Source of the DNA: Halostagnicola larsenii XH-48
Lineage (GTDB): Archaea; Halobacteriota; Halobacteria; Halobacteriales; Natrialbaceae
Direction: 5' to 3'
DNA length: 64,000 nt
Assembly: GCF_000517625.1 (NCBI RefSeq)
Contig: NZ_CP007057.1
Span: 310,001 to 374,000, forward strand
Numbering within the stretch: the first letter of the stretch is position 1; each line of letters starts with the position of its first letter. The position numbers and the translations under genes were made by a program. The notes under the pieces were generated by a model, which searched no databases, was not told where the DNA came from, and saw nothing but the letters and a program-made list of their open reading frames with translations. Positions 1 to 64,000 of this stretch are shown piece by piece.

Positions 1-1
1 G

Positions 2-25
2 CTCGAGGAGCGAGCGGAGGAGTAG
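2..25 (+). CDS. 3' end of an unidentified gene entering from the left
   Basis: The first bases read in one frame as LEERAEE followed by TAG at 23-25, an acidic C-terminus typical of haloarchaeal proteins. After the stop the same frame continues with a GTG at 29 and a plausible 29-residue stretch to a TAG at 116-118. The upstream gene could therefore be interrupted by the first stop rather than end there. Nothing identifies the product. It would converge on the hydrolase gene at 166-1161. Confidence 0.25.
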   Translation, partial: LEERAEE

Positions 26-165
26 CGCGTGACCGTTGTCGGCACCCCGTACGTCCTCGCGGGCGCGGCGCTGGGCGTCTTCGAGGAGAAACCGCTACCC
101 GAGTCGTCGCCGCTGTAGGCCCGCGAGGACGCGGCTCTCGAGAACCGCGTCGGCCTCCCCCTCGA

Positions 166-1161
166 TCACGGCGAGGCCTTCCTGAACGAGTAGTAGCGGA
201 CGCCGTCCCGCTCTTCGTACTCGACCCTATCCCGACCCTCGAGTGTTCCCAGGGCCCCGAGCGTGTCCAGCAACTGGGCCGGATACCGGACTTCGCCGGC
301 GCGGTTCCGAGTGATCTCCCGCGGCGTCGCCGGCCCGACGGCCGTCACCGCCTCGAGCGTCTCCCCCGTAAGCGATTCGAGTTTCGAGCGCGTGTTCTCT
401 ACGGCGCTCGCGTAGTCGGTGAAGACCGGGCCGTGGCCGGGAAAGACCCGATCCACGGCCTGCCCTTCGAGGCGGTCCATCGCGCGGTGGAAGTCGTCGA
501 CGGCGTCGTAGGCCCCGTAGTCGATACCGACGTTGATCGCGCCCGGACGGAACGGCTCGATGAGCGCGTCTCCCGAAAAGAGGACGCGCTCGCCGTTCAG
601 GTCGGTCGCCAGGGCGGCGTGATGAACCTGATGGCCGGGCGTGTGAATCGGCTCGAACGTCCGACCCGCGACGGTAAACGGCTCGCCGAACGCGAAGGGG
701 ACCGTCGCCCTGGAGGCGAGCAGGTCGCGGTTGCGCTCGAGCGACGACGTCGCGCGCTCGATCTCGCGCTCGATCGCCTCTCCGCGGTAGCCCGCCGAGC
801 GACCGATATCGCGGACGCCAGCGGCGAGGTCGCTCGGATCGCGCTCGAGTTGCTCGAGGACGGGCCGAGGGGCGTAGACGGTGGCACCGGCCTCGTACAA
901 CAGCGGGACCTGCCCGATGTGATCGCTGTGGGGGTGGGTGACGACGACCGCTTCGATGTCCGCGAAGGCGTATCCCCTCGTCGCCAGCCCCTCGCGGATC
1001 GTCGCTTCGGCGCGCTCCTCGGGGTCCCCGGCGTCGATCAGGATCGGCGCCGGCTCCTCGAGGAGGTAGGCCGCGGCGTGTTTCGGCGGCCACTCGATGT
1101 CGAAGTCGATGCGGGACACCTCACTCGCGGCGCTCGCGCCCCGCTCCGTCGATTCGCACAT
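166..1161 (-). CDS. MBL-fold metallo-hydrolase
   Basis: 331-residue metallo-beta-lactamase-fold hydrolase of the glyoxalase II/thioesterase-like branch. The signature HPHSDH lies at about residues 76-81. It is followed by a HTPGH motif near 173-177, a SGD aspartate near 197 and a PGHG histidine near 244, together giving the usual dinuclear metal site. A C-terminal helical extension (about 255-331) is common in this group. No signal peptide is seen, so it should be cytosolic. The start lies one base after the stop of the acyl-CoA dehydrogenase gene (TAAG then ATG), so the two form an operon. That pairing suggests hydrolysis of an acyl thioester or lactone from a fatty- or branched-acid pathway, which is inference. 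The substrate cannot be read from the sequence. Confidence 0.85.
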   Translation of the reverse strand: MCESTERGASAASEVSRIDFDIEWPPKHAAAYLLEEPAPILIDAGDPEERAEATIREGLATRGYAFADIEAVVVTHPHSDHIGQVPLLYEAGATVYAPRPVLEQLERDPSDLAAGVRDIGRSAGYRGEAIEREIERATSSLERNRDLLASRATVPFAFGEPFTVAGRTFEPIHTPGHQVHHAALATDLNGERVLFSGDALIEPFRPGAINVGIDYGAYDAVDDFHRAMDRLEGQAVDRVFPGHGPVFTDYASAVENTRSKLESLTGETLEAVTAVGPATPREITRNRAGEVRYPAQLLDTLGALGTLEGRDRVEYEERDGVRYYSFRKASP

Positions 1162-1162
1162 C

Positions 1163-2359
1163 TTAGATGAGTTCGCGGGCGATCGTTCGCTTCTGGATCT
1201 CGTCGGTTCCCTCGAAGATGCGGAAGACCCGCGCCGAGCGGTAGTTGCGTTCGATCGGCAAGTCCTTCATGAAGCCGGCCCCGCCATGGACCTGCATCGC
1301 GATATCGGCCGCGTCGTTGGCGAGTTTCGCACCGCGGAGCTTCGCCATCGACTCCTCCTTGCGGGCGCGCTCGCCGTTGTCCATCTTCCAGGCGGCGTAG
1401 CGGTAGAGTTGGCGGACCTGCTCGATGTCGGTCGCGAGCTCGGCAAGTTGGAACGATATTCCCTGTCGGTGGCCGATGGGCTTCCCGAACGTCTCCCGGT
1501 CGCGGGCGTACTCGACGGACAGATCGAGCAGGAACTCGGCCGTCCCGACGGCGCCGGCGGCGATGTTGATCCGGCCGCCGCCGATCCAGTCCATCGCGGA
1601 CTGGAACCCCTTGTCGACCTCGCCCAGCACCTGCTCCTCGCCGACGCGGCAGTCGTCGAGGTGGATTTCGGCGTGCGTGCCGGGGGTCATCCCCATCGCG
1701 CGATGGATCGTCCCGATCTCGTAGCCCGGCGTCTCCTCGTCGACGAGGAAACACGTGATCCCGCCGAGGTCGCCGTCCTCGCCGCTCGTGCGAGCGAAGA
1801 CCATTGCGAAGTCGGCGTAGGGCGCGTTCGTGATGAAGACCTTCTGGCCGTTGATGACCCACTCGTCGCCCTCTTTCTCCGCGTCGGTGTCCATGTGGTG
1901 GGCGTCGCTGCCGTGGCCCGGCTCGGTCAGCGCAAAGCAGGTCGTGATCTCGCCGTCCATCAGCGGCTCGAGATACTCCTCGCGCTGGCGCTCGTCGCAG
2001 GCGAGCAGAATGGGCGTCGGACCGCCCGCGCCGCCGAAGATGGCGCTGTGAAAGCCCGGAGGCCGGTTGGACATGTGCTCGCCGACGATGGCGCGGGTGA
2101 GGATGTCGACGTCGCCGCCGCCGACCTCCTCTGGCATCGTCATGCCGTAGAAGCCCGCTTCGACGGACTTCTGGCGGATCTGCTCGACGATGTTTCGGTA
2201 CTCGGGGACCTGCCGGTGGTCGTCGTTGACGATCTCCTTCTCGTAATCGGCACCGAGGAACTGATCGTACTCGGTCTCGAGGGGGGCGACCTCCTGCCTG
2301 ATGAATTCGTCGAGCGCCTTCTTGATCTGTATCGCCTCGGACGGTTCGCTAAAGTCCAT
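1163..2359 (-). CDS. acyl-CoA dehydrogenase
   Basis: 398-residue acyl-CoA dehydrogenase, an FAD enzyme that introduces the alpha,beta double bond into acyl-CoA and passes electrons to electron-transfer flavoprotein. The N-terminal helical domain, the middle beta domain (ALTEPGHGSD motif) and the C-terminal helical domain are all present at the usual family length. The C-terminus has the FEGTDEIQ motif with the likely catalytic glutamate at about residue 383. I chose the ATG at 2359 (MDFSEPSEA) over one eight codons upstream because family members begin this way. It is first in an operon with the MBL-fold hydrolase and divergent from an IclR regulator, which may control it. Chain-length preference is not determinable. 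Confidence 0.93.
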   Translation of the reverse strand: MDFSEPSEAIQIKKALDEFIRQEVAPLETEYDQFLGADYEKEIVNDDHRQVPEYRNIVEQIRQKSVEAGFYGMTMPEEVGGGDVDILTRAIVGEHMSNRPPGFHSAIFGGAGGPTPILLACDERQREEYLEPLMDGEITTCFALTEPGHGSDAHHMDTDAEKEGDEWVINGQKVFITNAPYADFAMVFARTSGEDGDLGGITCFLVDEETPGYEIGTIHRAMGMTPGTHAEIHLDDCRVGEEQVLGEVDKGFQSAMDWIGGGRINIAAGAVGTAEFLLDLSVEYARDRETFGKPIGHRQGISFQLAELATDIEQVRQLYRYAAWKMDNGERARKEESMAKLRGAKLANDAADIAMQVHGGAGFMKDLPIERNYRSARVFRIFEGTDEIQKRTIARELI

Positions 2360-2504
2360 AACCTGCCTTTCATAACGGTCCACTTAAGCGTTACCGTGGG
2401 GCATGGGTTCAACCGGCGCGAGACCGACCGGTCGGCTCGTATCGGCCGAATTCGCGTCGGAAACGAGCGCACGCGGTTCAGCGGGAATTTTTCGGGTGCG
2501 ACTG

Positions 2505-2525
2505 CTGTTCATCAGAACGGAACAG
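2505..2525. promoter_or_regulatory. nested palindromes between acyl-CoA dehydrogenase and IclR genes
   Basis: CTGTTC at 2505-2510 and GAACAG at 2520-2525 form an inverted repeat. A second inverted repeat, GTTC-atca-GAAC (2507-2518), sits inside it. The site lies 28 bases upstream of the IclR start, next to an AT-rich TTTTACAAAA promoter-like stretch. It is a reasonable autoregulatory operator for the IclR protein. This is inference from position and symmetry. Confidence 0.4.
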
Positions 2526-2553
2526 TTTTACAAAACTTCGTTGAATACGAACT

Positions 2554-3327
2554 ATGGCAACAACGCGCACGGACGGAGGCAATCGGGTCGAGGCAGTGGT
2601 CAAAGCCCTAGACGTCCTCGAAGCGCTGTGGCAGGCCGATGGGGCCGGGGTAACGGAGCTCACGGAGCGAACCGGACTCGCGAAAAGCACGGTCCACGCC
2701 CACCTGACGACGCTGTGCTCGAAGGGGTACGTGGTTCAGCGGGGCAACGAGTACCGGCTGAGTCTTCGATTCCTCTCCTTCGGCGAGCACGTCAAACACG
2801 CCGAGCCGCTGTACGAGGCGTCCGACGAGCCCATCAACGCGCTGTCAGAGCGAACCGGGGAGCGGGTACTCTGTTCGACACCCCAGAACGGGCTCGGTAC
2901 GGTCATCAACGTCAGCGAGGGCAGCCGCTCATTCACGAGCGATATCGACGTCGGAACGCACACATACCTTCACAACTCTGCCGGCGGGAAGGCTATGCTC
3001 GCGCACTTTACCGAAGAGCGGGTCGACGAGATCATCGACGAGTGGGGACTCCCCGTCTTCACCGACGAGACGATCACTGAACGAGACGCTCTCTTCGACG
3101 AACTCGACGCGGTTCGCGAGGAGGGCATCGCGTACAATGAGGGGGAATACCTCCATGGGATCAGCGCGATCGCCGCGCCGATCCTGGACAACGACGGGAC
3201 CGTCTACGGCGCGGTCACCGTCACCGGACCGGAACACCGACTCGCGAACGAGTGGGAAGAAAACAACCTCGACAACGAGCTGTTATCCACGGCGAACACG
3301 ATCGAAGTGAACGTAATGTTCTCGTAA
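2554..3327 (+). CDS. IclR-family transcriptional regulator
   Basis: 257-residue IclR regulator. The N-terminal winged helix (about 10-70, with AKSTVHAHL as recognition helix) is followed by the effector-binding GAF-like domain. That domain includes the NSAGGKAMLAH segment around residue 145 and the terminal VTVTGP strand near 226. Family length is normal. It is divergent from the acyl-CoA dehydrogenase operon, whose intermediate is the likely effector. An inverted repeat just upstream may be its operator. Two further full IclR genes (28670, 59781) and one relic (27793) occur in this window, each beside catabolic genes. Confidence 0.92.
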   Translation: MATTRTDGGNRVEAVVKALDVLEALWQADGAGVTELTERTGLAKSTVHAHLTTLCSKGYVVQRGNEYRLSLRFLSFGEHVKHAEPLYEASDEPINALSERTGERVLCSTPQNGLGTVINVSEGSRSFTSDIDVGTHTYLHNSAGGKAMLAHFTEERVDEIIDEWGLPVFTDETITERDALFDELDAVREEGIAYNEGEYLHGISAIAAPILDNDGTVYGAVTVTGPEHRLANEWEENNLDNELLSTANTIEVNVMFS

Positions 3328-3637
3328 CCGTTCAGTCGGAGTGAACGCGATCCGTCACGCCAGGCCCGTGCCGCCTATCGACAGTTCGTCGGCAAGATCG
3401 TTCTCGAGACGCAGATTGAATTACAAACATACGTCCGTAATATCAGCTGGATTCCGCGCCCGAACACGGGTTGATCCGTCCGCGAACGTTCGGACACGGT
3501 TCGCCCGCAGTCCATTGCCGACCGAACGCCAATAATACCAATTTCAAAAGTATATATCTATTCCGATAAAATGTCATTCCGGGCACCGTCTAGTTAGTGC
3601 GGTTTGAGAAGCGAGCAGGTCGTAGAGGTAGTTTGGA

Positions 3638-3948
3638 ATGACACTTGTAGACCTGCTCAGTGAGTGCTACGCGGCGGAATTTGATGAAGCTTGGGAGCGT
3701 GAGCGGACGGCGACGCCCGTCAGGATGTTCGCCATCCGTCTCCACGCGACCGGTTGTTCGCTTCGAGAGACACAAGCGATTCTTCGCTTTATCGGCGTTG
3801 AACGTTCTCACCAAGCGATCTGGAACTGGGTACATCGGCTGGCTGACAGCGTGCCAGACCCGCCGACGGCGAAGCCGTCGCAGGTCGCCATTGATGAAAC
3901 AGCTGTCAAGATTAACGGTGACTGGTCTTGGGTATACGCTGCAATAGA
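3638..3948 (+). pseudogene. IS6-family transposase, 5' part (copy 1)
   Basis: About 104 residues of an IS6-type DDE transposase beginning MTLVDLLSECYAAEFDE. They include the helix-turn-helix region (GCSLRETQAIL) and the first catalytic aspartate in AIDETAVK. Similarity to copy 2 (5336-5924) stops at about 3948. The rest of this open frame to 4087 is unrelated, so the second aspartate and the glutamate are missing. The upstream inverted repeat at 3582 is intact. It is the left arm of the compound element and is inactive by itself. Confidence 0.85.
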
Positions 3949-4194
3949 GAGTGATCGTGTTCACACTCACAGCCATGCGTTCTCATGTAGCGCTCTCCGG
4001 CAACGTAGCGAAGAGTTCTCGATGAACGTGAACGGAGACCATCCTGCCGAGTGCAGACAGTTATACTCGACCACCGGCGTTCGGTGACATCAGTGACCCA
4101 TCGGCCCTCTCCACTCCGTTCTCACCTCATATTCCGAGGATTAGCAGTCTTTCACCTATCAAACCCGATACTTTTTCTCTCATGGTTCCGATCT

Positions 4195-4764
4195 ATGACC
4201 ATGGTCACTATTCGTCGCGCGCGACCCGAGGACGCTCACCCACTCTCACAACTTCTGGAGGCCAATACCAAGGAGAACTTGACGGCTGAAGAACGCGAAG
4301 AAGGATACATCACTGGCGGTGGTCCCCCGGAGGACGCACTCGCAGCGATGGCCGAGGACCCCGGATTTGCCGTCACCGCCGACGGGAACGAAGTGATCGG
4401 TTGCATCGGCGCGTCTACATTCGACCAGCACGAGGGACAATCGGTGGTCGAGACGATGGCGGATGCCTGCTCAGAGGCGGACTTTCGCGGTGAGTCCCTG
4501 TCTGCGTATCGGACGTTTCTCTACGGACCCGCCATCGTCGCCCAAGACTATCGCGGTAGGGGAGTTCTATCGGACATGTTCGAGACCCTCGTCGAGACCG
4601 TCGCCGAGGAATTCGAGGTTGGATTGGCATGGGTCGCAAACGAAAATCAGGCGTCATACGCTGCTCACACTGACGGACTCGGCATGACTCCGATAACCGA
4701 ATTCGAGTTCAATGACGACCAGTACACGGTCGTGGCATTCCTCGTTTCAGAACGCGAATCGTGA
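4195..4764 (+). CDS. GNAT-family N-acetyltransferase
   Basis: 189-residue GNAT acetyltransferase. It starts TIRRARPEDAHPL and has the acetyl-CoA-binding segment VAQDYRGRGVLSDMFE (Q/R-x-x-G-x-G/A type) in the second half. The ATG at 4195 is preferred because a TATA-like GATACTTTTT lies about 25 bases upstream, as expected for a leaderless haloarchaeal transcript, and because the GNAT fold begins here. The substrate is unknown. It is cargo of the IS6-type compound element and appears intact, so it may be a horizontally spread modification or resistance gene (inference). Confidence 0.85.
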   Translation: MTMVTIRRARPEDAHPLSQLLEANTKENLTAEEREEGYITGGGPPEDALAAMAEDPGFAVTADGNEVIGCIGASTFDQHEGQSVVETMADACSEADFRGESLSAYRTFLYGPAIVAQDYRGRGVLSDMFETLVETVAEEFEVGLAWVANENQASYAAHTDGLGMTPITEFEFNDDQYTVVAFLVSERES

Positions 4765-4976
4765 TGGATACACCCAGTTGCGGTCCGAGTCGCTTCCGGA
4801 GCGGTAGTGATCTGTGATTTCCGGTCCACTATTGCCGAAGTCAGCTACGTAGCAGGTCCGATCTGATCGCCGACTGCTATCCACTTCAGCGCTAAACAGG
4901 TGTTTTCGAGGTCGACCAGAAAACCCCCGTTCTTTATATATCGTTTAGAGGTGTCGTTAGGTTCCCGAATGCACCT

Positions 4977-5438
4977 ATGAATATTGCCGCCTACGTCCGC
5001 GTCTCGACTGACGATCAGAACGAGAACCGCCAGATGCGTGCGATCCGCCAGAAGTACAGCGAGGAGGGAAATCAGATCGAGTGGTTCTGCGATCTCGGTG
5101 AGAGCGGAGCCTCTGTCTCACGGGAAGAGTACCAGCGTCTCCGCGAGCATGTCGCCGGGTACGATGTGGTGGTCGCCCACGAACTCGACCGGCTCGGGCG
5201 ATCATTCGCGGATCTCGCCGGGTTCGTCGATGATCTCCGCGAGAAAGACGTCGACATCGATCTCGTGAACCAGCCCATCGGGACGGTTGGCGAGGACGAC
5301 TGGATGGCCGAAATGATGCTCAACATGATGATGGTGTTCGCCGTCCGCCTTCACGCGACCGGGTGTTCGCTTCGAGAGACACAAGCAATTCTTCGCTTGA
5401 TCGGCGTAGAACGCACTTATCAAGCAATCTGGCACTGA
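4977..5438 (+). CDS. serine recombinase N-terminal domain fused to transposase fragment
   Basis: The first ~120 residues are the catalytic domain of a resolvase/invertase-type serine recombinase. AYVRVS supplies the active-site serine at about residue 10, and HELDRLGRSFADL is the conserved arginine motif. The normal recombinase continues after MMMVFA with a helix and DNA-binding domain. Here the frame instead runs into the IS6 transposase (RLHATGCSLRETQAIL) and stops at TGA 5436-5438, where the related copy has TGG. The join falls in a short shared stretch (VFA/MFA), which suggests microhomology-mediated recombination. A TATATA promoter lies near 4936. The product lacks the recombinase C-terminal DNA-binding domain and is probably inactive. 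Confidence 0.75.
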   Translation: MNIAAYVRVSTDDQNENRQMRAIRQKYSEEGNQIEWFCDLGESGASVSREEYQRLREHVAGYDVVVAHELDRLGRSFADLAGFVDDLREKDVDIDLVNQPIGTVGEDDWMAEMMLNMMMVFAVRLHATGCSLRETQAILRLIGVERTYQAIWH

Positions 5439-5924
5439 GTACATCGGATGGCTGACAGCGTTCCAGACCCGCCGACGGCGAAGCCGTCGCGGGTCGCAGT
5501 TGATGAGACTGCTGTCAAGATCAACGGCGACTGGTCTTGGGTGTACGCTGCAATAGACTTCGATTCGCGGCTTATTCTCGATGTCGCAATGTTCGGACGG
5601 CGAGGCACCGATCCAGCCGCTGCATTCCTGCATCGATTAACCGAGAAACACGATCTCTCCGAGGCGGTGTTTCTCGTCGATGGCTATGGTTATCTGATTG
5701 CCCTCTCTCGAATAGGATTGAGCGGTCAGCTCGACTATGTCGAGAGAAACCCGATCGAAAAGTGGTTTCAGACCTTCAAGATGCGGGTTGACCGCTTCCA
5801 TAACTCGTGGGTCGACAGTCGGGGGAGCGTCAGAGAATGGCTTGAACAGTTCGTACACTACTATAACACGCAACGACCACACCAGTCACTCAACGGACAG
5901 ACACCAGCGGAGGTGCTAAACTAG
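5336..5924 (+). pseudogene. IS6-family transposase, 3' part with nonsense codon (copy 2)
   Basis: It begins in the helix-turn-helix region (equivalent to residue ~31 of copy 1) and runs to the natural end AEVLN at 5924. All three catalytic positions are visible: VDETAVK, FLVDGYGYL and the glutamate of NPIEKWF. A Trp-to-TGA change at 5436-5438 interrupts it. The remainder restarts in the same frame after the stop at MADSVPDPP (5448). The N-terminus has been replaced by the serine recombinase domain. It forms the right arm of the compound element, followed directly by the right inverted repeat. Confidence 0.85.
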
Positions 5925-5940
5925 ACAGTGCCTCATTCCA

Positions 5941-6612
5941 TGATGGTTCATTTCTAGGCCATCTCTCGCCTCACTGGACCACAGCGTTACCGAATACGAC
6001 TGGGGTTTACACGCCCTCTCGAGTTCGTTGCCGAACCGCACCGACCCGTAGCCGAGTGAAGTTCACGGAAGTTACATATCTGACGGCTAATTCCCCGCTA
6101 TATGCCTGTAGAGCGGTTCTCGGTATCGGATCGCAGCGAACAGTTCGGTCGGACACGCAACGGTACGGCGGGGGATCGTAGTCATCGCTCGATCGTCGGA
6201 GAGAAACGTGTTAGGGCCCGATTACGTCCGATCGAAACTACAATGGGGTGACGAACTCTTAAAGAAATATTTTCGATATTTACCTATAATAGTCAGAATT
6301 GTATAAATTATCTCGAGGCAACCGTATCGACCATTGTCGCATCGTGGTAGCGGCGTAAACGATCGTCGATGTATCGAATACCGTCGAGTAGGCGGTGCAT
6401 AGTATACAGAGACAATTCCGAAAATTCGAACAGATGACTAGTATGGTATCAAGATATTCATCAACTCGAACTAGCCGATCTGATAAAACGAGCCGAGACC
6501 GGTTGCGTTCTCGTCCTGATGAAGACGGTCTGCCGAGTGAGCATCTGTTCACTATGCAATCAACCATTCCCTCTGATATGAGCCGTGAGACGGCCACCAA
6601 TCGGTGATATAT
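5941..6612. other. intergenic, no gene recognised
   Basis: 672 bases between the compound element and the surface-protein gene. Several short open frames occur on both strands (for example 6280-6600 minus), but none has haloarchaeal amino-acid composition or a recognisable domain. The last 100 bases should contain the promoter of the gene at 6613, where ATATAT directly precedes the ATG. Confidence 0.5.
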
Positions 6613-7554
6613 ATGAACGGTGTGCTGCCCGTTAACTTCACACGCGCCGTCCTCACGATCGCCCTCTGTGCCGTCCTCGTCACAGGTGTCATTCCGGGTG
6701 CCGCCTTGAGCGCCGACGGGTCACTGTCTGCCGACGCAGCCGTTGTACCGCCCGAGGCTAACGTCTCCGAACCGGCCTACGAGGAACCGGCCCCGGAACC
6801 AGGGGATCAGTACTTCGAGGCGGCCGACCCGGAAGATAACTGGATCAGCTACACGAATCCGCGTGACAACTATCGAAGCCCGTACCTCGGCGACGGCTCC
6901 GGCAAGATCTGCGTCACGTTGCTCAACAAAGCGGGTGAGCCGGTCGTCGGCGAAAGCGTTCCGGACACGACGGTGACGATCCCAACCGGCGATACGCTTA
7001 CGTGGCACAGCTACGCCGATCCGATGACCGTGGAGTACCCACTGACCGACAACTACGAGTGGCCGCTCGACGCCGATCAGTTTGGGACGAGTCCGGATCT
7101 CCCACAGGGAGACGGGTACATGGACTCTCACTGTATCGAGTTCCACGGACACCCGGAGGGCGCTACCGTCGAGTACGGTGAGGTACAGATCGAAGGCGAC
7201 CACGCGGACGACATCGAATTCGTCGGTTACGTCGAACAGCCAAACAGTGACTGGAATACGAGCGTCGATCCGATAGCCGATGCCGAATCGTATGAGGAGG
7301 TCGGCGGCAACTGGACCTATCAGAGCGAGGAACATGAGCGGTTACACGGCCAAGTCGTCGCTGTACTCCAGCTCGACGTGGCGGAAGGCCATGTCGAAGC
7401 CAATGACGACGATGACCAGGCTACCGACAGTGACACCGAAACGAATACCGAAGACGAAAACGAAACGGAGGATGTTGACGAAACGCCCGGATTCGGATTG
7501 GCCGCCGCAGTCATCGCACTATCGGCACTCGCCCTCGCCCGCTACCGACGGTGA
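6613..7554 (+). CDS. secreted surface protein with PGF-CTERM anchor
   Basis: 313 residues. An N-terminal Sec-type signal (hydrophobic LTIALCAVLVTGV, cleavage probably near GAALSA) is followed by an acidic extracellular region and a Thr/Glu/Asp-rich spacer near residues 258-285. The C-terminal tripartite PGF-CTERM signal is the motif PGFG, the hydrophobic LAAAVIALSALALA and the basic tail RYRR. In haloarchaea such proteins are processed and lipid-anchored by archaeosortase A (established for the family). The soluble region has no domain I recognise. The paired cysteines (IC..., HCIE) could form a disulfide. I chose ATG 6613 over GTG 6604 because it places the signal peptide correctly. The function is unknown, and the protein is probably a cell-surface component. 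Confidence 0.85.
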   Translation: MNGVLPVNFTRAVLTIALCAVLVTGVIPGAALSADGSLSADAAVVPPEANVSEPAYEEPAPEPGDQYFEAADPEDNWISYTNPRDNYRSPYLGDGSGKICVTLLNKAGEPVVGESVPDTTVTIPTGDTLTWHSYADPMTVEYPLTDNYEWPLDADQFGTSPDLPQGDGYMDSHCIEFHGHPEGATVEYGEVQIEGDHADDIEFVGYVEQPNSDWNTSVDPIADAESYEEVGGNWTYQSEEHERLHGQVVAVLQLDVAEGHVEANDDDDQATDSDTETNTEDENETEDVDETPGFGLAAAVIALSALALARYRR

Positions 7555-7699
7555 CGAAACCAGGAAAATTGTCCGCATCTCCATTTCACTGCTGTGTTGA
7601 ATCGTTATATGCCCTGTTTTTCAACAGGACCGAATAGCTCTATTCGAATCCGTTAGGAGAAGGAGTACATTTTTACTGAACGATACTCGTTTGTTTGAT

Positions 7700-8023
7700 A
7701 TGGCAGTCCATGACAGTAGTAATGAAGACGACGGCTCAATCAATCTTCCAGGTGTTGTTCCGTTCGAACTGTCGCCTTTGACTCGACTGAGTTGGGAATT
7801 GGGAGCGCGTACGACTCAGGACGAGGAGTCGACGGTCGTTGGCAAATGGCAACAACGGGGTGGACGGTGGGTTCTTTCGTTCTTCAATGTCACAAGCGAG
7901 ACTGCCCTCATTCGAGCTCGGACTCCGGTAGGAAGAGAACGATTTTATGGAGCGATTCGTTCAGAGACGCGAGCAGCTATCAAGGAGCTTCAAGCAACGT
8001 CATCTTGGCGAGAAATCGACTAA
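7700..8023 (+). CDS. small conserved-looking hypothetical protein
   Basis: 107 residues starting at ATG 7700 (MAVHDSSNEDDG). A TATA-like TACATTTTTACTG lies about 25-30 bases upstream, consistent with a leaderless transcript. The composition is acidic at the N-terminus and mixed afterwards, with no membrane segment and no cysteine pair. The sequence WELGARTTQDEESTVVGKW suggests a small beta-rich fold. I do not recognise the family. It stands alone between the surface protein and the HTH-10 regulator. Confidence 0.55.
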   Translation: MAVHDSSNEDDGSINLPGVVPFELSPLTRLSWELGARTTQDEESTVVGKWQQRGGRWVLSFFNVTSETALIRARTPVGRERFYGAIRSETRAAIKELQATSSWREID

Positions 8024-8233
8024 CGAGTGGTCCTTCGTTTGAACGTCACTCCGTCGGTTCGTTTACGTTGGTCGATTGATCGACGCTGACTCTCCGCCTC
8101 GAGAGGGAGGTAATGAGTTTTTGCGGGATTACAATGCAATGAGGATCAACCCCCCAGATGGCCCTCCATGTACGAACTCGAGGGTTTGTTCCGTTCAACT
8201 GCAGCCATCGAGATCTCTTCGAGGCAGCCGTCT

Positions 8234-8917
8234 TCAGTGATCGGGGGTACCGACATGGAGCGACGAGAACACGGTCGCTTCAATTTTCCGGAGATGCTCC
8301 CCGACGGTGGTCTCAGAGACCCCAGTCGCCGCCGCGATCTCGTCGTGGGTTGCGCCGCGGGGCTCGCGATAGTAGCCGAGGTCGACCGCCGCCTGAAGCA
8401 CCTCGCGCTGACGCTGGGTCAGCCGGGAGACGACGTGGCGAGGGCCGGGCGTATACGAGCCGGTTCGCTCGACCTCGAACCTGACGCCCTCTGGCTGATC
8501 GGAGAGCGCATCGTCGAATGCCGCCTCCGTTCCGATGTAGGTCGCACGGAGGCCGCCGTCCTGGGTGTGCTCGATCGGCATATCGATTAGGTAGGACGAC
8601 TCGCGCCGGTCCTCCATGAGCATCCGGGTCAGGTCGTCCACCGCGTAGCGCGTGTAGGCGAAGAATCCGGCGTCGTCGCCGGTGATCGAGAACTCGAAGA
8701 CCTGGGGCGACTTCGACAGGATTTCACGGAGTCCCTCGACATCGCCACGACCCTCGGCGAACATCGCGACGGTATCGTCGTCGAGGAGTTCCATTCGGTG
8801 GATGGCCCGATACGATAGGTCGAGTTCGGTAACCTGTTGATCGAGCCGGTTGATTCCCCCCTCGTCGGGGTAGGCCACGACGGTGACGTAGCGCATGCGA
8901 TCACTATTGCCCGCCAT
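8234..8917 (-). CDS. HTH-10 (Bat-type) transcriptional regulator
   Basis: 227 residues. The N-terminal ~150 residues form the sensor half seen in Bat-like proteins (MRYVTVVAYPDEGG start). The C-terminal HTH-10 domain (about 165-220) shows LTQRQREVLQAAVDLGYYREPR followed by the recognition helix TGVSETTVGEHL. The alternative start at 8896 (MRYVTV) is also reasonable. It is divergent from the glycosyltransferase at 8996 with only 78 bases between, so it may regulate that gene (inference). HTH-10 regulators are an expanded haloarchaeal family with few known targets. Confidence 0.9.
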   Translation of the reverse strand: MAGNSDRMRYVTVVAYPDEGGINRLDQQVTELDLSYRAIHRMELLDDDTVAMFAEGRGDVEGLREILSKSPQVFEFSITGDDAGFFAYTRYAVDDLTRMLMEDRRESSYLIDMPIEHTQDGGLRATYIGTEAAFDDALSDQPEGVRFEVERTGSYTPGPRHVVSRLTQRQREVLQAAVDLGYYREPRGATHDEIAAATGVSETTVGEHLRKIEATVFSSLHVGTPDH

Positions 8918-8995
8918 CGCACAAGTCGTTGACTATAAGCATCCATGGATCGCCGGCAGCGCGCTCACCGCCCCCGACAAGAAGGATTAACTACC

Positions 8996-9910
8996 ATGTC
9001 CGATCGACCCCCGAGGAGCGTCCTCTTGCCGACCACGAGATGGACCGACGCATGCGCGGAACTGGCCGCCCAACTCGGAGACAACGACGAGCTCTTGATC
9101 ATCCATGACGGCGAGGACGACCCCGTGACCGGGCGGGAAGATGCCCCCGAGGGCGTCACACTCGTCGCCGCTGGCGAACCGGATGGCTGTTCGGGGAAAG
9201 CCAACGCTATCGCTGCCGGGATGGCGGCCGCTCGCCACGACCGCCTCGTCTGGACGGACGACGACTTCCACCACCCTCCGGACTGGCTGGCGACCTTCAG
9301 CGCGGACTACGAGGCCCACGGGCCGGTATCGGAGGTGCCGTACTTCGTCGGGCGGGACCTCCTGTCGGTGCTGCTCGAACCGTTGTACGCCTCGGCTGGC
9401 TCGCTCCCTCTCTTCCTCGGCAACCAGATCTGGGGCGGCGCGGTCATGTTTGAACGGAGCGACATCGACGAGGCTGCGTTTCTCGACGAGCTTCGGCGGA
9501 CCGTCAGCGACGACGGACTCCTCATGGAGTACCTCCACGTAACGAACGTCGGCCGGACGCGCATCGTCCCCATCGGAGGGACTATCCGCGAGTCAGTCGA
9601 GCGTCCGGTCCGGTGGACGCAGATCCTTCGGTGGCATTTCCCCGGTGCCATCGCTGGGACGTGGATCGTCTCGCTGCTCGTCCTCGCAGGGGCGGTCCTG
9701 GCCCCAGTCCCTGCGGCGGTAGCCCTGACGGTACTGCACCTCGGTGTCAACGAGGTCCTGGGCGTCCGCCGGTGGACGGCCGTATTGGCGTATCCGGCGC
9801 TGTTCGTATTCGTCCCCCTCCTACTGTACGCATTCACCCGCCGGACGTTCGTCTGGGGCGGCCGGCGATACCGCTGGCGCGGGAAGTTCGACGTGGCGGT
9901 CGTCGAGTAG
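8996..9910 (+). CDS. membrane-anchored glycosyltransferase family 2
   Basis: 304 residues. The N-terminal GT-A domain has a nucleotide-sugar DXD at 88-90 (WTDDDF) and the GKANAIAAG segment near 68-76. It is followed by two or three hydrophobic segments (about 230-250, 253-270, 275-292) and a short basic tail, an arrangement like ceramide-glucosyltransferase-type GT2/GT21 enzymes. I use ATG 8996 because the domain starts immediately (SVLLPTTRW) and the upstream 17 codons look non-coding. It probably transfers a sugar to a membrane lipid. The acceptor is unknown. Confidence 0.85.
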   Translation: MSDRPPRSVLLPTTRWTDACAELAAQLGDNDELLIIHDGEDDPVTGREDAPEGVTLVAAGEPDGCSGKANAIAAGMAAARHDRLVWTDDDFHHPPDWLATFSADYEAHGPVSEVPYFVGRDLLSVLLEPLYASAGSLPLFLGNQIWGGAVMFERSDIDEAAFLDELRRTVSDDGLLMEYLHVTNVGRTRIVPIGGTIRESVERPVRWTQILRWHFPGAIAGTWIVSLLVLAGAVLAPVPAAVALTVLHLGVNEVLGVRRWTAVLAYPALFVFVPLLLYAFTRRTFVWGGRRYRWRGKFDVAVVE

Positions 9911-9986
9911 CGACTCGGTGGAAGACGACACCTCAAACGAGGCGTGTTTGCACCCCGCTCACCTCATTCGAAAGATAGCGATTGAT

Positions 9987-10732
9987 GGCTCTGTTGAAAT
10001 ACTTAGAACTGAACAGGATACGCGTGCTGACTACAGAGGGCGTATGCAGCAAGTAACCGCTGTTCGTCTCGCGGTGTTACTGCTGAATACAGGAGTTCGG
10101 TTGGGCGTGCGTATCGTACAGCGGGATGAAGATGGTCTTAGTACCTCTGCGCGAACATTTCAATCAAAAGAACTTACTCGATAGAAATCAAATGACGGCT
10201 ATGGATTTGAATCGAATAGCAGTAGTTGCGACATATCTCCTCGCCATCGGAGTCTGTCTGAGCGCTACACTCCTCACAGGGATCCTCTCTCCAATACCGT
10301 TTGGAATCAATGTTCAAATTGTGGAGGTACTATTGTTTGTATGCTTGCCGTTCACACTCGAGGTCGCTGTGCTCACTCGTGCAGGCCTTAGTAGGACGCC
10401 TGTGGACATCGTACTGGCCGCATTCGCGGTCCCGTGTCTCCTCGCAACGATATGGACGCTCGGTGGGTACGTGTGGCCGAGTGTGGCGGATTCACCATCT
10501 TTTCTGACCTCGTTGGGAGCTGGTCTTCTACTATCGATTATCCTCTTAGCCGATGGAGCCCTGACTCACGTTGGTGCATCGGAGTTGGGTTAGATAGCCA
10601 CCGATATTCCCCCAATAGGAGGTGCAACCTCTGGACGTAATGCCGAATCCGAGCCAGTTCAGTGACCGATACGCGCTGTGTATTCAGCACGCCTTTAACA
10701 AACTATCAGTGGCGGAAGATTTCAACAGAGCC
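9987..10732. mobile_element. 746-bp transposase-less IS6-type element
   Basis: GGCTCTGTTGAAAT at 9987-10000 is repeated inverted at 10719-10732. A second block, GCGTGCTGA-TACA...GCGTAT, is shared between the two ends further in (10022-10044 and its inverted counterpart near 10670-10695), so the terminal repeats extend about 65 bp with gaps. The flanks CGATTGAT (9979-9986) and TGATTGAT (10733-10740) match at 7 of 8 bases. The terminal sequence resembles the IS6-family consensus GGNNCTGTT. No transposase is encoded. The only sizeable gene inside is the membrane protein at 10192-10593, so this looks like a non-autonomous element with a passenger gene. Confidence 0.75.
10192..10593 (+). CDS. four-segment membrane protein, passenger of IS6-type element
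   Basis: 133 residues starting MTAMDLNRIA. Hydrophobic segments lie near residues 8-30, 37-55, 62-85 and 100-122, which predicts four membrane helices with short loops. I recognise no domain. An alternative start is 10201, and an in-frame ATG further upstream at 10126 seems less likely because it adds a polar stretch. It lies completely inside the inverted repeats of the 746-bp element and would move with it. Whether it is expressed is unknown. Confidence 0.5.
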   Translation: MTAMDLNRIAVVATYLLAIGVCLSATLLTGILSPIPFGINVQIVEVLLFVCLPFTLEVAVLTRAGLSRTPVDIVLAAFAVPCLLATIWTLGGYVWPSVADSPSFLTSLGAGLLLSIILLADGALTHVGASELG

Positions 10733-10765
10733 TGATTGATGGAATTACTGGAAGGGCAGGCCTCT

Positions 10766-11416
10766 CTATCGCTCGTTCGCGAGTGAACGTGAATCGGCGT
10801 CCGCCGACCGATACGCAGTGATGATCTTCCCCTCAGCCCGATGGAGCACGCGACTCACGGCCGACTTGTTCACGTCGAGGTGCTCAGCGAGCGTCGTAAG
10901 AGTACAGTCACGGGGTGAATCGTAGTACCCGTGCTTCAGGGCGACGTCGACGACCTCTCGTTGACGGTCGGTAAGGAGGGGAGACTCCGCCGGCGTCGCG
11001 GAGACCTGCGTGATCAGGTACTCGATTCCGGCCGAATCCAGTTCGTCGCGAAACGCCGAGAGCTGGTCTTGCGACGCGACGAGGTCACCGACGAGCCACC
11101 CGTCTTCGAGATGCAACGGAAACGACGGGACGATACCCGAGTCCGTCATTGCACCGTGTGGTTCGGGTGTCGTCGTGGTAACCTCGAAGAGAACCCGGTC
11201 GGAACCCCCGTGACGGATCTCGAAACCGGTAACGGCGGAAATCGCGTCAAGCGTCTCGATGAGCGGGTCAACGCCGAGCGCGTCCGTCTCAACGAGCAGG
11301 CGAAGCCCCTCCTCATCGGGCCACGCTCCGAGCACATCGAACACCGCGTCGGGAAAGGCTTCGGATAGCGCGACGAGCCCGTCGTTCGACTTGGCTTTCA
11401 GCGTTGCCCGGGGCAT
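10766..11416 (-). CDS. HTH-10 (Bat-type) transcriptional regulator
   Basis: 216 residues. The N-terminal sensor-like half is followed by a HTH-10 domain (about 145-205) beginning LLTDRQREVVDVALKHGYYDSPR, with LAEHLDVNKSAVSRVLHRAEGKI as helix-turn-helix. It is the second such regulator in the window and only distantly similar to the one at 8234-8917. The SnoaL-like gene lies 74 bases upstream in the same orientation, so the two could be co-transcribed. The target genes are unknown. Confidence 0.88.
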   Translation of the reverse strand: MPRATLKAKSNDGLVALSEAFPDAVFDVLGAWPDEEGLRLLVETDALGVDPLIETLDAISAVTGFEIRHGGSDRVLFEVTTTTPEPHGAMTDSGIVPSFPLHLEDGWLVGDLVASQDQLSAFRDELDSAGIEYLITQVSATPAESPLLTDRQREVVDVALKHGYYDSPRDCTLTTLAEHLDVNKSAVSRVLHRAEGKIITAYRSADADSRSLANER

Positions 11417-11490
11417 GGTTCATCTCTCGTGGGTCGTCGGCGTCGACCGAGGCGCATACTGGCAAGAAGCGATCCTTCCCTATCAAGCTG

Positions 11491-11913
11491 TCAGTCGGTC
11501 GGTTGCACTGCACCGACCTGTTCCATGAGGCCCAACTGATCGCTTTGTGTCCAGGTCTCGATTAGTTGCCCGTCCTCGAACCGATTGATCTCGATTGCAG
11601 TCAGTTCGACCTGCTCTCCAGTGGGTTCGACCCCGAACAGCGGCCCATCGTGCGTTCCCACCATCGTCCACCGGAGCGCGACCTCGTCATCCGCGGCGAC
11701 CACGTCTTCGATGGTGAACGTCAGATCCGAGAACAGTTCACGCGTCGACGATGCGAGCGCGTTGTAGAGTTCGGGCCCCTGCAACTTATCGGCGAGTTCC
11801 CGGTCGTGGATCACGTACGCGTCGTGTACCAGTTCCTCGGCCGTATTCGGGTTCTTGCCGTTCCAGACGTCCTCGTACAGCCGCTCGATCACCTGGCGGT
11901 TGGTGTCGACCAT
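11491..11913 (-). CDS. SnoaL-like ester cyclase family protein
   Basis: 140 residues of the SnoaL/NTF2-like fold. It starts NRQVIERLYEDVWNGKN, typical of this family, and has the core motifs VHDAYVIHD, FSDLTFTIEDVVA and LRWTMVGTHDG, ending with INRFEDGQLIETW. Such proteins act as cyclases, hydrolases or binding modules on small hydrophobic molecules, and sequence alone does not give the substrate. No signal peptide is seen. It is upstream of and co-directional with a HTH-10 regulator. Confidence 0.85.
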   Translation of the reverse strand: MVDTNRQVIERLYEDVWNGKNPNTAEELVHDAYVIHDRELADKLQGPELYNALASSTRELFSDLTFTIEDVVAADDEVALRWTMVGTHDGPLFGVEPTGEQVELTAIEINRFEDGQLIETWTQSDQLGLMEQVGAVQPTD

Positions 11914-12088
11914 CGGGAGTAAATAGCGGGGTGACGAGCATAGCCATTATCGTGAACATGTTGACGTAACGGAGATCGCCCCATAAGACGCGAGCGGATA
12001 CCGTGGTGCGGCGGGATCCAGCGAGAACAGGTCCTTGAGCGGACAATCAGAGTGCTCGGCGAGAGTGAACGCGAGTTCGAGTTTGTTT

Positions 12089-12100
12089 AACCTATAGGTT
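12089..12100. promoter_or_regulatory. palindromic operator overlapping TATA region of ArsR-type gene
   Basis: AACCTATAGGTT is a perfect 12-bp palindrome, 30 bases upstream of the start codon at 12131. Its centre TATA and the flanking TTTAATAAATT make it both promoter-like and operator-like. ArsR-type repressors commonly bind such palindromes and repress themselves, so the decayed regulator that follows is the probable ligand (inference). Confidence 0.5.
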
Positions 12101-12130
12101 TAATAAATTGCGGGCTGTACGCTTAACCAG

Positions 12131-12456
12131 ATGGTTGAACAACAGCCGGACGACCTAAATCTCGACGCGATCTTCAAGGCGCTGGGCCACCCGATCCGTC
12201 GAGAAATCCTCGAAACAGCTCGCCGACGGCTCCGCTGGCCGAAGCCCACGACATGTCGCTGGCGGTGGTCTCGAAGCACCTGCGTGTGCTGGAGGATGCG
12301 GGCCTACTCGACATCGAAGAGGACGGTTGGGTCCGCCGCTGTCACCTCGATGCCGCGCCACTGAGCGAGGCGTTCCGGTGGCTGACCCGCCACGGTGTGC
12401 TCTGGGAGGACCGCTTCGACGCGTTGGCCGACCATCTGGAGAACGAAGACCGATGA
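12131..12456 (+). pseudogene. ArsR-type winged-helix regulator, frameshifted
   Basis: The start reads as an ArsR-family regulator (AIFKALGHPIRREILE). The frame then fails at about 12215-12235 and the protein resumes two bases out of phase as PLAEAHDMSLAVVSKHLRVL, continuing through the wing to the natural end NEDR at 12456. The two halves together give a normal ~108-residue ArsR protein. Either two bases were gained (or one lost) near CTCGCCGACGGCTCC, or the sequence has an error there. It overlaps the AHSA1 gene by four bases, the usual ArsR-AHSA1 pairing. If the shift is real, the cluster has lost its repressor. Confidence 0.75.
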
Positions 12457-12959
12457 CAGACGACAACAGCGGAAGAGAGTTGACGATAAACAGCGAACAG
12501 AATGACTCACGGAGCGTGACCGTAAGCCGTATCATCGAAGCATCGCCCGAGCGAGTGTACGAGGCGTTCCTCGATCCCGACGAACTCGCCCAGTGGTTGC
12601 CACCGACCGGCTTCTCGGCCGAGGTACACCACTTAGAGCCCGAGGAGGGCGGGACGTACCGCATGACGTTCACGGGCGAGACCGAGGAATTCGCCGAGTA
12701 CGGCTCGACCTTCGGCGGCACCTACCTGGAGCTGGTTCCCGGTGAACGCATCGTCTACACGGACGAATTCGAGACCGACGACCCCGAGATGGCCGGCGAG
12801 ACGACGGTGACGGTCACCTTCGAGTCGGTTTCCGAGGGGACCGAGGTCATCGTCCGCCACGAGGGATTCCCCGAGGCCGTTCCCCCGAGCGACGCCAACG
12901 AAGGGTGGATCGACTCCCTCGAAAACCTCGCGGATATCGTCCAGGAGGCGGAACTGTGA
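12453..12959 (+). CDS. AHSA1-type SRPBCC domain protein
   Basis: 168 residues. After a polar N-terminus, the SRPBCC/AHSA1 fold begins at VSRIIEASPERVYEAFLDPDELAQWLPP and continues through FGGTYLELVPGERIVYTDEFE to the C-terminal helix HEGFPEAVPPSDANEGW. This fold binds hydrophobic ligands in a deep cavity. Many family members are paired with an ArsR regulator, as here (ATGA overlap at 12453-12456). The downstream DHFR-like gene also overlaps it (start GTG at 12956). Its biochemical role is unknown. Confidence 0.88.
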   Translation: MTDDNSGRELTINSEQNDSRSVTVSRIIEASPERVYEAFLDPDELAQWLPPTGFSAEVHHLEPEEGGTYRMTFTGETEEFAEYGSTFGGTYLELVPGERIVYTDEFETDDPEMAGETTVTVTFESVSEGTEVIVRHEGFPEAVPPSDANEGWIDSLENLADIVQEAEL

Positions 12960-13534
12960 GTGAAGTAGTATTCGATATCAGCATGTCGTTGGACGGGTTC
13001 ATCACCGCAGGGAACCAGAGTCAGGAGGAACCGTTAGGTGAGGGTGGACAGCAGCTGCACGCGTGGATGGAGGATGAGAGGGGCCAGCAAATCCTCGAAG
13101 AAGCTAGCGGCGACCTGGGAGCGGTCATCGCAGGCCGAGAGACGTACGACGATTCCGTTCCATGGTGGGGATCGGATGGGCCGACCGGTCCTGCCCGTTG
13201 CCCGGTGTTCGTCGTCACACACGAAGCGCCTTCAGACGTACCTGAAGATGGCGTGTACACGTTCATTACCGATGGCATTGAGAGCGCTCTCGAACAGGCG
13301 AAGGCAGCCGCAGGCGATCAGACTGTCAGCGTGATGGGTGGCGCGAGTATCGGCCAGCAATACATCGCGGCTGGGCTGGTCGATGAGATCGGGATTCACC
13401 TCGTGCCAGTTCTCTTCGGAAGCGGTACTCGGCTATTTGAGAATTTGGGTGACGAGCACATTCAATTGGAAATCATCGACGTGACCGAATCCGCCTCAGC
13501 AAACCACATCCGGTTTCGTGTCAGCTTGAAATGA
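12956..13534 (+). CDS. dihydrofolate reductase-like (RibD C-terminal family) protein
   Basis: 192 residues from GTG 12956, overlapping the AHSA1 stop. It has the DHFR/RibD-C fold: FDISMSLDGFITAGN at the N-terminus, VIAGRETYDDSVPWW in the NADPH-binding part, VSVMGGASIGQQYI as the dinucleotide-contact loop, and HLVPVLFGSGTRLFENL near the end. This YwjB/YyaP-like group of reductases has no settled substrate and is distinct from true DHFR. It is often found with AHSA1 proteins, which is the context here. Confidence 0.87.
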   Translation: MSEVVFDISMSLDGFITAGNQSQEEPLGEGGQQLHAWMEDERGQQILEEASGDLGAVIAGRETYDDSVPWWGSDGPTGPARCPVFVVTHEAPSDVPEDGVYTFITDGIESALEQAKAAAGDQTVSVMGGASIGQQYIAAGLVDEIGIHLVPVLFGSGTRLFENLGDEHIQLEIIDVTESASANHIRFRVSLK

Positions 13535-13740
13535 TCGCCCGCCATGAGGGAATCCCGGAGACCATCCCCCGAGTAACGCCAACGAAGGGTGGACCGACTC
13601 GCTGTCGAACCTCGCGGGACTGGTGGAGGGTGCGTAACGATGATCGAAACGACCGAGACAAGCTTGACGATCTGCCGGACGTTCGACGCGCCGCGCGAGC
13701 GCGTCTTCCCACGGAGCGTTGCCCGAGGAGCTGATCAACC
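13532..13740 (+). pseudogene. remnants of two AHSA1-type genes
   Basis: At 13532-13637 the translation IARHEGIPE, then after a one-base shift in a C-run SNANEGWTDSLSNLAGLVEGA and TAA, matches the C-terminal helix of the AHSA1 protein encoded just upstream. From ATG 13640 a second remnant, MIETTETSLTICRTFDAPRERVF, matches the N-terminus of the same family and then degenerates. The middle of both genes is lost. They record tandem duplication of AHSA1 genes followed by deletion. Confidence 0.65.
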
Positions 13741-13758
13741 GAACAAAATAGAATCACC

Positions 13759-14361
13759 ATGAGACAGATAATTGTAAGCGAAATGCTGACGCTCGATGGG
13801 GTCATGCAGGCCCCGGGCGGCCCGGACGAGGATCGTGAAGGAGGATTTGAGCAAGGTGGCTGGGTGTGGCCGTACTTCGACGAAGTTTTCGCAGACGCCG
13901 TCGAAGACGGTCTCTCCTCGTCGGACGCTCTTCTGCTCGGACGGAAGACCTACGAGATTTTCGCCGCGTATTGGCCGACGGCGACGGATGAAGGAGAGCT
14001 AGCCGATCTAATGAGCAGCATTGACAAGTACGTCGCATCACGGACCGTGGACGAGGTGGAGTGGCAGAACTCGACCCTGCTCGAGGGAGATGTCGAGACG
14101 GCGGTCGCCGAGTTGAAAGAACAGCCCGGCGAAGACATCCGAGTCCTCGGCAGTGGCGAGCTCGTCCAGACGCTGATGCAACACGATCTCGTCGACGAGT
14201 ATCAGCTCATGATTACGCCACTCGTTCTTGGGAGCGGGAAGCGACTGTTCGGAAATGAGAGTACGCAAACCGATCTGCAACTCGTGGACACGGAGACGAC
14301 TGGGGCGGGTGTCGTCGTTCTCATCTACGAAGTGGCGGAGGACGAGGAAGTGAAACGATGA
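13759..14361 (+). CDS. dihydrofolate reductase-like (RibD C-terminal family) protein
   Basis: 200 residues. It starts MRQIIVSEMLTLDGVMQAPGG, with LLLGRKTYEIFAAYWP and the conserved IRVLGSGELVQTL and MITPLVLGSGKRLFG segments of the RibD-C/DHFR-like fold. It is a distant paralogue of the protein at 12956-13534 and lies in the same orientation. The presence of two DHFR-like genes separated by AHSA1 relics suggests that an AHSA1-DHFR unit was duplicated here. The natural substrate is unknown. Confidence 0.88.
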   Translation: MRQIIVSEMLTLDGVMQAPGGPDEDREGGFEQGGWVWPYFDEVFADAVEDGLSSSDALLLGRKTYEIFAAYWPTATDEGELADLMSSIDKYVASRTVDEVEWQNSTLLEGDVETAVAELKEQPGEDIRVLGSGELVQTLMQHDLVDEYQLMITPLVLGSGKRLFGNESTQTDLQLVDTETTGAGVVVLIYEVAEDEEVKR

Positions 14362-14446
14362 TCGAAACCGAGACAACGAGGTCGACCATCCAATTACCGA
14401 TCGAAACGTCACAGGGGCATTCCTCGACCCGAAGGAGGGGATCGGC
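14358..14446 (+). pseudogene. 5' remnant of another AHSA1-type gene
   Basis: ATG at 14358 overlaps the stop of the DHFR-like gene and reads MIETETTRSTIQLPIE, resembling the start of the remnant at 13640 (MIETTETSLTI). The frame stops after about 30 codons with no domain. It is short and the assignment rests on that similarity and on gene order. Confidence 0.35.
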
Positions 14447-15196
14447 GTGATTCTGGATGACAAGGTCGCGGTGGTCTACGGCGCAGGCGGGTCGATCGGT
14501 GGTGCTGTCGCCCGCGCTTTCGCCGGTGAGGGAGCCAGGGTCTTCCTCGCTGGTCGCACTGATACGACCCTCGACGAGGTCGCCGAGGACATTCGCTCGG
14601 ATGGTGGCGAGGCGGATACCGCCGTCGTCGATGCCCTTGACGAGCAGGCCGTCGACGGGTTCGTCGATGCGGTGGTCGAAGAGACCGGACGCATCGACAT
14701 CTCGTTCAACCTCATCGGAATCGGGGATATCCAAGAGCCGCTGACCGAGATATCGGTCGGGGATTTCATGCAGCCGATCACGACCGCGATGCGGACACAG
14801 TTCCTGACGACGAGGGCGGCCGCCAAGCACATGATCGAGCGCGAATCGGGAATTATCTTGACGTTCGGCGGCTCGAATCCCGACGCACCCCCTGGGACGG
14901 GGGGTTTCAAAGTCGCTCTCGACGCCATCGAGGGACTTCGTCGGCAGTGGGCAGTCGAACTTGGACCGCATGGCATCCGTGTCGTCACCCTGAAAACGGG
15001 GAGCGTGCCAGAATCCATCCCAGACGGCATCGAATACCGCGAGGAAATCGCCGCTGCGACGAAGGAGGCAACCCTGCTGGGGAGGGCAGCGACACTGGCC
15101 GACGTGGGGGACGTTGCAGCCTTCGTAGCCTCTGAGCAAGCCCGCACCATCACCGCCACGGAAATCAACATCTCCTGCGGTGCGATTATGGAGTGA
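14447..15196 (+). CDS. SDR-family oxidoreductase with atypical active site
   Basis: 249 residues of the short-chain dehydrogenase/reductase fold. The start is GTG 14447, with GGAGG about 12 bases upstream. The cofactor loop GAGGSIGGAVA (about 12-22) and the AGR after strand 2 suggest NADP(H). The usual catalytic YxxxK appears as TGGFK, so tyrosine is replaced by threonine while lysine is kept. The serine of FGGSNPD is in place. It is either a specialised SDR subfamily or a non-reducing homologue. The gene follows the DHFR-like/AHSA1 cluster in the same direction. Confidence 0.87.
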   Translation: MILDDKVAVVYGAGGSIGGAVARAFAGEGARVFLAGRTDTTLDEVAEDIRSDGGEADTAVVDALDEQAVDGFVDAVVEETGRIDISFNLIGIGDIQEPLTEISVGDFMQPITTAMRTQFLTTRAAAKHMIERESGIILTFGGSNPDAPPGTGGFKVALDAIEGLRRQWAVELGPHGIRVVTLKTGSVPESIPDGIEYREEIAAATKEATLLGRAATLADVGDVAAFVASEQARTITATEINISCGAIME

Positions 15197-15246
15197 GAGT
15201 ACAACCAGAAGCGGGAACGAATCGTTCGACGACCTCACGGAGTCTG

Positions 15247-15330
15247 GCGGGACGTCCGTCCCGCTGACCTCGGGGAAGTTTCGCTACCGGTTAGCGTTGC
15301 TCCGCTCAGTCACGGAAGACGAAGTCTTCC
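15247..15330. repeat. two perfect hairpins downstream of SDR gene
   Basis: GCGGGAC-gtcc-GTCCCGC (15247-15264) and GGAAGAC-gaa-GTCTTCC (15314-15330) are perfect 7-bp stems 50 bases apart in otherwise gene-free sequence between 15197 and 15501. They could be a transcription-termination region, or the subterminal hairpins left by an IS200/IS605-type element. No transposase is present, and I cannot decide between the two. Confidence 0.45.
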
Positions 15331-15501
15331 ATACGGACCGAGGCACTCTCTCTGTCTCTCTGTAGACCACTAAAATCCCGGCCAACTGTATGTCACTGTA
15401 AGCATCCAATATACTCTCCCAAAACATATAAAAAGTAATTAATATTGACTCATATTTGTTAAGATAATCATATTATCCCTCGGCCAAAAAGGGCACTTGC
15501 A

Positions 15502-15636
15502 ATGTCCAACAGTAAAACGCAATTAGCGAAACGGCTCGCCGAAAGACCACGATTAATGGGCGTTTTGTTCACAATCTGTCTGCTCTTGTCGCAGGCAGGA
15601 ACCGTCGCGGCAGGGAACGGCGGTTCGATCTATTAG
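15502..15636 (+). CDS. 44-residue haloarchaeal membrane peptide
   Basis: A small gene: MSNSKTQLAKRLAE, then PRLMGVLFTICLLLSQAGTV as a single hydrophobic segment, then AAGNGGSIY and TAG at 15634-15636. This layout (polar N-terminus ending RP, one LLL-rich membrane segment, AA then a Gly-rich tail) matches a small haloarchaeal family that I believe is catalogued as DUF7503, though I cannot check the number. It converges on the CHAT-protease operon. The peptide might be a signal or a protease substrate, which is speculation. Confidence 0.65.
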   Translation: MSNSKTQLAKRLAERPRLMGVLFTICLLLSQAGTVAAGNGGSIY

Positions 15637-15889
15637 CGGACGAACGGAGACAGATACGGTTCATACCACGAATCGAAGTACGAAGAAACTGAAACGCAGT
15701 AATCCCATATTTCTCACGTGAACAAAAATAGTCGCGAGGTAGTTCACGGTAGGGAGAAAACACACAGCACGTCCTATCGAAACTCTGTGCTCATATGCAT
15801 TTGTAGCCGGAAAAGAGGGCTAATCCTCCGACCTCGAGGAGACTGTGATAGGGCGCGAGTAGGTTCGAGTAATTTACCGGGATTGCACG

Positions 15890-18037
15890 CTAGAGGGAGT
15901 CAAAGAGATCGTCTGTGGACCAATGGAACTCGCCGTCGAACTCGACGGGAATCTGCTCGAGTTGGAGGAATCGACTGAGCGTATCCCCGGACACCGTAAG
16001 CGGTGGAAGCTCCGTTCCCGCGAGGAAATGGTGGTCGATGGAAGGAATATAGGGGATGTACAGTGCTCCGATGCCGTGCTGTGAGTGATACGTGGAGATT
16101 CGCAGTTCGTACTGATCGTCCCCAACTGAGTCAATCCGACAACAGTTCGGAACGCCACCGCCAGACTGGGCAATGGTGATACCGCCATCACCGACGACCC
16201 CGTACTGATTTCCGACGAATCGATAGGTCCGTGCGAGAGCGACCGCGGAGCGTAACGTGAACCCACCGTTCAAGAGGCGTGCAATCAATTGCCCGACAGC
16301 GATCGCATCTTGATTTTCGACTTCGCTGTGTGTGACGATCCCGCCCACGCTTCCGCTTTCTATCAATTGCAGTCCGTGCTGGTACGATTCGCAGCCGTTG
16401 AGCAGGAACGTGTCGACACCGACTCGTGTGAGCGTTCGAGCGTCGAGACCACCGTCGCTACAAACGAAAGTTTCGTCATCGGCGTGACCAATATAGTGGA
16501 GGAAATCGGTGTCGGTCGCGAACACCTGCCGAAGAGCGTCGGTAGAGAGATTTCGATGGACGGTGATATCGAACGGAAGCTCGTCACGGTTGCCGTACAG
16601 TCCATCCGCGCTTTCGTCGTACTCGGCTGCCATCTGTCGATCGTTACAGACGATCGTTATGTCGATGGCATCGCTTGCGTCCTTCGGAGAGTGATTCAAT
16701 CCGTTCTCAAATGCGCTCGTCGAGAGCTTGTTCGCACCGACCGGTGTACCCTCACCGAGCCATGCCGTTTCGAACGCGTCGGTTTCCGGGGGTGAGACGT
16801 ACGAGTTGGCGGCGTCACTCAGTTGGTTGGTTCTAGCTTCCCCGTCTCCGCCACTCCCCTTCGATCTGGTCGATCTGACGAACGCGTCGATGTCGGCGGG
16901 CGGCGCCGGCGCAACCTCCACCGATTGCGTCGCTTGGCTGGCTGTGCGGATAAGCGAGAGATCGCCAGCGAGAAACGGTAACGCAGTCGCGTTTTCCGGA
17001 TCGGATGTCAGATACGTCATGAGTTCCCACGTTGGACGGAGTTCTTCGGTCGCGTCGAACGGAATCGAGAGGTAGGTTGCGAGTTGCTCGGAGAGAGAGC
17101 GTTCGTATAGTTCGTCGAAGGAAGGAGAGACAGATGGTTCGATTTGCTTGCGTTCGTACAAATCGATCTCATAGATGCCCTCTGTTCTGGTTACCGTGTC
17201 GAGGAAAAACACGTGCTGGAGGATGCGCTCAATAGATGACTCGAACGCCTCGACCGATTGTCCCATTTCGTACTCGAACCCACTGTCGGTTTCGACTCGC
17301 GGGTTCTCGCCGGTGACGACTGTCGCACCGAGGTAATATGCGAGCGGACTGGTCGCGTAAATCGCGTTCCGTTCGTGCGGTGCAACGATCGTGATGCCCG
17401 TATCCGGGGGTTCGATTTCGTCCGGAACGTTGAGCTGGTCGGCGAGCTCGAGGCGTGGCGGATGGCCTCGAAACGACGGGAGTGACCGCTCGCAGGTCGT
17501 CGTTTTCAGCGCGGACCCGAACGTTGAAATGGCACGCGCCAGGTCGGGTGGATCAGCGGTGGATTCGACGGTGGCGGCCGGACTCTCGTGGAGAGATCGC
17601 GCACCAAATCGGACGCGGACCGGCGATCCGAAGTCGAAGGCGAGTCGGTCATCCGCCGAAGCGATTGTGACCTCGCTTCGGACGGATACGTAGAGCTTGA
17701 TAGGTGCCGCCAACTCGAGCAGGTACGTGTCCTCCGGTAACGTCTCGTACGCGTAGTGTTCTGTTTCGAGCAGCATGTCGCCATGCTGATTACGAACGCA
17801 GGTCGGAACGACGTACGGGAGCACCAGTTGGTCCGTCGTGAACTCGACTGCCGTATCAACTGGGAAGTAAAAGCTATCAGTCCCGGTTTGTTGCGGATCG
17901 ATCCGGGTGGACGTTTTGAGCGGGAATTGACGATTCTCTACCGAATCAACGACCGTCATGCCCGGGCGGTTATCGTCCGGTTCGAATGTTGGATTCACGG
18001 TAGATCTCTGCTCGTGGGTAGTGCGCAGTTGGTACAA
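15890..18037 (-). CDS. CHAT-domain (caspase-like) protease
   Basis: 715 residues. The C-terminal part (about 455-645) is a CHAT caspase-like domain: HYIGHADD gives the catalytic histidine at about 518 and LLNGCES the nucleophilic cysteine at about 549, the conserved order in this clan. The N-terminal ~430 residues are a beta-rich region of no family I recognise, followed by a low-complexity linker (about 370-450). No signal peptide or membrane segment is seen. It lies 24 bases downstream of the HalOD1 gene in the same operon. CHAT proteases often act as effectors in stress and defence pathways after activation by a partner. Here the HalOD1 protein is the natural candidate sensor (inference). 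Confidence 0.8.
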   Translation of the reverse strand: MYQLRTTHEQRSTVNPTFEPDDNRPGMTVVDSVENRQFPLKTSTRIDPQQTGTDSFYFPVDTAVEFTTDQLVLPYVVPTCVRNQHGDMLLETEHYAYETLPEDTYLLELAAPIKLYVSVRSEVTIASADDRLAFDFGSPVRVRFGARSLHESPAATVESTADPPDLARAISTFGSALKTTTCERSLPSFRGHPPRLELADQLNVPDEIEPPDTGITIVAPHERNAIYATSPLAYYLGATVVTGENPRVETDSGFEYEMGQSVEAFESSIERILQHVFFLDTVTRTEGIYEIDLYERKQIEPSVSPSFDELYERSLSEQLATYLSIPFDATEELRPTWELMTYLTSDPENATALPFLAGDLSLIRTASQATQSVEVAPAPPADIDAFVRSTRSKGSGGDGEARTNQLSDAANSYVSPPETDAFETAWLGEGTPVGANKLSTSAFENGLNHSPKDASDAIDITIVCNDRQMAAEYDESADGLYGNRDELPFDITVHRNLSTDALRQVFATDTDFLHYIGHADDETFVCSDGGLDARTLTRVGVDTFLLNGCESYQHGLQLIESGSVGGIVTHSEVENQDAIAVGQLIARLLNGGFTLRSAVALARTYRFVGNQYGVVGDGGITIAQSGGGVPNCCRIDSVGDDQYELRISTYHSQHGIGALYIPYIPSIDHHFLAGTELPPLTVSGDTLSRFLQLEQIPVEFDGEFHWSTDDLFDSL

Positions 18038-18061
18038 TCGCTCTCGCGATTTGTCGCCCCG

Positions 18062-19447
18062 TCAGTCGGTTCGAAGTCTGAACCAGTCGGTGGTGTGGTT
18101 GCTTCGGTGGAGATGCCAGCGCTGGGCTGGCTCGCCTCCATCGATACGATTCTCGATCGTTGCATCAAACAACGGCTCGAGCGCCCGGACCTGCTCCGAA
18201 TCGCGCTCGACCGGGAAACTATAGTGGCCGATTCCCGAGACGGCGGTCACTCGTTCGCAAATCGGTTCGAGAACCAAGCGCGTTCCGTCGACTCCGTATT
18301 TTTCGAGGAGCGGACGAAGCGAGTCGAAACAGAATCGCAGCTCGGTCGGGTCCAGTTGTTGCTTTTGAAGGTCCTCCATGGTCGTTTCGATAGCGTCGAC
18401 GAACGCTTCGACGGTTCCGTCGACAGTTTCGACCGTTACCGCCGACGGGTCCTCGAAATCGCGCGCGCTGTTACGCTCCGACTCATCAAGTGAGTCTGGG
18501 TCATTTTTGATTGGAATGTCGGTATTTGTGTCAGAGCAGGTATCGGGACCCGAGTCAGAAGGAGCATCCGTATCGACACGATGCTCCGTGATCGATCGAG
18601 AGTCCGCAGCGGATCGGGCCGTGGTCGTGTAGTCGATCACTCGAGCAGTATCGGAGGTGTTGTCGACGATGGAGAGGCGGTCAATCGCCGAATCGACGTG
18701 CCGTTCGAGAAGAGCGAAGAGTCGGCGTCGATCGCCGTCACCGAGAAGTTGAGCGCTCGCGAGATCCATAACCGAATCCGGTACCGCACCAACGAGCAGT
18801 ATATTGGCGCCGGTCAGTTGGAGCCGCTGAAGCGCCGATCCGATACCGATCGTCCCATCGGGTTCGATGAGAACGTCGTACCCGAGCGTCGAGAACTGGA
18901 TAGTCGCACCGGCTCGAGCCGTCCCATCCGCACGCGTGCTGTTGAGACGTTCGAGTGAGGGGCGGTCGAGGGTTTTGTCGATCGCCTGTCGCACGTATGC
19001 GGGGTCGTGATCGGAACGATCGGCTACCGCGAGGACTACTTTTGTAGCGAGGCCACCGGTGGAATGGTCATCGGCACTGTCCGAGGCCGGCGTCACGTGC
19101 GGCCAGTCTGGTTTGATGTCCGCGATAGCCGGTTTCACACTCTCCTGACGAGAGAGAGTGACGTCGCCGGAGTTGGTAATGGTGACGAGGTAATCAACGT
19201 AAGAAAAGCGGATCGTCGGCCATTCTTCGGCGTGCTGGCGATTGGTCTGAACCAGTGTATTTAGCGCATCAGCGTCGATAACGTCGTTGATCGGCGGGAG
19301 GTCTATCACGTCTTTCTCGAGCGCGTCAGCGACTGCTCTCACGACAGTATGGCTCGGTGGTTCGATATGGGGTGTGCTCTGGTGACCTTGAGACGGAAAT
19401 ACGGGCAAATCGTTCCGGTCTGCACGGGGATCGTCTTCGTCAGTCAT
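18062..19447 (-). CDS. tandem HalOD1 protein with degenerate RecA-like domain
   Basis: 461 residues. Two haloarchaeal output domains (HalOD1) lie at about 32-98 (TVVRAVADALEKDVIDLPPI, ending ITNSGDVTL) and 132-205 (VVLAVADRSDHD, ending IEPDGTIGI). The second half (about 212-461) starts ANILLVGAVPDSV and ends PLFDATIENRIDG, resembling a haloarchaeal RecA/KaiC-like family without Walker motifs. I believe this is DUF7504, but have not verified it. A long acidic Ser/Asp-rich insert (about 285-335) splits this domain. It is first in an operon with the CHAT protease and divergent from a winged-helix gene. It is probably a signalling scaffold rather than an enzyme. Confidence 0.75.
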   Translation of the reverse strand: MTDEDDPRADRNDLPVFPSQGHQSTPHIEPPSHTVVRAVADALEKDVIDLPPINDVIDADALNTLVQTNRQHAEEWPTIRFSYVDYLVTITNSGDVTLSRQESVKPAIADIKPDWPHVTPASDSADDHSTGGLATKVVLAVADRSDHDPAYVRQAIDKTLDRPSLERLNSTRADGTARAGATIQFSTLGYDVLIEPDGTIGIGSALQRLQLTGANILLVGAVPDSVMDLASAQLLGDGDRRRLFALLERHVDSAIDRLSIVDNTSDTARVIDYTTTARSAADSRSITEHRVDTDAPSDSGPDTCSDTNTDIPIKNDPDSLDESERNSARDFEDPSAVTVETVDGTVEAFVDAIETTMEDLQKQQLDPTELRFCFDSLRPLLEKYGVDGTRLVLEPICERVTAVSGIGHYSFPVERDSEQVRALEPLFDATIENRIDGGEPAQRWHLHRSNHTTDWFRLRTD

Positions 19448-19635
19448 TGAATAGATACCATATGATCGCCAGAGACCAAAAGCTCCCGCATTAATACCGT
19501 GAGACCACCATACTTCTAAATTGTTTTTTATGTAGAAAAGTTATAAGAAAGACAGGGATTATAATATTGGTTGCTAACTATCGAAAGCAGTATTCATCTG
19601 GCAGACTTATTACCGACCGTCGTATTCGTAACAAC

Positions 19636-20055
19636 ATGGCCGATCGTAATTCAGGTGACGCCAAAAAGCAATTTCCTCCTATCGACCGAAAGAGTTCTCC
19701 ATCAGCAGGACACGAACCGTGGATTGACGAGTTACTGCGCCTTCTCAGTCACCATCGACGACGCGACATTCTCTACTATCTCAGCGAGCACGAGTTAGCC
19801 AGCATCGAGACACTAGCGACCGAGATAACGGCACAGGAACTCGATTGTTCGTCGTCGGACGTTACCCCGGAGGATCGCGAATCCATTTTGATCGACCTCT
19901 ACCACAATCATCTTCCAAAGCTTACGAACAGTGGTTTAATCGAGTACGATCGGCGAAGCGGAGCGATCAAGTGGTCGTTGGCATCGGATGACGTTCACTC
20001 GTTGTTAGACCGGTGTCACGAAATCGAACGGGCCGATCTCGGTTCTGGCGAGTAG
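19636..20055 (+). CDS. winged-helix regulator of the haloarchaeal DUF7344 type
   Basis: 139 residues. The core LLRLLSHHRRRDILYYLSEHE, then SIETLATEITAQEL, then LYHNHLPKLTNSGLIEYDRRSG is the winged-helix pattern of a large haloarchaeal family (DUF7344 as I recall it). I chose ATG 19636 because the region between the upstream in-frame start and it is not protein-like. It is divergent from the HalOD1-CHAT operon across 188 bases and is the obvious candidate to control it. Such proteins often occur near HalOD1-containing genes. Confidence 0.8.
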   Translation: MADRNSGDAKKQFPPIDRKSSPSAGHEPWIDELLRLLSHHRRRDILYYLSEHELASIETLATEITAQELDCSSSDVTPEDRESILIDLYHNHLPKLTNSGLIEYDRRSGAIKWSLASDDVHSLLDRCHEIERADLGSGE

Positions 20056-20228
20056 TTAGTCTCACGGGAATGAGCACGTGAGCACGATAGTGCGCGGTGA
20101 GTCGTGGATTCTTGTGACTTAGGCGTGAGGAGGGAAAGACCAGAGATCGGTACTCAAGCTCCGTATAGTGATTCTACAAAGCAGCTAATTCCAGTTAAAT
20201 TAAATATCATCCGTGCTATCGGCCGAAC

Positions 20229-20414
20229 ATGAGTATGAGCACCGTCAGGTTCGCGGACATCTATTCAGCGTCCTCTCGTGAACCCTCTGTTCCTCTCTCG
20301 AACCACGAGTCCTTCGACTATCACCATCTACATCGGTGCGTAGGGCCCACTAACGCACTCCTAACCGCGTATCGCTTGCCGGAAGAAAGGGTTGCAGCCA
20401 CTCTCTACCAGTGA
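20229..20414 (+). CDS. possible small hypothetical protein
   Basis: 61 codons from ATG 20229 in an otherwise empty stretch (20056-20480). The AT-rich TTAAATATCATC about 25 bases upstream could be a TATA box. The product has no domain, membrane segment or metal motif, and its composition is not strongly acidic. It may be spurious. Confidence 0.2.
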   Translation: MSMSTVRFADIYSASSREPSVPLSNHESFDYHHLHRCVGPTNALLTAYRLPEERVAATLYQ

Positions 20415-20480
20415 TCAGTGCCAGAGAATTCCTCGAAAACGCTGTATTGCACGCTCAGCGGGTCCTAATGGGAATATTCA

Positions 20481-21521
20481 ATGTCAACTGACAGGCTACT
20501 CAATTGGCGGTCGATCCTCATCGGGTTCGTCGGTGCCGGACTCGTCCTCTCGTTGATGCTCTGGGTTGTCGGTATCGATGGAATTATTGCACAACTGCAC
20601 AGGGCCCAGCCCGCCGTCATCGCCGTCTTGCTTGGGTTCATCCCTCTCTGGCTCATCGCTTGGGGGCTCTGTCTGCACACCGTCTTGCGCGCATTGGGAA
20701 CGCCGACCTCTCGAGTGCAGTCAATCGTCGTGTTTACTGCTGCGACCTTCGCGAATCAAGTCACCCCGTTCGGACAGGCCGGCGGTGAACCCATCAGCGC
20801 GTTCTTGATCTCCGAGGCCGCCGACACAGAGTATGAGAACGGGCTGGCTGCCATCGCGAGCGTCGATACCCTGCACTTTTTCCCCTCGATCGGTATGGGG
20901 ATCGTCGGTATTGGACTGTTCGTCCTGCGGGGGCTCGATTTCGACCGAAACCTACTCCTCGCTAGTTTCACCGTGGCAGCGCTCCTCGCCGGGTTCGTTC
21001 TCGCACTCACGCTCGGGTGGCGGTTCCGCCATCGGATCGAGGCGGTGGTCCTCTCGGTGCTGCCACCGATGGTCCGCTGGGTTGGTCGGACTGTCCCACG
21101 CGTTAGCGCGCCGACTCGAGCGGACATCAAACACCGCGTAGATGGGTTTTTCGCCTCGATCGAACGCATCGCCAGCAACCGGCGACTCTTGATCTTGGCC
21201 GGCTTGTTCTCGTGTGCCGGGTGGCTCACGCTGGCGATCTGTCTGTGGATCTCGCTCGCGTCTATCGGAATCACCGTTCCCTTCGGAGCGATGCTAATCG
21301 TACTTCCTGTGGCCAGCATCGCCGGAATATTCCCACTTCCGGGCGGTATGGGCGGCGTCGAGACGGCGTTTATCGTTCTGGTTGTCTCTACAACTGGCGT
21401 TGCAACGACGGCCGCGACGGCTGCCGTCGTCATCTACCGGGGAGCGACCTACTGGCTCCCGATGCTGGTCGGCGGTGGTATCGCCGCTGTTATCGTGGAC
21501 AACCTGTATCGTCGCCATTGA
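20481..21521 (+). CDS. flippase-like membrane protein (LPG synthase TM family)
   Basis: 346 residues with about eight membrane helices. It belongs to the family of the lysylphosphatidylglycerol synthase membrane domain (UPF0104/YbhN). Diagnostic are the ANQVTPFGQAGGEP motif near residues 90-104 and FPLPGGMGGVETAF near 282-295. Members are proposed lipid or glycolipid flippases, often beside glycosyltransferases. The next gene (21699) is a GT2 enzyme in the same orientation 177 bases away, so the pair may make and translocate a glycolipid (inference). Confidence 0.88.
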   Translation: MSTDRLLNWRSILIGFVGAGLVLSLMLWVVGIDGIIAQLHRAQPAVIAVLLGFIPLWLIAWGLCLHTVLRALGTPTSRVQSIVVFTAATFANQVTPFGQAGGEPISAFLISEAADTEYENGLAAIASVDTLHFFPSIGMGIVGIGLFVLRGLDFDRNLLLASFTVAALLAGFVLALTLGWRFRHRIEAVVLSVLPPMVRWVGRTVPRVSAPTRADIKHRVDGFFASIERIASNRRLLILAGLFSCAGWLTLAICLWISLASIGITVPFGAMLIVLPVASIAGIFPLPGGMGGVETAFIVLVVSTTGVATTAATAAVVIYRGATYWLPMLVGGGIAAVIVDNLYRRH

Positions 21522-21698
21522 TACTGAAGTCGGCCACGAACCGCCTATCATCCGTCAGACCGAGAGCGATTGTATACACGCACGGAACGCCGATGACTGA
21601 CGAAGCACGTACCGGTTGCTGGTGAGTGCTGTATTCCGAGTTTCTGAACGTAATACCAAACCTATAAGTTTATACTATTGCCATCACAACCCGGGTAC

Positions 21699-22994
21699 AT
21701 GACTGCCCTCCACAGATACCTCATAGCTGCTGGTATCGTCGTCTTCGGCCTCGCGGCGCTAGCACTACTCAGCGATTTCCTCGTGCTAGGGCATCTGGTA
21801 TCGTTCCTCGGCGTCATAATAGCACACCCACTTTGGTTCCTCAGCCTCGCTTTCGATGCGCGCGTGTGGCTCGTGATCGCCGTCGTGATCTTTGGGACCT
21901 CGTTGCTGTTGTATTTGTTGTCGCTATTTCGGGAGGATCGCGACGCGCTGGTCAATTCGGGCCGGTCCGTCGAGGCACTGGTCCCTGTCCACGAAGAATC
22001 CAACGTAATGCACCGTTCGGTAGAGCACCTGGCGGCTTCGACCTACGAGAATCTCACCATCACGATCATCTGCGAACCCGATGATCAGCCCTCTATCGAT
22101 CGGGCTGCCGATTTGGCGGCCGACCACGAACGCGTCCAATATATCCGCAACCGTCGGCCCGGATCGAAGGCGGGGGCACTCAACGATGCCATCGAACGCA
22201 GCGATGCTGACGTGATCGCGATGTTCGATGCCGATCAAGAACCCCATCCGAAGCTGATCGCCCACGCGATGGCCGCGTTACGTGAACACGACATCGCGCG
22301 GGTCCGGAGCCTTCCCCGACCGACAGGTCTGATAGAGTCGATGGCGTACTACGAGTATCTGCTGCTCTTTTTCTTGCCACAGAAACTCGCTCGCTCTCTG
22401 CTGGGACTCGGCATCGTTGGGACCCGCAGTGTTCTGATCGAGCGGTCGGTCTTCGACGAGGTGGGGCAGTTCGACGAGGGAGCACTGACCGAAGATATGG
22501 ACTTTACTCACCGGTGTCACCAGGCTAACCTCTCGATCCGAGAACTGTTGTATTATCCCTGTTTCGAGGAGGCGGCCCACACGCTTCGGGACTGGTGGGG
22601 TCAGCGGGTTCGCTGGATCTCCGGCCACGTCACCATTTGCCACAACCACCTCCGCGACTGGCGCAATCTCCGCGATCCAGCGTTCCTGAGTTCGCTCCTG
22701 TCACTCGTGGGAACGTTCGCCGCCGGGGTCCTCCTCTCGGTTACGATCCCGAAACTCGTGCTGGCGGCTCTCGCTCATCCCGGTTTCGTCGGTCTGGGGT
22801 TGGCTGGCATCTACGGCATCACACTCACGACCCGCGGAGTCGACAACTACACCGCCGGCACTGAGGGGTTCAATCTCGCGTGGCTGCTCCTCCCGGTTGC
22901 ACTGACGCTCTTTGGACTCGTCGTCGTACAGGTCGTCGTCAGCTATGCCATCGGGCGGGAAGCAAACTGGTACCAGGTCGAAAAACACGGCTGA
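21699..22994 (+). CDS. processive-type glycosyltransferase family 2
   Basis: 431 residues from ATG 21699. Two N-terminal membrane helices are followed by a cytosolic GT-A domain and C-terminal helices, the cellulose/hyaluronan-synthase-like layout. Motifs visible are VPVHEESN, the GSKAGALNDAI loop, MFDADQE (metal-binding DXD), TEDMDFTHRCH, and the QRVRW sequence equivalent to Q-x-x-R-W of processive enzymes. It probably makes a surface polysaccharide or glycolipid. The flippase-like gene upstream supports an export role. The sugar donor is unknown. Confidence 0.88.
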   Translation: MTALHRYLIAAGIVVFGLAALALLSDFLVLGHLVSFLGVIIAHPLWFLSLAFDARVWLVIAVVIFGTSLLLYLLSLFREDRDALVNSGRSVEALVPVHEESNVMHRSVEHLAASTYENLTITIICEPDDQPSIDRAADLAADHERVQYIRNRRPGSKAGALNDAIERSDADVIAMFDADQEPHPKLIAHAMAALREHDIARVRSLPRPTGLIESMAYYEYLLLFFLPQKLARSLLGLGIVGTRSVLIERSVFDEVGQFDEGALTEDMDFTHRCHQANLSIRELLYYPCFEEAAHTLRDWWGQRVRWISGHVTICHNHLRDWRNLRDPAFLSSLLSLVGTFAAGVLLSVTIPKLVLAALAHPGFVGLGLAGIYGITLTTRGVDNYTAGTEGFNLAWLLLPVALTLFGLVVVQVVVSYAIGREANWYQVEKHG

Positions 22995-23107
22995 CAGAAC
23001 GCAGACGGGATTGCGGGACGAGTCGATTTTGACTCGATCTCTCGTCGAGTCTCCCTCAGGCGTCTCACTCTCGAGATCTGGTTCTCGAGAGATGAGTTCT
23101 CCGTCTG

Positions 23108-23990
23108 TCAATCGTCGTCGCTGTCCGGTTCACCTACGCCCTCGCCGACGATTCGGTCAGCGATGATGTGTCTGCTGGTCTCCTCGGCGGTCGCCTTCCG
23201 CTGAAAGAGCAATTTCGTCAAGATATCTCCAGCGAAGACGATTGCACCCAGGATCAACAGCGTGTCGCCGGGCATGCGTAGCCAGAACAGCGTCTGAATC
23301 AGGTTTCCGCTGTAGAACTCGAGGCTACGAGAGGCAGCGTACCCCTCCGTGAAGGCGACCTCGAGCTGGAGGAATCCGACGGGTAACAGCGAGAGGAACA
23401 ACATGAGCGCGATCCCGACGTTGCACAGCCAGAACGACCAGGTCAGGCGGCGTTCGGACCACTGTTCGGGCCGGGTCGTGATCCGGAGGATGTAGACTGC
23501 CATCCCCATCGCGAGGAAGCCGAAGGCGCCGAACATCGCGCCGTGTGCGTGGGCGACCGTGAGGTAGGTCCCGCTCTCGAAGTAGCTGATCACCGGCAGG
23601 TTGATGAAAAAGCCGATGACGCCGGCCCCGAAAAAGTTCCAGACGCTCGAGGCGACGATGAAGTAGAAGGCCATTCGGTAGGGGAAGTCTTTCCCAGCGG
23701 TGTCCATCGCGCGGTACTGCCCCAGTGCCTCGTAGAGGATAAAGAGGAGGGGAATGAACTCGAGCGTCGAGAAGACGCTCCCGATGGGGAGTCAGACCTC
23801 GGGGAGGCCGGCCCACCAGTAGTGGTGAGAGACGCCGATGATGCCGCTGCCCATGACGAGCGCGGCCTGGAAGATGACCGCCTTCTCGGCGGCCTTCTTC
23901 GAGAGGAGGTTCATCGAGACCAGCGTCAGCGCGATAACGACGAGGATGAAGAACTCGAAGACGCCCTCGACCCACATGTGGACGACCACT
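23108..23990 (-). pseudogene. nitric oxide reductase (qNor/NorB-type) C-terminal relic
   Basis: The translation keeps haem-copper NO reductase signatures: VVVHMWVEG, GVSHHYWWAGLPE, WNFFGAGVIGF, and AHAHGAMFGAFGFLAMGM with metal/haem histidines. At 23792-23794 a TGA replaces the tryptophan expected after GLPEV. The downstream frame to the natural end at 23108 is otherwise open. The N-terminal two thirds of the protein are missing. At about 23985-23995 the sequence switches to an oppositely oriented regulator fragment. The gene is dead, and the organism would need another copy for NO reduction. Confidence 0.85.
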
Positions 23991-23991
23991 G

Positions 23992-24083
23992 TTGCCGAGG
24001 AACTCGGCATCACTCGTTCCACGTTCACCGAGCATCTTGTGGCCGCACAAACGAAACTACTGAACGCAATTCTCGAGGCCTGA
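23992..24083 (+). pseudogene. 3' end of a HTH-10 regulator
   Basis: About 30 residues, VAEELGITRSTFTEHLVAAQTK, continuing to ILEA and TGA at 24081-24083. They match the recognition helix and C-terminal helix of HTH-10 (Bat-type) regulators. The upstream part of the gene is absent because the NO reductase relic abuts it head-on. It marks one edge of a deletion or inversion. Confidence 0.6.
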
Positions 24084-24088
24084 ACGAG

Positions 24089-24205
24089 TTACTGTATTGA
24101 CTCGAGGAGAGTACCATTTGCATCCAACGGCGATTGGTTCGCCCGAATATCCTCGGTACGCGTTTCAACGCAATATCCACCGTCCTTTGGGTTTCGATGC
24201 GCCAT
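24089..24205 (-). CDS. possible 38-residue small protein
   Basis: ATG at 24205 reads MAHRNPKDGGYCVETRTEDI and ends DANGTLLESIQ with TAA at 24089. It is acidic, has a haloarchaea-like composition and no hydrophobic segment, unlike random frames nearby. I do not recognise a family. It lies in the gap between the regulator relic and the gene at 24377. Support is composition only. Confidence 0.35.
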   Translation of the reverse strand: MAHRNPKDGGYCVETRTEDIRANQSPLDANGTLLESIQ

Positions 24206-24376
24206 TGAAGATCGCCGTATCAATTTCAATTCGATCGAGGGAGTCTCGGTCGACGATTTAGGCTTCTGAGACAGCAGTAGCTCTGGTGGGTGAGCCCCCT
24301 TGCAGGTGAGATGGGCTCGAAGAAAGTACCGATGAACAGATAGAGGTTGACAGACTCAGAACGAGTCGACACCTCG

Positions 24377-24640
24377 TTAGTTTTCAGGCTCCGTTATGCG
24401 GAGTTCGTCGTTAACCTCGTAGAGATACCCGCGATCGATCAACCGGGACAGTGCATGGGTTGCATCCCCGGCTTCGAGATCCAACTGTTCGGAGTCACGA
24501 AGGGTCTCGAGTGCGCGTTCACGCGGAATCGACTGCCCATCTTGCTCCGCTGTTGCGTTTCGACTGTGGGCAGACAGGATTTCGTACACGTCCATAATCC
24601 ACTCTGGAAGCGGTGGGCGTGGATCAGTGAGGTCGGTCAT
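24377..24640 (-). CDS. small conserved haloarchaeal protein, winged-helix-like
   Basis: 87 residues: PPLPEWIMDVYEILSAHS, then SIPRERALETLRDSEQLDLEA, then ATHALSRLIDRGYLYEVNDE and LRIT. The helix-helix-strand layout with a hairpin at the end (RGYLYEVNDELRIT) looks like a small winged-helix fold. It resembles short hypothetical proteins common in haloarchaea. There are no metal ligands or membrane segments. It stands alone, and its function is unknown. Confidence 0.7.
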   Translation of the reverse strand: MTDLTDPRPPLPEWIMDVYEILSAHSRNATAEQDGQSIPRERALETLRDSEQLDLEAGDATHALSRLIDRGYLYEVNDELRITEPEN

Positions 24641-24853
24641 CTCAACGCTGTACTATCTGCTTCACGTTCAACTCGCATAAGAATATCCCCCGATGAAAGA
24701 GCGGATTGACGCAGGACATCGATCACGAGACAACCTACTGAACGCCTAGAGAACTGCGTTATGAGAGAGGAATATCGCCTCCACGCAGTTCCCCGTCTAT
24801 GGTTTTTCGTGCGCCTGAACGGCTGAGACACATCACATGTGCCTCGAGATTCG

Positions 24854-25183
24854 ATGAGTACAGAGTACCCGATCGAGCGTGGTTACTACCGAAACCACGA
24901 GCATGACTGTCCCGATAGTAGCGACCGAAAACGACAGTATTCCGGCGATATCGCACGGCGGAACGAGCATGAACTCGCCGCTATCGATGAGTGGCTCCCG
25001 GGTACAGAGCCAACACCGGACGCGATCGACCTCACTGACCGGTTTGCGTATCGGACGCAGTACTGGAGCAGCCGGAACTGCGGCCACGAGCGAAATCGTC
25101 GCGACCAGTTCATCGTTCCGTGTAAAACACCGAATTCACCGACTCTACTCGAGAGAAACGGCCCGGATCCGGATCGTCAGTAA
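24854..25183 (+). CDS. hypothetical protein with Cys/His-containing segments
   Basis: 109 residues from ATG 24854 (MSTEYPIERGYY). Three segments carry potential metal ligands (HEHDCPDS, SRNCGHERNRR, VPCKT). This could be a partly degraded zinc-binding protein, since a fourth cysteine is not in a clean CxxC. The stretch IDEWLPGTEPTPDAIDLTDRF is acidic and protein-like. A competing minus-strand frame in the same interval looks like a shadow. I do not recognise the family. Confidence 0.45.
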   Translation: MSTEYPIERGYYRNHEHDCPDSSDRKRQYSGDIARRNEHELAAIDEWLPGTEPTPDAIDLTDRFAYRTQYWSSRNCGHERNRRDQFIVPCKTPNSPTLLERNGPDPDRQ

Positions 25184-25291
25184 CTAGTGATACCCAGTCG
25201 ACAATAGCCGGCCAATCCAAACTGTCTGACTATCATCATACTGCCCGAGTTGGAGACCGGTATTTATGCCGGTCGATACGAAAGAGCCAAT

Positions 25292-26353
25292 ATGAGTAAC
25301 GCCCCGCTTGGGCAACGGCGCAACTTCCGGGCCTTATTCGATCAACTCGATGGTGTTGCGCTTTGGACGGTGACTGAACCCGGCGAGTTCGACTACATCA
25401 GTGCAGGCTTCGAAGGGATCTGGGGAATCCCTCCCGAGGATGTCAAAGATGATATCTCGCGGCTGCTCGATGCCATCCATCCCGAAGACCGCGAGCGTGT
25501 CCGGGCGAATATCGAGGCATCAGACCAGGGGCTCCGTGACGAGGCGTATGAGGGTCGCGTCGTACAACAAGATGGCTCGGTTCGCTGGGTGCTCACGCGG
25601 CAGGTCCTTCTCCAAAATGAGAACGGCGAGGTCTCTGAGGTCGTCGGCATCTGTACGGATATCACGGAGCAAAAGCGCCGCGAGCAAGAACTCGAACTGC
25701 TGAACCGAATCGTCCGTCACGATATTCGCAACGATATGGCAGTTGTACTCGGCTGGGCGGAGATACTTGAAGACAACGTCGATGCTGAAGGCGAAGAGTA
25801 CCTGCAAAAGATTCTCGCCAGCGGTGAACACGTTGTCGAACTGACCGAGGTAGCAAGCGATTACGTGGAGATGGTCGTCTCAAATGAAGAGGTCACCGTA
25901 GAGCTGGTGCCGCTTCGCTCGGTCCTCGAAACTGAGCTATCGCTTCGAGAGGAATCCTTCCCGGAGGCGGAGTTCGTTCTGAACGACACGCTTCCTGATG
26001 TTGAGGTGGCTGCCGATAGTATGCTCAGTTCGGTCTTCCGGAATCTCCTGAACAACGCTGTCCAACACAACGACAAGGATGCCCCCATTGTCGAAATCTC
26101 TTGTAACCTTCGAGACGACGATGTCGAGATTCGAATCGCCGACAACGGGCCCGGGATTCGCGACACCAAGAAAGATGTCGTGTTCGGGAAAGGAGAGCGA
26201 GGCCTCGGGAGCCCCGGAACGGGGATCGGTCTATACCTCGTCCAGACGCTGGTTACCCAGTACAACGGCGATATCTGGGCCGAAGACAACGAGCCGACTG
26301 GGACAGTCTTCGTCGTCGAACTGCCACATGCAGGTAGTTCGAGGGCAGTATAG
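25292..26353 (+). CDS. PAS-domain sensor histidine kinase
   Basis: 353 residues from ATG 25292. The N-terminal PAS domain (about 10-128) has FDYISAGFEGIWG and the closing VVGICTDITEQKRRE. It is followed by a dimerisation helix with the phospho-accepting histidine at about 143 (RIVRHDIRND) and the ATPase domain: N-box FRNLLNNAVQHN (249-260), G1 ADNGPGI (283-289) and G2 GLGSPGTGIGLYL (304-316). There are no membrane segments, so it senses a cytosolic signal. No response regulator gene is adjacent, as is common in haloarchaea. Confidence 0.93.
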   Translation: MSNAPLGQRRNFRALFDQLDGVALWTVTEPGEFDYISAGFEGIWGIPPEDVKDDISRLLDAIHPEDRERVRANIEASDQGLRDEAYEGRVVQQDGSVRWVLTRQVLLQNENGEVSEVVGICTDITEQKRREQELELLNRIVRHDIRNDMAVVLGWAEILEDNVDAEGEEYLQKILASGEHVVELTEVASDYVEMVVSNEEVTVELVPLRSVLETELSLREESFPEAEFVLNDTLPDVEVAADSMLSSVFRNLLNNAVQHNDKDAPIVEISCNLRDDDVEIRIADNGPGIRDTKKDVVFGKGERGLGSPGTGIGLYLVQTLVTQYNGDIWAEDNEPTGTVFVVELPHAGSSRAV

Positions 26354-27001
26354 CATACCAGAAGCCTTCGAAGAAGCAGGACTAGCAGAGGATCGCTTCC
26401 TCGAGAACTCGATAAAACGCTATCCGCGATCTTTCTTCGAGTAGCGCTATGACCGATTTTCGGTGGTTATCTCCGTATTTGAATGAACTATTGGACCGGA
26501 AAACACCCGGTCGTACTCTGTTTAACCCAAATGTGCATCCGTCCGAACGTGCGTAACAGACCCCCTCGATAAGGCCTCGAGCCATGGTTGATTTGGAGAG
26601 GTCGTCATACGATCGCATCGCGATATACTAATAGTGTTGTCAGGTTGTCAACCTCACATACTGTCAGTTCGGTGTCAGAGAGCGACGCGCATAGCACGGG
26701 TATAGATCACAAGTACACGAGTCGCGGAGACAGCCAGATATTCGATGTCGGGAGCAGTGAACGCCTCCGTCAGATCGATATTCGGTGTGAACCGATACCG
26801 AACGAGAACGCGTTCATCAGTTCCCATCTATATTTCAACGCGTTCTCCGGATGAAACTCCCCTGGCTTTCGAGGACGAGACGTCGCAGTTCACCGCACTG
26901 GCAGACATTTGGCTCACCCAACACGAGAAAGATTGGCTCGAGGCCGGTAGTGAATACAAAGAACCTACATGATCGAAACTGTTTGGAGACAGAGGAGTAT
27001 A
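26354..27001. other. gene-free stretch after histidine kinase
   Basis: 648 bases with no gene I can support. A short frame near 26870-26972 reads DIWLTQHEKDWLEAGSEYKEPT, which looks protein-like and may be the tail of a lost gene, but it has no recognisable start. The rest has many stops and mixed base composition. Confidence 0.4.
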
Positions 27002-27538
27002 TTATTTTATCGCTTCAAATAGATGTTTGACACTGCTTCCGATTTCCTGCCGGTAGTTTCTACAATTGAGGTTATATCTCTGACAGGCGTCGTGCTGTGA
27101 CTTATCGACATCGACGAGAAACATCGAGTCGTCGACGTCGTGTTTCTCGAGGAGTTCTCGAAATAACACACTCGAGAGGAGCTTGTTTCTGGTCGCTTCA
27201 AGCGTTGTATAGAGCAAATCATTCAATACAGGATCGACAGCTGTGTACAGCCAGTACTGTTCACTGTCGAGTCGGATCACAGTCTCGTCGATCGTAACGT
27301 GATCCGAACTGCGTCCAGACTCCAGCTGTAGATCGGCTTTGAGGATCCAGTTGTAGGACAGTCGATTGTGCCTGCTCGACGTCAAATGTATAGATTATTT
27401 TAATAGTATTCTAAATAGAGGGATTTGCAAGAGAAGGTTGAATATTGAGCACCATTCAATAGTTGCGATGTTGGCTCTTCCTCACAAAACCCACTTCAAT
27501 CTGATCGATACTAGGAGTGAAACGTGGGTTTCGGGCAT
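27002..27538 (-). pseudogene. decayed IS6-type transposase (second IS type, copy A)
   Basis: Read on the minus strand, the start MPETHVSLL at 27538 soon shifts frame. The middle is clear: NWILKADLQLESGRSSDHVTI, DETVIRLDSEQYWLYTAVD (first aspartate) and LLEKHDVDDSMFLVDVDKS (second aspartate). After about 27060 the catalytic glutamate region is unrecognisable and the frame ends at 27002. It is a different IS type from the element at 3.6 kb. A sister relic lies at 36.5-37.1 kb. Confidence 0.7.
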
Positions 27539-27792
27539 AGATACGCAGAAAAACGCTACGTCTCTCCGCCAACCGTATCTTACCACCGACGGACAGCAAC
27601 GTATGGTCGAATAAGTTGCTCAGTAACGACCTCAGTCATCGAGTTTCATAGTGAGAATTTCTGTATTTCATGACTCGACAGTATCGTTTATTTGGCTTTC
27701 ATCAAAAATTCGAAAAAACTCCTACGATACCAAGACGAAAATCGGCCAGGAGTTTATAACCGAGCGACAGAGAGGGTACAATCTCGAAACAG

Positions 27793-28315
27793 ATGGTTAC
27801 CCTCACAGGAGTTGTAACGCCCTATTTGCAGCGATTAGCCGAGGACACAGGTGAGACAGTGTGGTTTCTCATAGAGGAGTATGGCGTAGGCGTATATCTA
27901 GAACATGCTGCGGGAAAGGCAACCCATCAAAACAGCACATTCCATAGGGGGCGATCGTACCTGGATTGTCATGCAGGTGGAAAAGCGATTCTTGCACACT
28001 TGCTCGCTGAGCGGGTAACTGTGATTATTGACACCCACGGTCTTCCGGCGATGACGGAAAACACGATCACCTCCCGATCGGCGCTCTCGGACGAACTGGA
28101 CGGATTAGTGAGCAAGAGTACGCTCAGAACTATAGCGAGCAACTCGAGGGTACTAAAGCAGTGAGTTCAGCGATCGTTATCGAAGACGAGTATTTGGTGT
28201 GATTAGTATCGGCGGGCCAGAACACCGACTACACGGAGAATGGTTCGAGGTGGAATTGCCAAATCAAGTACGGAGCGTTACAGACGAGATCAGACTCGAC
28301 CAACTGTATTCGTAG
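27793..28315 (+). pseudogene. IclR-family regulator relic lacking its DNA-binding domain
   Basis: The translation matches the IclR effector domain: YLQRLAEDTGETVWFLIEEY, then HAGGKAILAHLLAERV, then DTHGLPAMTENTITSRSAL. It then breaks near 28150 and resumes in another frame as GVISIGGPEHRLHGEW, ending LDQLYS at 28315. No winged helix precedes it. It resembles the intact IclR at 28670, so this may be a decayed tandem copy. Confidence 0.7.
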
Positions 28316-28669
28316 AATAGGCCCGGTTCACGCTCAGATGAAGACACCAATCTATTACGGTCGTACTTTTGTAACCATAGGATATCCAACTATGGTTACT
28401 ATCATACGATTAGGCTGGTCTGAGAAGTGAGTAGAACCGGCTGATCTGAACACAACGCTCAGTAAAATGGCGATCATACACAATCGACGCCTTCAGCCTC
28501 AACCGTTTTGATTACTGATCCTCTCACGGAGTATAGCGATTCAACAGCTCTTCGAGACCGATCTGAAATACTGTTGTAAGCGCGGTCGTGCGTGCTGAAT
28601 AGAGCACTATAAGATGATTTTGATAGGCTTCATCGAAACCATTTTGTTGAGTACCTTCTGTTATTGTAT
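28316..28669. promoter_or_regulatory. upstream region of IclR gene with operator-like site
   Basis: 354 bases without a gene. CGAAACCATTTTG at 28634-28646 ends 24 bases before the IclR start. It resembles CGAAACCTTTCG found 44 bases before the amidohydrolase start (29762-29773), so both may be bound by this IclR protein. A stretch at 28558-28612 (GAAATACTGTTG, then GCGTGCTGAATAGAG) resembles an end of the 746-bp IS6-type element and may be a solo IS end. Confidence 0.35.
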
Positions 28670-29443
28670 ATGGCTCCAGGAAAAGACCCGAATCGCCGGG
28701 TCAAAACGACTGATACAGTACTCGAGATACTTGCCACATTACAATCGATGAACGGCGCAACGCTAGTGGAACTGACGGACGAGCTCGAGTTCGCGAAGAG
28801 CACGATACACAGTCACCTCACGACGTTAGAGAGCAGCAAGTACGTCGTCAAGAACGACGGGATGTACGAACTGAGCCTCAAATTCCTCGACCACGGCATG
28901 TTCGTCAAGAACGAGCGTGCTATCTCTCGACTCGGAGGTGCAATTCTCGAGAACCTCGCCGCCGAAACGGGGGAAGTGGCGTGGCTCATCGTCGAAGAGC
29001 ATGGGGAGGCGGTGTATCTCGACAAAGCGATGGGGGAAAACGCCGTTCAGACGCATGCGAGGGTCGGTGGTCGAGCACACCTTCACCATCTCGCCACGGG
29101 AAAGTTGATTCTGGCGTACCTTCCTGACGAGCGTGTCGAAGAAATTATTACCCGATACGGGTTACCCGAACTCACCCCAAACACGATCACTGATCCCGAC
29201 GAACTACGGGCCGAGCTCGATCAAATCCGCGATGACGGCATCGCGTTCAACGACAAGGAAACCGTCACCGGACTCCGAGCGATCGGCGCCCCAGTGCTTG
29301 GTGAGGACACGATTCACGGAGCGATTTGCGTCTCTGGGCCCGCAAACCGACTCACCGTCGACCGCTGTCACGACGAGATCAAACCACTGTTGCTCGAGGC
29401 GACGAACGAACTCGAATTGAAACTGCAGTACCCATTGAATTGA
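28670..29443 (+). CDS. IclR-family transcriptional regulator
   Basis: 257 residues from ATG 28670. The winged helix (about 8-65, AKSTIHSHLTTLESSKYVV) is followed by a full effector domain with HHLATGKLILAYLPDERVEEI and GAICVSGPANRL. I preferred this ATG over a TTG six bases upstream. It precedes the amidohydrolase-Rieske genes in the same orientation with a 373-base gap. That gap contains a CGAAACC-type palindrome, so it is the likely local regulator of that catabolic cluster (inference). Confidence 0.92.
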   Translation: MAPGKDPNRRVKTTDTVLEILATLQSMNGATLVELTDELEFAKSTIHSHLTTLESSKYVVKNDGMYELSLKFLDHGMFVKNERAISRLGGAILENLAAETGEVAWLIVEEHGEAVYLDKAMGENAVQTHARVGGRAHLHHLATGKLILAYLPDERVEEIITRYGLPELTPNTITDPDELRAELDQIRDDGIAFNDKETVTGLRAIGAPVLGEDTIHGAICVSGPANRLTVDRCHDEIKPLLLEATNELELKLQYPLN

Positions 29444-29761
29444 ACGATACGATTCGAGTAGCGTCGACTGACTGATGTTGGCCGACTCCTAGATTTACCC
29501 ATCCGCTCGAGTGCGCGGTCAGTAGCTTTTTCAGACAGTATCGGGATCCAATTCGGCTCGCATTCGGTCACTTCGAATTTCGTTCCGCAGCTATTCGGTA
29601 TTGGCGAATACCTCGCACAACCTTTTACATTCATACTACAGTAAATAGATGGCGAATATCGAATAGGTGAGGACGTTAGTAAGAGTAGAGAATTGTTTTC
29701 GGCTGTGTTTATATGGTAATTCCGAATAGAACGTCCGAATATATCAGGGCTGAATGCTCGG

Positions 29762-29773
29762 CGAAACCTTTCG
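29762..29773. promoter_or_regulatory. operator-like palindrome before amidohydrolase gene
   Basis: CGAAACCTTTCG is an inverted repeat (CGAAA-cc-TTTCG), 43 bases before the start at 29817. The GAAA/TTTC half-sites resemble known IclR-family operators, and a similar sequence lies before the IclR gene itself. The rest of 29444-29816 holds no gene. Confidence 0.4.
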
Positions 29774-29816
29774 ACACCAAAAACTTGAATATCGATCGTA
29801 AAGGATACGTGGTTGT

Positions 29817-30950
29817 ATGGGATCATCTGTCAGGCGATTAGACAGCAGAACCGAAGTTCCGGATGAGGCGTTCGAAGATGAAATCGTCGATCTGGATTTC
29901 CACGTCAATCCACAGGAAGAAGAGTTGCTAGAGTACGTAGAGGACGACCGCGCACTCGATAAGTTGACGACTGAGTTCGGTGCGACGCCGGTAATGGGCA
30001 AGTGGGACGCAGCCTACGCCATCAAAGAAGGCCAGGAAGGGTTGTTCACGCAGGGTCGGGCGAAATACGCCGAGGACGTTCGCGAGGCGTGTGAGCCCAT
30101 CGCCGTCGACGAACCGATCGTCAACGCAGGCATCAACAACCTCCCTCTCCAGCATCATCCAGTTTTGAAAAACGCCGTCTGTCAGGCGGCCAACGATTAT
30201 ATGATCGACCACTTCGTCGACGAGGGGGTCTACACTTCGATGATGGTCCCGAAGTGGGATCCCGAATACGCCGTCGAGGAGATCGACCGCGTCGCCGACG
30301 AGGACGGGATCGTCGCGGCCTACTCCTGGTTCGATCCGAAGGTTCCGTGGGGGAACGAGCAGTTCGACCCCGTCTTCGATGCGCTCGTCGAGAACAACCT
30401 ACCGCTCGTGCTTCACGGCTCGCTCGCCTACTGGCCACAGCACTCACACGTCGGCGACGATATGCTCACCTGGACGGAGGTGCTCGGTTTCGACTGGCCG
30501 ATTCACGCGATGGTCAACGTCGTCAACATGATCATGCGGGGTGTCTTCGATAAATACCCAGACCTCGACGTCGTGATTCAAGAGGGCGGCCACTGGTGGG
30601 TGCCGTTCCTGCGCTACCGGATGGACGAGTTCTACGAAATGCATCCGGAGGACATCCAGATCACGCCCCGCAAGATGGACTCCGGTGACAGGTATCTCGA
30701 GCGAGCACCAAGCGAGTACCTCCGAGACAACATCTACCTCTGTACGCAGCCGTTTGCACTGCCGCGCAACGCCGGCGCCGCGGAGAATCTTCTCGACCTC
30801 TCGATGGCCAGCGACATGTTCATTTACTCGAGTGACTGGCCACATCAGACGCTGGATCCGCCGACGTGGTTCTACACCTCTCGTGCATTCGACGAGCACA
30901 CGCGTGAACGAATCCTCAACGGGAACGCCAAAGACATTCTCGACATCTAG
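29817..30950 (+). CDS. amidohydrolase-2 family enzyme (ACMSD-like)
   Basis: 377 residues of the amidohydrolase-2 family, metal-dependent hydrolases and nonoxidative decarboxylases such as ACMSD and 5-carboxyvanillate decarboxylase. Metal ligands are visible: D27-x-H29 (DLDFHV), H200 (LVLHGS), the H259 region (QEGGHWW) and D340 (YSSDWPH). The next gene encodes a Rieske protein four bases after the stop. The pairing suggests decarboxylation or ring processing of an aromatic or heterocyclic acid (inference). The transporter-like and maleate-isomerase-like genes downstream strengthen a catabolic reading. Confidence 0.87.
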   Translation: MGSSVRRLDSRTEVPDEAFEDEIVDLDFHVNPQEEELLEYVEDDRALDKLTTEFGATPVMGKWDAAYAIKEGQEGLFTQGRAKYAEDVREACEPIAVDEPIVNAGINNLPLQHHPVLKNAVCQAANDYMIDHFVDEGVYTSMMVPKWDPEYAVEEIDRVADEDGIVAAYSWFDPKVPWGNEQFDPVFDALVENNLPLVLHGSLAYWPQHSHVGDDMLTWTEVLGFDWPIHAMVNVVNMIMRGVFDKYPDLDVVIQEGGHWWVPFLRYRMDEFYEMHPEDIQITPRKMDSGDRYLERAPSEYLRDNIYLCTQPFALPRNAGAAENLLDLSMASDMFIYSSDWPHQTLDPPTWFYTSRAFDEHTRERILNGNAKDILDI

Positions 30951-30954
30951 ACCA

Positions 30955-31320
30955 ATGGTTGACACCGACAATTTCACGAAGGTTGCAGAGGTCGACGATA
31001 TCCCCGAAGGTGAAGGCGAGGGTTTCGAAATCAACGGAATCGAGATTGCCGTCTTCAACACCGGCGACGAGTACTACGCGATCAGTAACCGATGTTCCCA
31101 TCAACGCGCACCGCTGTGTAAGGCGGGTGATCGGAAGATCAACGCCGAGGATACGTGGACCGAAGAACGCGGCGGGGTCGATACTGAGGCCTGTACGGTC
31201 TCGTGCCCGTGGCACCTTTGGGAATGGGACCTCGAGACGGGTGAACACGAAGCATCCGGACAGCACATCGGTACGTTCGATTGTACGGTCGACGGCGACG
31301 ATATCCTCGTACGTATCTGA
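30955..31320 (+). CDS. Rieske [2Fe-2S] protein
   Basis: 121 residues. The cluster ligands are C47-S-H49 (NRCSHQRAPL) and C84-P-W-H87 (SCPWHLWEW), the standard Rieske pattern. Between the ligand boxes is an insert of about 20 residues (DTWTEERGGVDTEA). It has no oxygenase catalytic domain, so it resembles ferredoxin components of Rieske oxygenases. It is probably translated with the amidohydrolase (4-base gap). No oxygenase subunit or reductase lies nearby, so its redox partner is unknown. Confidence 0.9.
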   Translation: MVDTDNFTKVAEVDDIPEGEGEGFEINGIEIAVFNTGDEYYAISNRCSHQRAPLCKAGDRKINAEDTWTEERGGVDTEACTVSCPWHLWEWDLETGEHEASGQHIGTFDCTVDGDDILVRI

Positions 31321-31784
31321 CTGATCGCCCTTCGAACCGCTTGTTTCGCTCGCCGATCGTGAACTGTACGGCGCTCAATTGTGTTACCAGAGGGCGTTGC
31401 TGACGTGCCATTATCAGCGACTCATCCGTCGGTTTCGACTCACAATTTCACGATGAGAGAGAAGACACGTTTCTCGAGAAAGTCTCGATTCGGTTGTAAC
31501 CGCCGTCGCGGGACGCAGACTACCGCGGGAGTATTTGAGCGAGTACCTCGATTGAGGTCAGCGTTTTCTCGCCATCGAAGTCGGCGGTCTCTCGTCATCG
31601 AGGTCGGTCCCGGCGAGGTCCGACGTGAGTGCGGCATCGTCGTCATCAGAACGAGCGAATTATGTATTGGCATATTTATTTCTAAATATATTCGGTAATA
31701 TCATGATCTGTTGTGTTACTTCTATAGTATAAATATCGGTATATGATCGGTGCCTTTATCACCTCCATCCCAGTGTGATAAACC
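31321..31784. promoter_or_regulatory. intergenic with perfect inverted repeat at the YjiH-type start
   Basis: 464 bases without a recognisable gene. TTTATCAC (31755-31762) and GTGATAAA (31775-31782) form a perfect 8-bp inverted repeat with a 12-base spacer, ending two bases before the ATG at 31785. A repressor bound there would cover the start of a leaderless transcript. The TATA-like ATAAATATC lies further upstream near 31729-31737. Confidence 0.5.
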
Positions 31785-33245
31785 ATGTCTGGCAGCCAGA
31801 GTTGGGAGAATGACGATCATATCTCTGGGGAATCAGTTACTCCTGAACAAAAATCGATCGACGATGTAACCCTGGCCGAAATGAATCCCCGGCCGATACT
31901 GAAATTCATCATCGCGTTCGCAACTGGTACGTTCGTTTTCCTCATTCCGATTCAGTGGGAGGGGCAGACGACGATTCCGCTCGACGTCATGATGACGCTC
32001 ATTCAGAATACGTCGATGCTCGCCGTTGACCTGTTTGCGCTCGGATTGATCACGGCAGGTGGAGTTCTAACGTCGATCTCACAGCTTCACTATCGTGGAA
32101 CAGTCACCGTCAGTGAACGGATGGAGAACCTACTCCAGTTAGATTACTGGGAGACATCGAACGTGTTCTGGGTGTTCCGAGGCGTTGCCATCTTTTTCGC
32201 GGTGGCGATCCTCCTCGACATCGGCCCGGAGTGGATGCTCGTTGATCCGATAGTCAACACCGCCTGGGGAGCACTCGTGGTTACGGTCGCGCTCGTGATC
32301 CCAATCGGATCGATCTTCGTTAATCTGCTCGCAGAACTCGGCGGCCTGCAATTCATCGGCACACTCGCACAACCGATTATGCGTCCTGCGTTCAATCTCC
32401 CTGGCCGATCAGCCCTCGATGGTGCGGCATCATGGCTCGGCTCGTTCAGCATCGGGTACTATCTTACCCGCAACGTCTTCGACCGGGGAGGATACAACAA
32501 GCGGGAAGTGTTCGTGATTTGTACCTGTTTCGCAACCGCGAACGTGGGGACGGTTGGGGCAGTCGCAGCCCTTCTCGGTCTCCTCCATCTCTTTCCGGTC
32601 ATTATCCTGCTGTACCTCATCGCGACCCTTCTCGTCGCGGCAATCCTCGTCCGGATTCCACCACTCTCGATGGTCCCCAACGAATACATCGCGGAGCCGG
32701 ATCCAGAGCCGGAGTTTACCGGGACCATCGGAGAGTACGTTCGATTCGCCTTCAACAACGGCGTGAAAACGGCGAAGGAAGGCGAGTCGATCCTTCGAAC
32801 GTCAGTCGTCGGCTTCGTCGACGGTTTGAAACTCGCCGGGATGGTCGTCGGGTCGGTACTGACGATGTCGATGGTCGTCCTCCTCGTCGAGGAATACACT
32901 GCGTTCTTTGAGTACATCGCCATGCCGTTCGTACCGCTCATGTCGATCCTCGCTATCCCGGATCCGCAAACGGCAACGATCGGCGTCATCCTCGGCGGTG
33001 CGGAGTTCTTCATCGGTGCGTCGTTCGTCGTCGAAGCCAGCGTTACCACGCAAGTATTCGTCGTGATCGTGACGGGCGCTCAAGCGATTTTCTTTTCGGC
33101 ACCAGCTCCGATGATGGTCGACATGTTCGATGACGTTCCGATGCGGTTCCGGGATCTATTCCTCCTGCTGATTCTCCGAACCGTATTGCTCGTCCCCATC
33201 GCTGCGGCCCTAACCCACGGGGCCACGGCTATCGGCCTTATATAG
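31785..33245 (+). CDS. YjiH-type/GATE-domain membrane protein
   Basis: 486 residues with about ten membrane helices. The core resembles the nucleoside-recognition (GATE) domain of YjiH/SpoIIIA-type proteins. Segments include DGAASWLGSFSIGYYLTRNVF, FATANVGTVGAVAALLG and, near the C-terminus, FIGASFVVEASV and AIFFSAPAPMMVDM. Such proteins are thought to be small-molecule transporters or gates. It lies after the amidohydrolase/Rieske pair with its own operator-like repeat and faces the maleate-isomerase-like gene. It may import the cluster's substrate (inference). Confidence 0.8.
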   Translation: MSGSQSWENDDHISGESVTPEQKSIDDVTLAEMNPRPILKFIIAFATGTFVFLIPIQWEGQTTIPLDVMMTLIQNTSMLAVDLFALGLITAGGVLTSISQLHYRGTVTVSERMENLLQLDYWETSNVFWVFRGVAIFFAVAILLDIGPEWMLVDPIVNTAWGALVVTVALVIPIGSIFVNLLAELGGLQFIGTLAQPIMRPAFNLPGRSALDGAASWLGSFSIGYYLTRNVFDRGGYNKREVFVICTCFATANVGTVGAVAALLGLLHLFPVIILLYLIATLLVAAILVRIPPLSMVPNEYIAEPDPEPEFTGTIGEYVRFAFNNGVKTAKEGESILRTSVVGFVDGLKLAGMVVGSVLTMSMVVLLVEEYTAFFEYIAMPFVPLMSILAIPDPQTATIGVILGGAEFFIGASFVVEASVTTQVFVVIVTGAQAIFFSAPAPMMVDMFDDVPMRFRDLFLLLILRTVLLVPIAAALTHGATAIGLI

Positions 33246-33372
33246 TCTCAGAGAACCCATCTGTGAAAGAGCCGGCCCGCCAATTGGAGAAACGATTACG
33301 ACCAGCGCTCGGACCGATCCCGCTGGTTCTAGCTGATGGCTGAGTACCGCTCGATCAAGTCAATAGCGATAT

Positions 33373-34137
33373 TTAGTGGCCCTCATTGAGGCCGCCTGAC
33401 AGGAGCCGCCCTGCACCGGGAACCTGCGTACTGAGACCGAGATTATCGAGAATCTCGTAGGTAGTTGCGGTCGCCGCAGAGAAGACCGGAAGCCCGAGCG
33501 TATCCTCTGCGGCCTGGATCGAGTTGAGGGACGGCATCTGGACACACGATGAGAGAACCAGTGCGTCGGCAGCGTCGGTGTCGAGATCGGCGGCGATATT
33601 CACGAGGTTCCGCTGATCGAGCTGAGCGACTTCCAGATTGTCGGGGCACTCGAGCGTCTCGTAGTCGATCACATCAACACCGGCACTCTCGAAGTAGTCG
33701 ATCATCGTCTGGGTGAGTTCTTCCACGTACGGGGCGATCAACGCGATTTTATCGGCCTCGAGCCGTTTGATCGCGCGAACGAGTGCGCCAGCACTGGTCA
33801 CGACTGGCGCGTCGCCGCCGTTTTCGACGGTCTGCTGGTGAAGCGCCGCCTCGCTCTCTTCGTGGTAGCCCGGGCCCTGGGCCATGATTCCAATAAGACA
33901 GGCATACGCGAGGACATCACAGCGGGCGTCCGATAGCAGGGTCGCACAGTGTTTTGACTGCTCGTCCATCTGCTCGAGTTCCTCCTGTGTGACGCTCTGC
34001 ATTCGCATGCGACTCGAATGGAACGTAAACTCCTCGCCGTAGAGGTCCGGGCGGGTGTTCAACATTGCCGGTATCTCCGTCTCCATCGTAACGTTCGAAC
34101 TGGGTACAATCAGTCCGATACGGAAACTATCGTTCAT
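33373..34137 (-). CDS. maleate cis-trans isomerase-like (Asp/Glu racemase superfamily)
   Basis: 254 residues. The fold is that of maleate isomerase/arylmalonate decarboxylase. GLIVPSSNVTMETE is the N-terminal substrate loop, C80 (LAYACLIG) the nucleophile and C198 (LSSCVQMPS) the second catalytic cysteine. With both cysteines present, maleate isomerase or a racemase is more likely than arylmalonate decarboxylase, which keeps only one. Maleate arises in nicotinate and gentisate degradation, consistent with the amidohydrolase and Rieske genes nearby. It converges on the YjiH-type gene and has its own promoter. Confidence 0.87.
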   Translation of the reverse strand: MNDSFRIGLIVPSSNVTMETEIPAMLNTRPDLYGEEFTFHSSRMRMQSVTQEELEQMDEQSKHCATLLSDARCDVLAYACLIGIMAQGPGYHEESEAALHQQTVENGGDAPVVTSAGALVRAIKRLEADKIALIAPYVEELTQTMIDYFESAGVDVIDYETLECPDNLEVAQLDQRNLVNIAADLDTDAADALVLSSCVQMPSLNSIQAAEDTLGLPVFSAATATTYEILDNLGLSTQVPGAGRLLSGGLNEGH

Positions 34138-34226
34138 GAATCAATAGAATGTACATCGGCAAGTGTATAGAAGGTTTGGTCGACGGCGATATTGCTGAGC
34201 TGCAATCGGTTAATCTAAACAAGGCC

Positions 34227-34890
34227 GACACGGTTTAGTTTAGTACTTCCGCTATCAAATGACAGTTAAGTGATTGCTGACGTCTCTGGGCATTATAGTA
34301 GTGTGCTAATTACTCAAGTTACTCTTTGACACTCGCCTGACTGTCTACCGATAAGTTGTGGGAGCTGTCACCTCGCGTCTTGAGGGTGCAAAACCACTTT
34401 TCAATCAGGTTTTGATCAACATAGGCAAACTCACCTTTCAATCCTAACCAACAGAGGGCGATTAGATAGCTATAGTAATCGATGAGAATTATCGTTCAGA
34501 GAGATTGTGTTTCTTGGTAAATTGATAGAAGGATGTAGTACCGATGTCGATGTCTCATCGTCCGAATACCGCGATATCGGGAATGATCCATGGGCCAACT
34601 ATATTGCTCTAGTAACACAATTCTATGTGATTCATGTCTTAACAAAATTAGTATATATTCCTCCTCAGACGGCTTCGTCGTCGATGAGGCCCACATACTA
34701 TAAGATATATAAGGTATACAGTGTTAGATTGCTAAGAACGTTCTACGCCGATCAAGTCATGACTGTCGTGTCTCCCGAAGCGGACAACCAGTCGTGTGGA
34801 GCCGGACGGCAACGGCCAGATGTGTGTTGCCGTCTACTCACGCTCTCACAGTTCATCAAATTATCTGTTATTCTGACATCCCCATGGCCG
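34227..34890 (-). pseudogene. heavily decayed copy of the IS6-family element of 3.6-5.9 kb
   Basis: Minus-strand translation in mixed frames aligns along the whole transposase: FDEL then a TGA then ER near 34850, FGR and TKKHNLSE in the middle, and YLIALCWLGLKGEFAYV, LIEKWFCTLKTRGDS, AHYYNAQRRQQSLN and EVLN with TAA at 34235-34237. The right inverted repeat survives as CTAAACTAAACCGTGTC (34227-34243, inverted). The left repeat is not recognisable. Many stops and small shifts show it is much older than the 3.6-kb element. Confidence 0.75.
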
Positions 34891-34934
34891 CTCTTTAAGG
34901 AACTGAATCGAGTTATCGCTTACAGAACACACCC

Positions 34935-36458
34935 ATGAGCCGATCGACAGTCTCGACCCTCGCAAACCCGGTCACGGAACGTGACCACACCCGCGGCCCC
35001 GACGATGCCCCACTTACGCTTGTGGAATACGGTGATTTCGACTGTCCATCCTGCGAAGAGATGTATCACGCACTCACACAGATACAGGACCGCCTTGGCG
35101 ACCAGCTTCAATTTGTTTTCCGACATTTTCCACTCACAGAAGCTCACCCGCACGCGCTGCGCGCTGCAGAAGCTGCTGAGGCGGCAGCCGCTCAGGGGAA
35201 ATTCTGGGAGATGCACGATACGCTCTATGAGCATCAGGACGCACTCGAGCAGGAGAATCTCCGTGAATATGCCGCTGAGATAGGGCTCGATACGGAACGG
35301 TTCGCCCGCGAGCTAGACGCAGGTGTTCACCAAGAGCGTATCGAGAAAGACGTTGCAAGTGGCGCACAAAGCGGCGTTGACGGCACACCGACATTCTTTA
35401 TCAACGGCCGACGGTACGACGGACCCGTCGAACACGATGCGCTGCTCGAAGCGATCGCTCAGGCAGGCGATCTTACTGCCATCCAGGCGTCGATTCGGCA
35501 CCGTGATAAAGCGCTTCGTGAAACGATCGATCGGTCGCGAAGCGGAGCACCGGCGGCGGGCGAAGCCATCCGCGATATGTTCTCGGCGGATGAAATCTTC
35601 CAGCGGCTCGTCGCCACCGCTGACGAAGAGTTCCGTCGGAGCAATCGTCTCCTCTTCATGAGCGGTTTAGCGGCTGGTCTCGCAGTCACGCTTACGTTTC
35701 TCGCACGGTCTGCGGTTACTGCGGCCGTACCGCTCGATGCAGCGTCGTTGATTGGAAATCTCTTCTATCCGGTTGGCTTTGTTCTCATTGTGATGGGAAG
35801 ATATCAACTGTTCACTGAGAACACGCTCACACCCGTCACACTCGTCTTAACCCGCATTGCAAGTATACGGAACCTGCTTCGACTTTGGGGAGTGGTCATT
35901 ATCGCGAACGTTCTCGGTGCAGCCCTCGGCGCGTACGTTCTTGCGTCAACTGGTGTATTTACACCCGAAGCTGCTGCGGTCGCGAGCGGTTTTGGTGAAC
36001 ACGCCTTCGAAACCGGCTGGTGGGACCTGTTTTTTAAAGGCGTGTTCGCAGGGAACATCGTTGCAGCGATGGTTTGGTTAATACATGCGAGTCAAGAAAC
36101 GACGACGCGGTTTCTTATCATCGTTTTTCTCATGTTCCTTATCCCCTCGACAGATCTATTCCACTGCATTACTGGCGCGTGTGAGGTTCTCTACTTCGTA
36201 TTTCAGGGAAATGAAAGTCTCCTGACTGCATTTGCGGATTTCTTCGTCCCGGTAACGCTTGGGAATATCGTCGGCGGCGTCTTTTTAGTGGCACTGCTCA
36301 ATTATAGTCAGACAGCCGAGCGACAGTTCCCCAATCGAGATCCGAGTGAACTCAAGCTCACCTGGGCAGAATGGCTGTACAGTCGTCGTTCAGGTCGTCC
36401 CTATGTGACCTCGCTCAGCTCTGAGCGCACTGATGAACAAACTGAGGACGACTATTGA
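34935..36458 (+). CDS. DsbA-like thioredoxin domain fused to formate/nitrite-type channel
   Basis: 507 residues. The N-terminal ~190 residues are a DsbA/DSBA-like thioredoxin domain with the active site C37-P-S-C40, the cis-proline loop VDGTPTFFING near 148-158, and no signal peptide. The C-terminal part (from about 205, starting EIFQRLVATADEEFRR) is a six-helix formate/nitrite transporter (FNT) with GNLFYPVGFVLI, FKGVFAGNIVAAMVW and a pore-type histidine in DLFHCITGA. A cytosolic redox domain joined to an anion channel suggests redox control of transport, or use of reducing equivalents at the channel mouth (inference). The usual FNT protein is ~280 residues, so this is a true fusion. Confidence 0.88.
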   Translation: MSRSTVSTLANPVTERDHTRGPDDAPLTLVEYGDFDCPSCEEMYHALTQIQDRLGDQLQFVFRHFPLTEAHPHALRAAEAAEAAAAQGKFWEMHDTLYEHQDALEQENLREYAAEIGLDTERFARELDAGVHQERIEKDVASGAQSGVDGTPTFFINGRRYDGPVEHDALLEAIAQAGDLTAIQASIRHRDKALRETIDRSRSGAPAAGEAIRDMFSADEIFQRLVATADEEFRRSNRLLFMSGLAAGLAVTLTFLARSAVTAAVPLDAASLIGNLFYPVGFVLIVMGRYQLFTENTLTPVTLVLTRIASIRNLLRLWGVVIIANVLGAALGAYVLASTGVFTPEAAAVASGFGEHAFETGWWDLFFKGVFAGNIVAAMVWLIHASQETTTRFLIIVFLMFLIPSTDLFHCITGACEVLYFVFQGNESLLTAFADFFVPVTLGNIVGGVFLVALLNYSQTAERQFPNRDPSELKLTWAEWLYSRRSGRPYVTSLSSERTDEQTEDDY

Positions 36459-36479
36459 TCGTCTCCTACCGTTGAGTAT

Positions 36480-37089
36480 GCAAGTATTGATCTGAGGCAC
36501 TGGTCGACAGGTACTATGTGTGACGTTGCTAAATAGTATGTGAACAAAGAAGTTCGTCGTTTTACCTCTCGGAATATACGATTAGTATCGTTTCGATTTC
36601 CGTGACGTTCGTCTCTGAAATCGAGGCTGTGTCTCTGGCAGGCGTCGTTTAGTGAGTGAGCGCCATCGACGAAAAACACGGTGTTGTCAACGTCGTGTTT
36701 CTCGAGGAGTTCCCGGAAAATGCACTCGTGATAATCTCGTAGCTGGTTCGTTCGAGCGTCGTATAGAGCAGATAGTTCGATTTAGAATCCACAGCTTGGT
36801 ACGGACAGTATTGTTCGTCGTCGAGTCGGATCACAGTCGCGTCGACCAACGTGTGATCCAGCTGCGTCTATACTCCGGCTGTAGATCGGCTTTGAGGACC
36901 CAGTTATGAACGGTCAATCGCGCCGTCTCAACACCAAATATCCATAGAATCCAAACAGTATTTGAGACCGAGAGTTTAAAAATAGGAATGGATACTGAGC
37001 TTCATCAACAGTCGCGGTGTTGGTTCTTGCTATACAAAATCTACGTTGATCTGATCGATGCGAGGAGCGAGGCGTGCGTTTTCGGGCAT
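36480..37089 (-). pseudogene. decayed IS6-type transposase (second IS type, copy B)
   Basis: It begins MPENARLAPRIDQINVDFV at 37089, with TAG for the next glutamate. It continues as DATVIRLDDEQY (first aspartate), shifts frame near 36720, and resumes as FFVDGAHSLNDACQRHSLDF, DERHGNRN and RIFREVKRRTS (second aspartate and glutamate region). It matches copy A at 27002-27538 and keeps a longer C-terminus. It is inactive. Confidence 0.75.
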
Positions 37090-37795
37090 GAATCACTTCG
37101 AAAACGCCACGTCTCTCCGTCAACGTCTCTGAACAGCGCCCGACACGGCGACGACACCAGTACGATCATTGAAGTTGACTAAATCTTGCCTGCATCGCGC
37201 TTTTCGTTGCTGCCAACTTCGTGATTCTATCGATCTACAGGCGGCACACCTGTCGATAAGAAATGCACTCCTCAACACAGTCCCACATTATTATTTTGCA
37301 TTATAGGGAACGCCGTTCAGGATCGTTTTTAGTGACATATATCGAGTGACGTGTTCCGTCTCCATTGACCCGGTCACTTCCTAAAACGACGAAATGAACG
37401 CTATCAGTGTTCGAACACGGCCTTCGCTGCTAATTGCCTTTCTCGAGATCGTCGTCGTACCGCTAGATTGTTTACACAGGTACTGATGTAACTCTTCGTG
37501 TGAGGATTGGAAACAGTAGCCATGAGAAATACAGAACGGTAGTGGACCGTTTTCACTGCTTCGATCCATCAATTCTGTACTATAGAACAGTGGTTATGTT
37601 TCGAGAACGATCCCGGAGTCACCGAATCGGTTTTGTGTACCGAACGTATCGATCTACCTCGCAAACATCGATTTTTCGAGGACCGTTCGGACGCTGCCGA
37701 CGCTGGTGGGGACATCGCCACCAGTCACGGCCGTTACTGTCGAGCCACGAATCGTCGGTATCAGTTCGTTGGGACCGTCACGTACCCCGGAAAGT
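37090..37795. other. gene-free stretch
   Basis: About 700 bases between the IS relic and the xylan locus. Short frames on both strands have neither haloarchaeal composition nor domains. I see no tRNA, repeat or clear promoter. Confidence 0.45.
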
Positions 37796-38155
37796 TCAAA
37801 ACGAGCCGCTGGGTTGTATCACCGAACACGGCCCTCCCCGTCGGAGACCGCCGTTGCCCGAGCGTAAAGATGGGATCACAGCCCCGCTTCTCGGCAGTTC
37901 GATGATTCGCTTCACGTCGAGTTCGTCGGTAACGCCGGTGACGACGGACCAGTCTACGTCGAACTCCGCTAGCACCCCGTCGGCGAGCGAGTCCGCCATC
38001 TGTCGAGCGACGCCGGTAGCCTCCTCGTCGCTGTAATCTTTGCTCTCGATGCGGCCGATCTGATAAAGGCCCGAGACCGGGTCCTCGAACTGCTCCTCGC
38101 TGAACGGCGAGTAGAGAACGAGGTCGGCCCCCGCACCCACCGCGTACACCGCCAC
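37796..38155 (-). CDS. hypothetical protein downstream of ABC operon, start uncertain
   Basis: The frame from about 38186 (DDDEDLLREVAVYAVGAGADL, then LYSPFSEEQFED) to 37796 is acidic and coding-like to about residue 105, then becomes arginine/glycine-rich (GNGGLRRGGP). That change suggests the original C-terminus was lost and the frame now runs into other DNA. No ATG is present; GTG at 38155 is the first usable start. It directly follows the stop of the ABC ATPase gene and may once have been co-transcribed with it. The family is unknown. Confidence 0.4.
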   Translation of the reverse strand: MAVYAVGAGADLVLYSPFSEEQFEDPVSGLYQIGRIESKDYSDEEATGVARQMADSLADGVLAEFDVDWSVVTGVTDELDVKRIIELPRSGAVIPSLRSGNGGLRRGGPCSVIQPSGSF

Positions 38156-38186
38156 CTCGCGAAGCAGGTCCTCGTCGTCATCACGG

Positions 38187-40415
38187 TCAGTCTTCCGCTT
38201 CCGCGAGCCCGTCTCGCTCCGCTGTGGCGCCCTCGAGAGGCTCGCTGTCCCAGTACTCGTGGGTCGGGTCTTCGCGGAAGCACGCGGCTTTCCCGTCCCC
38301 ATCGGCGATATCACGGAGTTCTGGGTGGTCTTCGCGACACGCTTGACGAGCGACCGGACACCGCGTGTGGAACCGGCATCCCGACGGCGGATCGATCGGA
38401 TCGGGAACGTCAACCTCTCGAAGCGGCGGCGTGCCGGCCTCCATCGAATCGAGATCCAGATCCGGAGTCGCCCACCGGAGCACCTCGGTGTACGGATGGC
38501 GAGGGTCGTTGATGAGCCGCTCGGCGGAGCCGATCTCCACGATTTCGCCCAGGTACATCACGGCAATTCGTCCGTCGCCGTGCTCTGCGAAGTACCGCGC
38601 GTTCGAAAGATCGTGGGAGATAAAGAGGAACGAGGTTTCGAACTCGGACTGCAGTTCCAGCATTAGATCCATGATTTCGATTCGCAACGACACGTCGACC
38701 GCGCTGATAGCCTCGTCGGCGAGGATCGCGTTCGGGTTCATCAACAGTGCTCGAGCGAGCGCGACGCGCTGTTTCTCCCCGCCCGAGAGCTGGTGGGGGT
38801 ATCGATCGAGGAACTCGTCGGCCGGCGCCATCCCGATCCGCTCGAGCAGGGAGTGCATTCGTTGCCGGCGTTCGGTGGTACTGCTGTTCGGATGGGTGTG
38901 TCGAAGCGGCTCCGAGAGAATGTCGACGATGCGCCGGTTCGAATTGAGCGCGCTTCCGGGGTCCTGGTGGATGATCTGGAGGGCCGATCGAATTTCGTCG
39001 TACGGTATCTCGCCGTCACCGGCTTTCGCCTCCCAGATGTCCTGTCCGCGGTACTCGATCGAGCCGTCGGTCGGACGTTCGAGCCCAATCATCGTTTTCC
39101 CGAGGGTCGTCTTGCCACAGCCGCTCTCACCCAATAAGCAGATGAGATCCTGCTCCTCGATCTCGAGCGAAACCCCGTCGACTGCCCGGACCGTGTTTGG
39201 TTCCTCGGAGAACCGTTCGAATAGCCCCTGTTCTTCGGTGAAGTGGACCTCAACATCGTCGAGTGAGAGGAGCGCTGGCCCGTTCGACTCGCTCACGCGG
39301 TCTTCCGTCGCCGTGCCTGCGGTCTCGGTCGGAACGGGGTCCTCGAAGTTGGACGCTGTCTCCCCGAAATTGAGCGGAATCTCTTCGCGAGCGGTCTCCC
39401 AGTGGTGACACGCCGATCGGTGCGTACCGTCGGCATGGCCGATCGAGGTCAGCGGCGGATCGATCGACCGACAGTCCTCGGTCGCGAGCGGACATCGCGG
39501 TTCGAACCGGCAGCCGGATGGCAGGCTCACCGGGGCCGGCCCCTCACCCTCGATCGGTTGCATCTCCTCGAGGGGTGCATCGATATTCGGCGTCGCGTTC
39601 AGTAGTTTCCGCGTGTACGGATGCGCCGACCGGCCGATAATCTCGTCGCGCGGCCCGATCTCGGCGAACTGGAACGCGTAGATAATCGCCATTCGGTCTG
39701 CGAGCGACGCGACCAGCGGCAGGTCGTGAGTGATGAAAACGATCGTCAGATCGTACTCGCTCTGCAGGTCGTTCAACAGTGTGAGAATCGACCGCTGCAT
39801 CAACAGGTCCAGCGCGGCCGTCGGTTCGTCCATCACTAACACCTCTGGATCGAGGACCATACTCAGCGCGATCAGCGCTCGCTGTTGCATTCCGCCCGAA
39901 AGTTCGTGGGGATACGCCTCGAGGACGCGTTCCGGTTCGAGATACAGATTCTCGAGGAGTTCGCGGGCGAACTCGAGTCCCTCTGAGACGTTCTTATCGT
40001 GAGCCGTGAGCGTCTCCCTGAAGTGACCGCCGATCTTCATCGTCGGGTTGAACGAACTCATCGCACCCTGGAATACCATCGACACCTCTTCCCAGCGGAA
40101 CCGTCGGAGTTCTTCGTCGCTCAACTCCAGAAGATCGACTGACGACCCGTCGCTGCGGTTATACCGAATCTGTCCGCTGAGAACTCCGGGGTCGGGGATT
40201 GCGTCGAGCAGCGCGGAAGCGAACATCGATTTTCCGCTTCCACTCTCGCCGACGATTCCGAGGACTTCGTGGCGATCGATGTCGACGGTAACGTCGTCGA
40301 GAACACACGTTTTCCCGTCGTTGTAGGTGACTCTCGCGTTCTCGATCTCGAAGATCGGATCTTCGGTGCTTCCCTGCGATGCGACGCGGCCGGTTGATGA
40401 ACTATTGGTAGCCAT
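38187..40415 (-). CDS. Opp/Dpp-type ABC transporter, fused dual ATP-binding protein
   Basis: 742 residues containing two ATPase domains in one chain. Domain 1 (about 20-345) has Walker A GESGSGKS (56-63) and signature LSGGMQQR. Domain 2 (about 380-725) has GESGCGKT and LSGGEKQR. Both end with the oligopeptide-transporter C-terminal motif with paired cysteines (GCRFEPRCPLA, GCRFHTRCPVA). In bacteria these are usually separate DppD/DppF subunits. The start overlaps the permease stop by one base (TAATG). It is last of a four-gene importer operon next to a GH67 gene, so it probably powers uptake of xylan-derived oligosaccharides. Confidence 0.93.
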   Translation of the reverse strand: MATNSSSTGRVASQGSTEDPIFEIENARVTYNDGKTCVLDDVTVDIDRHEVLGIVGESGSGKSMFASALLDAIPDPGVLSGQIRYNRSDGSSVDLLELSDEELRRFRWEEVSMVFQGAMSSFNPTMKIGGHFRETLTAHDKNVSEGLEFARELLENLYLEPERVLEAYPHELSGGMQQRALIALSMVLDPEVLVMDEPTAALDLLMQRSILTLLNDLQSEYDLTIVFITHDLPLVASLADRMAIIYAFQFAEIGPRDEIIGRSAHPYTRKLLNATPNIDAPLEEMQPIEGEGPAPVSLPSGCRFEPRCPLATEDCRSIDPPLTSIGHADGTHRSACHHWETAREEIPLNFGETASNFEDPVPTETAGTATEDRVSESNGPALLSLDDVEVHFTEEQGLFERFSEEPNTVRAVDGVSLEIEEQDLICLLGESGCGKTTLGKTMIGLERPTDGSIEYRGQDIWEAKAGDGEIPYDEIRSALQIIHQDPGSALNSNRRIVDILSEPLRHTHPNSSTTERRQRMHSLLERIGMAPADEFLDRYPHQLSGGEKQRVALARALLMNPNAILADEAISAVDVSLRIEIMDLMLELQSEFETSFLFISHDLSNARYFAEHGDGRIAVMYLGEIVEIGSAERLINDPRHPYTEVLRWATPDLDLDSMEAGTPPLREVDVPDPIDPPSGCRFHTRCPVARQACREDHPELRDIADGDGKAACFREDPTHEYWDSEPLEGATAERDGLAEAED

Positions 40416-41428
40416 TATAGCATCTCCGTTGTCGATGTTTCGTCTTCTGTTACGGTTTCCGATTCACCGGTCATACGAGTCCTCACCCGCGGGTTGAAAA
40501 TCCGGTCCATCCCTTGGCTCACCAGGATGAGCCCGAACGCCAGACCGACGATGGCGACGATCGGGACGAGAAGCCAGTGGAACGCCTGCATGGTGAACAG
40601 CCCGCCCTGATGGTACGCGTTATTCAATATGACGCCCCAGTTTTGCCCGCTATACTGGAGAACACCGATGAAGTACAGCCCGACGGCTGCGAAGATCGTA
40701 TACCGTGCGGCGAGCACGAAGTTGACCATCACGTACGGCATAATGTTCGGGAGGATGTCCTTGCGAATAATCCGGCCCGTTCCCGTTCCCATCGTTCGAG
40801 ACGCCTCGATGTAGTCTTGTTGTCGGATCGAAAGTACCTGCGAGCGGATCGAGCGACCCAATCCGGCCCAGTAGTTGATAGTCAGAACGATTCCGAGGAG
40901 GATCGGGTTCTCCGGACTGAGCGCTATCGCGAGGACGATGACGAGCGGAAGACCTGGAATCGCCATGAAGAAGTCTGATATCGACGTGATGACGGTGTCT
41001 ACCGTGCCGCCCTTGTACCCCGAAATGGTTCCGACTGCGACCGCAAGCGTGGTCGCCCACACGCCGCCGGTAAGCACCATGAGGAGGATAAACGGCGTCG
41101 ATTCGATGATCAGCGCCAGTAGGTCGATTCCCGACTGAGTCGTTCCCAACGGGTACTGCAGGTTCTCGAACGGTCTGATGAAGCGTTCGGCTTGGTTCGG
41201 GCTCGGATCGCGGTAGAGATCGAACACCTCCACTATCGCCATGAAAACGTACACGCTCAGGATGAAGATCCCGAGACGAGTCCGTCTGTCCGACCACGCG
41301 ACGACCGCGGGCGCGTAGATTTTCTGCTCGTATAGCTCCCTTAGCTGATCGCGGCGGCTCATCTCGATGTCTGTCGTCTCCGACCGCCAATCGATTCCCT
41401 CGGACGGGGTATCACGTTCAGTACTCAT
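40415..41428 (-). CDS. Opp/Dpp-type ABC transporter permease (DppC-like)
   Basis: 337 residues from ATG 41428. The cytosolic N-terminus is followed by a first helix and the MetI-type permease domain (about 110-320) with the ATPase-contact EAA-loop region around EASRTMGTGTGRIIRKDILPN. It overlaps the upstream permease by 11 bases and the ATPase by one, so translation is coupled. Length and layout match DppC. The last 25 residues are polar and acidic. Confidence 0.92.
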   Translation of the reverse strand: MSTERDTPSEGIDWRSETTDIEMSRRDQLRELYEQKIYAPAVVAWSDRRTRLGIFILSVYVFMAIVEVFDLYRDPSPNQAERFIRPFENLQYPLGTTQSGIDLLALIIESTPFILLMVLTGGVWATTLAVAVGTISGYKGGTVDTVITSISDFFMAIPGLPLVIVLAIALSPENPILLGIVLTINYWAGLGRSIRSQVLSIRQQDYIEASRTMGTGTGRIIRKDILPNIMPYVMVNFVLAARYTIFAAVGLYFIGVLQYSGQNWGVILNNAYHQGGLFTMQAFHWLLVPIVAIVGLAFGLILVSQGMDRIFNPRVRTRMTGESETVTEDETSTTEML

Positions 41429-42416
41429 CAGAATCACCCGCACTGATACGCGGATCGATAAGACCGTACGTCAGGTCAGCGATGTAGACCGCCACGACGA
41501 GCGTCGTCGTGATAACGAGGAAACACCCCATCATGAGCGGATAGTCGTTCGCTTTCACTGCCTGAATCATGTAATTGCCGAGTCCGGGGTACGAGAAAAT
41601 CTCCTCGAGGACGACGGTGCCGCCAAGACGGAATCCAATCAACAGGAGAAGACTCGTGTACATCGGGAGGATCGCGTTCCTCGCGACATATCGGGTTGCG
41701 ATGCGATTGTTCGAAAGGCCACGAAGCCTGGCGACTTCGACGTACTCTTCGCCGAGCACCTGGATACCGTTCCCTCGCATGTTGAGCGCCGTCGAACCGA
41801 TTCCGCTGATAGTGAACGCGATGATCGGCAACGCAGCGTGGTGGAGTACGCTCGAGAGATACGCGAGGCTAACGGTGTTCTCGACGCCACGGGCGACGGC
41901 GTTCCCGGTCGGGAAAAGACTGAGCTGATACCCCAAAACGAAGAGGAAGATCACCGCGAAGATGTAGTACGGAACCGACATTAGAAAGATCGACCCGCCC
42001 GACGTAACCTGGTCGAACTTCGATCCTTCCCAATACGCTTGGAGCGCGCCGATCAATACGCCGATAATGAACATCAAAATCGTCGATACCACGACAAGGA
42101 AGACAGTCCACGGGAGCGCTCTGGCCACCACTTCCGCGACGGGTTGGTTAAGAGAGATCGACTGACCGAAGTCCAGTTGGGCGATTCCGACCAAATAGTC
42201 GAGGTACTGTTGCCAGAGCGGTGCATCCGGCCTGATGTTCTGTAGTGTTTCGATACGCGCATCGACTTGATCGGCTGGGATACCCTGTTGGAGGAGTTCG
42301 AGCCGTAACTGCGTGAACGGCCCGCCCGGAAGCAGCCGAATCAAGCCGAACGTGAGCGTCGCTACTGCGAGAATTGTAAGCGGGATCTGTGCCGTTCGCT
42401 TGATGTAGTAGTTCAT
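41418..42416 (-). CDS. Opp/Dpp-type ABC transporter permease (DppB-like)
   Basis: 332 residues from ATG 42416 (MNYYIKRTAQIPLTI). It is a typical DppB-type permease: an N-terminal helix with RLLPGGPF, a long external loop (about 40-95), and the permease domain with the EYVEVARLRGLSNNRIATRYV ATPase-contact segment. Seven bases separate it from the substrate-binding protein stop. The start excludes a ten-codon upstream extension that overlaps the preceding gene. Confidence 0.92.
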   Translation of the reverse strand: MNYYIKRTAQIPLTILAVATLTFGLIRLLPGGPFTQLRLELLQQGIPADQVDARIETLQNIRPDAPLWQQYLDYLVGIAQLDFGQSISLNQPVAEVVARALPWTVFLVVVSTILMFIIGVLIGALQAYWEGSKFDQVTSGGSIFLMSVPYYIFAVIFLFVLGYQLSLFPTGNAVARGVENTVSLAYLSSVLHHAALPIIAFTISGIGSTALNMRGNGIQVLGEEYVEVARLRGLSNNRIATRYVARNAILPMYTSLLLLIGFRLGGTVVLEEIFSYPGLGNYMIQAVKANDYPLMMGCFLVITTTLVVAVYIADLTYGLIDPRISAGDSDEY

Positions 42417-42423
42417 CGTTGGA

Positions 42424-44151
42424 TTAGTTCTTCGGTCGCAGTTCACCCTCGTGAACCCACCAGAACTGTGGCCACTTGACCTGTCGATTAGGACTGTCCT
42501 CGTCGGCGACCGTCCACCTGTCGTTCATTATCCAAGACTGCTCGTATTTGGAGACCAGCCCGAGGAAGGGCAGTTCGATGTGATTGTGCCACGCCGCTCG
42601 TTGAACGTACGGTCTGGCCTCGTCGTCGCTGGGTTGTTGTGCGATCTGCTCGGTCTCCTCGAGGGGAGTAATCGTCATCTCCCCGCCGTCTCGCCCTGGA
42701 ATCGTTTGTTCGGACTGTGCTGGTTCGCGGTAGTTGTGGCCGCCACCGATCTCTTCTTCCCACAGTTGGTACCGAAGTGGGAAGTATGGGAACGACGATC
42801 GCGAACCGCCGGGCAGCCAGTAGAGACTCCCCATCGAGAAGTTGCTATTAGAGTACTCGCTAAACCAGTCGTTCGTCGGTTTAGTACTGACCGAGAAATC
42901 GAAGCCGAACTCGTTTAGCTGGCTGACAACGGTGTTAGACATAGTCGTCCAGTCGGTCCACCCCCCGGGCGAGAAGTACTCCCCGCCGATGGTTTCTCCG
43001 TCAGAGTCCTCCCACGTACCGTTTTCCTTGGTGTAGCCGGCCTCCTGAAGCAATTCGGTCGCCTCGTCGGTCTGACTCGAATCGACGCCGTAGGTCTCGA
43101 AATCCGATTGCCAGTCGTCAAGCCAGTACTCCTGATCGCGGGGAGCGATACCGCACGGGGTCGGCGTGACGAATTTCGACCGCGGACCGGCGTTTTCGAC
43201 GATCGCCTCGCGGTCGATGACGTGTGCGACTGCCTGGCGAACCTCGCGCTGTCCGAAGTGGGGGTCGTCGTGGTTGAACACGATCCCGTATCCCCACTTT
43301 GCGGGGATCTGGACCTCAGTGATGTGATCGGGGAACTGATCGACGATCTCCGGCGGTGCGAACAGACTCGGTGATGCATCGACGTCCGATCCCGACATCA
43401 ACGCCTGGTGTTGGGCGCTGTTCCCGCCGTAACTCTCGATCATAAACGTCTCGATTTCCACGTTATCGGCGTTGTAGAATTCGGGATTTTTCTCGAATTC
43501 GAACGCCTGCCGGTCCTTGCTAACGAACGAAAACATCCCGCTCGCGACCGGGTCTTCCCACGCCCAGCGAAGAAACTCCGACTCATCCTTGTCTAACCAC
43601 TGTTCGTGAGTCTCCGCTTTCGTGTCTACGAGGAAGTTCGTGAGTTCGAACTTGATGATCTTCGGGTTCGTCGGACCGGAGAGAATCAGTCGGGCGGTCT
43701 TGTCGTCCTCGATCTCGTAGTCATCGAGGTACCCCCACAGCGAGGTCCCGGTCATTTCCGCGAGTTGCAGTTGCACGTCTAGATCTTCAGTCGTCCACTC
43801 GTCCCCATTATCCCACATCAGGTCGTCGCGAAACGTGAGCGTAACCTCCTCCTCCTCGATTTCTATGTCTTCAAGTGCACCGAGCAGGAATTCGTTCTCG
43901 GTAAACGAATACTTCATAAACGGAGCGAACACCGCCCGTCCCGCTGGCCACCTGTAGTTTTGAATCGCCGACGTGTTGAAGTGAAGGTCGGCCGGATTGC
44001 CGGTGTAAGCGTTGACGAACGTACCGGTATCTGAACCACTACCGCCGAGACAGCCGGCGAACGCGGCTGTTCCGGATGCACCTGCTACCATCAGCATTTC
44101 CCGCCGACTAAATACGTCGCTATAGTTCTCTCGAGTGTCATCTATTCCCAT
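42424..44151 (-). CDS. Tat-exported lipoprotein, Opp/Dpp-type substrate-binding protein
   Basis: 575 residues. The N-terminus carries a twin-arginine signal SRREML (15-20) and a lipobox FAGC with the lipid-anchored cysteine at about 34, followed by a Gly/Ser linker. The mature part is a family 5 (oligopeptide/nickel) binding protein with VRQAVAHVIDREAIVE and ATELLQEAGYTKENGTW. In Thermotoga, Opp-type transporters next to the GH67 gene take up xylan oligosaccharides (established). The same arrangement here suggests (glucurono)xylo-oligosaccharides rather than peptides. A TATA-like AT-rich stretch lies near 44180-44200. Confidence 0.92.
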   Translation of the reverse strand: MGIDDTRENYSDVFSRREMLMVAGASGTAAFAGCLGGSGSDTGTFVNAYTGNPADLHFNTSAIQNYRWPAGRAVFAPFMKYSFTENEFLLGALEDIEIEEEEVTLTFRDDLMWDNGDEWTTEDLDVQLQLAEMTGTSLWGYLDDYEIEDDKTARLILSGPTNPKIIKFELTNFLVDTKAETHEQWLDKDESEFLRWAWEDPVASGMFSFVSKDRQAFEFEKNPEFYNADNVEIETFMIESYGGNSAQHQALMSGSDVDASPSLFAPPEIVDQFPDHITEVQIPAKWGYGIVFNHDDPHFGQREVRQAVAHVIDREAIVENAGPRSKFVTPTPCGIAPRDQEYWLDDWQSDFETYGVDSSQTDEATELLQEAGYTKENGTWEDSDGETIGGEYFSPGGWTDWTTMSNTVVSQLNEFGFDFSVSTKPTNDWFSEYSNSNFSMGSLYWLPGGSRSSFPYFPLRYQLWEEEIGGGHNYREPAQSEQTIPGRDGGEMTITPLEETEQIAQQPSDDEARPYVQRAAWHNHIELPFLGLVSKYEQSWIMNDRWTVADEDSPNRQVKWPQFWWVHEGELRPKN

Positions 44152-44349
44152 GACAGGTGTGGAATGTTCACAGCCATTAATAAATATTATGATGCACGTT
44201 TATTATATTCTCATCTAAAGGCTCAATGGTCAAGATGGACACCGTCCCACCGTCAGTAGAGTTGCGGACGGAACGACCCGTTCTGTTCGAGACGACGGAC
44301 TGACCACTAACGTTTTACCGGTTGCCGACAACGGCTTCGGTATATCTCG

Positions 44350-46422
44350 ATGAATCAGTACGACGACTGCTGGCTTCGGTACGAGCGCGTTACGGAGAAC
44401 GATCGACTCGAATCGTACCGACGCCGGTGTAGACACGCGTACGTCGCCGAGAAGGCGCCCGAACACGGAGCGATTCGAGACGAACTCCGACGGGCTCTGC
44501 CCGATCTCCTCGGGACGGAGCCCCACTTCTGGCAACATCCGCCGACGACGGCGGACGGGTTTCTTGCCATCGGCACGCCCGAAGATATGACGATGATCGC
44601 CGACTCCGTTCCGGCCGACGACATCGCCGAACTCAGCAGTGGCGGGTACCTCATCCGTTCGGTCACCTGGAACGGTCTGGACTGTCTCGTCGTCACCGCA
44701 ACCACTGATCGCGGATTGGTGTACGGAACGTTCCACCTCCTCCGACTTCTGAACGTGCGAGAATCGATCGGCGATCTCGAGGTTCGGCAGGATCCGGCGT
44801 ACGAGAACCGACTGCTCAACCAGTGGGATACGCCCTTTCACCGCTCGGTCGAACGAGGGTACGGCGGCGAATCGATCTTCGACTGGGAACGACTGCCCGA
44901 CCTCCGAACTCGATACGAGGACTACGCCCGCCTGTTGGCCTCCGTGGGCATCAACGGGATCGTTCTCAACAACGTCAACACCACGAAGCCGGCGCGAGCG
45001 AGCGCGAACGCTGCGTTCGACGAGTTTGAGGGGTGGCAATTGCTGGAGTCGCGACGCCTCGAGGACCTCACTGGACTTGCGTCGGTGTTTCGCCGGTACG
45101 GGATCCGGCCGTACCTGTCGGTCAACTTCGCGTCACCGATGCTCGTCGGCGATCTCGACACCGCCGACCCGCTCGATAAAGATGTCCAAGCCTGGTGGCG
45201 GCGGAAAGCCGACGAAGTGTACGATCTCCTCCCGGATTTCGGCGGTTTTCTCGTGAAAGCCGACTCCGAGGGACAGCCCGGCCCCTACGACTACGGGCGC
45301 GACCACGTTACCGGGGCGAACGCGATCGCGCAGGCGCTAAAGCCACACGGCGGCCGCGTCTGGTGGCGGGCCTTCGTCTACGGGTCGCACGAAGATCGGG
45401 CGGTACAGGCGTACGACACGTTCGAACCGCTGGACGGCGACTTCGCCGACAACGTCACCGTACAGATCAAAAACGGGCCGATCGATTTCCAGCCCCGCGA
45501 GCCCGTATCGCCGCTGTTTGGCGCGCTCTCGGAGACGGCTATCGGGATGGAACTCCAGATCACACAGGAGTACACCGGTCAGGGCGTCCACGCGACGTAC
45601 CATCTCCCGATGTGGAAGGAGGTCTTCGAGTTCGACACGCACGCCGACGGAGCGGGGACGCCGGTGAAGTCCCTACTGCGCGGAGACGAACAAGGGATCG
45701 TCGGCGTCGGAAACGTCGGCGAGGACTACAACTGGACGGGACACTACCTCGCGCAGGCGAACCTCTACGCGTTCGGCCGCGCAGCCTGGAGCCCCGACCT
45801 GTCGGTCGAGACGGTAACCGACGAGTGGGTTCGACAGACGTTCGGGGCCGACGAGACCGTCGGCGACGTGATCAAAGATATCCTCCGACGGTCGTGGGAG
45901 GCCTGCATCGATTACGAAACCGGCGGCCTCGGGCTACTGCACATGATGCACAACGGCGAGGAGCACCTCGAGAACCACTACTACCCGTCGCCCGAGGAGT
46001 GGCCCGGCTATCACGGCGCGAGCGAGGACGGGATCGGCGTCGACCGGACCGAATCTGGAAGCGGCTACGTCGCGCAGTATCCGGAGCCGATCGCCGACCG
46101 CTACGGCTCCGTCGAGCGCTGTCCCGAGGAACTCCTCCTCTTCTTTCACCACCTCCCGTGGGACCACGAACTCGAAGACGGGACCACCGTCGTCCAGCGG
46201 CTCTACGACAACTGTTTCGCCGGCGTCGACGAGGTCAAACGGCTCCGTGAGCGGTGGCACGCCCTCGAGGGACGCGTCGATGAGCGCCGACACCGACACG
46301 TCGCCGAGCGGTTCGACGAGCAAGTCAGTAACGCGCAGCGGTGGCGGGACGCTCTCACGGCGTACTTCCGGGAGTACTCGGGTATTCCGGACGAACGAGG
46401 CCGCGTTCGGCGCGACGAGTGA
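44350..46422 (+). CDS. aguA: GH67 alpha-glucuronidase
   Basis: 690 residues, the normal size for GH67. The enzyme removes 4-O-methyl-glucuronic acid from the non-reducing end of glucurono-xylooligosaccharides. Diagnostic segments are the N-terminal DDCWLRYERV, GFLVKADSEGQPGPYDYGR in the TIM barrel, RVWWRAFVYGSHEDRA, VQIKNGPIDFQPREPVSPLFG and LQITQEYTGQGVH, which carry the catalytic acid and base carboxylates. No signal peptide is present, so it acts in the cytosol on imported oligomers. This fits the adjacent, divergently transcribed Opp-type importer. Confidence 0.94.
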   Translation: MNQYDDCWLRYERVTENDRLESYRRRCRHAYVAEKAPEHGAIRDELRRALPDLLGTEPHFWQHPPTTADGFLAIGTPEDMTMIADSVPADDIAELSSGGYLIRSVTWNGLDCLVVTATTDRGLVYGTFHLLRLLNVRESIGDLEVRQDPAYENRLLNQWDTPFHRSVERGYGGESIFDWERLPDLRTRYEDYARLLASVGINGIVLNNVNTTKPARASANAAFDEFEGWQLLESRRLEDLTGLASVFRRYGIRPYLSVNFASPMLVGDLDTADPLDKDVQAWWRRKADEVYDLLPDFGGFLVKADSEGQPGPYDYGRDHVTGANAIAQALKPHGGRVWWRAFVYGSHEDRAVQAYDTFEPLDGDFADNVTVQIKNGPIDFQPREPVSPLFGALSETAIGMELQITQEYTGQGVHATYHLPMWKEVFEFDTHADGAGTPVKSLLRGDEQGIVGVGNVGEDYNWTGHYLAQANLYAFGRAAWSPDLSVETVTDEWVRQTFGADETVGDVIKDILRRSWEACIDYETGGLGLLHMMHNGEEHLENHYYPSPEEWPGYHGASEDGIGVDRTESGSGYVAQYPEPIADRYGSVERCPEELLLFFHHLPWDHELEDGTTVVQRLYDNCFAGVDEVKRLRERWHALEGRVDERRHRHVAERFDEQVSNAQRWRDALTAYFREYSGIPDERGRVRRDE

Positions 46423-46525
46423 GTCCGATCGCGCCGAAACGGGTTCACTACGGATACCGACGACGCTGTTGTCGACGAACGGACGACCGGTAGACTTTTT
46501 TCAGTACGTTCACCACTCACACACC

Positions 46526-46759
46526 ATGTCGAAATCGTCGATGCTCCTCGATCTCGTTTGCGCTCAGCGCGATCGGATGAAGGCGCTCTTCGCACTCTTG
46601 GTCGCTTCGGGGCTCTTCCTCGCGCTCTCGGCGGTGTTCGTTAGGCCCGGCGACGACGCGTTTCCGATCCTCATTATCGACACCGTTCTCGTGGTCGGTG
46701 CGCTCGCGTTTTTCGGTGCGACCCATCGCTACTGCACCAAACGAGCGATGGACGAGTGA
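46526..46759 (+). CDS. small two-helix membrane protein
   Basis: 77 residues. A polar start MSKSSMLLDLVCAQRDRMK is followed by two hydrophobic segments (about 20-36 and 45-65) and a basic/acidic tail. I recognise no family. An AT-rich CTTTTTTCAGTA lies about 25 bases upstream. It lies between the GH67 and GH3 genes and may not belong to the pathway. The gap 46760-47078 holds only a short, apparently frameshifted frame. Confidence 0.55.
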   Translation: MSKSSMLLDLVCAQRDRMKALFALLVASGLFLALSAVFVRPGDDAFPILIIDTVLVVGALAFFGATHRYCTKRAMDE

Positions 46760-47078
46760 GTCGGATGCGTGGGTGGGATTCTGAACCGAACTACGACGCG
46801 TCCGTGGGGAAACCGGTACGACTGCGTGGTTCTCGAGGTGACCGAGCGTCCGACGGTATGCGGGGGACGGAGACGCCTTCGTGATCGAGGAGACGATCAA
46901 TTGCTCGCCTATTGGACCGACGGGGTCGTCGATGAAAGTGTAACGGGAACGTCCATCTCGTCGACATCGAAGGACGACGATCCGGTATAGTCACCCATGA
47001 TCGGTTCCGCCGAATAAGTCGTCATGATCGTGGGGTGTCGCGCAGTAAATGACTCCGTTTGGGGCAACCCCATGAGGG

Positions 47079-49409
47079 TTACTCGAGTTTCTCGGTCTCC
47101 GTCTCGGTAAAGTACGTTCGACCAGTCTGCGGGACGGACTTGGTTCCGGTCACGTCGAACGATGCAGTCGTAACGATGTCGGCGGCCGAGTGGCCGACGC
47201 GGAACTCGTAGGGACCTTCCGCCACGGCTAGGTTGCCATTCCTGTCGTGGTAGGCCAGCTGTGACGCATCGACCACGAAGCTGAGGCGTTCGGTTTCGCC
47301 CGGCTCGAGGAACACACGCTCGAATCCAACGAGTTCCTGGACCGGACGAGCCTGATCGGGGTTTTCCGCACTCGCGTACAGCTGAACGACATCGTGTCCC
47401 GCGACGTCGCCGGCGTTTTCAACGGTTACGGTAGCAGTGACCGTTCCGGCCGGCGGGAGCTTCGCCGTCGACAGCGAAAGGTCCCCGTATTCGAAATCGG
47501 TGTAACTCAGCCCGTGTCCGAAGGGATAGAGCGGGTCGCTCTCCGTGTAGACGTACTCCTCGGTAGCGGTGTTCGGTTTTCGATTGTAGTGGACCGGAAG
47601 TTGACCGACGGTTCGGGGAATTGAGACCGGCAGATGGCCACCTGGATTGTGTTCGCCGAACAGGACGGCGGCGATGCCCTCGCCGCCGCGCTCGCCTGGA
47701 AGCCACGCCTGCAGGACGGCCGGAACGTCCGCCGCGATCGACTCGATCGAGTGCGGTTTTCCGCTCACGACGACGACGACCACCGGGGTGTCCGTCTCGT
47801 GAACCCGTTCAACGAGCGCGGCCTGAACGCCGGGGAGATCCAGATCGACCACGTCACACCCCTCGCCGCTGGTTGCGACGCTGGGTTTGTAGATCCGTTC
47901 CCTGTCCGAATCCGAGAAGTCGACGGCAGAACGGGCGCCGACGAACGCGACGGCGATGTCGGCGTCGGCGGCCGCGCCGGCAGCCGCCTCGAAGTCGTCC
48001 GTCTCCGGTCCAGTCGTGGTACAGCCTCGTTCGTAAAGCACCTCGAACCCGTGTTCGTTGCTGCGTTCGCGCACGGCATCGAGCGGTGTCGTCGCGTCGA
48101 GATCGACCTCCTCCTCCGGGTAGTGGGCGGGGTAGGCGTAGTCCCCCATCAGTTCCTGCGGGTCGTCGGCTTTCGGGCCGACGACCGCAACGGAGTCGAT
48201 CCCCTCGCCGGTGAGAGGGAGCACGTCCGTGTCGTTTTTCAGCAGCGTCATCGACTCTCGAGCAGCGCGCTCGGTGAGCGCCCGCGCGTCCTCGGTGCCG
48301 AACGGTTCCGTCGCGGCGTCGGGGTCGACCGTCGGGTCCTCGAGGAGTCCGTTCCGAGCCTTCGCCAGAAGGACGCGGCGAACGGATTCCTCGAGCGTTT
48401 TCTCGGCAAGCACACCGCTCTCGACAGCATCGACGAGGTGCTCGCCGTAGCAGTCCGTGTAGGGAAGTTCGACGTCGATGCCAGCCTGAACGGCCGCAAC
48501 TCCCGCTTCCCGTTCGTCCGCGGCGACGCCGTGTTCGCTCCGGAGGAATTCGACGCTGTAGTAGTCCGACACCACGGTTCCGTCGAATCCCCACTCTCCC
48601 CGAAGGACGTCGGTCAGAAGTCGCTCGTCGCTGGCACACGGAATTCCGTCGATGTCGTGATACGCGTTCATCACCGATTCGGTGTTCGTCGTACGGATGA
48701 CCGCTTCGAACGGGAACATGTGCGTCTCCCGGAGTTCGCGCCGACCGACGTTTACCGAACTCCGATTTTTCCCGCCTTCGCCCGCGCCGTGCCCGACGAA
48801 GTGTTTGAGCGTCGCGGAGATACCGTCTCCGTCCCCTTGCAGTCCGTCGACGTATCCGCGCGCCATCGCGGCGACCAGATACGGATCCTCGCCGAACGTC
48901 TCCTCGACTCGGCCCCATCGGAGATCGCGAGCGACGTCGAGGACCGGCGAAAGCGCGTGTGCGGTCCCGATAGCCGCCAGCTGTTCCCGGATCGTATCCG
49001 TCACCGTCTCGAGGAGTGCGGGCGACCACGTACTCGCCATCCCGACCATCTGGGGAAACGTCGTCCCTTCGGGACCCATGTATCCGCTGAGACACTCCTC
49101 GTGTGGAACGGCCGGGATTCCGAGCCGCGTTTCGTCCCGCAGATACGCCTGCAGTTCGTTCGTTCGTTCGGCCGCCTCGGCGGGTGACAGTCCCCCTTCC
49201 CCGCCGATCCGGGTCAGGTGACCGATCCCATCCGAGAGGTGTTCGTCGACGGCATCATCGTCGAGTTCACCGCAGTCGTCCAACAGCTTGTTCGCGTTCA
49301 CGGACCCGAGCTGGGCCGCCTTCTCCTCGAGAGTCATCGCCTCGAGAAGCTCCGCAACGTGCCGCTCGACGGGCTGTTCGGCACTGGCACAGTTCGAACT
49401 ATCTTGCAT
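47079..49409 (-). CDS. GH3 glycosidase (beta-xylosidase/beta-glucosidase type)
   Basis: 776 residues from ATG 49409. GH3 architecture is complete: the TIM barrel with SPVLDVARDLRWGRVEETFGED, substrate-binding KHF (about 202-204) and the nucleophile aspartate at about 282 (GTVVSDYYSV), then the alpha/beta sandwich, then a C-terminal fibronectin-III-like domain (LYPFGHGLSYTDFEY onwards). There is no signal peptide, so it is intracellular. A TATA-like ATTATTAATACT lies about 25 bases upstream. In this locus a beta-xylosidase releasing xylose from the products of GH67 is most likely, but beta-glucosidase activity cannot be excluded. Confidence 0.92.
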   Translation of the reverse strand: MQDSSNCASAEQPVERHVAELLEAMTLEEKAAQLGSVNANKLLDDCGELDDDAVDEHLSDGIGHLTRIGGEGGLSPAEAAERTNELQAYLRDETRLGIPAVPHEECLSGYMGPEGTTFPQMVGMASTWSPALLETVTDTIREQLAAIGTAHALSPVLDVARDLRWGRVEETFGEDPYLVAAMARGYVDGLQGDGDGISATLKHFVGHGAGEGGKNRSSVNVGRRELRETHMFPFEAVIRTTNTESVMNAYHDIDGIPCASDERLLTDVLRGEWGFDGTVVSDYYSVEFLRSEHGVAADEREAGVAAVQAGIDVELPYTDCYGEHLVDAVESGVLAEKTLEESVRRVLLAKARNGLLEDPTVDPDAATEPFGTEDARALTERAARESMTLLKNDTDVLPLTGEGIDSVAVVGPKADDPQELMGDYAYPAHYPEEEVDLDATTPLDAVRERSNEHGFEVLYERGCTTTGPETDDFEAAAGAAADADIAVAFVGARSAVDFSDSDRERIYKPSVATSGEGCDVVDLDLPGVQAALVERVHETDTPVVVVVVSGKPHSIESIAADVPAVLQAWLPGERGGEGIAAVLFGEHNPGGHLPVSIPRTVGQLPVHYNRKPNTATEEYVYTESDPLYPFGHGLSYTDFEYGDLSLSTAKLPPAGTVTATVTVENAGDVAGHDVVQLYASAENPDQARPVQELVGFERVFLEPGETERLSFVVDASQLAYHDRNGNLAVAEGPYEFRVGHSAADIVTTASFDVTGTKSVPQTGRTYFTETETEKLE

Positions 49410-49526
49410 CAATCGGAGTCACTCAACCCAGAGTATTAATAATTCGGATACTTCAATCGCACCGCTTCGGCACTCGGAACGGGCCGCGAGAGCGCCGAGA
49501 TGGCGTGCCAACTCGAGTGTATGCCG

Positions 49527-50399
49527 TCAGACCTCTACGACGGTATTCGAGAGAGTTCCGATCTCCTCGAGCCCGATCTCGACCGTATCGCCTTCGCGCA
49601 GCGTAAATTCCTCGTCGGGAACCAGCGACGTCCCGGTCAGGAGGACCGAAACATCCGGGACGGCGTTGTGGGTAACGTAACAGTCGACCAGTTCGTCGAC
49701 GGATCGGACCATCTTGCTCGTACTCGTCGACTCGTCGTACAGGACGTCGTCGTCGCGGCTGACCGTCATCCACATCTCGAGGTCGTGCGGGTCGTCGATC
49801 GAGTCAGCCGAGCGGATGCAGGGGCCGAGAGAACAACATCGGTCGTACACCTTCGCCTGCGGGAGATACAGCGGATTCTGCCCCTCGATCGAACGACTGC
49901 TCATGTCGTTGCCGATCGTGTACCCGACTATGCTGCCCTCGAAGAGAACGATCCCGAGCTCGGGCTCGGGGACATCCCACTCGGAGTCGGCGCGGATACC
50001 GACTCCCGCGTCGGGGCCAACGGTCCGCTCCGGCGTCGCTTTGAAGAATACCTCGGGCCGATCGCTCTCGTAGACATCGAGGTACATATCGGGCATGGCG
50101 CTCTCGGCCTTGCGCGCTTTTTCACTGATACGGTACGTGACGCCCGCGGCCCAGACTTCCCCCGACAATATCGGTACTTCGGGGACTCGTTCCTCGAGCA
50201 CGCCGTCGGAGAGAACCGCCGCGTCTTCGAGCAGTCGATCAGCGATCGCATCGATGGAGTCGTTCGTGACGGCGGCCGTTCGGAGGATGTCCTCGAACGT
50301 GTGTAATTGCCCCGTCGCCGCGGTGAGATCGTACGCGGATCCGGCCGTTTCCACTACGAGACGAAGAGTCCCCTCCTCGCGGAGCTGATAGTAACGCAT
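49527..50399 (-). CDS. FAH-family protein, probable 2-keto-3-deoxypentonate dehydratase
   Basis: 290 residues from ATG 50399 (MRYYQLREEG). It belongs to the fumarylacetoacetate-hydrolase fold: WAAGVTYRIS, FFKATPERTVGPDAGVGI, the metal-binding EPELGIVLF, YTIGNDMSSRSIEGQNPLYLPQAKVYD and the terminal EEIGTLSN. In haloarchaea (Haloferax XacE) and Sulfolobus, related proteins dehydrate 2-keto-3-deoxy-xylonate/arabinonate to 2-oxoglutarate semialdehyde (established). Sitting beside the GH67 and GH3 genes, it would feed released xylose into that oxidative pathway. No xylose dehydrogenase or xylonate dehydratase gene lies in the window. Confidence 0.85.
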   Translation of the reverse strand: MRYYQLREEGTLRLVVETAGSAYDLTAATGQLHTFEDILRTAAVTNDSIDAIADRLLEDAAVLSDGVLEERVPEVPILSGEVWAAGVTYRISEKARKAESAMPDMYLDVYESDRPEVFFKATPERTVGPDAGVGIRADSEWDVPEPELGIVLFEGSIVGYTIGNDMSSRSIEGQNPLYLPQAKVYDRCCSLGPCIRSADSIDDPHDLEMWMTVSRDDDVLYDESTSTSKMVRSVDELVDCYVTHNAVPDVSVLLTGTSLVPDEEFTLREGDTVEIGLEEIGTLSNTVVEV

Positions 50400-51652
50400 G
50401 CTGACGCTACTCACTTTCTTCCCAACTGTATTAGCTCTGGTGTTGGGGGCTTTGAGGACGAGACTCGAGTAGCCGGCGTCGCGAAGGACAGCGACGAAAC
50501 AACCGACCTCGAGCCACACGGTCCCCTCGTTGGGTTTAAACGTTCCTCGAACGAGAGCTGGGACAAACGGGGACGCTGGAATCGACCTCTACACGGTCGA
50601 GAAGACGGACTACCACGGCTTCGATCCCTCAGAATGGCCGCTCCGGTCGCTCACCGTTCGACCTGCTCTGTCTCAATGGGAGTTGGTCGCTACACAAAAC
50701 AGATAGAGTGTTCTACAGAACAGTTCGACAGTATAAGGGAAATGAAGGAGCACACCTGCCGTAATATACTCCTGTGACAATACGGCAACCGTATGCCGAC
50801 CTACCAGGATATATATCAGCTGAACACAGGGAACACAATGTGCTACCTGCCGGTCAAAAGCTGACAAAGCGTCGATCCCTACCAATCCGCATCGCGTCTG
50901 GCAATCCGTATTATTGACTTTTCTGAATGATACGTCGAAGACGCCACTGTGACCGATATCGAAACCTCGCTGCGCCGTATTCGAACGTGTGAACGGGGTT
51001 AGTGGGCCCAGTAGGTTGGTACGACGTGTTCCGGTTCGACCAGCGACCGGTGAGCGAAAATACTATTCACGTCTCGAAATCCAATTCTGAATTACAGAAT
51101 GATTTTCCCATATAGAGAATTAAGGAGAGATATTAGTGAGTGGCGCTATCAGCCATACTGAGGCGACTCCGCTTTGACTGTCGAGATTTTACGACAATGG
51201 CGCTATAAGACATTCTGGGAAATATACCCGCGATTGCTACTCAGTCTCCGATATCCGTACTGGATTCGCTACGCTGGTAGCAACTAGCGGGCAAAACCCT
51301 TACAGCGTACCATCCAGGCGTTCCGTCCAGTAGAATACCCTCTCGAGAATCGAACAACGATGGTCCTTGGAGCGTTCCACGGTCACCGAACAGACGTTTA
51401 AGGTGCAGTTGTATGTAAGTCAGGAGCTTCAACTCGTGACGACGACTAAAGACTGCGACAGAAGAAGACGCGTTAATTCTGCGTAGAGTATAGCAGATAA
51501 CAGACATAGTTCGAGGCGTTGTATCTGACTCCGTTACGGTAGGGTTTGGTGCAGCGACTGGCGGGAAAGAACCGTCAGGGTTCGGTACGCTGCTCCGTAC
51601 GAGGACAAAGAGTGCAACAAACAATCAACGGGCAATCCGTCGAGCAGGAGCT

Positions 51653-51767
51653 ACCACCTTCCGGAAGATCGGGCGTAAATTGGACGTTTTTGTCGCCTTT
51701 TCCGGGGTATCATGGAGATAATCGTCGCCGATGTAGTCATCCGCCCAGGTGCTCGAGCCCAGTCTCC
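51653..51767 (-). pseudogene. relic of a golvesin-like (CBM-type) domain
   Basis: Minus-strand reading gives WADDYIGDDYLHDTPEK, then after a one-base shift KGDKNVQFTPDLPEGG. This is the start of the golvesin C-terminal-like domain often attached to FAD-dependent oxidoreductases and lyases in polysaccharide loci. Upstream and downstream sequence is degenerate. The neighbouring intact FAD oxidoreductase lacks such a domain. Confidence 0.5.
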
Positions 51768-52456
51768 AGTTACATGGACACTACGTGAATCGACATATCT
51801 GTAATCGTTTCTCTCGTCTTGAAATCCGTTCCAAGTGCCCGGTTCGCCCCGGAGGCACTGTCGACGGGGGCTGACACTCGAAACCGTCGGCGGCGTGCTG
51901 ATTTCCGCTCGCGGTGATGGAGTGTCACATGCGGGGCGTTCCGGGAAGCGTCCGTCCATCGAGTCTCCCGTCGATTCAACTTCGAAGGGGCGGGGAGCGC
52001 TCGAGTGCTATTCCGTTCTGCTATCGATAACTGAATTTTAGCCATTATTTACGGGAGTACGTTTGTATACGAGTGTATCTCTCTCAGCTGACTTCATCAC
52101 GTATCCGCGGGTCGGACGTACCTTCGCGAACGTCGCGACGGGACCGACGAGCGACCCGACGACGAAGCCAGCGTCGGAACCGTCGAGCAGACGCTCGGCC
52201 GCTTACAGAATCGCACCGCGACCGTAACCGAAGCGAAACTCGAGCAGTTGCGGGACGCCGATCGAATCGACTTCGAGGGGTTGCGTCCGACTGGACCTAC
52301 AGGTGTTCCGCCAGCGGGGTGAAACCTAGAACGATTTCGGAACACTTCTGAGGTGTGGCTGATGTGGCTTCTGGAACGCCGGCCCAGAGAGATAACAGGT
52401 GTACTTCCGTTATTCAATGCTGGAATCAGCGATTTTACCCCAATTGATCAGCACCC

Positions 52457-52475
52457 ATTCCGTATCGCGGAACTA
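52457..52475. promoter_or_regulatory. orphan copy of the IclR-promoter palindrome
   Basis: ATTCCGTATCGCGGAACTA matches ATTCCGCATGGCGGAACTA at 59734-59752 in 17 of 19 positions, and both arms of the palindrome TTCCG-N5-CGGAA are perfect. The site is in the relic zone with no intact gene immediately downstream on either strand. It probably belonged to a deleted gene under the same regulator. Confidence 0.55.
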
Positions 52476-52735
52476 GCCCTGTGAGAGTATCGCAAACGAA
52501 CTTGGGCCACGTTCGATATATCTCTCACTATGGATGCGGATTCGACTCTACGGTATGCCTTTCTACGATAGTTGCCTAAATTCAAGCCAAAAATGGGCGA
52601 TTGGACGGATGATGGCTATTCCGCGATGCGTAACAGAACGTCCCGCACCTCGGAACTCGAACGATGAGTCTACAGGAAGTACCGTCCCTCGAACGAACCA
52701 CGGGCTCGAAAAGTAACGACTGCGAGGGGGCTGAC

Positions 52736-54724
52736 TCAGGTGTTCGAGACGAGGTGGTACAGGACTCGACACGCGTCGCCTCGTCCCAACGGGTGCGAAT
52801 CGGAGTGGACATCGGACTGATCGAACGCTGTCTCGACGCGCCCTACTTCGACTCCGTGCCAGTCGAGCGCTCGCCGGAGCTCGTCGGCGAAATCGCTGGC
52901 AGTGACGGTGGTCGTCCCCGAGGCGTCCATCAGTATTCGCGCGCGTTCGGTCGCGTCCTGTGACTCACCGGCTACCAGCGCTGCGGCCGTCTCCGCCCAC
53001 TCGCTCGCAACGGGTGCGGTGAGGGGAGCTTCGGGATCTGCGTCGTAAGACTCGAAGAACCCGCGGGTGCCGAGGAACTGGACCGCGGCGGTCCACGATT
53101 CGTCGTCGGTGACCTCGAGGTCGTTGAAGAACGAGAGCATCACGGCGTTCTCGGCGAGTCGGTGCTGGAAGCGGTTCCGATCGATGTCTGCGGGCGGAGT
53201 GTCGGTTTCCAGCGCGGTCGCAACCGCGTAGCCGACGGACTCGCCGATATGAAGCCACGTCGGTTCGAGCCGAATCGATCCGTACCCGACGTGCGACGCC
53301 GACAGCGGGACCGGCACGAGGAGATTGTCCACTCCCTTCGGTAGCACTGTCCGGTAGGAGATGTGGGCGGGTCGGGTGACCTGCGAGGCGTAGAAGTGAC
53401 CTTCCGGGTGACTTCCGGCCTGCCGGTCAGGCTTGCAGGCGTGCGAATCGAGCGGATACTCGGCGACCGCGATGCTGTCCCAGACGACCGGCGTCCGGTC
53501 GAGACCCGGCGCGTGTCTTGCGTCGCCTTCGGTGAACGTATGCCGGCCGTCCAGTCGCCGCGCCTCGCGCACATACAGTTGGAACGGGAAGTTGTCGTTT
53601 TCGACGAACTCGTCGGCGGCCAGTCCCCACTCGTTGGCTCGCTCGCGCACGTCGTCGGCCACCGCGTCGTCATTCTGGAGGAAGTAGAGCAAGCCGAGAG
53701 CGTGGGACTCGTGGCGGTCGGCGATTTCGGCTCGGCGGTCCCAGTCGGCCTCGGGGTAATCGTAGTTCTCACCCGGCAGGTCGGCGGTGTTCATGTCGGC
53801 CTTTTGATTGGGGAGATACCTGAGCCTGAGAAACGGCCGGAGCCCGACGCGCTCGAGTTCTTCCAGCGCGTCGAGGTAGTCCTCGCGGTCGTAGTCGGCG
53901 GGACGGTCGGGTTTGATTCGGTTCTCGGGGTCGTCGGTCAGACACAGCCGGTAGCTGTACGCCTGAATTCGGTGGTCGCCGGTGCCGGTGCTCTTCGGAT
54001 GTATCTCCGAGATGCCCGCCGGGTGCGGGACGAGATCGAGGGGTCCCTGTCGCTTCTCGGTCGGCGTGTCGAGCGGGCCACGCCGGTCGGCGGGGGCCGA
54101 GGGATCTACGCCTTCGCCGACCGCCTCTTGGGGGTAATACCGGTCGCCACGAGTTCGAGTGTACAGCTCACCCGCGAACTGTTCGTCGTACTCCGTCCTG
54201 CTCTCGCGCCCGAGTCGATACGGGACGCCAGCCTTCGCGAGGAGGTCGCCCTCATAGGTGGCTTCCACGAACACCGACGCGGCGACGGTCACAGTCTCGT
54301 CGCCGTCGAACGACTCTACGGTCACGGAGTTGAGCGTTCTGTCGTTTCGCTCGACTGCGGTCGGGTAGTATCCCCGAAGTACGTCGAGTCGCGACTCATC
54401 GGCGACGAGCGCGTCGAAAATCTCCTCGGCGACGTGCGGTTCGAAGATGTAGCCCTGCTCGCACGCTTCGTACGCCGACGAGTCGGCCCCGAACTCGGTT
54501 CGGTAGTGGTCCCTGACCGCCGCCCGAAACTCGGCGAACACCGGAGACCGAGGTTTCATCATCAGGGTATCGGTGTAGCTCAGCCCCGAGGTCATCATGC
54601 CGCCGAGGTGATCGTTGTACGTGATCAAAAGCACGTCGTGACCCTCGCGCGCGGCCCTGATTCCAGCAGCGATTCCGCCAGGTGTACCGCCGAGAACGAC
54701 GGTGGAGTAAGTTCGAGTCATCAT
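52736..54724 (-). CDS. FAD-dependent oxidoreductase (PF12831-type)
   Basis: 662 residues from ATG 54724 (a second ATG follows directly). The dinucleotide-binding motif is near the N-terminus (VVLGGTPGGIAAGIRAAREG), followed by GGMMTSGLSYTD, EATYEGDLLAKAG and, near residue 460-510, LVPVPLSASHVGYGSIRLEPTW. This matches the FAD-dependent oxidoreductase family found in sugar-catabolic loci. No signal peptide is visible from this start, so a cytosolic location is likely. It is divergent from the transporter gene at 54941. The substrate is probably a sugar-derived alcohol or hydroxy acid, which is inference. Confidence 0.87.
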   Translation of the reverse strand: MMTRTYSTVVLGGTPGGIAAGIRAAREGHDVLLITYNDHLGGMMTSGLSYTDTLMMKPRSPVFAEFRAAVRDHYRTEFGADSSAYEACEQGYIFEPHVAEEIFDALVADESRLDVLRGYYPTAVERNDRTLNSVTVESFDGDETVTVAASVFVEATYEGDLLAKAGVPYRLGRESRTEYDEQFAGELYTRTRGDRYYPQEAVGEGVDPSAPADRRGPLDTPTEKRQGPLDLVPHPAGISEIHPKSTGTGDHRIQAYSYRLCLTDDPENRIKPDRPADYDREDYLDALEELERVGLRPFLRLRYLPNQKADMNTADLPGENYDYPEADWDRRAEIADRHESHALGLLYFLQNDDAVADDVRERANEWGLAADEFVENDNFPFQLYVREARRLDGRHTFTEGDARHAPGLDRTPVVWDSIAVAEYPLDSHACKPDRQAGSHPEGHFYASQVTRPAHISYRTVLPKGVDNLLVPVPLSASHVGYGSIRLEPTWLHIGESVGYAVATALETDTPPADIDRNRFQHRLAENAVMLSFFNDLEVTDDESWTAAVQFLGTRGFFESYDADPEAPLTAPVASEWAETAAALVAGESQDATERARILMDASGTTTVTASDFADELRRALDWHGVEVGRVETAFDQSDVHSDSHPLGRGDACRVLYHLVSNT

Positions 54725-54898
54725 TGAGAGTGTACGCGCCGGTCCACAACCGAGCATCGTCGCGTCGCTGGACCAGCCTACGACCCAACGTCGGAGAACG
54801 GACACATATACGTTTTCGTTGTGGCAGACCGTACCTCGAGGGTGCTGTCGGTTCGACCACCGGTTATACCCATAAATGGCGTGTGGCCATAGAAGGTT

Positions 54899-54912
54899 AT
54901 ATATAATAGAAG
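54899..54912 (+). promoter_or_regulatory. TATA box of transporter gene
   Basis: TTATATATAATAG lies 29-42 bases before the ATG at 54941, the usual TATA spacing for a short-leader haloarchaeal transcript. The divergent FAD oxidoreductase promoter must lie between 54725 and this site. Confidence 0.5.
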
Positions 54913-54940
54913 TATAGATTTGTGGCTGGAGATAACACAC

Positions 54941-56224
54941 ATGGTAGAACTTGCAGCGATAGGAATCCTCGTCGCATTTATCGTGTTCGGCGGCATGATG
55001 ATGCGTGAAGTCATCCCGACATTCATCGCACTCGCCGGGATGGCAATCGCGATCAGCATCTTCGGCGGGCTTTCGCCGGAATTCATCCTAAACAACGTGA
55101 TACAGGACGGATCGATGTACCTCGCCGACGCGATGATTGCGGCGGCGTTCGGCGGTACGCTCGGCGTCCTCGCCGAGAAGCAAGGCATCCTCGAAGACAT
55201 GGTGAAGTCCGCCGCGGAACTGGGCGGCGACAGTCCGCTCGTGATGGCGACGGCGCTGTACACCGCGGTCGTGGTGGCGGCGACGAGTATCAGCGGACTG
55301 GGCGCATTCATACTGCTAGCAACCATCATCTTCCCCATCCTCATCAGCGTGGGCTTCCCGTCGAAAATCGCGGGCGGAATCACGCTACTCGCGTACGGTA
55401 ACGGTGTAATGTTGAACCCGAGTAACTGGGTCTTCTACCGAGAGGTCACGGGCATTTCGCTCGACAGCGTCATCGTCTGGGCGCTCCCGGTCGCGGGCAT
55501 CGCGTACGTGATGGGGATACTGTATGTCTTCCTGCAGGTACGCAAACCCGACGTTCGCGAGACGCTCGCGGAGACCGACGCCGACGTCGGGGCAACATCC
55601 ACGCCGAAGTACGCGCTTCTGGCGCCGCTCATCCCGGTCGGACTCGTCATCGCCGACGTGATGAACGTCTACGCCGCGTTCATCGTGGGCATCGGGTTCG
55701 CGGCGGTGTTCAGCCAGCCGGGGCTGCAGGGGATTCGAAATCTCGGCCAGACGATGGGTCTCATTACTCAGAGTTTCCACGACGGCATCAAGCAGGTCGC
55801 GCCCGCAATCGCGCTCATGGTCGCCATCGGATGGCTGCTCGAAGCCGTCCTCGCCGACCCGATCTCCTCAACGATGGAACCCCTACTGATGCAAATCGTG
55901 CCCGAGAACATGGTGCTGTACGCCGTGGTGTTTTCCGTGCTCGCTCCGCTCGCGCTCTACCGCGGCCCGATGAACATCTGGGGGCTCGGTAGCGGCATCA
56001 TCGGCGTGCTCGCCGCCATCGGCATCAACCCGCAGCTCATCACTACGACGGCCATCAGCGCGCTCCGCGTGCAGGCCCCCGGCGACCCGACCAACACCCA
56101 CAATGCGTGGGCGGCGGAGGAACTCGATGTCAACGTCAACGACATCACGATGAACCTCCTGCCGTACATCTGGGTCATCGCCATCGGCGGTATCATCACC
56201 TCGGTCTACCTCTTCGGGCTGTAA
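54941..56224 (+). CDS. membrane transporter of the ion-transporter superfamily
   Basis: 427 residues from ATG 54941 with about 11-12 hydrophobic segments. The two halves each contain a re-entrant-like region: ATSISGLGAFILLATIIFP near 113-132 and LAPLALYRGPMNIWGLGSGI near 330-350. This suggests a Dcu/GntP/CitM-like organic anion transporter. The exact family is uncertain. It is followed by the HyuA-like gene, so it may import the substrate of that enzyme or a sugar acid handled by the FAD oxidoreductase. Confidence 0.75.
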   Translation: MVELAAIGILVAFIVFGGMMMREVIPTFIALAGMAIAISIFGGLSPEFILNNVIQDGSMYLADAMIAAAFGGTLGVLAEKQGILEDMVKSAAELGGDSPLVMATALYTAVVVAATSISGLGAFILLATIIFPILISVGFPSKIAGGITLLAYGNGVMLNPSNWVFYREVTGISLDSVIVWALPVAGIAYVMGILYVFLQVRKPDVRETLAETDADVGATSTPKYALLAPLIPVGLVIADVMNVYAAFIVGIGFAAVFSQPGLQGIRNLGQTMGLITQSFHDGIKQVAPAIALMVAIGWLLEAVLADPISSTMEPLLMQIVPENMVLYAVVFSVLAPLALYRGPMNIWGLGSGIIGVLAAIGINPQLITTTAISALRVQAPGDPTNTHNAWAAEELDVNVNDITMNLLPYIWVIAIGGIITSVYLFGL

Positions 56225-56336
56225 CCCCGATTCGACGGCTGCACTCGAGCCGACGACTGAACGTCGGCCGACGGTAGCCGCCGCTCTCCGGCGATTCCGG
56301 GACCGAACTGGACGGGCCGAATCGGTACCTATTTAT

Positions 56337-56357
56337 TGTGGTCGAATATTTACCACA
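56337..56357. promoter_or_regulatory. inverted repeat before HyuA-like gene
   Basis: TGTGGT (56337-56342) and ACCACA (56352-56357) flank the AT-rich CGAATATTT. The repeat ends three bases before the ATG at 56361, over the expected transcription start. It is an operator candidate of unknown binder. Confidence 0.35.
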
Positions 56358-56360
56358 GAT

Positions 56361-58505
56361 ATGTCCTCAGTCCGCGTTGGAATCGATGTCGGTGGTACGT
56401 TCACCGACGCGGTCGCAATCGACAGCGAGACGTTCGACGTACTAGCGCAGACCAAAGTCCCCACGAGCCACGACGCCGACATCGGTGTAGCGGCGGGCAT
56501 CGTGGCGGCGACCTCGGAACTCCTCGACTCGCTCTCGGCGTCGCCCGACGACGTGGTGTTCATCGCCCACGGCACGACGCAGGCCACGAACGCGCTGTTG
56601 GAAGGCGACGTGTCGAAGGTCGGAATCATCGGTCTCGGAAAGGGTATTCAGGGCCGCCGGGCCCGCTCGGAGACGAACCTCGAAGACATCGAACTCGGTG
56701 ACGGGCAGGCCATCGAGACTACCCACGAGTACCTGAGCATCAAGGACGGTCTCGACGCCGACGAGGTGCGGACGGCCCTCGACCGATTTCGCGACGAGGG
56801 GGTCGAGGCAGTCGTGGCGAGTCAGGCGTTCGGCGTGGACGACCCCGAGACAGAAGAGCGAGTGCGAGAAATTTCACAGGAGGTCGGACTCCCCGCAATC
56901 GGTGCGAACGTGGTCTCAAAACGATACGGGCTGAAGATTCGGACTCGAACCGCGGTGGTCAACGCCAGCATCCTGCCGCGGATGATAGCGACCTCGACCG
57001 CGACCGGCGAGAGCATCGAAGATTTCGGTATCGACACGCCGCTGATGATAATGCGGTCGGACGGCGGGGTCATGGGCATCGACGAGATGCAAAGCCGCCC
57101 GATCCAGACTATCCTCTCGGGACCCGCGGCCGGCGTGGCCGGCGCGCTCATGTACGAGAACGTCACCGACGGCATCTTCATCGACGTCGGCGGCACGAGC
57201 AGCGATATCAGCGTCATCGAGAAGGGCCAACCTAAGTGGAAGTCGGCCGAAATCGGCGGCCACTCTACGTTCCTCCGGACGCTCGACATCCGAACCGAAG
57301 GCGTGGCAGGCGGGTCGATGATTCGGGTCGAGGACGGTGAGGTGGTCCAGTCGGGACCACGAAGCGCGCACATCGCCGACCTCCCCTACGCCGCATTCGC
57401 CGACCCCGATGACATCAAGGACCCAAAACTCGTCCGGATAACGCCCAAGCCCGATGACCCGGAGTACGTCGGTATAGAGACCGCCGACGGCGACATGTAC
57501 GCGCTCACGCCGAGCGGTGCGTCGAATCTCCTCGGACACCTCGATGAGGGCGACTACGCCGCCGGAAACCCTGAGGCTGCCCGTCTCGCGTTCGAACCAC
57601 TGGCCGACGAGCTCGGCGTCAGTGTCGAGACGGCGGCCCGGCAAGTCCTCGACGTGAGCATTCAGAAAATTGTCCCGGTCGTCGAGGAGGTCATCGACGA
57701 GTACGACCTCGACCCTTCGCTCCTCGAAATCGTCGGCGGGGGCGGTGGGTGCGGCGCGCTCGTGCCCTATCTCGGCGACGCAACAGCGTACGAGACTCGC
57801 CTTGCGGCGAACCACGAAATCGTCAGTACCGTGGGCGTCGGCCTCGCAATGGTGCGCGACGTGGTCGAGCGCAACGTCATGAACCCTTCGGAAGCCGAGA
57901 TAGAACGAGTTCGCCAGGAGGCGGTCGATTCGGTCGTCGGGATGGGGGCGAATCAGGAGACGATCGGGACGACCATCGAGTACGACGACGCGGAGAACCT
58001 GCTGCGGGTCGAAGCCGAGGGCTCGACCGAGCTCCAGACCCGCGAGATGGGGCAAACCGAGGTCAGCGACGCCGAGAGACGCGATATCGCGAGCACGAGC
58101 CTCGACGTACCGACCGACGCCGTCGACGTGGCCGAAGCCACCGAGGGTCTGTTCGTCTACGAGGCCATCGAGTCGACCCCGCGGCTGTTCGGCCTGCTGA
58201 CCAAAGAGCGGACCCTCGTCTCGGTCGTGGACAACACCGGCGTCGTCAAGCTAAAGCTACAGGACGCGTCGGTGTACGCCACGGCGAAGGCAAACCTCGC
58301 TGATGCGATCGAACGCGTCCTCGACAAGGAGTCGGTGTACAGCGGTTCGACCACCAGACTGCCCAACATCTACATCTGTCACGGCAATCAGATACTCGAC
58401 GCGAGCGGCATGTCGGGTCGAGACCAGATTCGGTCGCTCGTCGACATCGAGTTAGAGAGCCTGCCCGACGATCAACGGGTCGTCGTCATCGGCCAGCGTC
58501 CATGA
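56361..58505 (+). CDS. hydantoinase/oxoprolinase A-type protein (HyuA-like)
   Basis: 714 residues. It carries the ASKHA-type ATP site of the ATP-dependent hydantoinase/5-oxoprolinase A subunit: GIDVGGTFTDAVAID (7-21), AHGTTQATNALLEG near 69-82, MRSDGGVMG, ILSGPAAGVAG and FIDVGGTSSDISVI near 273-286. The normal partner subunit (HyuB) is not encoded next to it. Instead it overlaps a small metallopeptidase gene by four bases. It may act alone on a cyclic amide or lactam, or use a HyuB from elsewhere. The start is ATG 56361 with an inverted repeat just upstream. Confidence 0.9.
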   Translation: MSSVRVGIDVGGTFTDAVAIDSETFDVLAQTKVPTSHDADIGVAAGIVAATSELLDSLSASPDDVVFIAHGTTQATNALLEGDVSKVGIIGLGKGIQGRRARSETNLEDIELGDGQAIETTHEYLSIKDGLDADEVRTALDRFRDEGVEAVVASQAFGVDDPETEERVREISQEVGLPAIGANVVSKRYGLKIRTRTAVVNASILPRMIATSTATGESIEDFGIDTPLMIMRSDGGVMGIDEMQSRPIQTILSGPAAGVAGALMYENVTDGIFIDVGGTSSDISVIEKGQPKWKSAEIGGHSTFLRTLDIRTEGVAGGSMIRVEDGEVVQSGPRSAHIADLPYAAFADPDDIKDPKLVRITPKPDDPEYVGIETADGDMYALTPSGASNLLGHLDEGDYAAGNPEAARLAFEPLADELGVSVETAARQVLDVSIQKIVPVVEEVIDEYDLDPSLLEIVGGGGGCGALVPYLGDATAYETRLAANHEIVSTVGVGLAMVRDVVERNVMNPSEAEIERVRQEAVDSVVGMGANQETIGTTIEYDDAENLLRVEAEGSTELQTREMGQTEVSDAERRDIASTSLDVPTDAVDVAEATEGLFVYEAIESTPRLFGLLTKERTLVSVVDNTGVVKLKLQDASVYATAKANLADAIERVLDKESVYSGSTTRLPNIYICHGNQILDASGMSGRDQIRSLVDIELESLPDDQRVVVIGQRP

Positions 58506-59017
58506 GGGAGTCGACTCCGTCTACGAGTGCCGACACCGGCGACCGCGAGCGTCGGGCGTGGGAGTACGGAGCCGACAGAGCGACTGCGGTCACCGCCCGG
58601 CACGGTACGACCAATCCCGAGGCGCTCGCCGCGGTGAGTGGCGTCACGGTCGCCGACGACGACTGGTCGGGTCTCGACTCGCTGGTCATTCTCGGCGCAT
58701 TGGAGGGCAACCGAATCGTCCTCTATCGGGAGCAGATTCGGGCCGTCGCGGCGGCCCACGACGTGCCCAAGTACCAACTGCTCGAGGGCGTCATCGCCCA
58801 CGAACTCGGCCACTATCACGTCGATACCGACGACCTCACCGACCGGCCGAGTAGATGGTCGCGCCGAATTTCGTCACTGCTTGGGGTTCGGACGGTTCCG
58901 AAGGCGGTGCGCGAGGCGGCGGCCAACGGATTCGCGTTCGCACTCCTCGAACGACGATTCGAGGCGTCCCCGCTGTTCGACACGCCGGAACTACTCACGC
59001 GCCCGTCGCTTCCGTGA
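58502..59017 (+). CDS. small zincin-like metallopeptidase
   Basis: 171 residues. The zinc motif HELGH is at about residues 100-104 (LEGVIAHELGHYHVD), preceded by the strand-and-helix layout of minimal zincins (IVLYREQIRAVAAAHDV). A downstream helix, VREAAANGFAFALLERR, could supply the third ligand. It has no signal peptide or membrane segment. The ATGA overlap with the HyuA-like gene (58502-58505) shows translational coupling. Its substrate is unknown, and the tight linkage to HyuA is unusual. Confidence 0.75.
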   Translation: MRESTPSTSADTGDRERRAWEYGADRATAVTARHGTTNPEALAAVSGVTVADDDWSGLDSLVILGALEGNRIVLYREQIRAVAAAHDVPKYQLLEGVIAHELGHYHVDTDDLTDRPSRWSRRISSLLGVRTVPKAVREAAANGFAFALLERRFEASPLFDTPELLTRPSLP

Positions 59018-59265
59018 CGCTCGGTCCGCGATGCGATCTGGAGTGTTCCGTGAGGGTGTCACCCTTCGCTTGAAGGAAGCAGTCGAGCTAGGGTACGTTG
59101 GTGATTTGCCGATACTCGAGTGCATAGTTGAGAGGGGGCGCCAGCAGAGAGTATTTTGACGTGCGGACACGCCGGCGGAGCGACGTGTCCACGCGCGTTT
59201 CTCTCCCATGCTGGATTTGCTTGTCCGCCGGTACCGTTTGCGGACGATCGTACGAGGCGATAAGA

Positions 59266-59719
59266 CAGTGATTCCACCGGCTCAAGCACCTGTTCGAGCC
59301 TGATCAACGAGATCAACAGGGAGTTTCCGTCGACGAGACTAACGTCGAAGTCGGCGACGAGGAGGTCTACGTCTGGGCGGCGGTCGATTGTGACACGCTG
59401 GAAGTGTTCGCTGTCGAGGTGTCTCCTGGCCGATCGGGTTTTACTGCGTTGCTGGTTTCTTCGAGACATGTTGAAACGGTGGCATGGTTGTCCGCTGGTG
59501 CGAGCTGACCGCGGTCCCTGGTACGACTGGCAGCTTGAACTGCGCAACCGAGACTCGAAACGCGAACTGTGGGGAAATCGTTGGCTCATCGCAGCTTGAT
59601 TCGGGATCTTCAGATGCCGAACGAGGTGTCTCTGGCGCCAATTTCCCACCGAGAGCACGGCTGAATCAGCGAGATCGTGGCTTCCAACCTTCGTAGCCTT
59701 CCACAATGCGACGATGTAA
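59266..59719 (+). pseudogene. decayed IS transposase (third IS type)
   Basis: Recognisable pieces of a haloarchaeal DDE transposase: TGA in place of the Trp before FHRLKHLFEPDQRDQQG (59269-59271), then VSVDETNVEVGDEEVYVWAAV with the first aspartate. A frameshift near 59455 follows, then KRWHGCPLVRADRGPWYDW with the second aspartate, TGA at 59597-59599, and FGIFRCRTRCLW to the end TAA at 59719. It lies between the metallopeptidase gene and the IclR promoter and probably arrived before the latter was trimmed to its present length. Confidence 0.75.
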
Positions 59720-59733
59720 CCTTGACACACCTC

Positions 59734-59752
59734 ATTCCGCATGGCGGAACTA
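59734..59752. promoter_or_regulatory. palindromic operator of IclR gene
   Basis: ATTCCGCATGGCGGAACTA contains the perfect inverted repeat TTCCGC-atg-GCGGAA. It abuts a TATA-like TATTATGATT, and the ATG of the IclR gene follows at 59781, so a bound protein would block transcription-factor loading. A near-identical copy lies at 52457-52475. Autoregulation by the IclR protein is the simplest reading (inference). Confidence 0.6.
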
Positions 59753-59780
59753 TTATGATTCGCCGGGAAGTACCGGGGGT

Positions 59781-60560
59781 ATGCCCGGACCTGACGCGAC
59801 AAATCCCGTCTCGGCGGTCGAGACCACGGTTTCGATACTCGAGACTATCACGGAACTCGAAGGCGCGTCGCTGACCGAACTCGCCGAGCGACTCGACGTG
59901 GCGAAATCCACGATACACCGGCACCTCTCGACGCTCCGACAGGAGGGGTACGTGGTGACGGACGGCGACGAGTACCACGTCAGCCTCCACCTGTTCGACC
60001 TGGCGTCGTACAACCGCGAGCGAAATCCACTGTTCCACATCGGGCGCTCGACCGCCGACGAAATCGCAGGTCGGATAGAAGAGCGCGTCTCGCTCGTGGT
60101 CGCCGAGCAGGGGCGAGCGGTCAAGTGTTATATCGCCGAGAGCAACCGTTCCATCACGACCGACTCACATCTCGGACTGGCGATGCGTATGCACTGCACG
60201 TCGGGCGGGAAGGCGCTACTCTCGCAAATGGACGACAAGCGGGTCGAGGAGATCCTCGACCGAAACGGTCTCGAACGCCTGACCGACAACACCATCACCG
60301 ACCGTGAGTCGCTGTTCGAGGAACTTCAAGAGGTTCGCAAAACGGGTATCGCGTTCGATAACCAAGAGCGGTTGGCCGGGGTTCGGGGCGTCGCCGCGCC
60401 CGTAGTGGACAAGCAGACCGGCGACGTAATCGGCGCGTTCGACATCGCCGGACCCGCTACCAGACTCGAAGGTGAGAAGTACAGCGAGCAGATTCCGAAC
60501 CTCGTCCAGCGGGCGGCCGACGAAATCGCGGTCAACATCAAGTACTGGCGGACCGAGTGA
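59781..60560 (+). CDS. IclR-family transcriptional regulator
   Basis: 259 residues from ATG 59781. The winged helix (about 8-65, AKSTIHRHLSTLRQEGYVV) is followed by the effector domain with MHCTSGGKALLSQMDDKRVEEI near 145-166 and GAFDIAGPATRL near the end. A 19-bp palindrome plus TATA box lies just upstream. It converges with the sulfatase gene. Through the operator copy at 52457 it is linked to the FAD-oxidoreductase side of the locus, so it may be the master regulator of the 52-64 kb catabolic region. Confidence 0.93.
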   Translation: MPGPDATNPVSAVETTVSILETITELEGASLTELAERLDVAKSTIHRHLSTLRQEGYVVTDGDEYHVSLHLFDLASYNRERNPLFHIGRSTADEIAGRIEERVSLVVAEQGRAVKCYIAESNRSITTDSHLGLAMRMHCTSGGKALLSQMDDKRVEEILDRNGLERLTDNTITDRESLFEELQEVRKTGIAFDNQERLAGVRGVAAPVVDKQTGDVIGAFDIAGPATRLEGEKYSEQIPNLVQRAADEIAVNIKYWRTE

Positions 60561-60588
60561 CGGCGGTCTCCTCCATTTCGGAACGTCG

Positions 60589-62040
60589 CTACGGCGTTTC
60601 CATGCCGTCCCACGCGTCGAGTCCAACGGTTCGGAGTGTCTCGCCGTCGCTGAACCCCTCCTCGCGACCCTCGAGGTGACGCGCGAGCTTCGACCGGTAC
60701 GCCGCAAGCAGGTCTTCGTTGTCGGACGATACCGCCAGATTCGTTTTTTCGCGCCTATCTTCGGCTACGTCGAAGAGGAACTCGTCGCCGGTGTGGGGGT
60801 TCCACGCGTACTTGTACTCGTCGTCCACGAGGTATTGGGTCGCGTCCTCGGGCGTCCACGACGGGCCGAGTTCGCCGTGATAGTAGGGCCGCCAGTCGGC
60901 GTGGGGGTCTTCGACGAGTGAGAGCAGGCTTCGACCCTCCACGCTCGCAGGCACGTCTACGCCTGCGACGTCTAGAAGCGTCGGCATCACGTCTTCGAGA
61001 CCCACTGGACGGTCTATCACCCGCTCGGTCGGGTAGTCGCAACCGTCGGGGAACTGCATCAGAAGCGGTACGCGGGCCGAACCCTCGAACGGGAATCCCT
61101 TGCGCCAGAGGTGGTGGTCGCCAAGCATCTCGCCGTGGTCCGACGTGTAGACGACCAGCGTGTCATCGAGCACGCCGAACTCGCGCCACATCGCCTCGAA
61201 CAGCCGCGTTACCTGAAAGTCGATCTGAGTCACGAGTCCGTAGTAGGCCGCCCGCGCCCGGTCGATTTCGTGCGGCGAGAGGTCCGCAATCCACGCGTCG
61301 GTCGGCGGGTACGTCGGAATCTCGTCGCCGAACGCGTCGTCCACCCACTCGCCCACCACCGGCGTCGGTAAGTCGCGGTCAGCGTACATCTCCCAGAACG
61401 CTCGAGGCGGGTCGAACGGCGGATGGGGACGCTGGTACGACACCGTGAGGAAGAACGGCCGGTCCTCGTCGCGTTCGTCGAGGAATTCGAGTGCCTTGGT
61501 CGTGGTCCACGTCGTCGGATGCTCGTGTTCGGGGACGTGCGAGGGTCGGGCGGTCCACGTGTTCGATTCGAGACCGCCGGTGTGTTTGTCGTACGCGCCG
61601 CCACTCCGGTCGCGGAGCCACTCGGCGTAGCCGTCGTCGCGGAGCGAGGCACCGACGTGGGTTGGTCCCATGCGCTCGAACCCGACGTGGTTCCCGCGGG
61701 GGTGCGAGTGGGTCTTGCCGACGAGGTGAGTCTGGTATCCCGCGTCAGTCAGTTCGCCCGCGAGGGTGTGTTCGAACTCCCACGGGTGGCCGTACCAGTT
61801 GGTCGCGCCGGTGGTCGCGGGTGTCTGTCCCGACCAGAGCGACTGGCGCGCGGGAACGCAGATGGGTGCCGGGACGTACGCTCGTGAGAACAGTGCGCCC
61901 CGCTCGACCAGATTGTCCAGTTCGGGCGTGTGAACGAACGGGTAGCCCTCGGAATCGGTTGGGCAGTGGGGGTCGGCCCCGATCGCGTCGCCGCGGTGCT
62001 GGTCGGCCATAATCAGCAATATATTGGGCTGTGAAGCCAT
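60589..62040 (-). CDS. sulfatase (arylsulfatase type)
   Basis: 483 residues from ATG 62040. It is a type I sulfatase with metal-binding ILLIMADQHRGD (8-18) and the formylglycine motif C61-V-P-A-R65. YTSDHGEMLGDHHLW follows in the middle, with conserved metal aspartate and histidine. The CxPxR cysteine is intact, so it needs formylglycine modification, and no modifying enzyme is encoded nearby. There is no signal peptide, so it would act on imported sulfated sugars or sulfate esters. It is divergent from the exported beta-propeller protein at 62265. Confidence 0.93.
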   Translation of the reverse strand: MASQPNILLIMADQHRGDAIGADPHCPTDSEGYPFVHTPELDNLVERGALFSRAYVPAPICVPARQSLWSGQTPATTGATNWYGHPWEFEHTLAGELTDAGYQTHLVGKTHSHPRGNHVGFERMGPTHVGASLRDDGYAEWLRDRSGGAYDKHTGGLESNTWTARPSHVPEHEHPTTWTTTKALEFLDERDEDRPFFLTVSYQRPHPPFDPPRAFWEMYADRDLPTPVVGEWVDDAFGDEIPTYPPTDAWIADLSPHEIDRARAAYYGLVTQIDFQVTRLFEAMWREFGVLDDTLVVYTSDHGEMLGDHHLWRKGFPFEGSARVPLLMQFPDGCDYPTERVIDRPVGLEDVMPTLLDVAGVDVPASVEGRSLLSLVEDPHADWRPYYHGELGPSWTPEDATQYLVDDEYKYAWNPHTGDEFLFDVAEDRREKTNLAVSSDNEDLLAAYRSKLARHLEGREEGFSDGETLRTVGLDAWDGMETP

Positions 62041-62264
62041 ACCGTGGTTCTTTCTCCCCTCGATAAAAGTTGCTTCGGTCGAACGAATCATCGCGGCTCG
62101 CACCCACGAATTTGACGATACGGCCCTATTCGCTAAACCACATCCCGTATGACCATTAATTATAATAGGTGGTAGCAGTATTCTCTCTATAGGTCTACAC
62201 GAAGAGTCGACAGGTGTCGAAGAACCATCGGGTAGATCACGCTACGTTCAACGGTGTTCAAAAA

Positions 62265-63341
62265 ATGGTGAAAAAACGGCAGTTTGAACGGCGTACTGTA
62301 CTACGAACCATCGGTACCGGACTCGGAGCGACGATGCTCGCTCCATCGGTGAGCGCGGCATCGAGCGATCTCGATGGCGAGCAAACGGATGCCGACTCGG
62401 TCACCGACATCGAGTTCGAGTTCCACGGCTTCGCGTTCGACCCGAGCGAGCAGAGCTACTCGCCCGGCGATGAGTTCATCTTCCCGTCCATCATCGAAAC
62501 GTCGAACCTCTCGGACCCCCTCGGCAAGTACCACCTCTACTGCGCACCCCACGGCACGTCGGAAACCAAAGACGGCGAGACGGTCGGCATCGCACTGTTC
62601 TACGCCGACTCGCTCGACGCCGATTCGTGGACCGAGTACGCCGGAAACCCAATCATCGACCCCTCCGACTTCGACGCATCGCACATCTCGTCGCCCCACG
62701 CCATCTACACCGACGAGTACGACAAGACGCTCCTCTACTGGCACGGTTCGAACGATACCACGCACTGGTCGTTCTGCCCGGACGGAACCGGGGTGAACTT
62801 CGACTACGGCGGTGTCGCGGTCGATACGTCGATGTACGACGGGTCGTCCGAATCGTCGTACGCACGCGTGTACGAGTACGCGATACCGAACCGGGACAAC
62901 AGCTACACGATGTTCTTCATGGATAACCAGAGCGGAACGCGTCACATTCGGTTGGCGACCTCGCACGATGGAAAGGACTGGACAGTCGATTCCGAACCGG
63001 TCATCACACCGCAGTCACAACACGACGGCAACGTCTCCGGGCCGTTCTTCTTCCGGTACGACGGCGGGTACTACCTCGCATTCCACGCGTCGTCGGGCAA
63101 CATGCACGTCGCCGAGGTCGGCGAGAACCTCGACCGGGCGGACTACCTCGGCGAGTTCACCGTCCCATCCGAGAACGACAGAGACGATCGCGTTTCCACG
63201 CCGTTTCTACTCAGGGACGACGCGGGAACGCCGTACATGTACTACACGACGGGCGACCGACTCGACGCCAGAATCGCGTCCCGCCGATTAACGGACAGTG
63301 ACGATGCAGAGAGTCTGAATCTCTTCGACCCTTCGACGTAG
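62265..63341 (+). CDS. Tat-exported GH43-like beta-propeller protein
   Basis: 358 residues from ATG 62265. A Tat signal (FERRTVLRTIG, twin arginines at 9-10, cleavage near VSAAS) is followed by a repeated blade pattern typical of five-bladed propellers: YHLYCAPHG, IALFYADSLDADSW, LLYWHGSND, SGTRHIRLATSHDGKDW, PFFFRYDGGYYLAFHAS, GTPYMYYTTGD. Such folds occur in GH43, GH62 and GH130-type enzymes. Exported and close to a sulfatase and an epimerase, it probably cuts or binds an extracellular polysaccharide. Catalytic residues cannot be assigned with confidence. Confidence 0.82.
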   Translation: MVKKRQFERRTVLRTIGTGLGATMLAPSVSAASSDLDGEQTDADSVTDIEFEFHGFAFDPSEQSYSPGDEFIFPSIIETSNLSDPLGKYHLYCAPHGTSETKDGETVGIALFYADSLDADSWTEYAGNPIIDPSDFDASHISSPHAIYTDEYDKTLLYWHGSNDTTHWSFCPDGTGVNFDYGGVAVDTSMYDGSSESSYARVYEYAIPNRDNSYTMFFMDNQSGTRHIRLATSHDGKDWTVDSEPVITPQSQHDGNVSGPFFFRYDGGYYLAFHASSGNMHVAEVGENLDRADYLGEFTVPSENDRDDRVSTPFLLRDDAGTPYMYYTTGDRLDARIASRRLTDSDDAESLNLFDPST

Positions 63342-63351
63342 GTCTCCCGCG

Positions 63352-64000
63352 TCAGTCGTCGCCGAGCAGTCGGAGCTCGCTGATACATTCGAGCAACGCT
63401 CGTCCATTGTGATATCCGGCTTTGTACTCGGCCCCCTTCCGGCCGAGGGGTTCGAGCGAGTCGTCGATGCCTGAGTGCCACTCCCCGACGACGTCGTCCA
63501 CCTGGTGTGTCTCGACAAACTCGAGCGTCTCCTCGAAGACGCGCAGGTAGCGCTCGCCGCCGGTCTGACGGTACATCTTGAGCGCGCTCGTCATGCACTC
63601 GGCCTGCACCCACCACGCCTTGATGCGGTTGGTCGCGGGTTCTCCGAGCGGACCGTAGAAGTAGAAGCCGCCGTTCTCGTCGTCGTAGCCGTACTCCAGC
63701 GCGTAGTCGAACAACGTCTCGTACAGTTCCTCGAAGAGGCTCAGTCGAACGTCGAGCGCCTCTGCGGCCTCCATCGTGAGCCAGACGTTCTCCAAGTCGT
63801 GGCCGTACGACGCGATGCGGAACTCCTCGCGGTCGAGACGGGGGTTCCACGACCGATCGTACTTGTCGGTGCAGGCCCCGGTATCCTTGCGAACCACCGT
63901 GTTGGTCAGAATGTGAAGCAGTTCGTGAAGGCGGTCGCCGCTCGAGGCCGACCCGATTGCGGCGTGGAACTCGGTGACCGCTTCGAGGAGGTGAAGGTGG
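63352..64000 (-). CDS. N-acylglucosamine 2-epimerase family protein (partial)
   Basis: About 216 C-terminal residues, with the gene continuing beyond the right edge; the frame is open to position 64000. Features of the AGE/cellobiose 2-epimerase (alpha/alpha)6 barrel are visible: LHLLEAVTEFH, RIASYGHDLENVWLTMEAAE with a catalytic-type histidine, NRIKAWWVQAECMTSALKMY and GEWHSGIDDS. It may epimerise or isomerise a sugar or sulfosugar released by the neighbouring enzymes. It converges on the beta-propeller gene with an 11-base gap. Confidence 0.88.
   Translation of the reverse strand, partial: HLHLLEAVTEFHAAIGSASSGDRLHELLHILTNTVVRKDTGACTDKYDRSWNPRLDREEFRIASYGHDLENVWLTMEAAEALDVRLSLFEELYETLFDYALEYGYDDENGGFYFYGPLGEPATNRIKAWWVQAECMTSALKMYRQTGGERYLRVFEETLEFVETHQVDDVVGEWHSGIDDSLEPLGRKGAEYKAGYHNGRALLECISELRLLGDD

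Follow-up and report, generated by a model that had tools for sequence, protein, structure and literature searches.

The window analysed here is a stretch of 64,000 nucleotides from Halostagnicola larsenii XH-48 (contig NZ_CP007057.1, 464,581 bases, in a genome of 4.13 Mb with six matches to the formate/nitrite transporter (FNT) family). On its forward strand, positions 34935–36458 hold one reading frame of 507 codons plus stop, without an internal stop, in which a DsbA-like thiol domain precedes an FNT channel domain. The first domain (residues 15–174, 34977–35456) matches Pfam PF13462 Thioredoxin_4 with 99.2 bits (E 3.6e-28) against a curated cut-off of 23.2, and the DSBA profile also exceeds its curated cut-off there (E 1.1e-18). 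The dithiol motif CPSC, read from the sequence, occupies residues 37–40 (35043–35054), and the cis-proline codon, Pro152 within GTPTFF, lies at 35388–35390. The second domain (residues 220–457, 35592–36305) matches PF01226 Form_Nir_trans over profile positions 1–239 of 240, with 178 bits (E 2.6e-52) against a curated cut-off of 34.6. The NhaA-type antiporter domain PF06965 has no Pfam match in the protein.

Upstream of the gene, at 28664–34137, lie genes for an IclR regulator, an amidohydrolase, a Rieske protein, a Gate-domain membrane protein and an arylmalonate-decarboxylase-like (Amdase) protein, which together look like a catabolic cluster. Downstream, at 38187–46422, genes for a dipeptide-type ABC transporter stand beside a GH67 alpha-glucuronidase (44350–46422), and the transporter possibly serves glucuronoxylan oligosaccharides. 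No IS remnant was found immediately downstream, four of the short frames between 36452 and 38036 being without a Pfam family match.

The start codon is backed by an N-terminus, MSRSTVSTLA or MSQTE..TLT, common to most full-length haloarchaeal relatives. A TATA-like TTTAAG (34894–34899, forward strand) lies about 39 bases before the ATG; its TAA is invariant in 7/7 aligned upstream regions, and it is a putative promoter element. No hydrophobic leader was detected, the highest 19-residue Kyte–Doolittle mean near the N-terminus being −0.03, and by hydropathy there is no hydrophobic stretch before residue 237 that could be the signal peptide or lipobox of an exported DsbA thiol oxidase.

An AlphaFold2 model of the fusion (mean pLDDT 81) contains two confident domains and a low-confidence linker. 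The DsbA half, with ten-residue blocks at pLDDT 85–97, matches BdbD (3eu3) with Z 23.2 over 175 residues at 2.1 Å. The FNT half, with pLDDT mostly 80–97 except at residues ~281–310 and the ends, matches 22 FNT entries with Z 25.6–30.5, the top matches being LciA (9v2a, Z 30.5), HSC (3tds, Z 30.1) and FocA (9i3k, Z 29.6), with PfFNT at Z ~30. The linker and pre-TM1 segment between the two (residues 179–219, 35469–35591) is mostly below pLDDT 70 and includes the conserved RETIDRSRSGAPAAG.

Both ends of FocA are cytoplasmic, according to the available part of PMC5572259. The loops of the window's FNT domain carry 0, 3, 0, 1 and 0 Lys/Arg residues and its C-terminus 7, which gives 0, 0 and 0 for the external loops and 3, 1 and 7 for the inside; this positive-inside pattern fits a channel with its N and C ends inside the cell. 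An earlier note on this DNA had described a DsbA-type domain joined in one frame, at 34935–36458 and without a signal peptide, to a complete FNT channel, and had left the side of the CPSC domain to topology prediction. The intact frame, the Pfam matches above curated cut-offs, and the hydropathy together with the conserved start all agree with that description, and the charge counts, in agreement with the FocA ends, place the CPSC domain on the cytoplasmic side. In its fold, CxxC and cis-proline the domain resembles the BdbD and DsbA thiol oxidases. Those enzymes act outside the cytoplasm, whereas the DsbA half here has no export signal and sits on the cytosolic end of a membrane protein.

The pore was compared with V. 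cholerae FocA through a hand-read HMMER alignment to 3kly. Thr294 (35814–35816) falls at the place of FocA Thr91 in the LFT loop, and His410 (36162–36164) at the pore His209; both are invariant in 16 fusions. The constriction consists of Tyr278, Ile403, His410 and Thr413, the last being Val in several relatives, and Gly373 takes the place of Asn172. This Y-I-H-T constriction differs from the FFHA of FocA (PMC5525234, available part). The same source gives a Y-I-H-V constriction, and Gly where other FNTs have Asn172, as the signature of the YfdC subfamilies, which in its available part are without known substrate and include most archaeal FNTs. Tyr278, Ile403 and His410 match the YIH of YIHV, and Gly373 matches as well, whereas Thr413 differs from Val (PMC5525234, same part). 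The best reading is a channel of an uncharacterised YfdC-like kind. Among relatives of the channel half, tandem FNT pairs were seen in Aurantimonas (L134, L135 and L141), ~48–49% and 33–34% identical to the window's FNT domain.

We then examined how widely the architecture occurs. A whole-protein search recovered 10 full-length DsbA-FNT genes in 9/292 sampled genomes of the class, and a query with a related DsbA gave 12 places in 10 of the 292 genomes (E ≤ 1.9e-46), of which 10 were the same fusions and 2 were stand-alone. Carriers include Natrinema zhouii (on two plasmids), N. versiforme, Natrialba asiatica, N. taiwanensis and N. aegyptia, Saliphagus infecundisoli, Halosolutus gelatinilyticus, Haladaptatus, Halocatena and several MAGs, one of them a MAG called Thermoplasmatales. 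CxxC is kept in 27/28 archaeal N-terminal fusions, the exception being L015 with SSEC, and the cis-proline in 28/28, a set that leaves out L086 and L091. In 11/11 close pairs, dN/dS was 0.06–0.23 for the DsbA part and 0.025–0.12 for the FNT part, the FNT half being the more constrained in 10 of them. Both halves of the fusion are under purifying selection.

The reverse order, in which a single frame encodes the FNT channel ahead of the DsbA domain, was found at six loci of salt-lake type bacteria: Salinibacter ruber pSR116, a Salinivenus MAG, Aliifodinibius salipaludis, an Aliifodinibius MAG, a Balneolaceae MAG and a Bacteroidetes MAG. In the phylum of A. salipaludis this order occurs in 3/296 sampled genomes. 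Modelling of the A. salipaludis protein recovered both folds, with residues 315–493 matching ScsC, BdbD and DsbA at Z 16–22. Because both FNT ends are predicted to lie inside, either order would put the DsbA module on the same, cytoplasmic face. An assembly error, or a fusion confined to one strain with a broken or inactive half, had been named beforehand as what could undo the finding. The rarity of the architecture in both the haloarchaeal class and the Aliifodinibius phylum might suggest a chance or assembly fusion without function, as might two broken copies, each read in two frames (L075 in Natrialba aegyptia, L086 in Haladaptatus halobius). Conservation refutes it: the fusion recurs in many independent assemblies, in named carriers and in two domain orders, under purifying selection, leaving the probability of such an accident negligible. 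The DsbA-FNT fusion is real.

The active site differs between the two orders. All 6 bacterial C-terminal fusions have a CxxS site that retains the first cysteine (CxxC in 0/6), and the cis-proline is gone from each of them. Given CxxC and cis-proline on the archaeal side against CxxS without cis-proline on the bacterial, the archaeal module looks catalytically able, and the bacterial one appears to act at most with one cysteine. Dithiol exchange is therefore not universal in these proteins, and, with SSEC in the archaeal L015 added to the six bacterial forms, a dithiol switch cannot be the full explanation. A pore cysteine beside His410, C411, was considered as a partner of CPSC; L015 lacks both, but L043 has CPSC without the pore cysteine and 5/6 bacterial forms have the pore cysteine without CxxC. 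An alternative reading is that the domain is redox-inert and serves the channel in docking or assembly, by binding proteins or aiding folding, with catalysis as a leftover. Retention of the DsbA fold in the 6/6 bacterial fusions that lack the second cysteine and cis-proline, and the SSEC of L015, would agree with such a role; the near-universal archaeal cysteine pair under low dN/dS, and the first cysteine held in every bacterial form, speak against it, and we regard it as rather unlikely.

To place the DsbA domains, we built a tree without L156 and L075, to which three exported-type haloarchaeal DsbA proteins were added as distant rows. The 33 FNT-linked DsbA domains, of both orders, form one side of a branch with 94/98 support, recovered in 93% of bootstrap trees, and the NhaA-linked and stand-alone domains fall on its other side. 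An earlier tree without the distant rows gave the same branch at 93/98. With this support (94/98) the NhaA-linked domains, represented by four C-terminal rows, lie outside the FNT-linked branch. For the FNT halves, a quick tree of 88 rows, from which six long or odd rows of the full 94-row tree had been dropped, rejected the N-terminal fusions as one clade (p-AU 9.5e-7). Since the FNT-linked DsbA domains are of one lineage and the FNT halves of the N-terminal fusions are not one clade, a single DsbA lineage seems to have become associated with FNTs, changing its position at least once and losing or exchanging channels on the way. Either a single origin, after which the FNT half was lost or exchanged, or several separate gains would agree with the two trees.

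Another soluble domain is also joined to haloarchaeal FNTs. In the window's own genome, L002 (C1:2172054–2175764) encodes an FNT with a C-terminal universal stress protein (Usp) domain identified by Pfam. As in the DsbA fusion, a related FNT carries a soluble domain of regulatory type on its cytoplasmic end; unlike the N-terminal DsbA, the Usp domain is C-terminal and has no thiol motif. Because many haloarchaeal FNT frames are ~600–680 aa long, the FNT-Usp fusion may be common; rows of the FNT tree marked as possible Usp were labelled from frame length only, and the Pfam-confirmed domain is that of L002 alone.

DsbA modules are also fused to NhaA antiporters. The earlier note had drawn a parallel to Na+/H+ antiporter-DsbA fusions, and named records confirm it for either end of NhaA: the DsbA domain is C-terminal in two Streptomyces, Tsukamurella and Stutzerimonas (L150–L153) and N-terminal in Sinorhizobium mexicanum (L156, 2468–4276). 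Like the protein studied here, these place a related cytosolic-type DsbA module (39–53% identity) on a proton-linked transporter at either terminus; they differ in that the transporter is unrelated and the DsbA domains lie outside the FNT-linked lineage. Since related modules serve a Na+/H+ antiporter, a role in signalling accounts for more of the observations than a reaction with the transported ion would.

We also searched the surroundings of the fusions for functional partners. No conserved operon around the window gene was found: in 35 fusion loci its neighbours did not recur together. Apart from genes shared by close relatives and from widespread families scattered over the loci (ABC ATPases, regulators, transposases and the like), a peroxiredoxin was the sole neighbour to recur; frames were taken by length here, and many are spurious. 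A hint at the substrate comes from one locus, that of Halocatena salina plasmid 2 (L046, 1019–8198), with the order formamidase, UreI-type channel, formamidase, DsbA-FNT and peroxiredoxin. This neighbourhood suggests formate as the substrate there, and the genes may together form a unit that turns formamide into formate and ammonia and has a formate channel of its own. A general partnership with formamidase was rejected, since it stands beside the L046 fusion only, among 27 sequences and 80 loci.

This locus bears on one account of the thiol domain, namely that its dithiol acts directly on the species passing the pore, be it hydrosulfide or nitrite, including nitrite that the peroxiredoxin would form from peroxynitrite. 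The earlier note had offered, beside redox gating, a direct reaction with the sulfur or nitrogen species being transported, and FNT channels do include nitrite and hydrosulfide carriers (PMC5525234, available part). The proposal found no support. The bacterial domains no longer have the second cysteine or the cis-proline; NhaA, to which related modules are fused, carries Na+ and H+; and the one metabolically informative neighbourhood suggests formate, a substrate without thiol chemistry. We consider direct chemistry improbable.

The stand-alone DsbA relatives directly adjoin an AhpC/TSA peroxiredoxin. All ten plasmid records with this peroxiredoxin subfamily (E ≤ 1e-40) have the DsbA subfamily as neighbour: in nine, a stand-alone DsbA lies just downstream of the peroxiredoxin, overlapping it or within ~61 bases, with the fusion as third gene in one of the nine, Halosolutus; in the tenth, Halocatena salina, the DsbA-FNT fusion lies just upstream. 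The peroxiredoxin subfamily occurs in 3/292 haloarchaeal genomes, always beside the module (two stand-alone DsbA, one fusion). It stands beside 6/29 archaeal fusion loci, all six in one subgroup of the FNT tree, and in L037, L079, L080 and L083 peroxiredoxin, stand-alone DsbA and DsbA-FNT form a three-gene row in which the DsbA copies are of different lineages. No peroxiredoxin was seen beside the other 23/29 archaeal or the 6/6 bacterial fusion loci, some of whose flanks are shortened by contig ends. The window gene has no AhpC/TSA neighbour, and the subfamily is absent from the window's genome at E ≤ 1e-30, the best remote match being 41% over part. Separately, on a plasmid of Trichormus variabilis (L040), a close stand-alone DsbA relative is set among GroES/GroEL, Hsp20, DnaK and YfdX genes, surroundings that we read as a plasmid stress island.

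In the main rival to redox control of the channel, the two halves would work side by side by tethering, the FNT anchoring the DsbA domain near incoming peroxide as thiol donor to the peroxiredoxin, and no gating would be involved. Peroxiredoxin-DsbA pairs that exist without any FNT point this way, as do the fusions that themselves adjoin a peroxiredoxin in Halocatena salina and Halocatena marina DFN5, and the archaeal retention of CxxC and cis-proline. Yet a bare anchor needs no constant transporter class, while here the channel half is the more constrained in nearly all pairs, and the DsbA domain persists in bacteria after loss of the second cysteine. On balance this account is unlikely, though less so than those discussed above.

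For redox control of the channel by the fused thiol module, precedents are available at both the channel and the stress level. In FocA, PflB binds the N-terminal helix on the cytoplasmic side and presumably gates the channel (PMC11841067, available part). FocA shares with the fusion the FNT fold and the pore Thr and His, and with the proposal the control from the cytoplasmic N-terminal side (same part of PMC11841067); its partner is a separate substrate-making enzyme, in contrast to the fused thiol module here. The Kef K+/H+ antiporter is controlled by glutathione adducts, and the resulting acidification is protective, according to the available part of PMC10224563; Kef thus resembles the proposal in placing proton-linked transport under thiol-stress control. 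Kef lacks the DsbA fold, unlike the fusion. Its ligand is the glutathione adduct, bound on a soluble domain of another fold.

Taken together, the NhaA parallel, the precedent of the FocA N-terminal helix and that of Kef lead us to favour redox control of the channel by the fused, peroxiredoxin-linked thiol module, a reading that we hold tentatively and at not quite an even chance. Of the two proposals in the earlier note, redox regulation is better than direct chemistry because NhaA, which bears related DsbA modules, moves ions without thiol chemistry, and because a related stand-alone form is paired with a peroxiredoxin. Preservation of the architecture over long evolutionary time and in both orders likewise suggests oxidative-stress control of the channel.

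In the mechanism that we propose, the pentamer, the gating and its direction, the trigger and the substrate are all inferred. The protein would, by family, be a pentameric FNT-type anion/proton channel with one cytosolic DsbA-like thiol module at each subunit N-terminus, adjoining the helix through which FocA is presumably gated. Peroxide or another oxidative stress, relayed by the peroxiredoxin where present, would change the redox state of CPSC; an ensuing change of shape or contact at the cytoplasmic mouth would open or close the channel, and the flow of weak acid and protons would thereby track the thiol state of the cell. A more general scheme, in which one peroxiredoxin-linked cytosolic DsbA module is plugged onto FNT or NhaA, at either end, to give thiol-dependent ion and proton flow, is plausible but somewhat less likely. 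On that scheme, DsbA-FNT would represent the first FNT channel under redox gating, with the bacterial CxxS form as a variant that senses through a single cysteine.

Public annotation names the fusion proteins only 'formate/nitrite transporter'. The frames of L043 (6001–7509) and L037 (5593–7113) are open from the conserved start, and their annotated starts are late, at 6559 and 5671, dropping the DsbA half wholly or partly, which hides the architecture in these two records. A search of the literature by title and abstract, with subscription literature mostly outside its scope, found no description of a DsbA-FNT fusion, and the words thioredoxin, DsbA and fused are absent from the available part of the main text of PMC5525234. 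The channel family and the thiol fold are known; what is new is their architecture, undescribed as far as searched, and the pattern over two transporter families.

FNT channels export or import weak acids. A channel with its own thiol module, known in both domain orders and in a natural form with fewer cysteines, offers a ready test of gating from the cytoplasmic side. The fusion also connects the study of redox control by peroxiredoxins with that of pH or anion homeostasis, in organisms of saturated brine.
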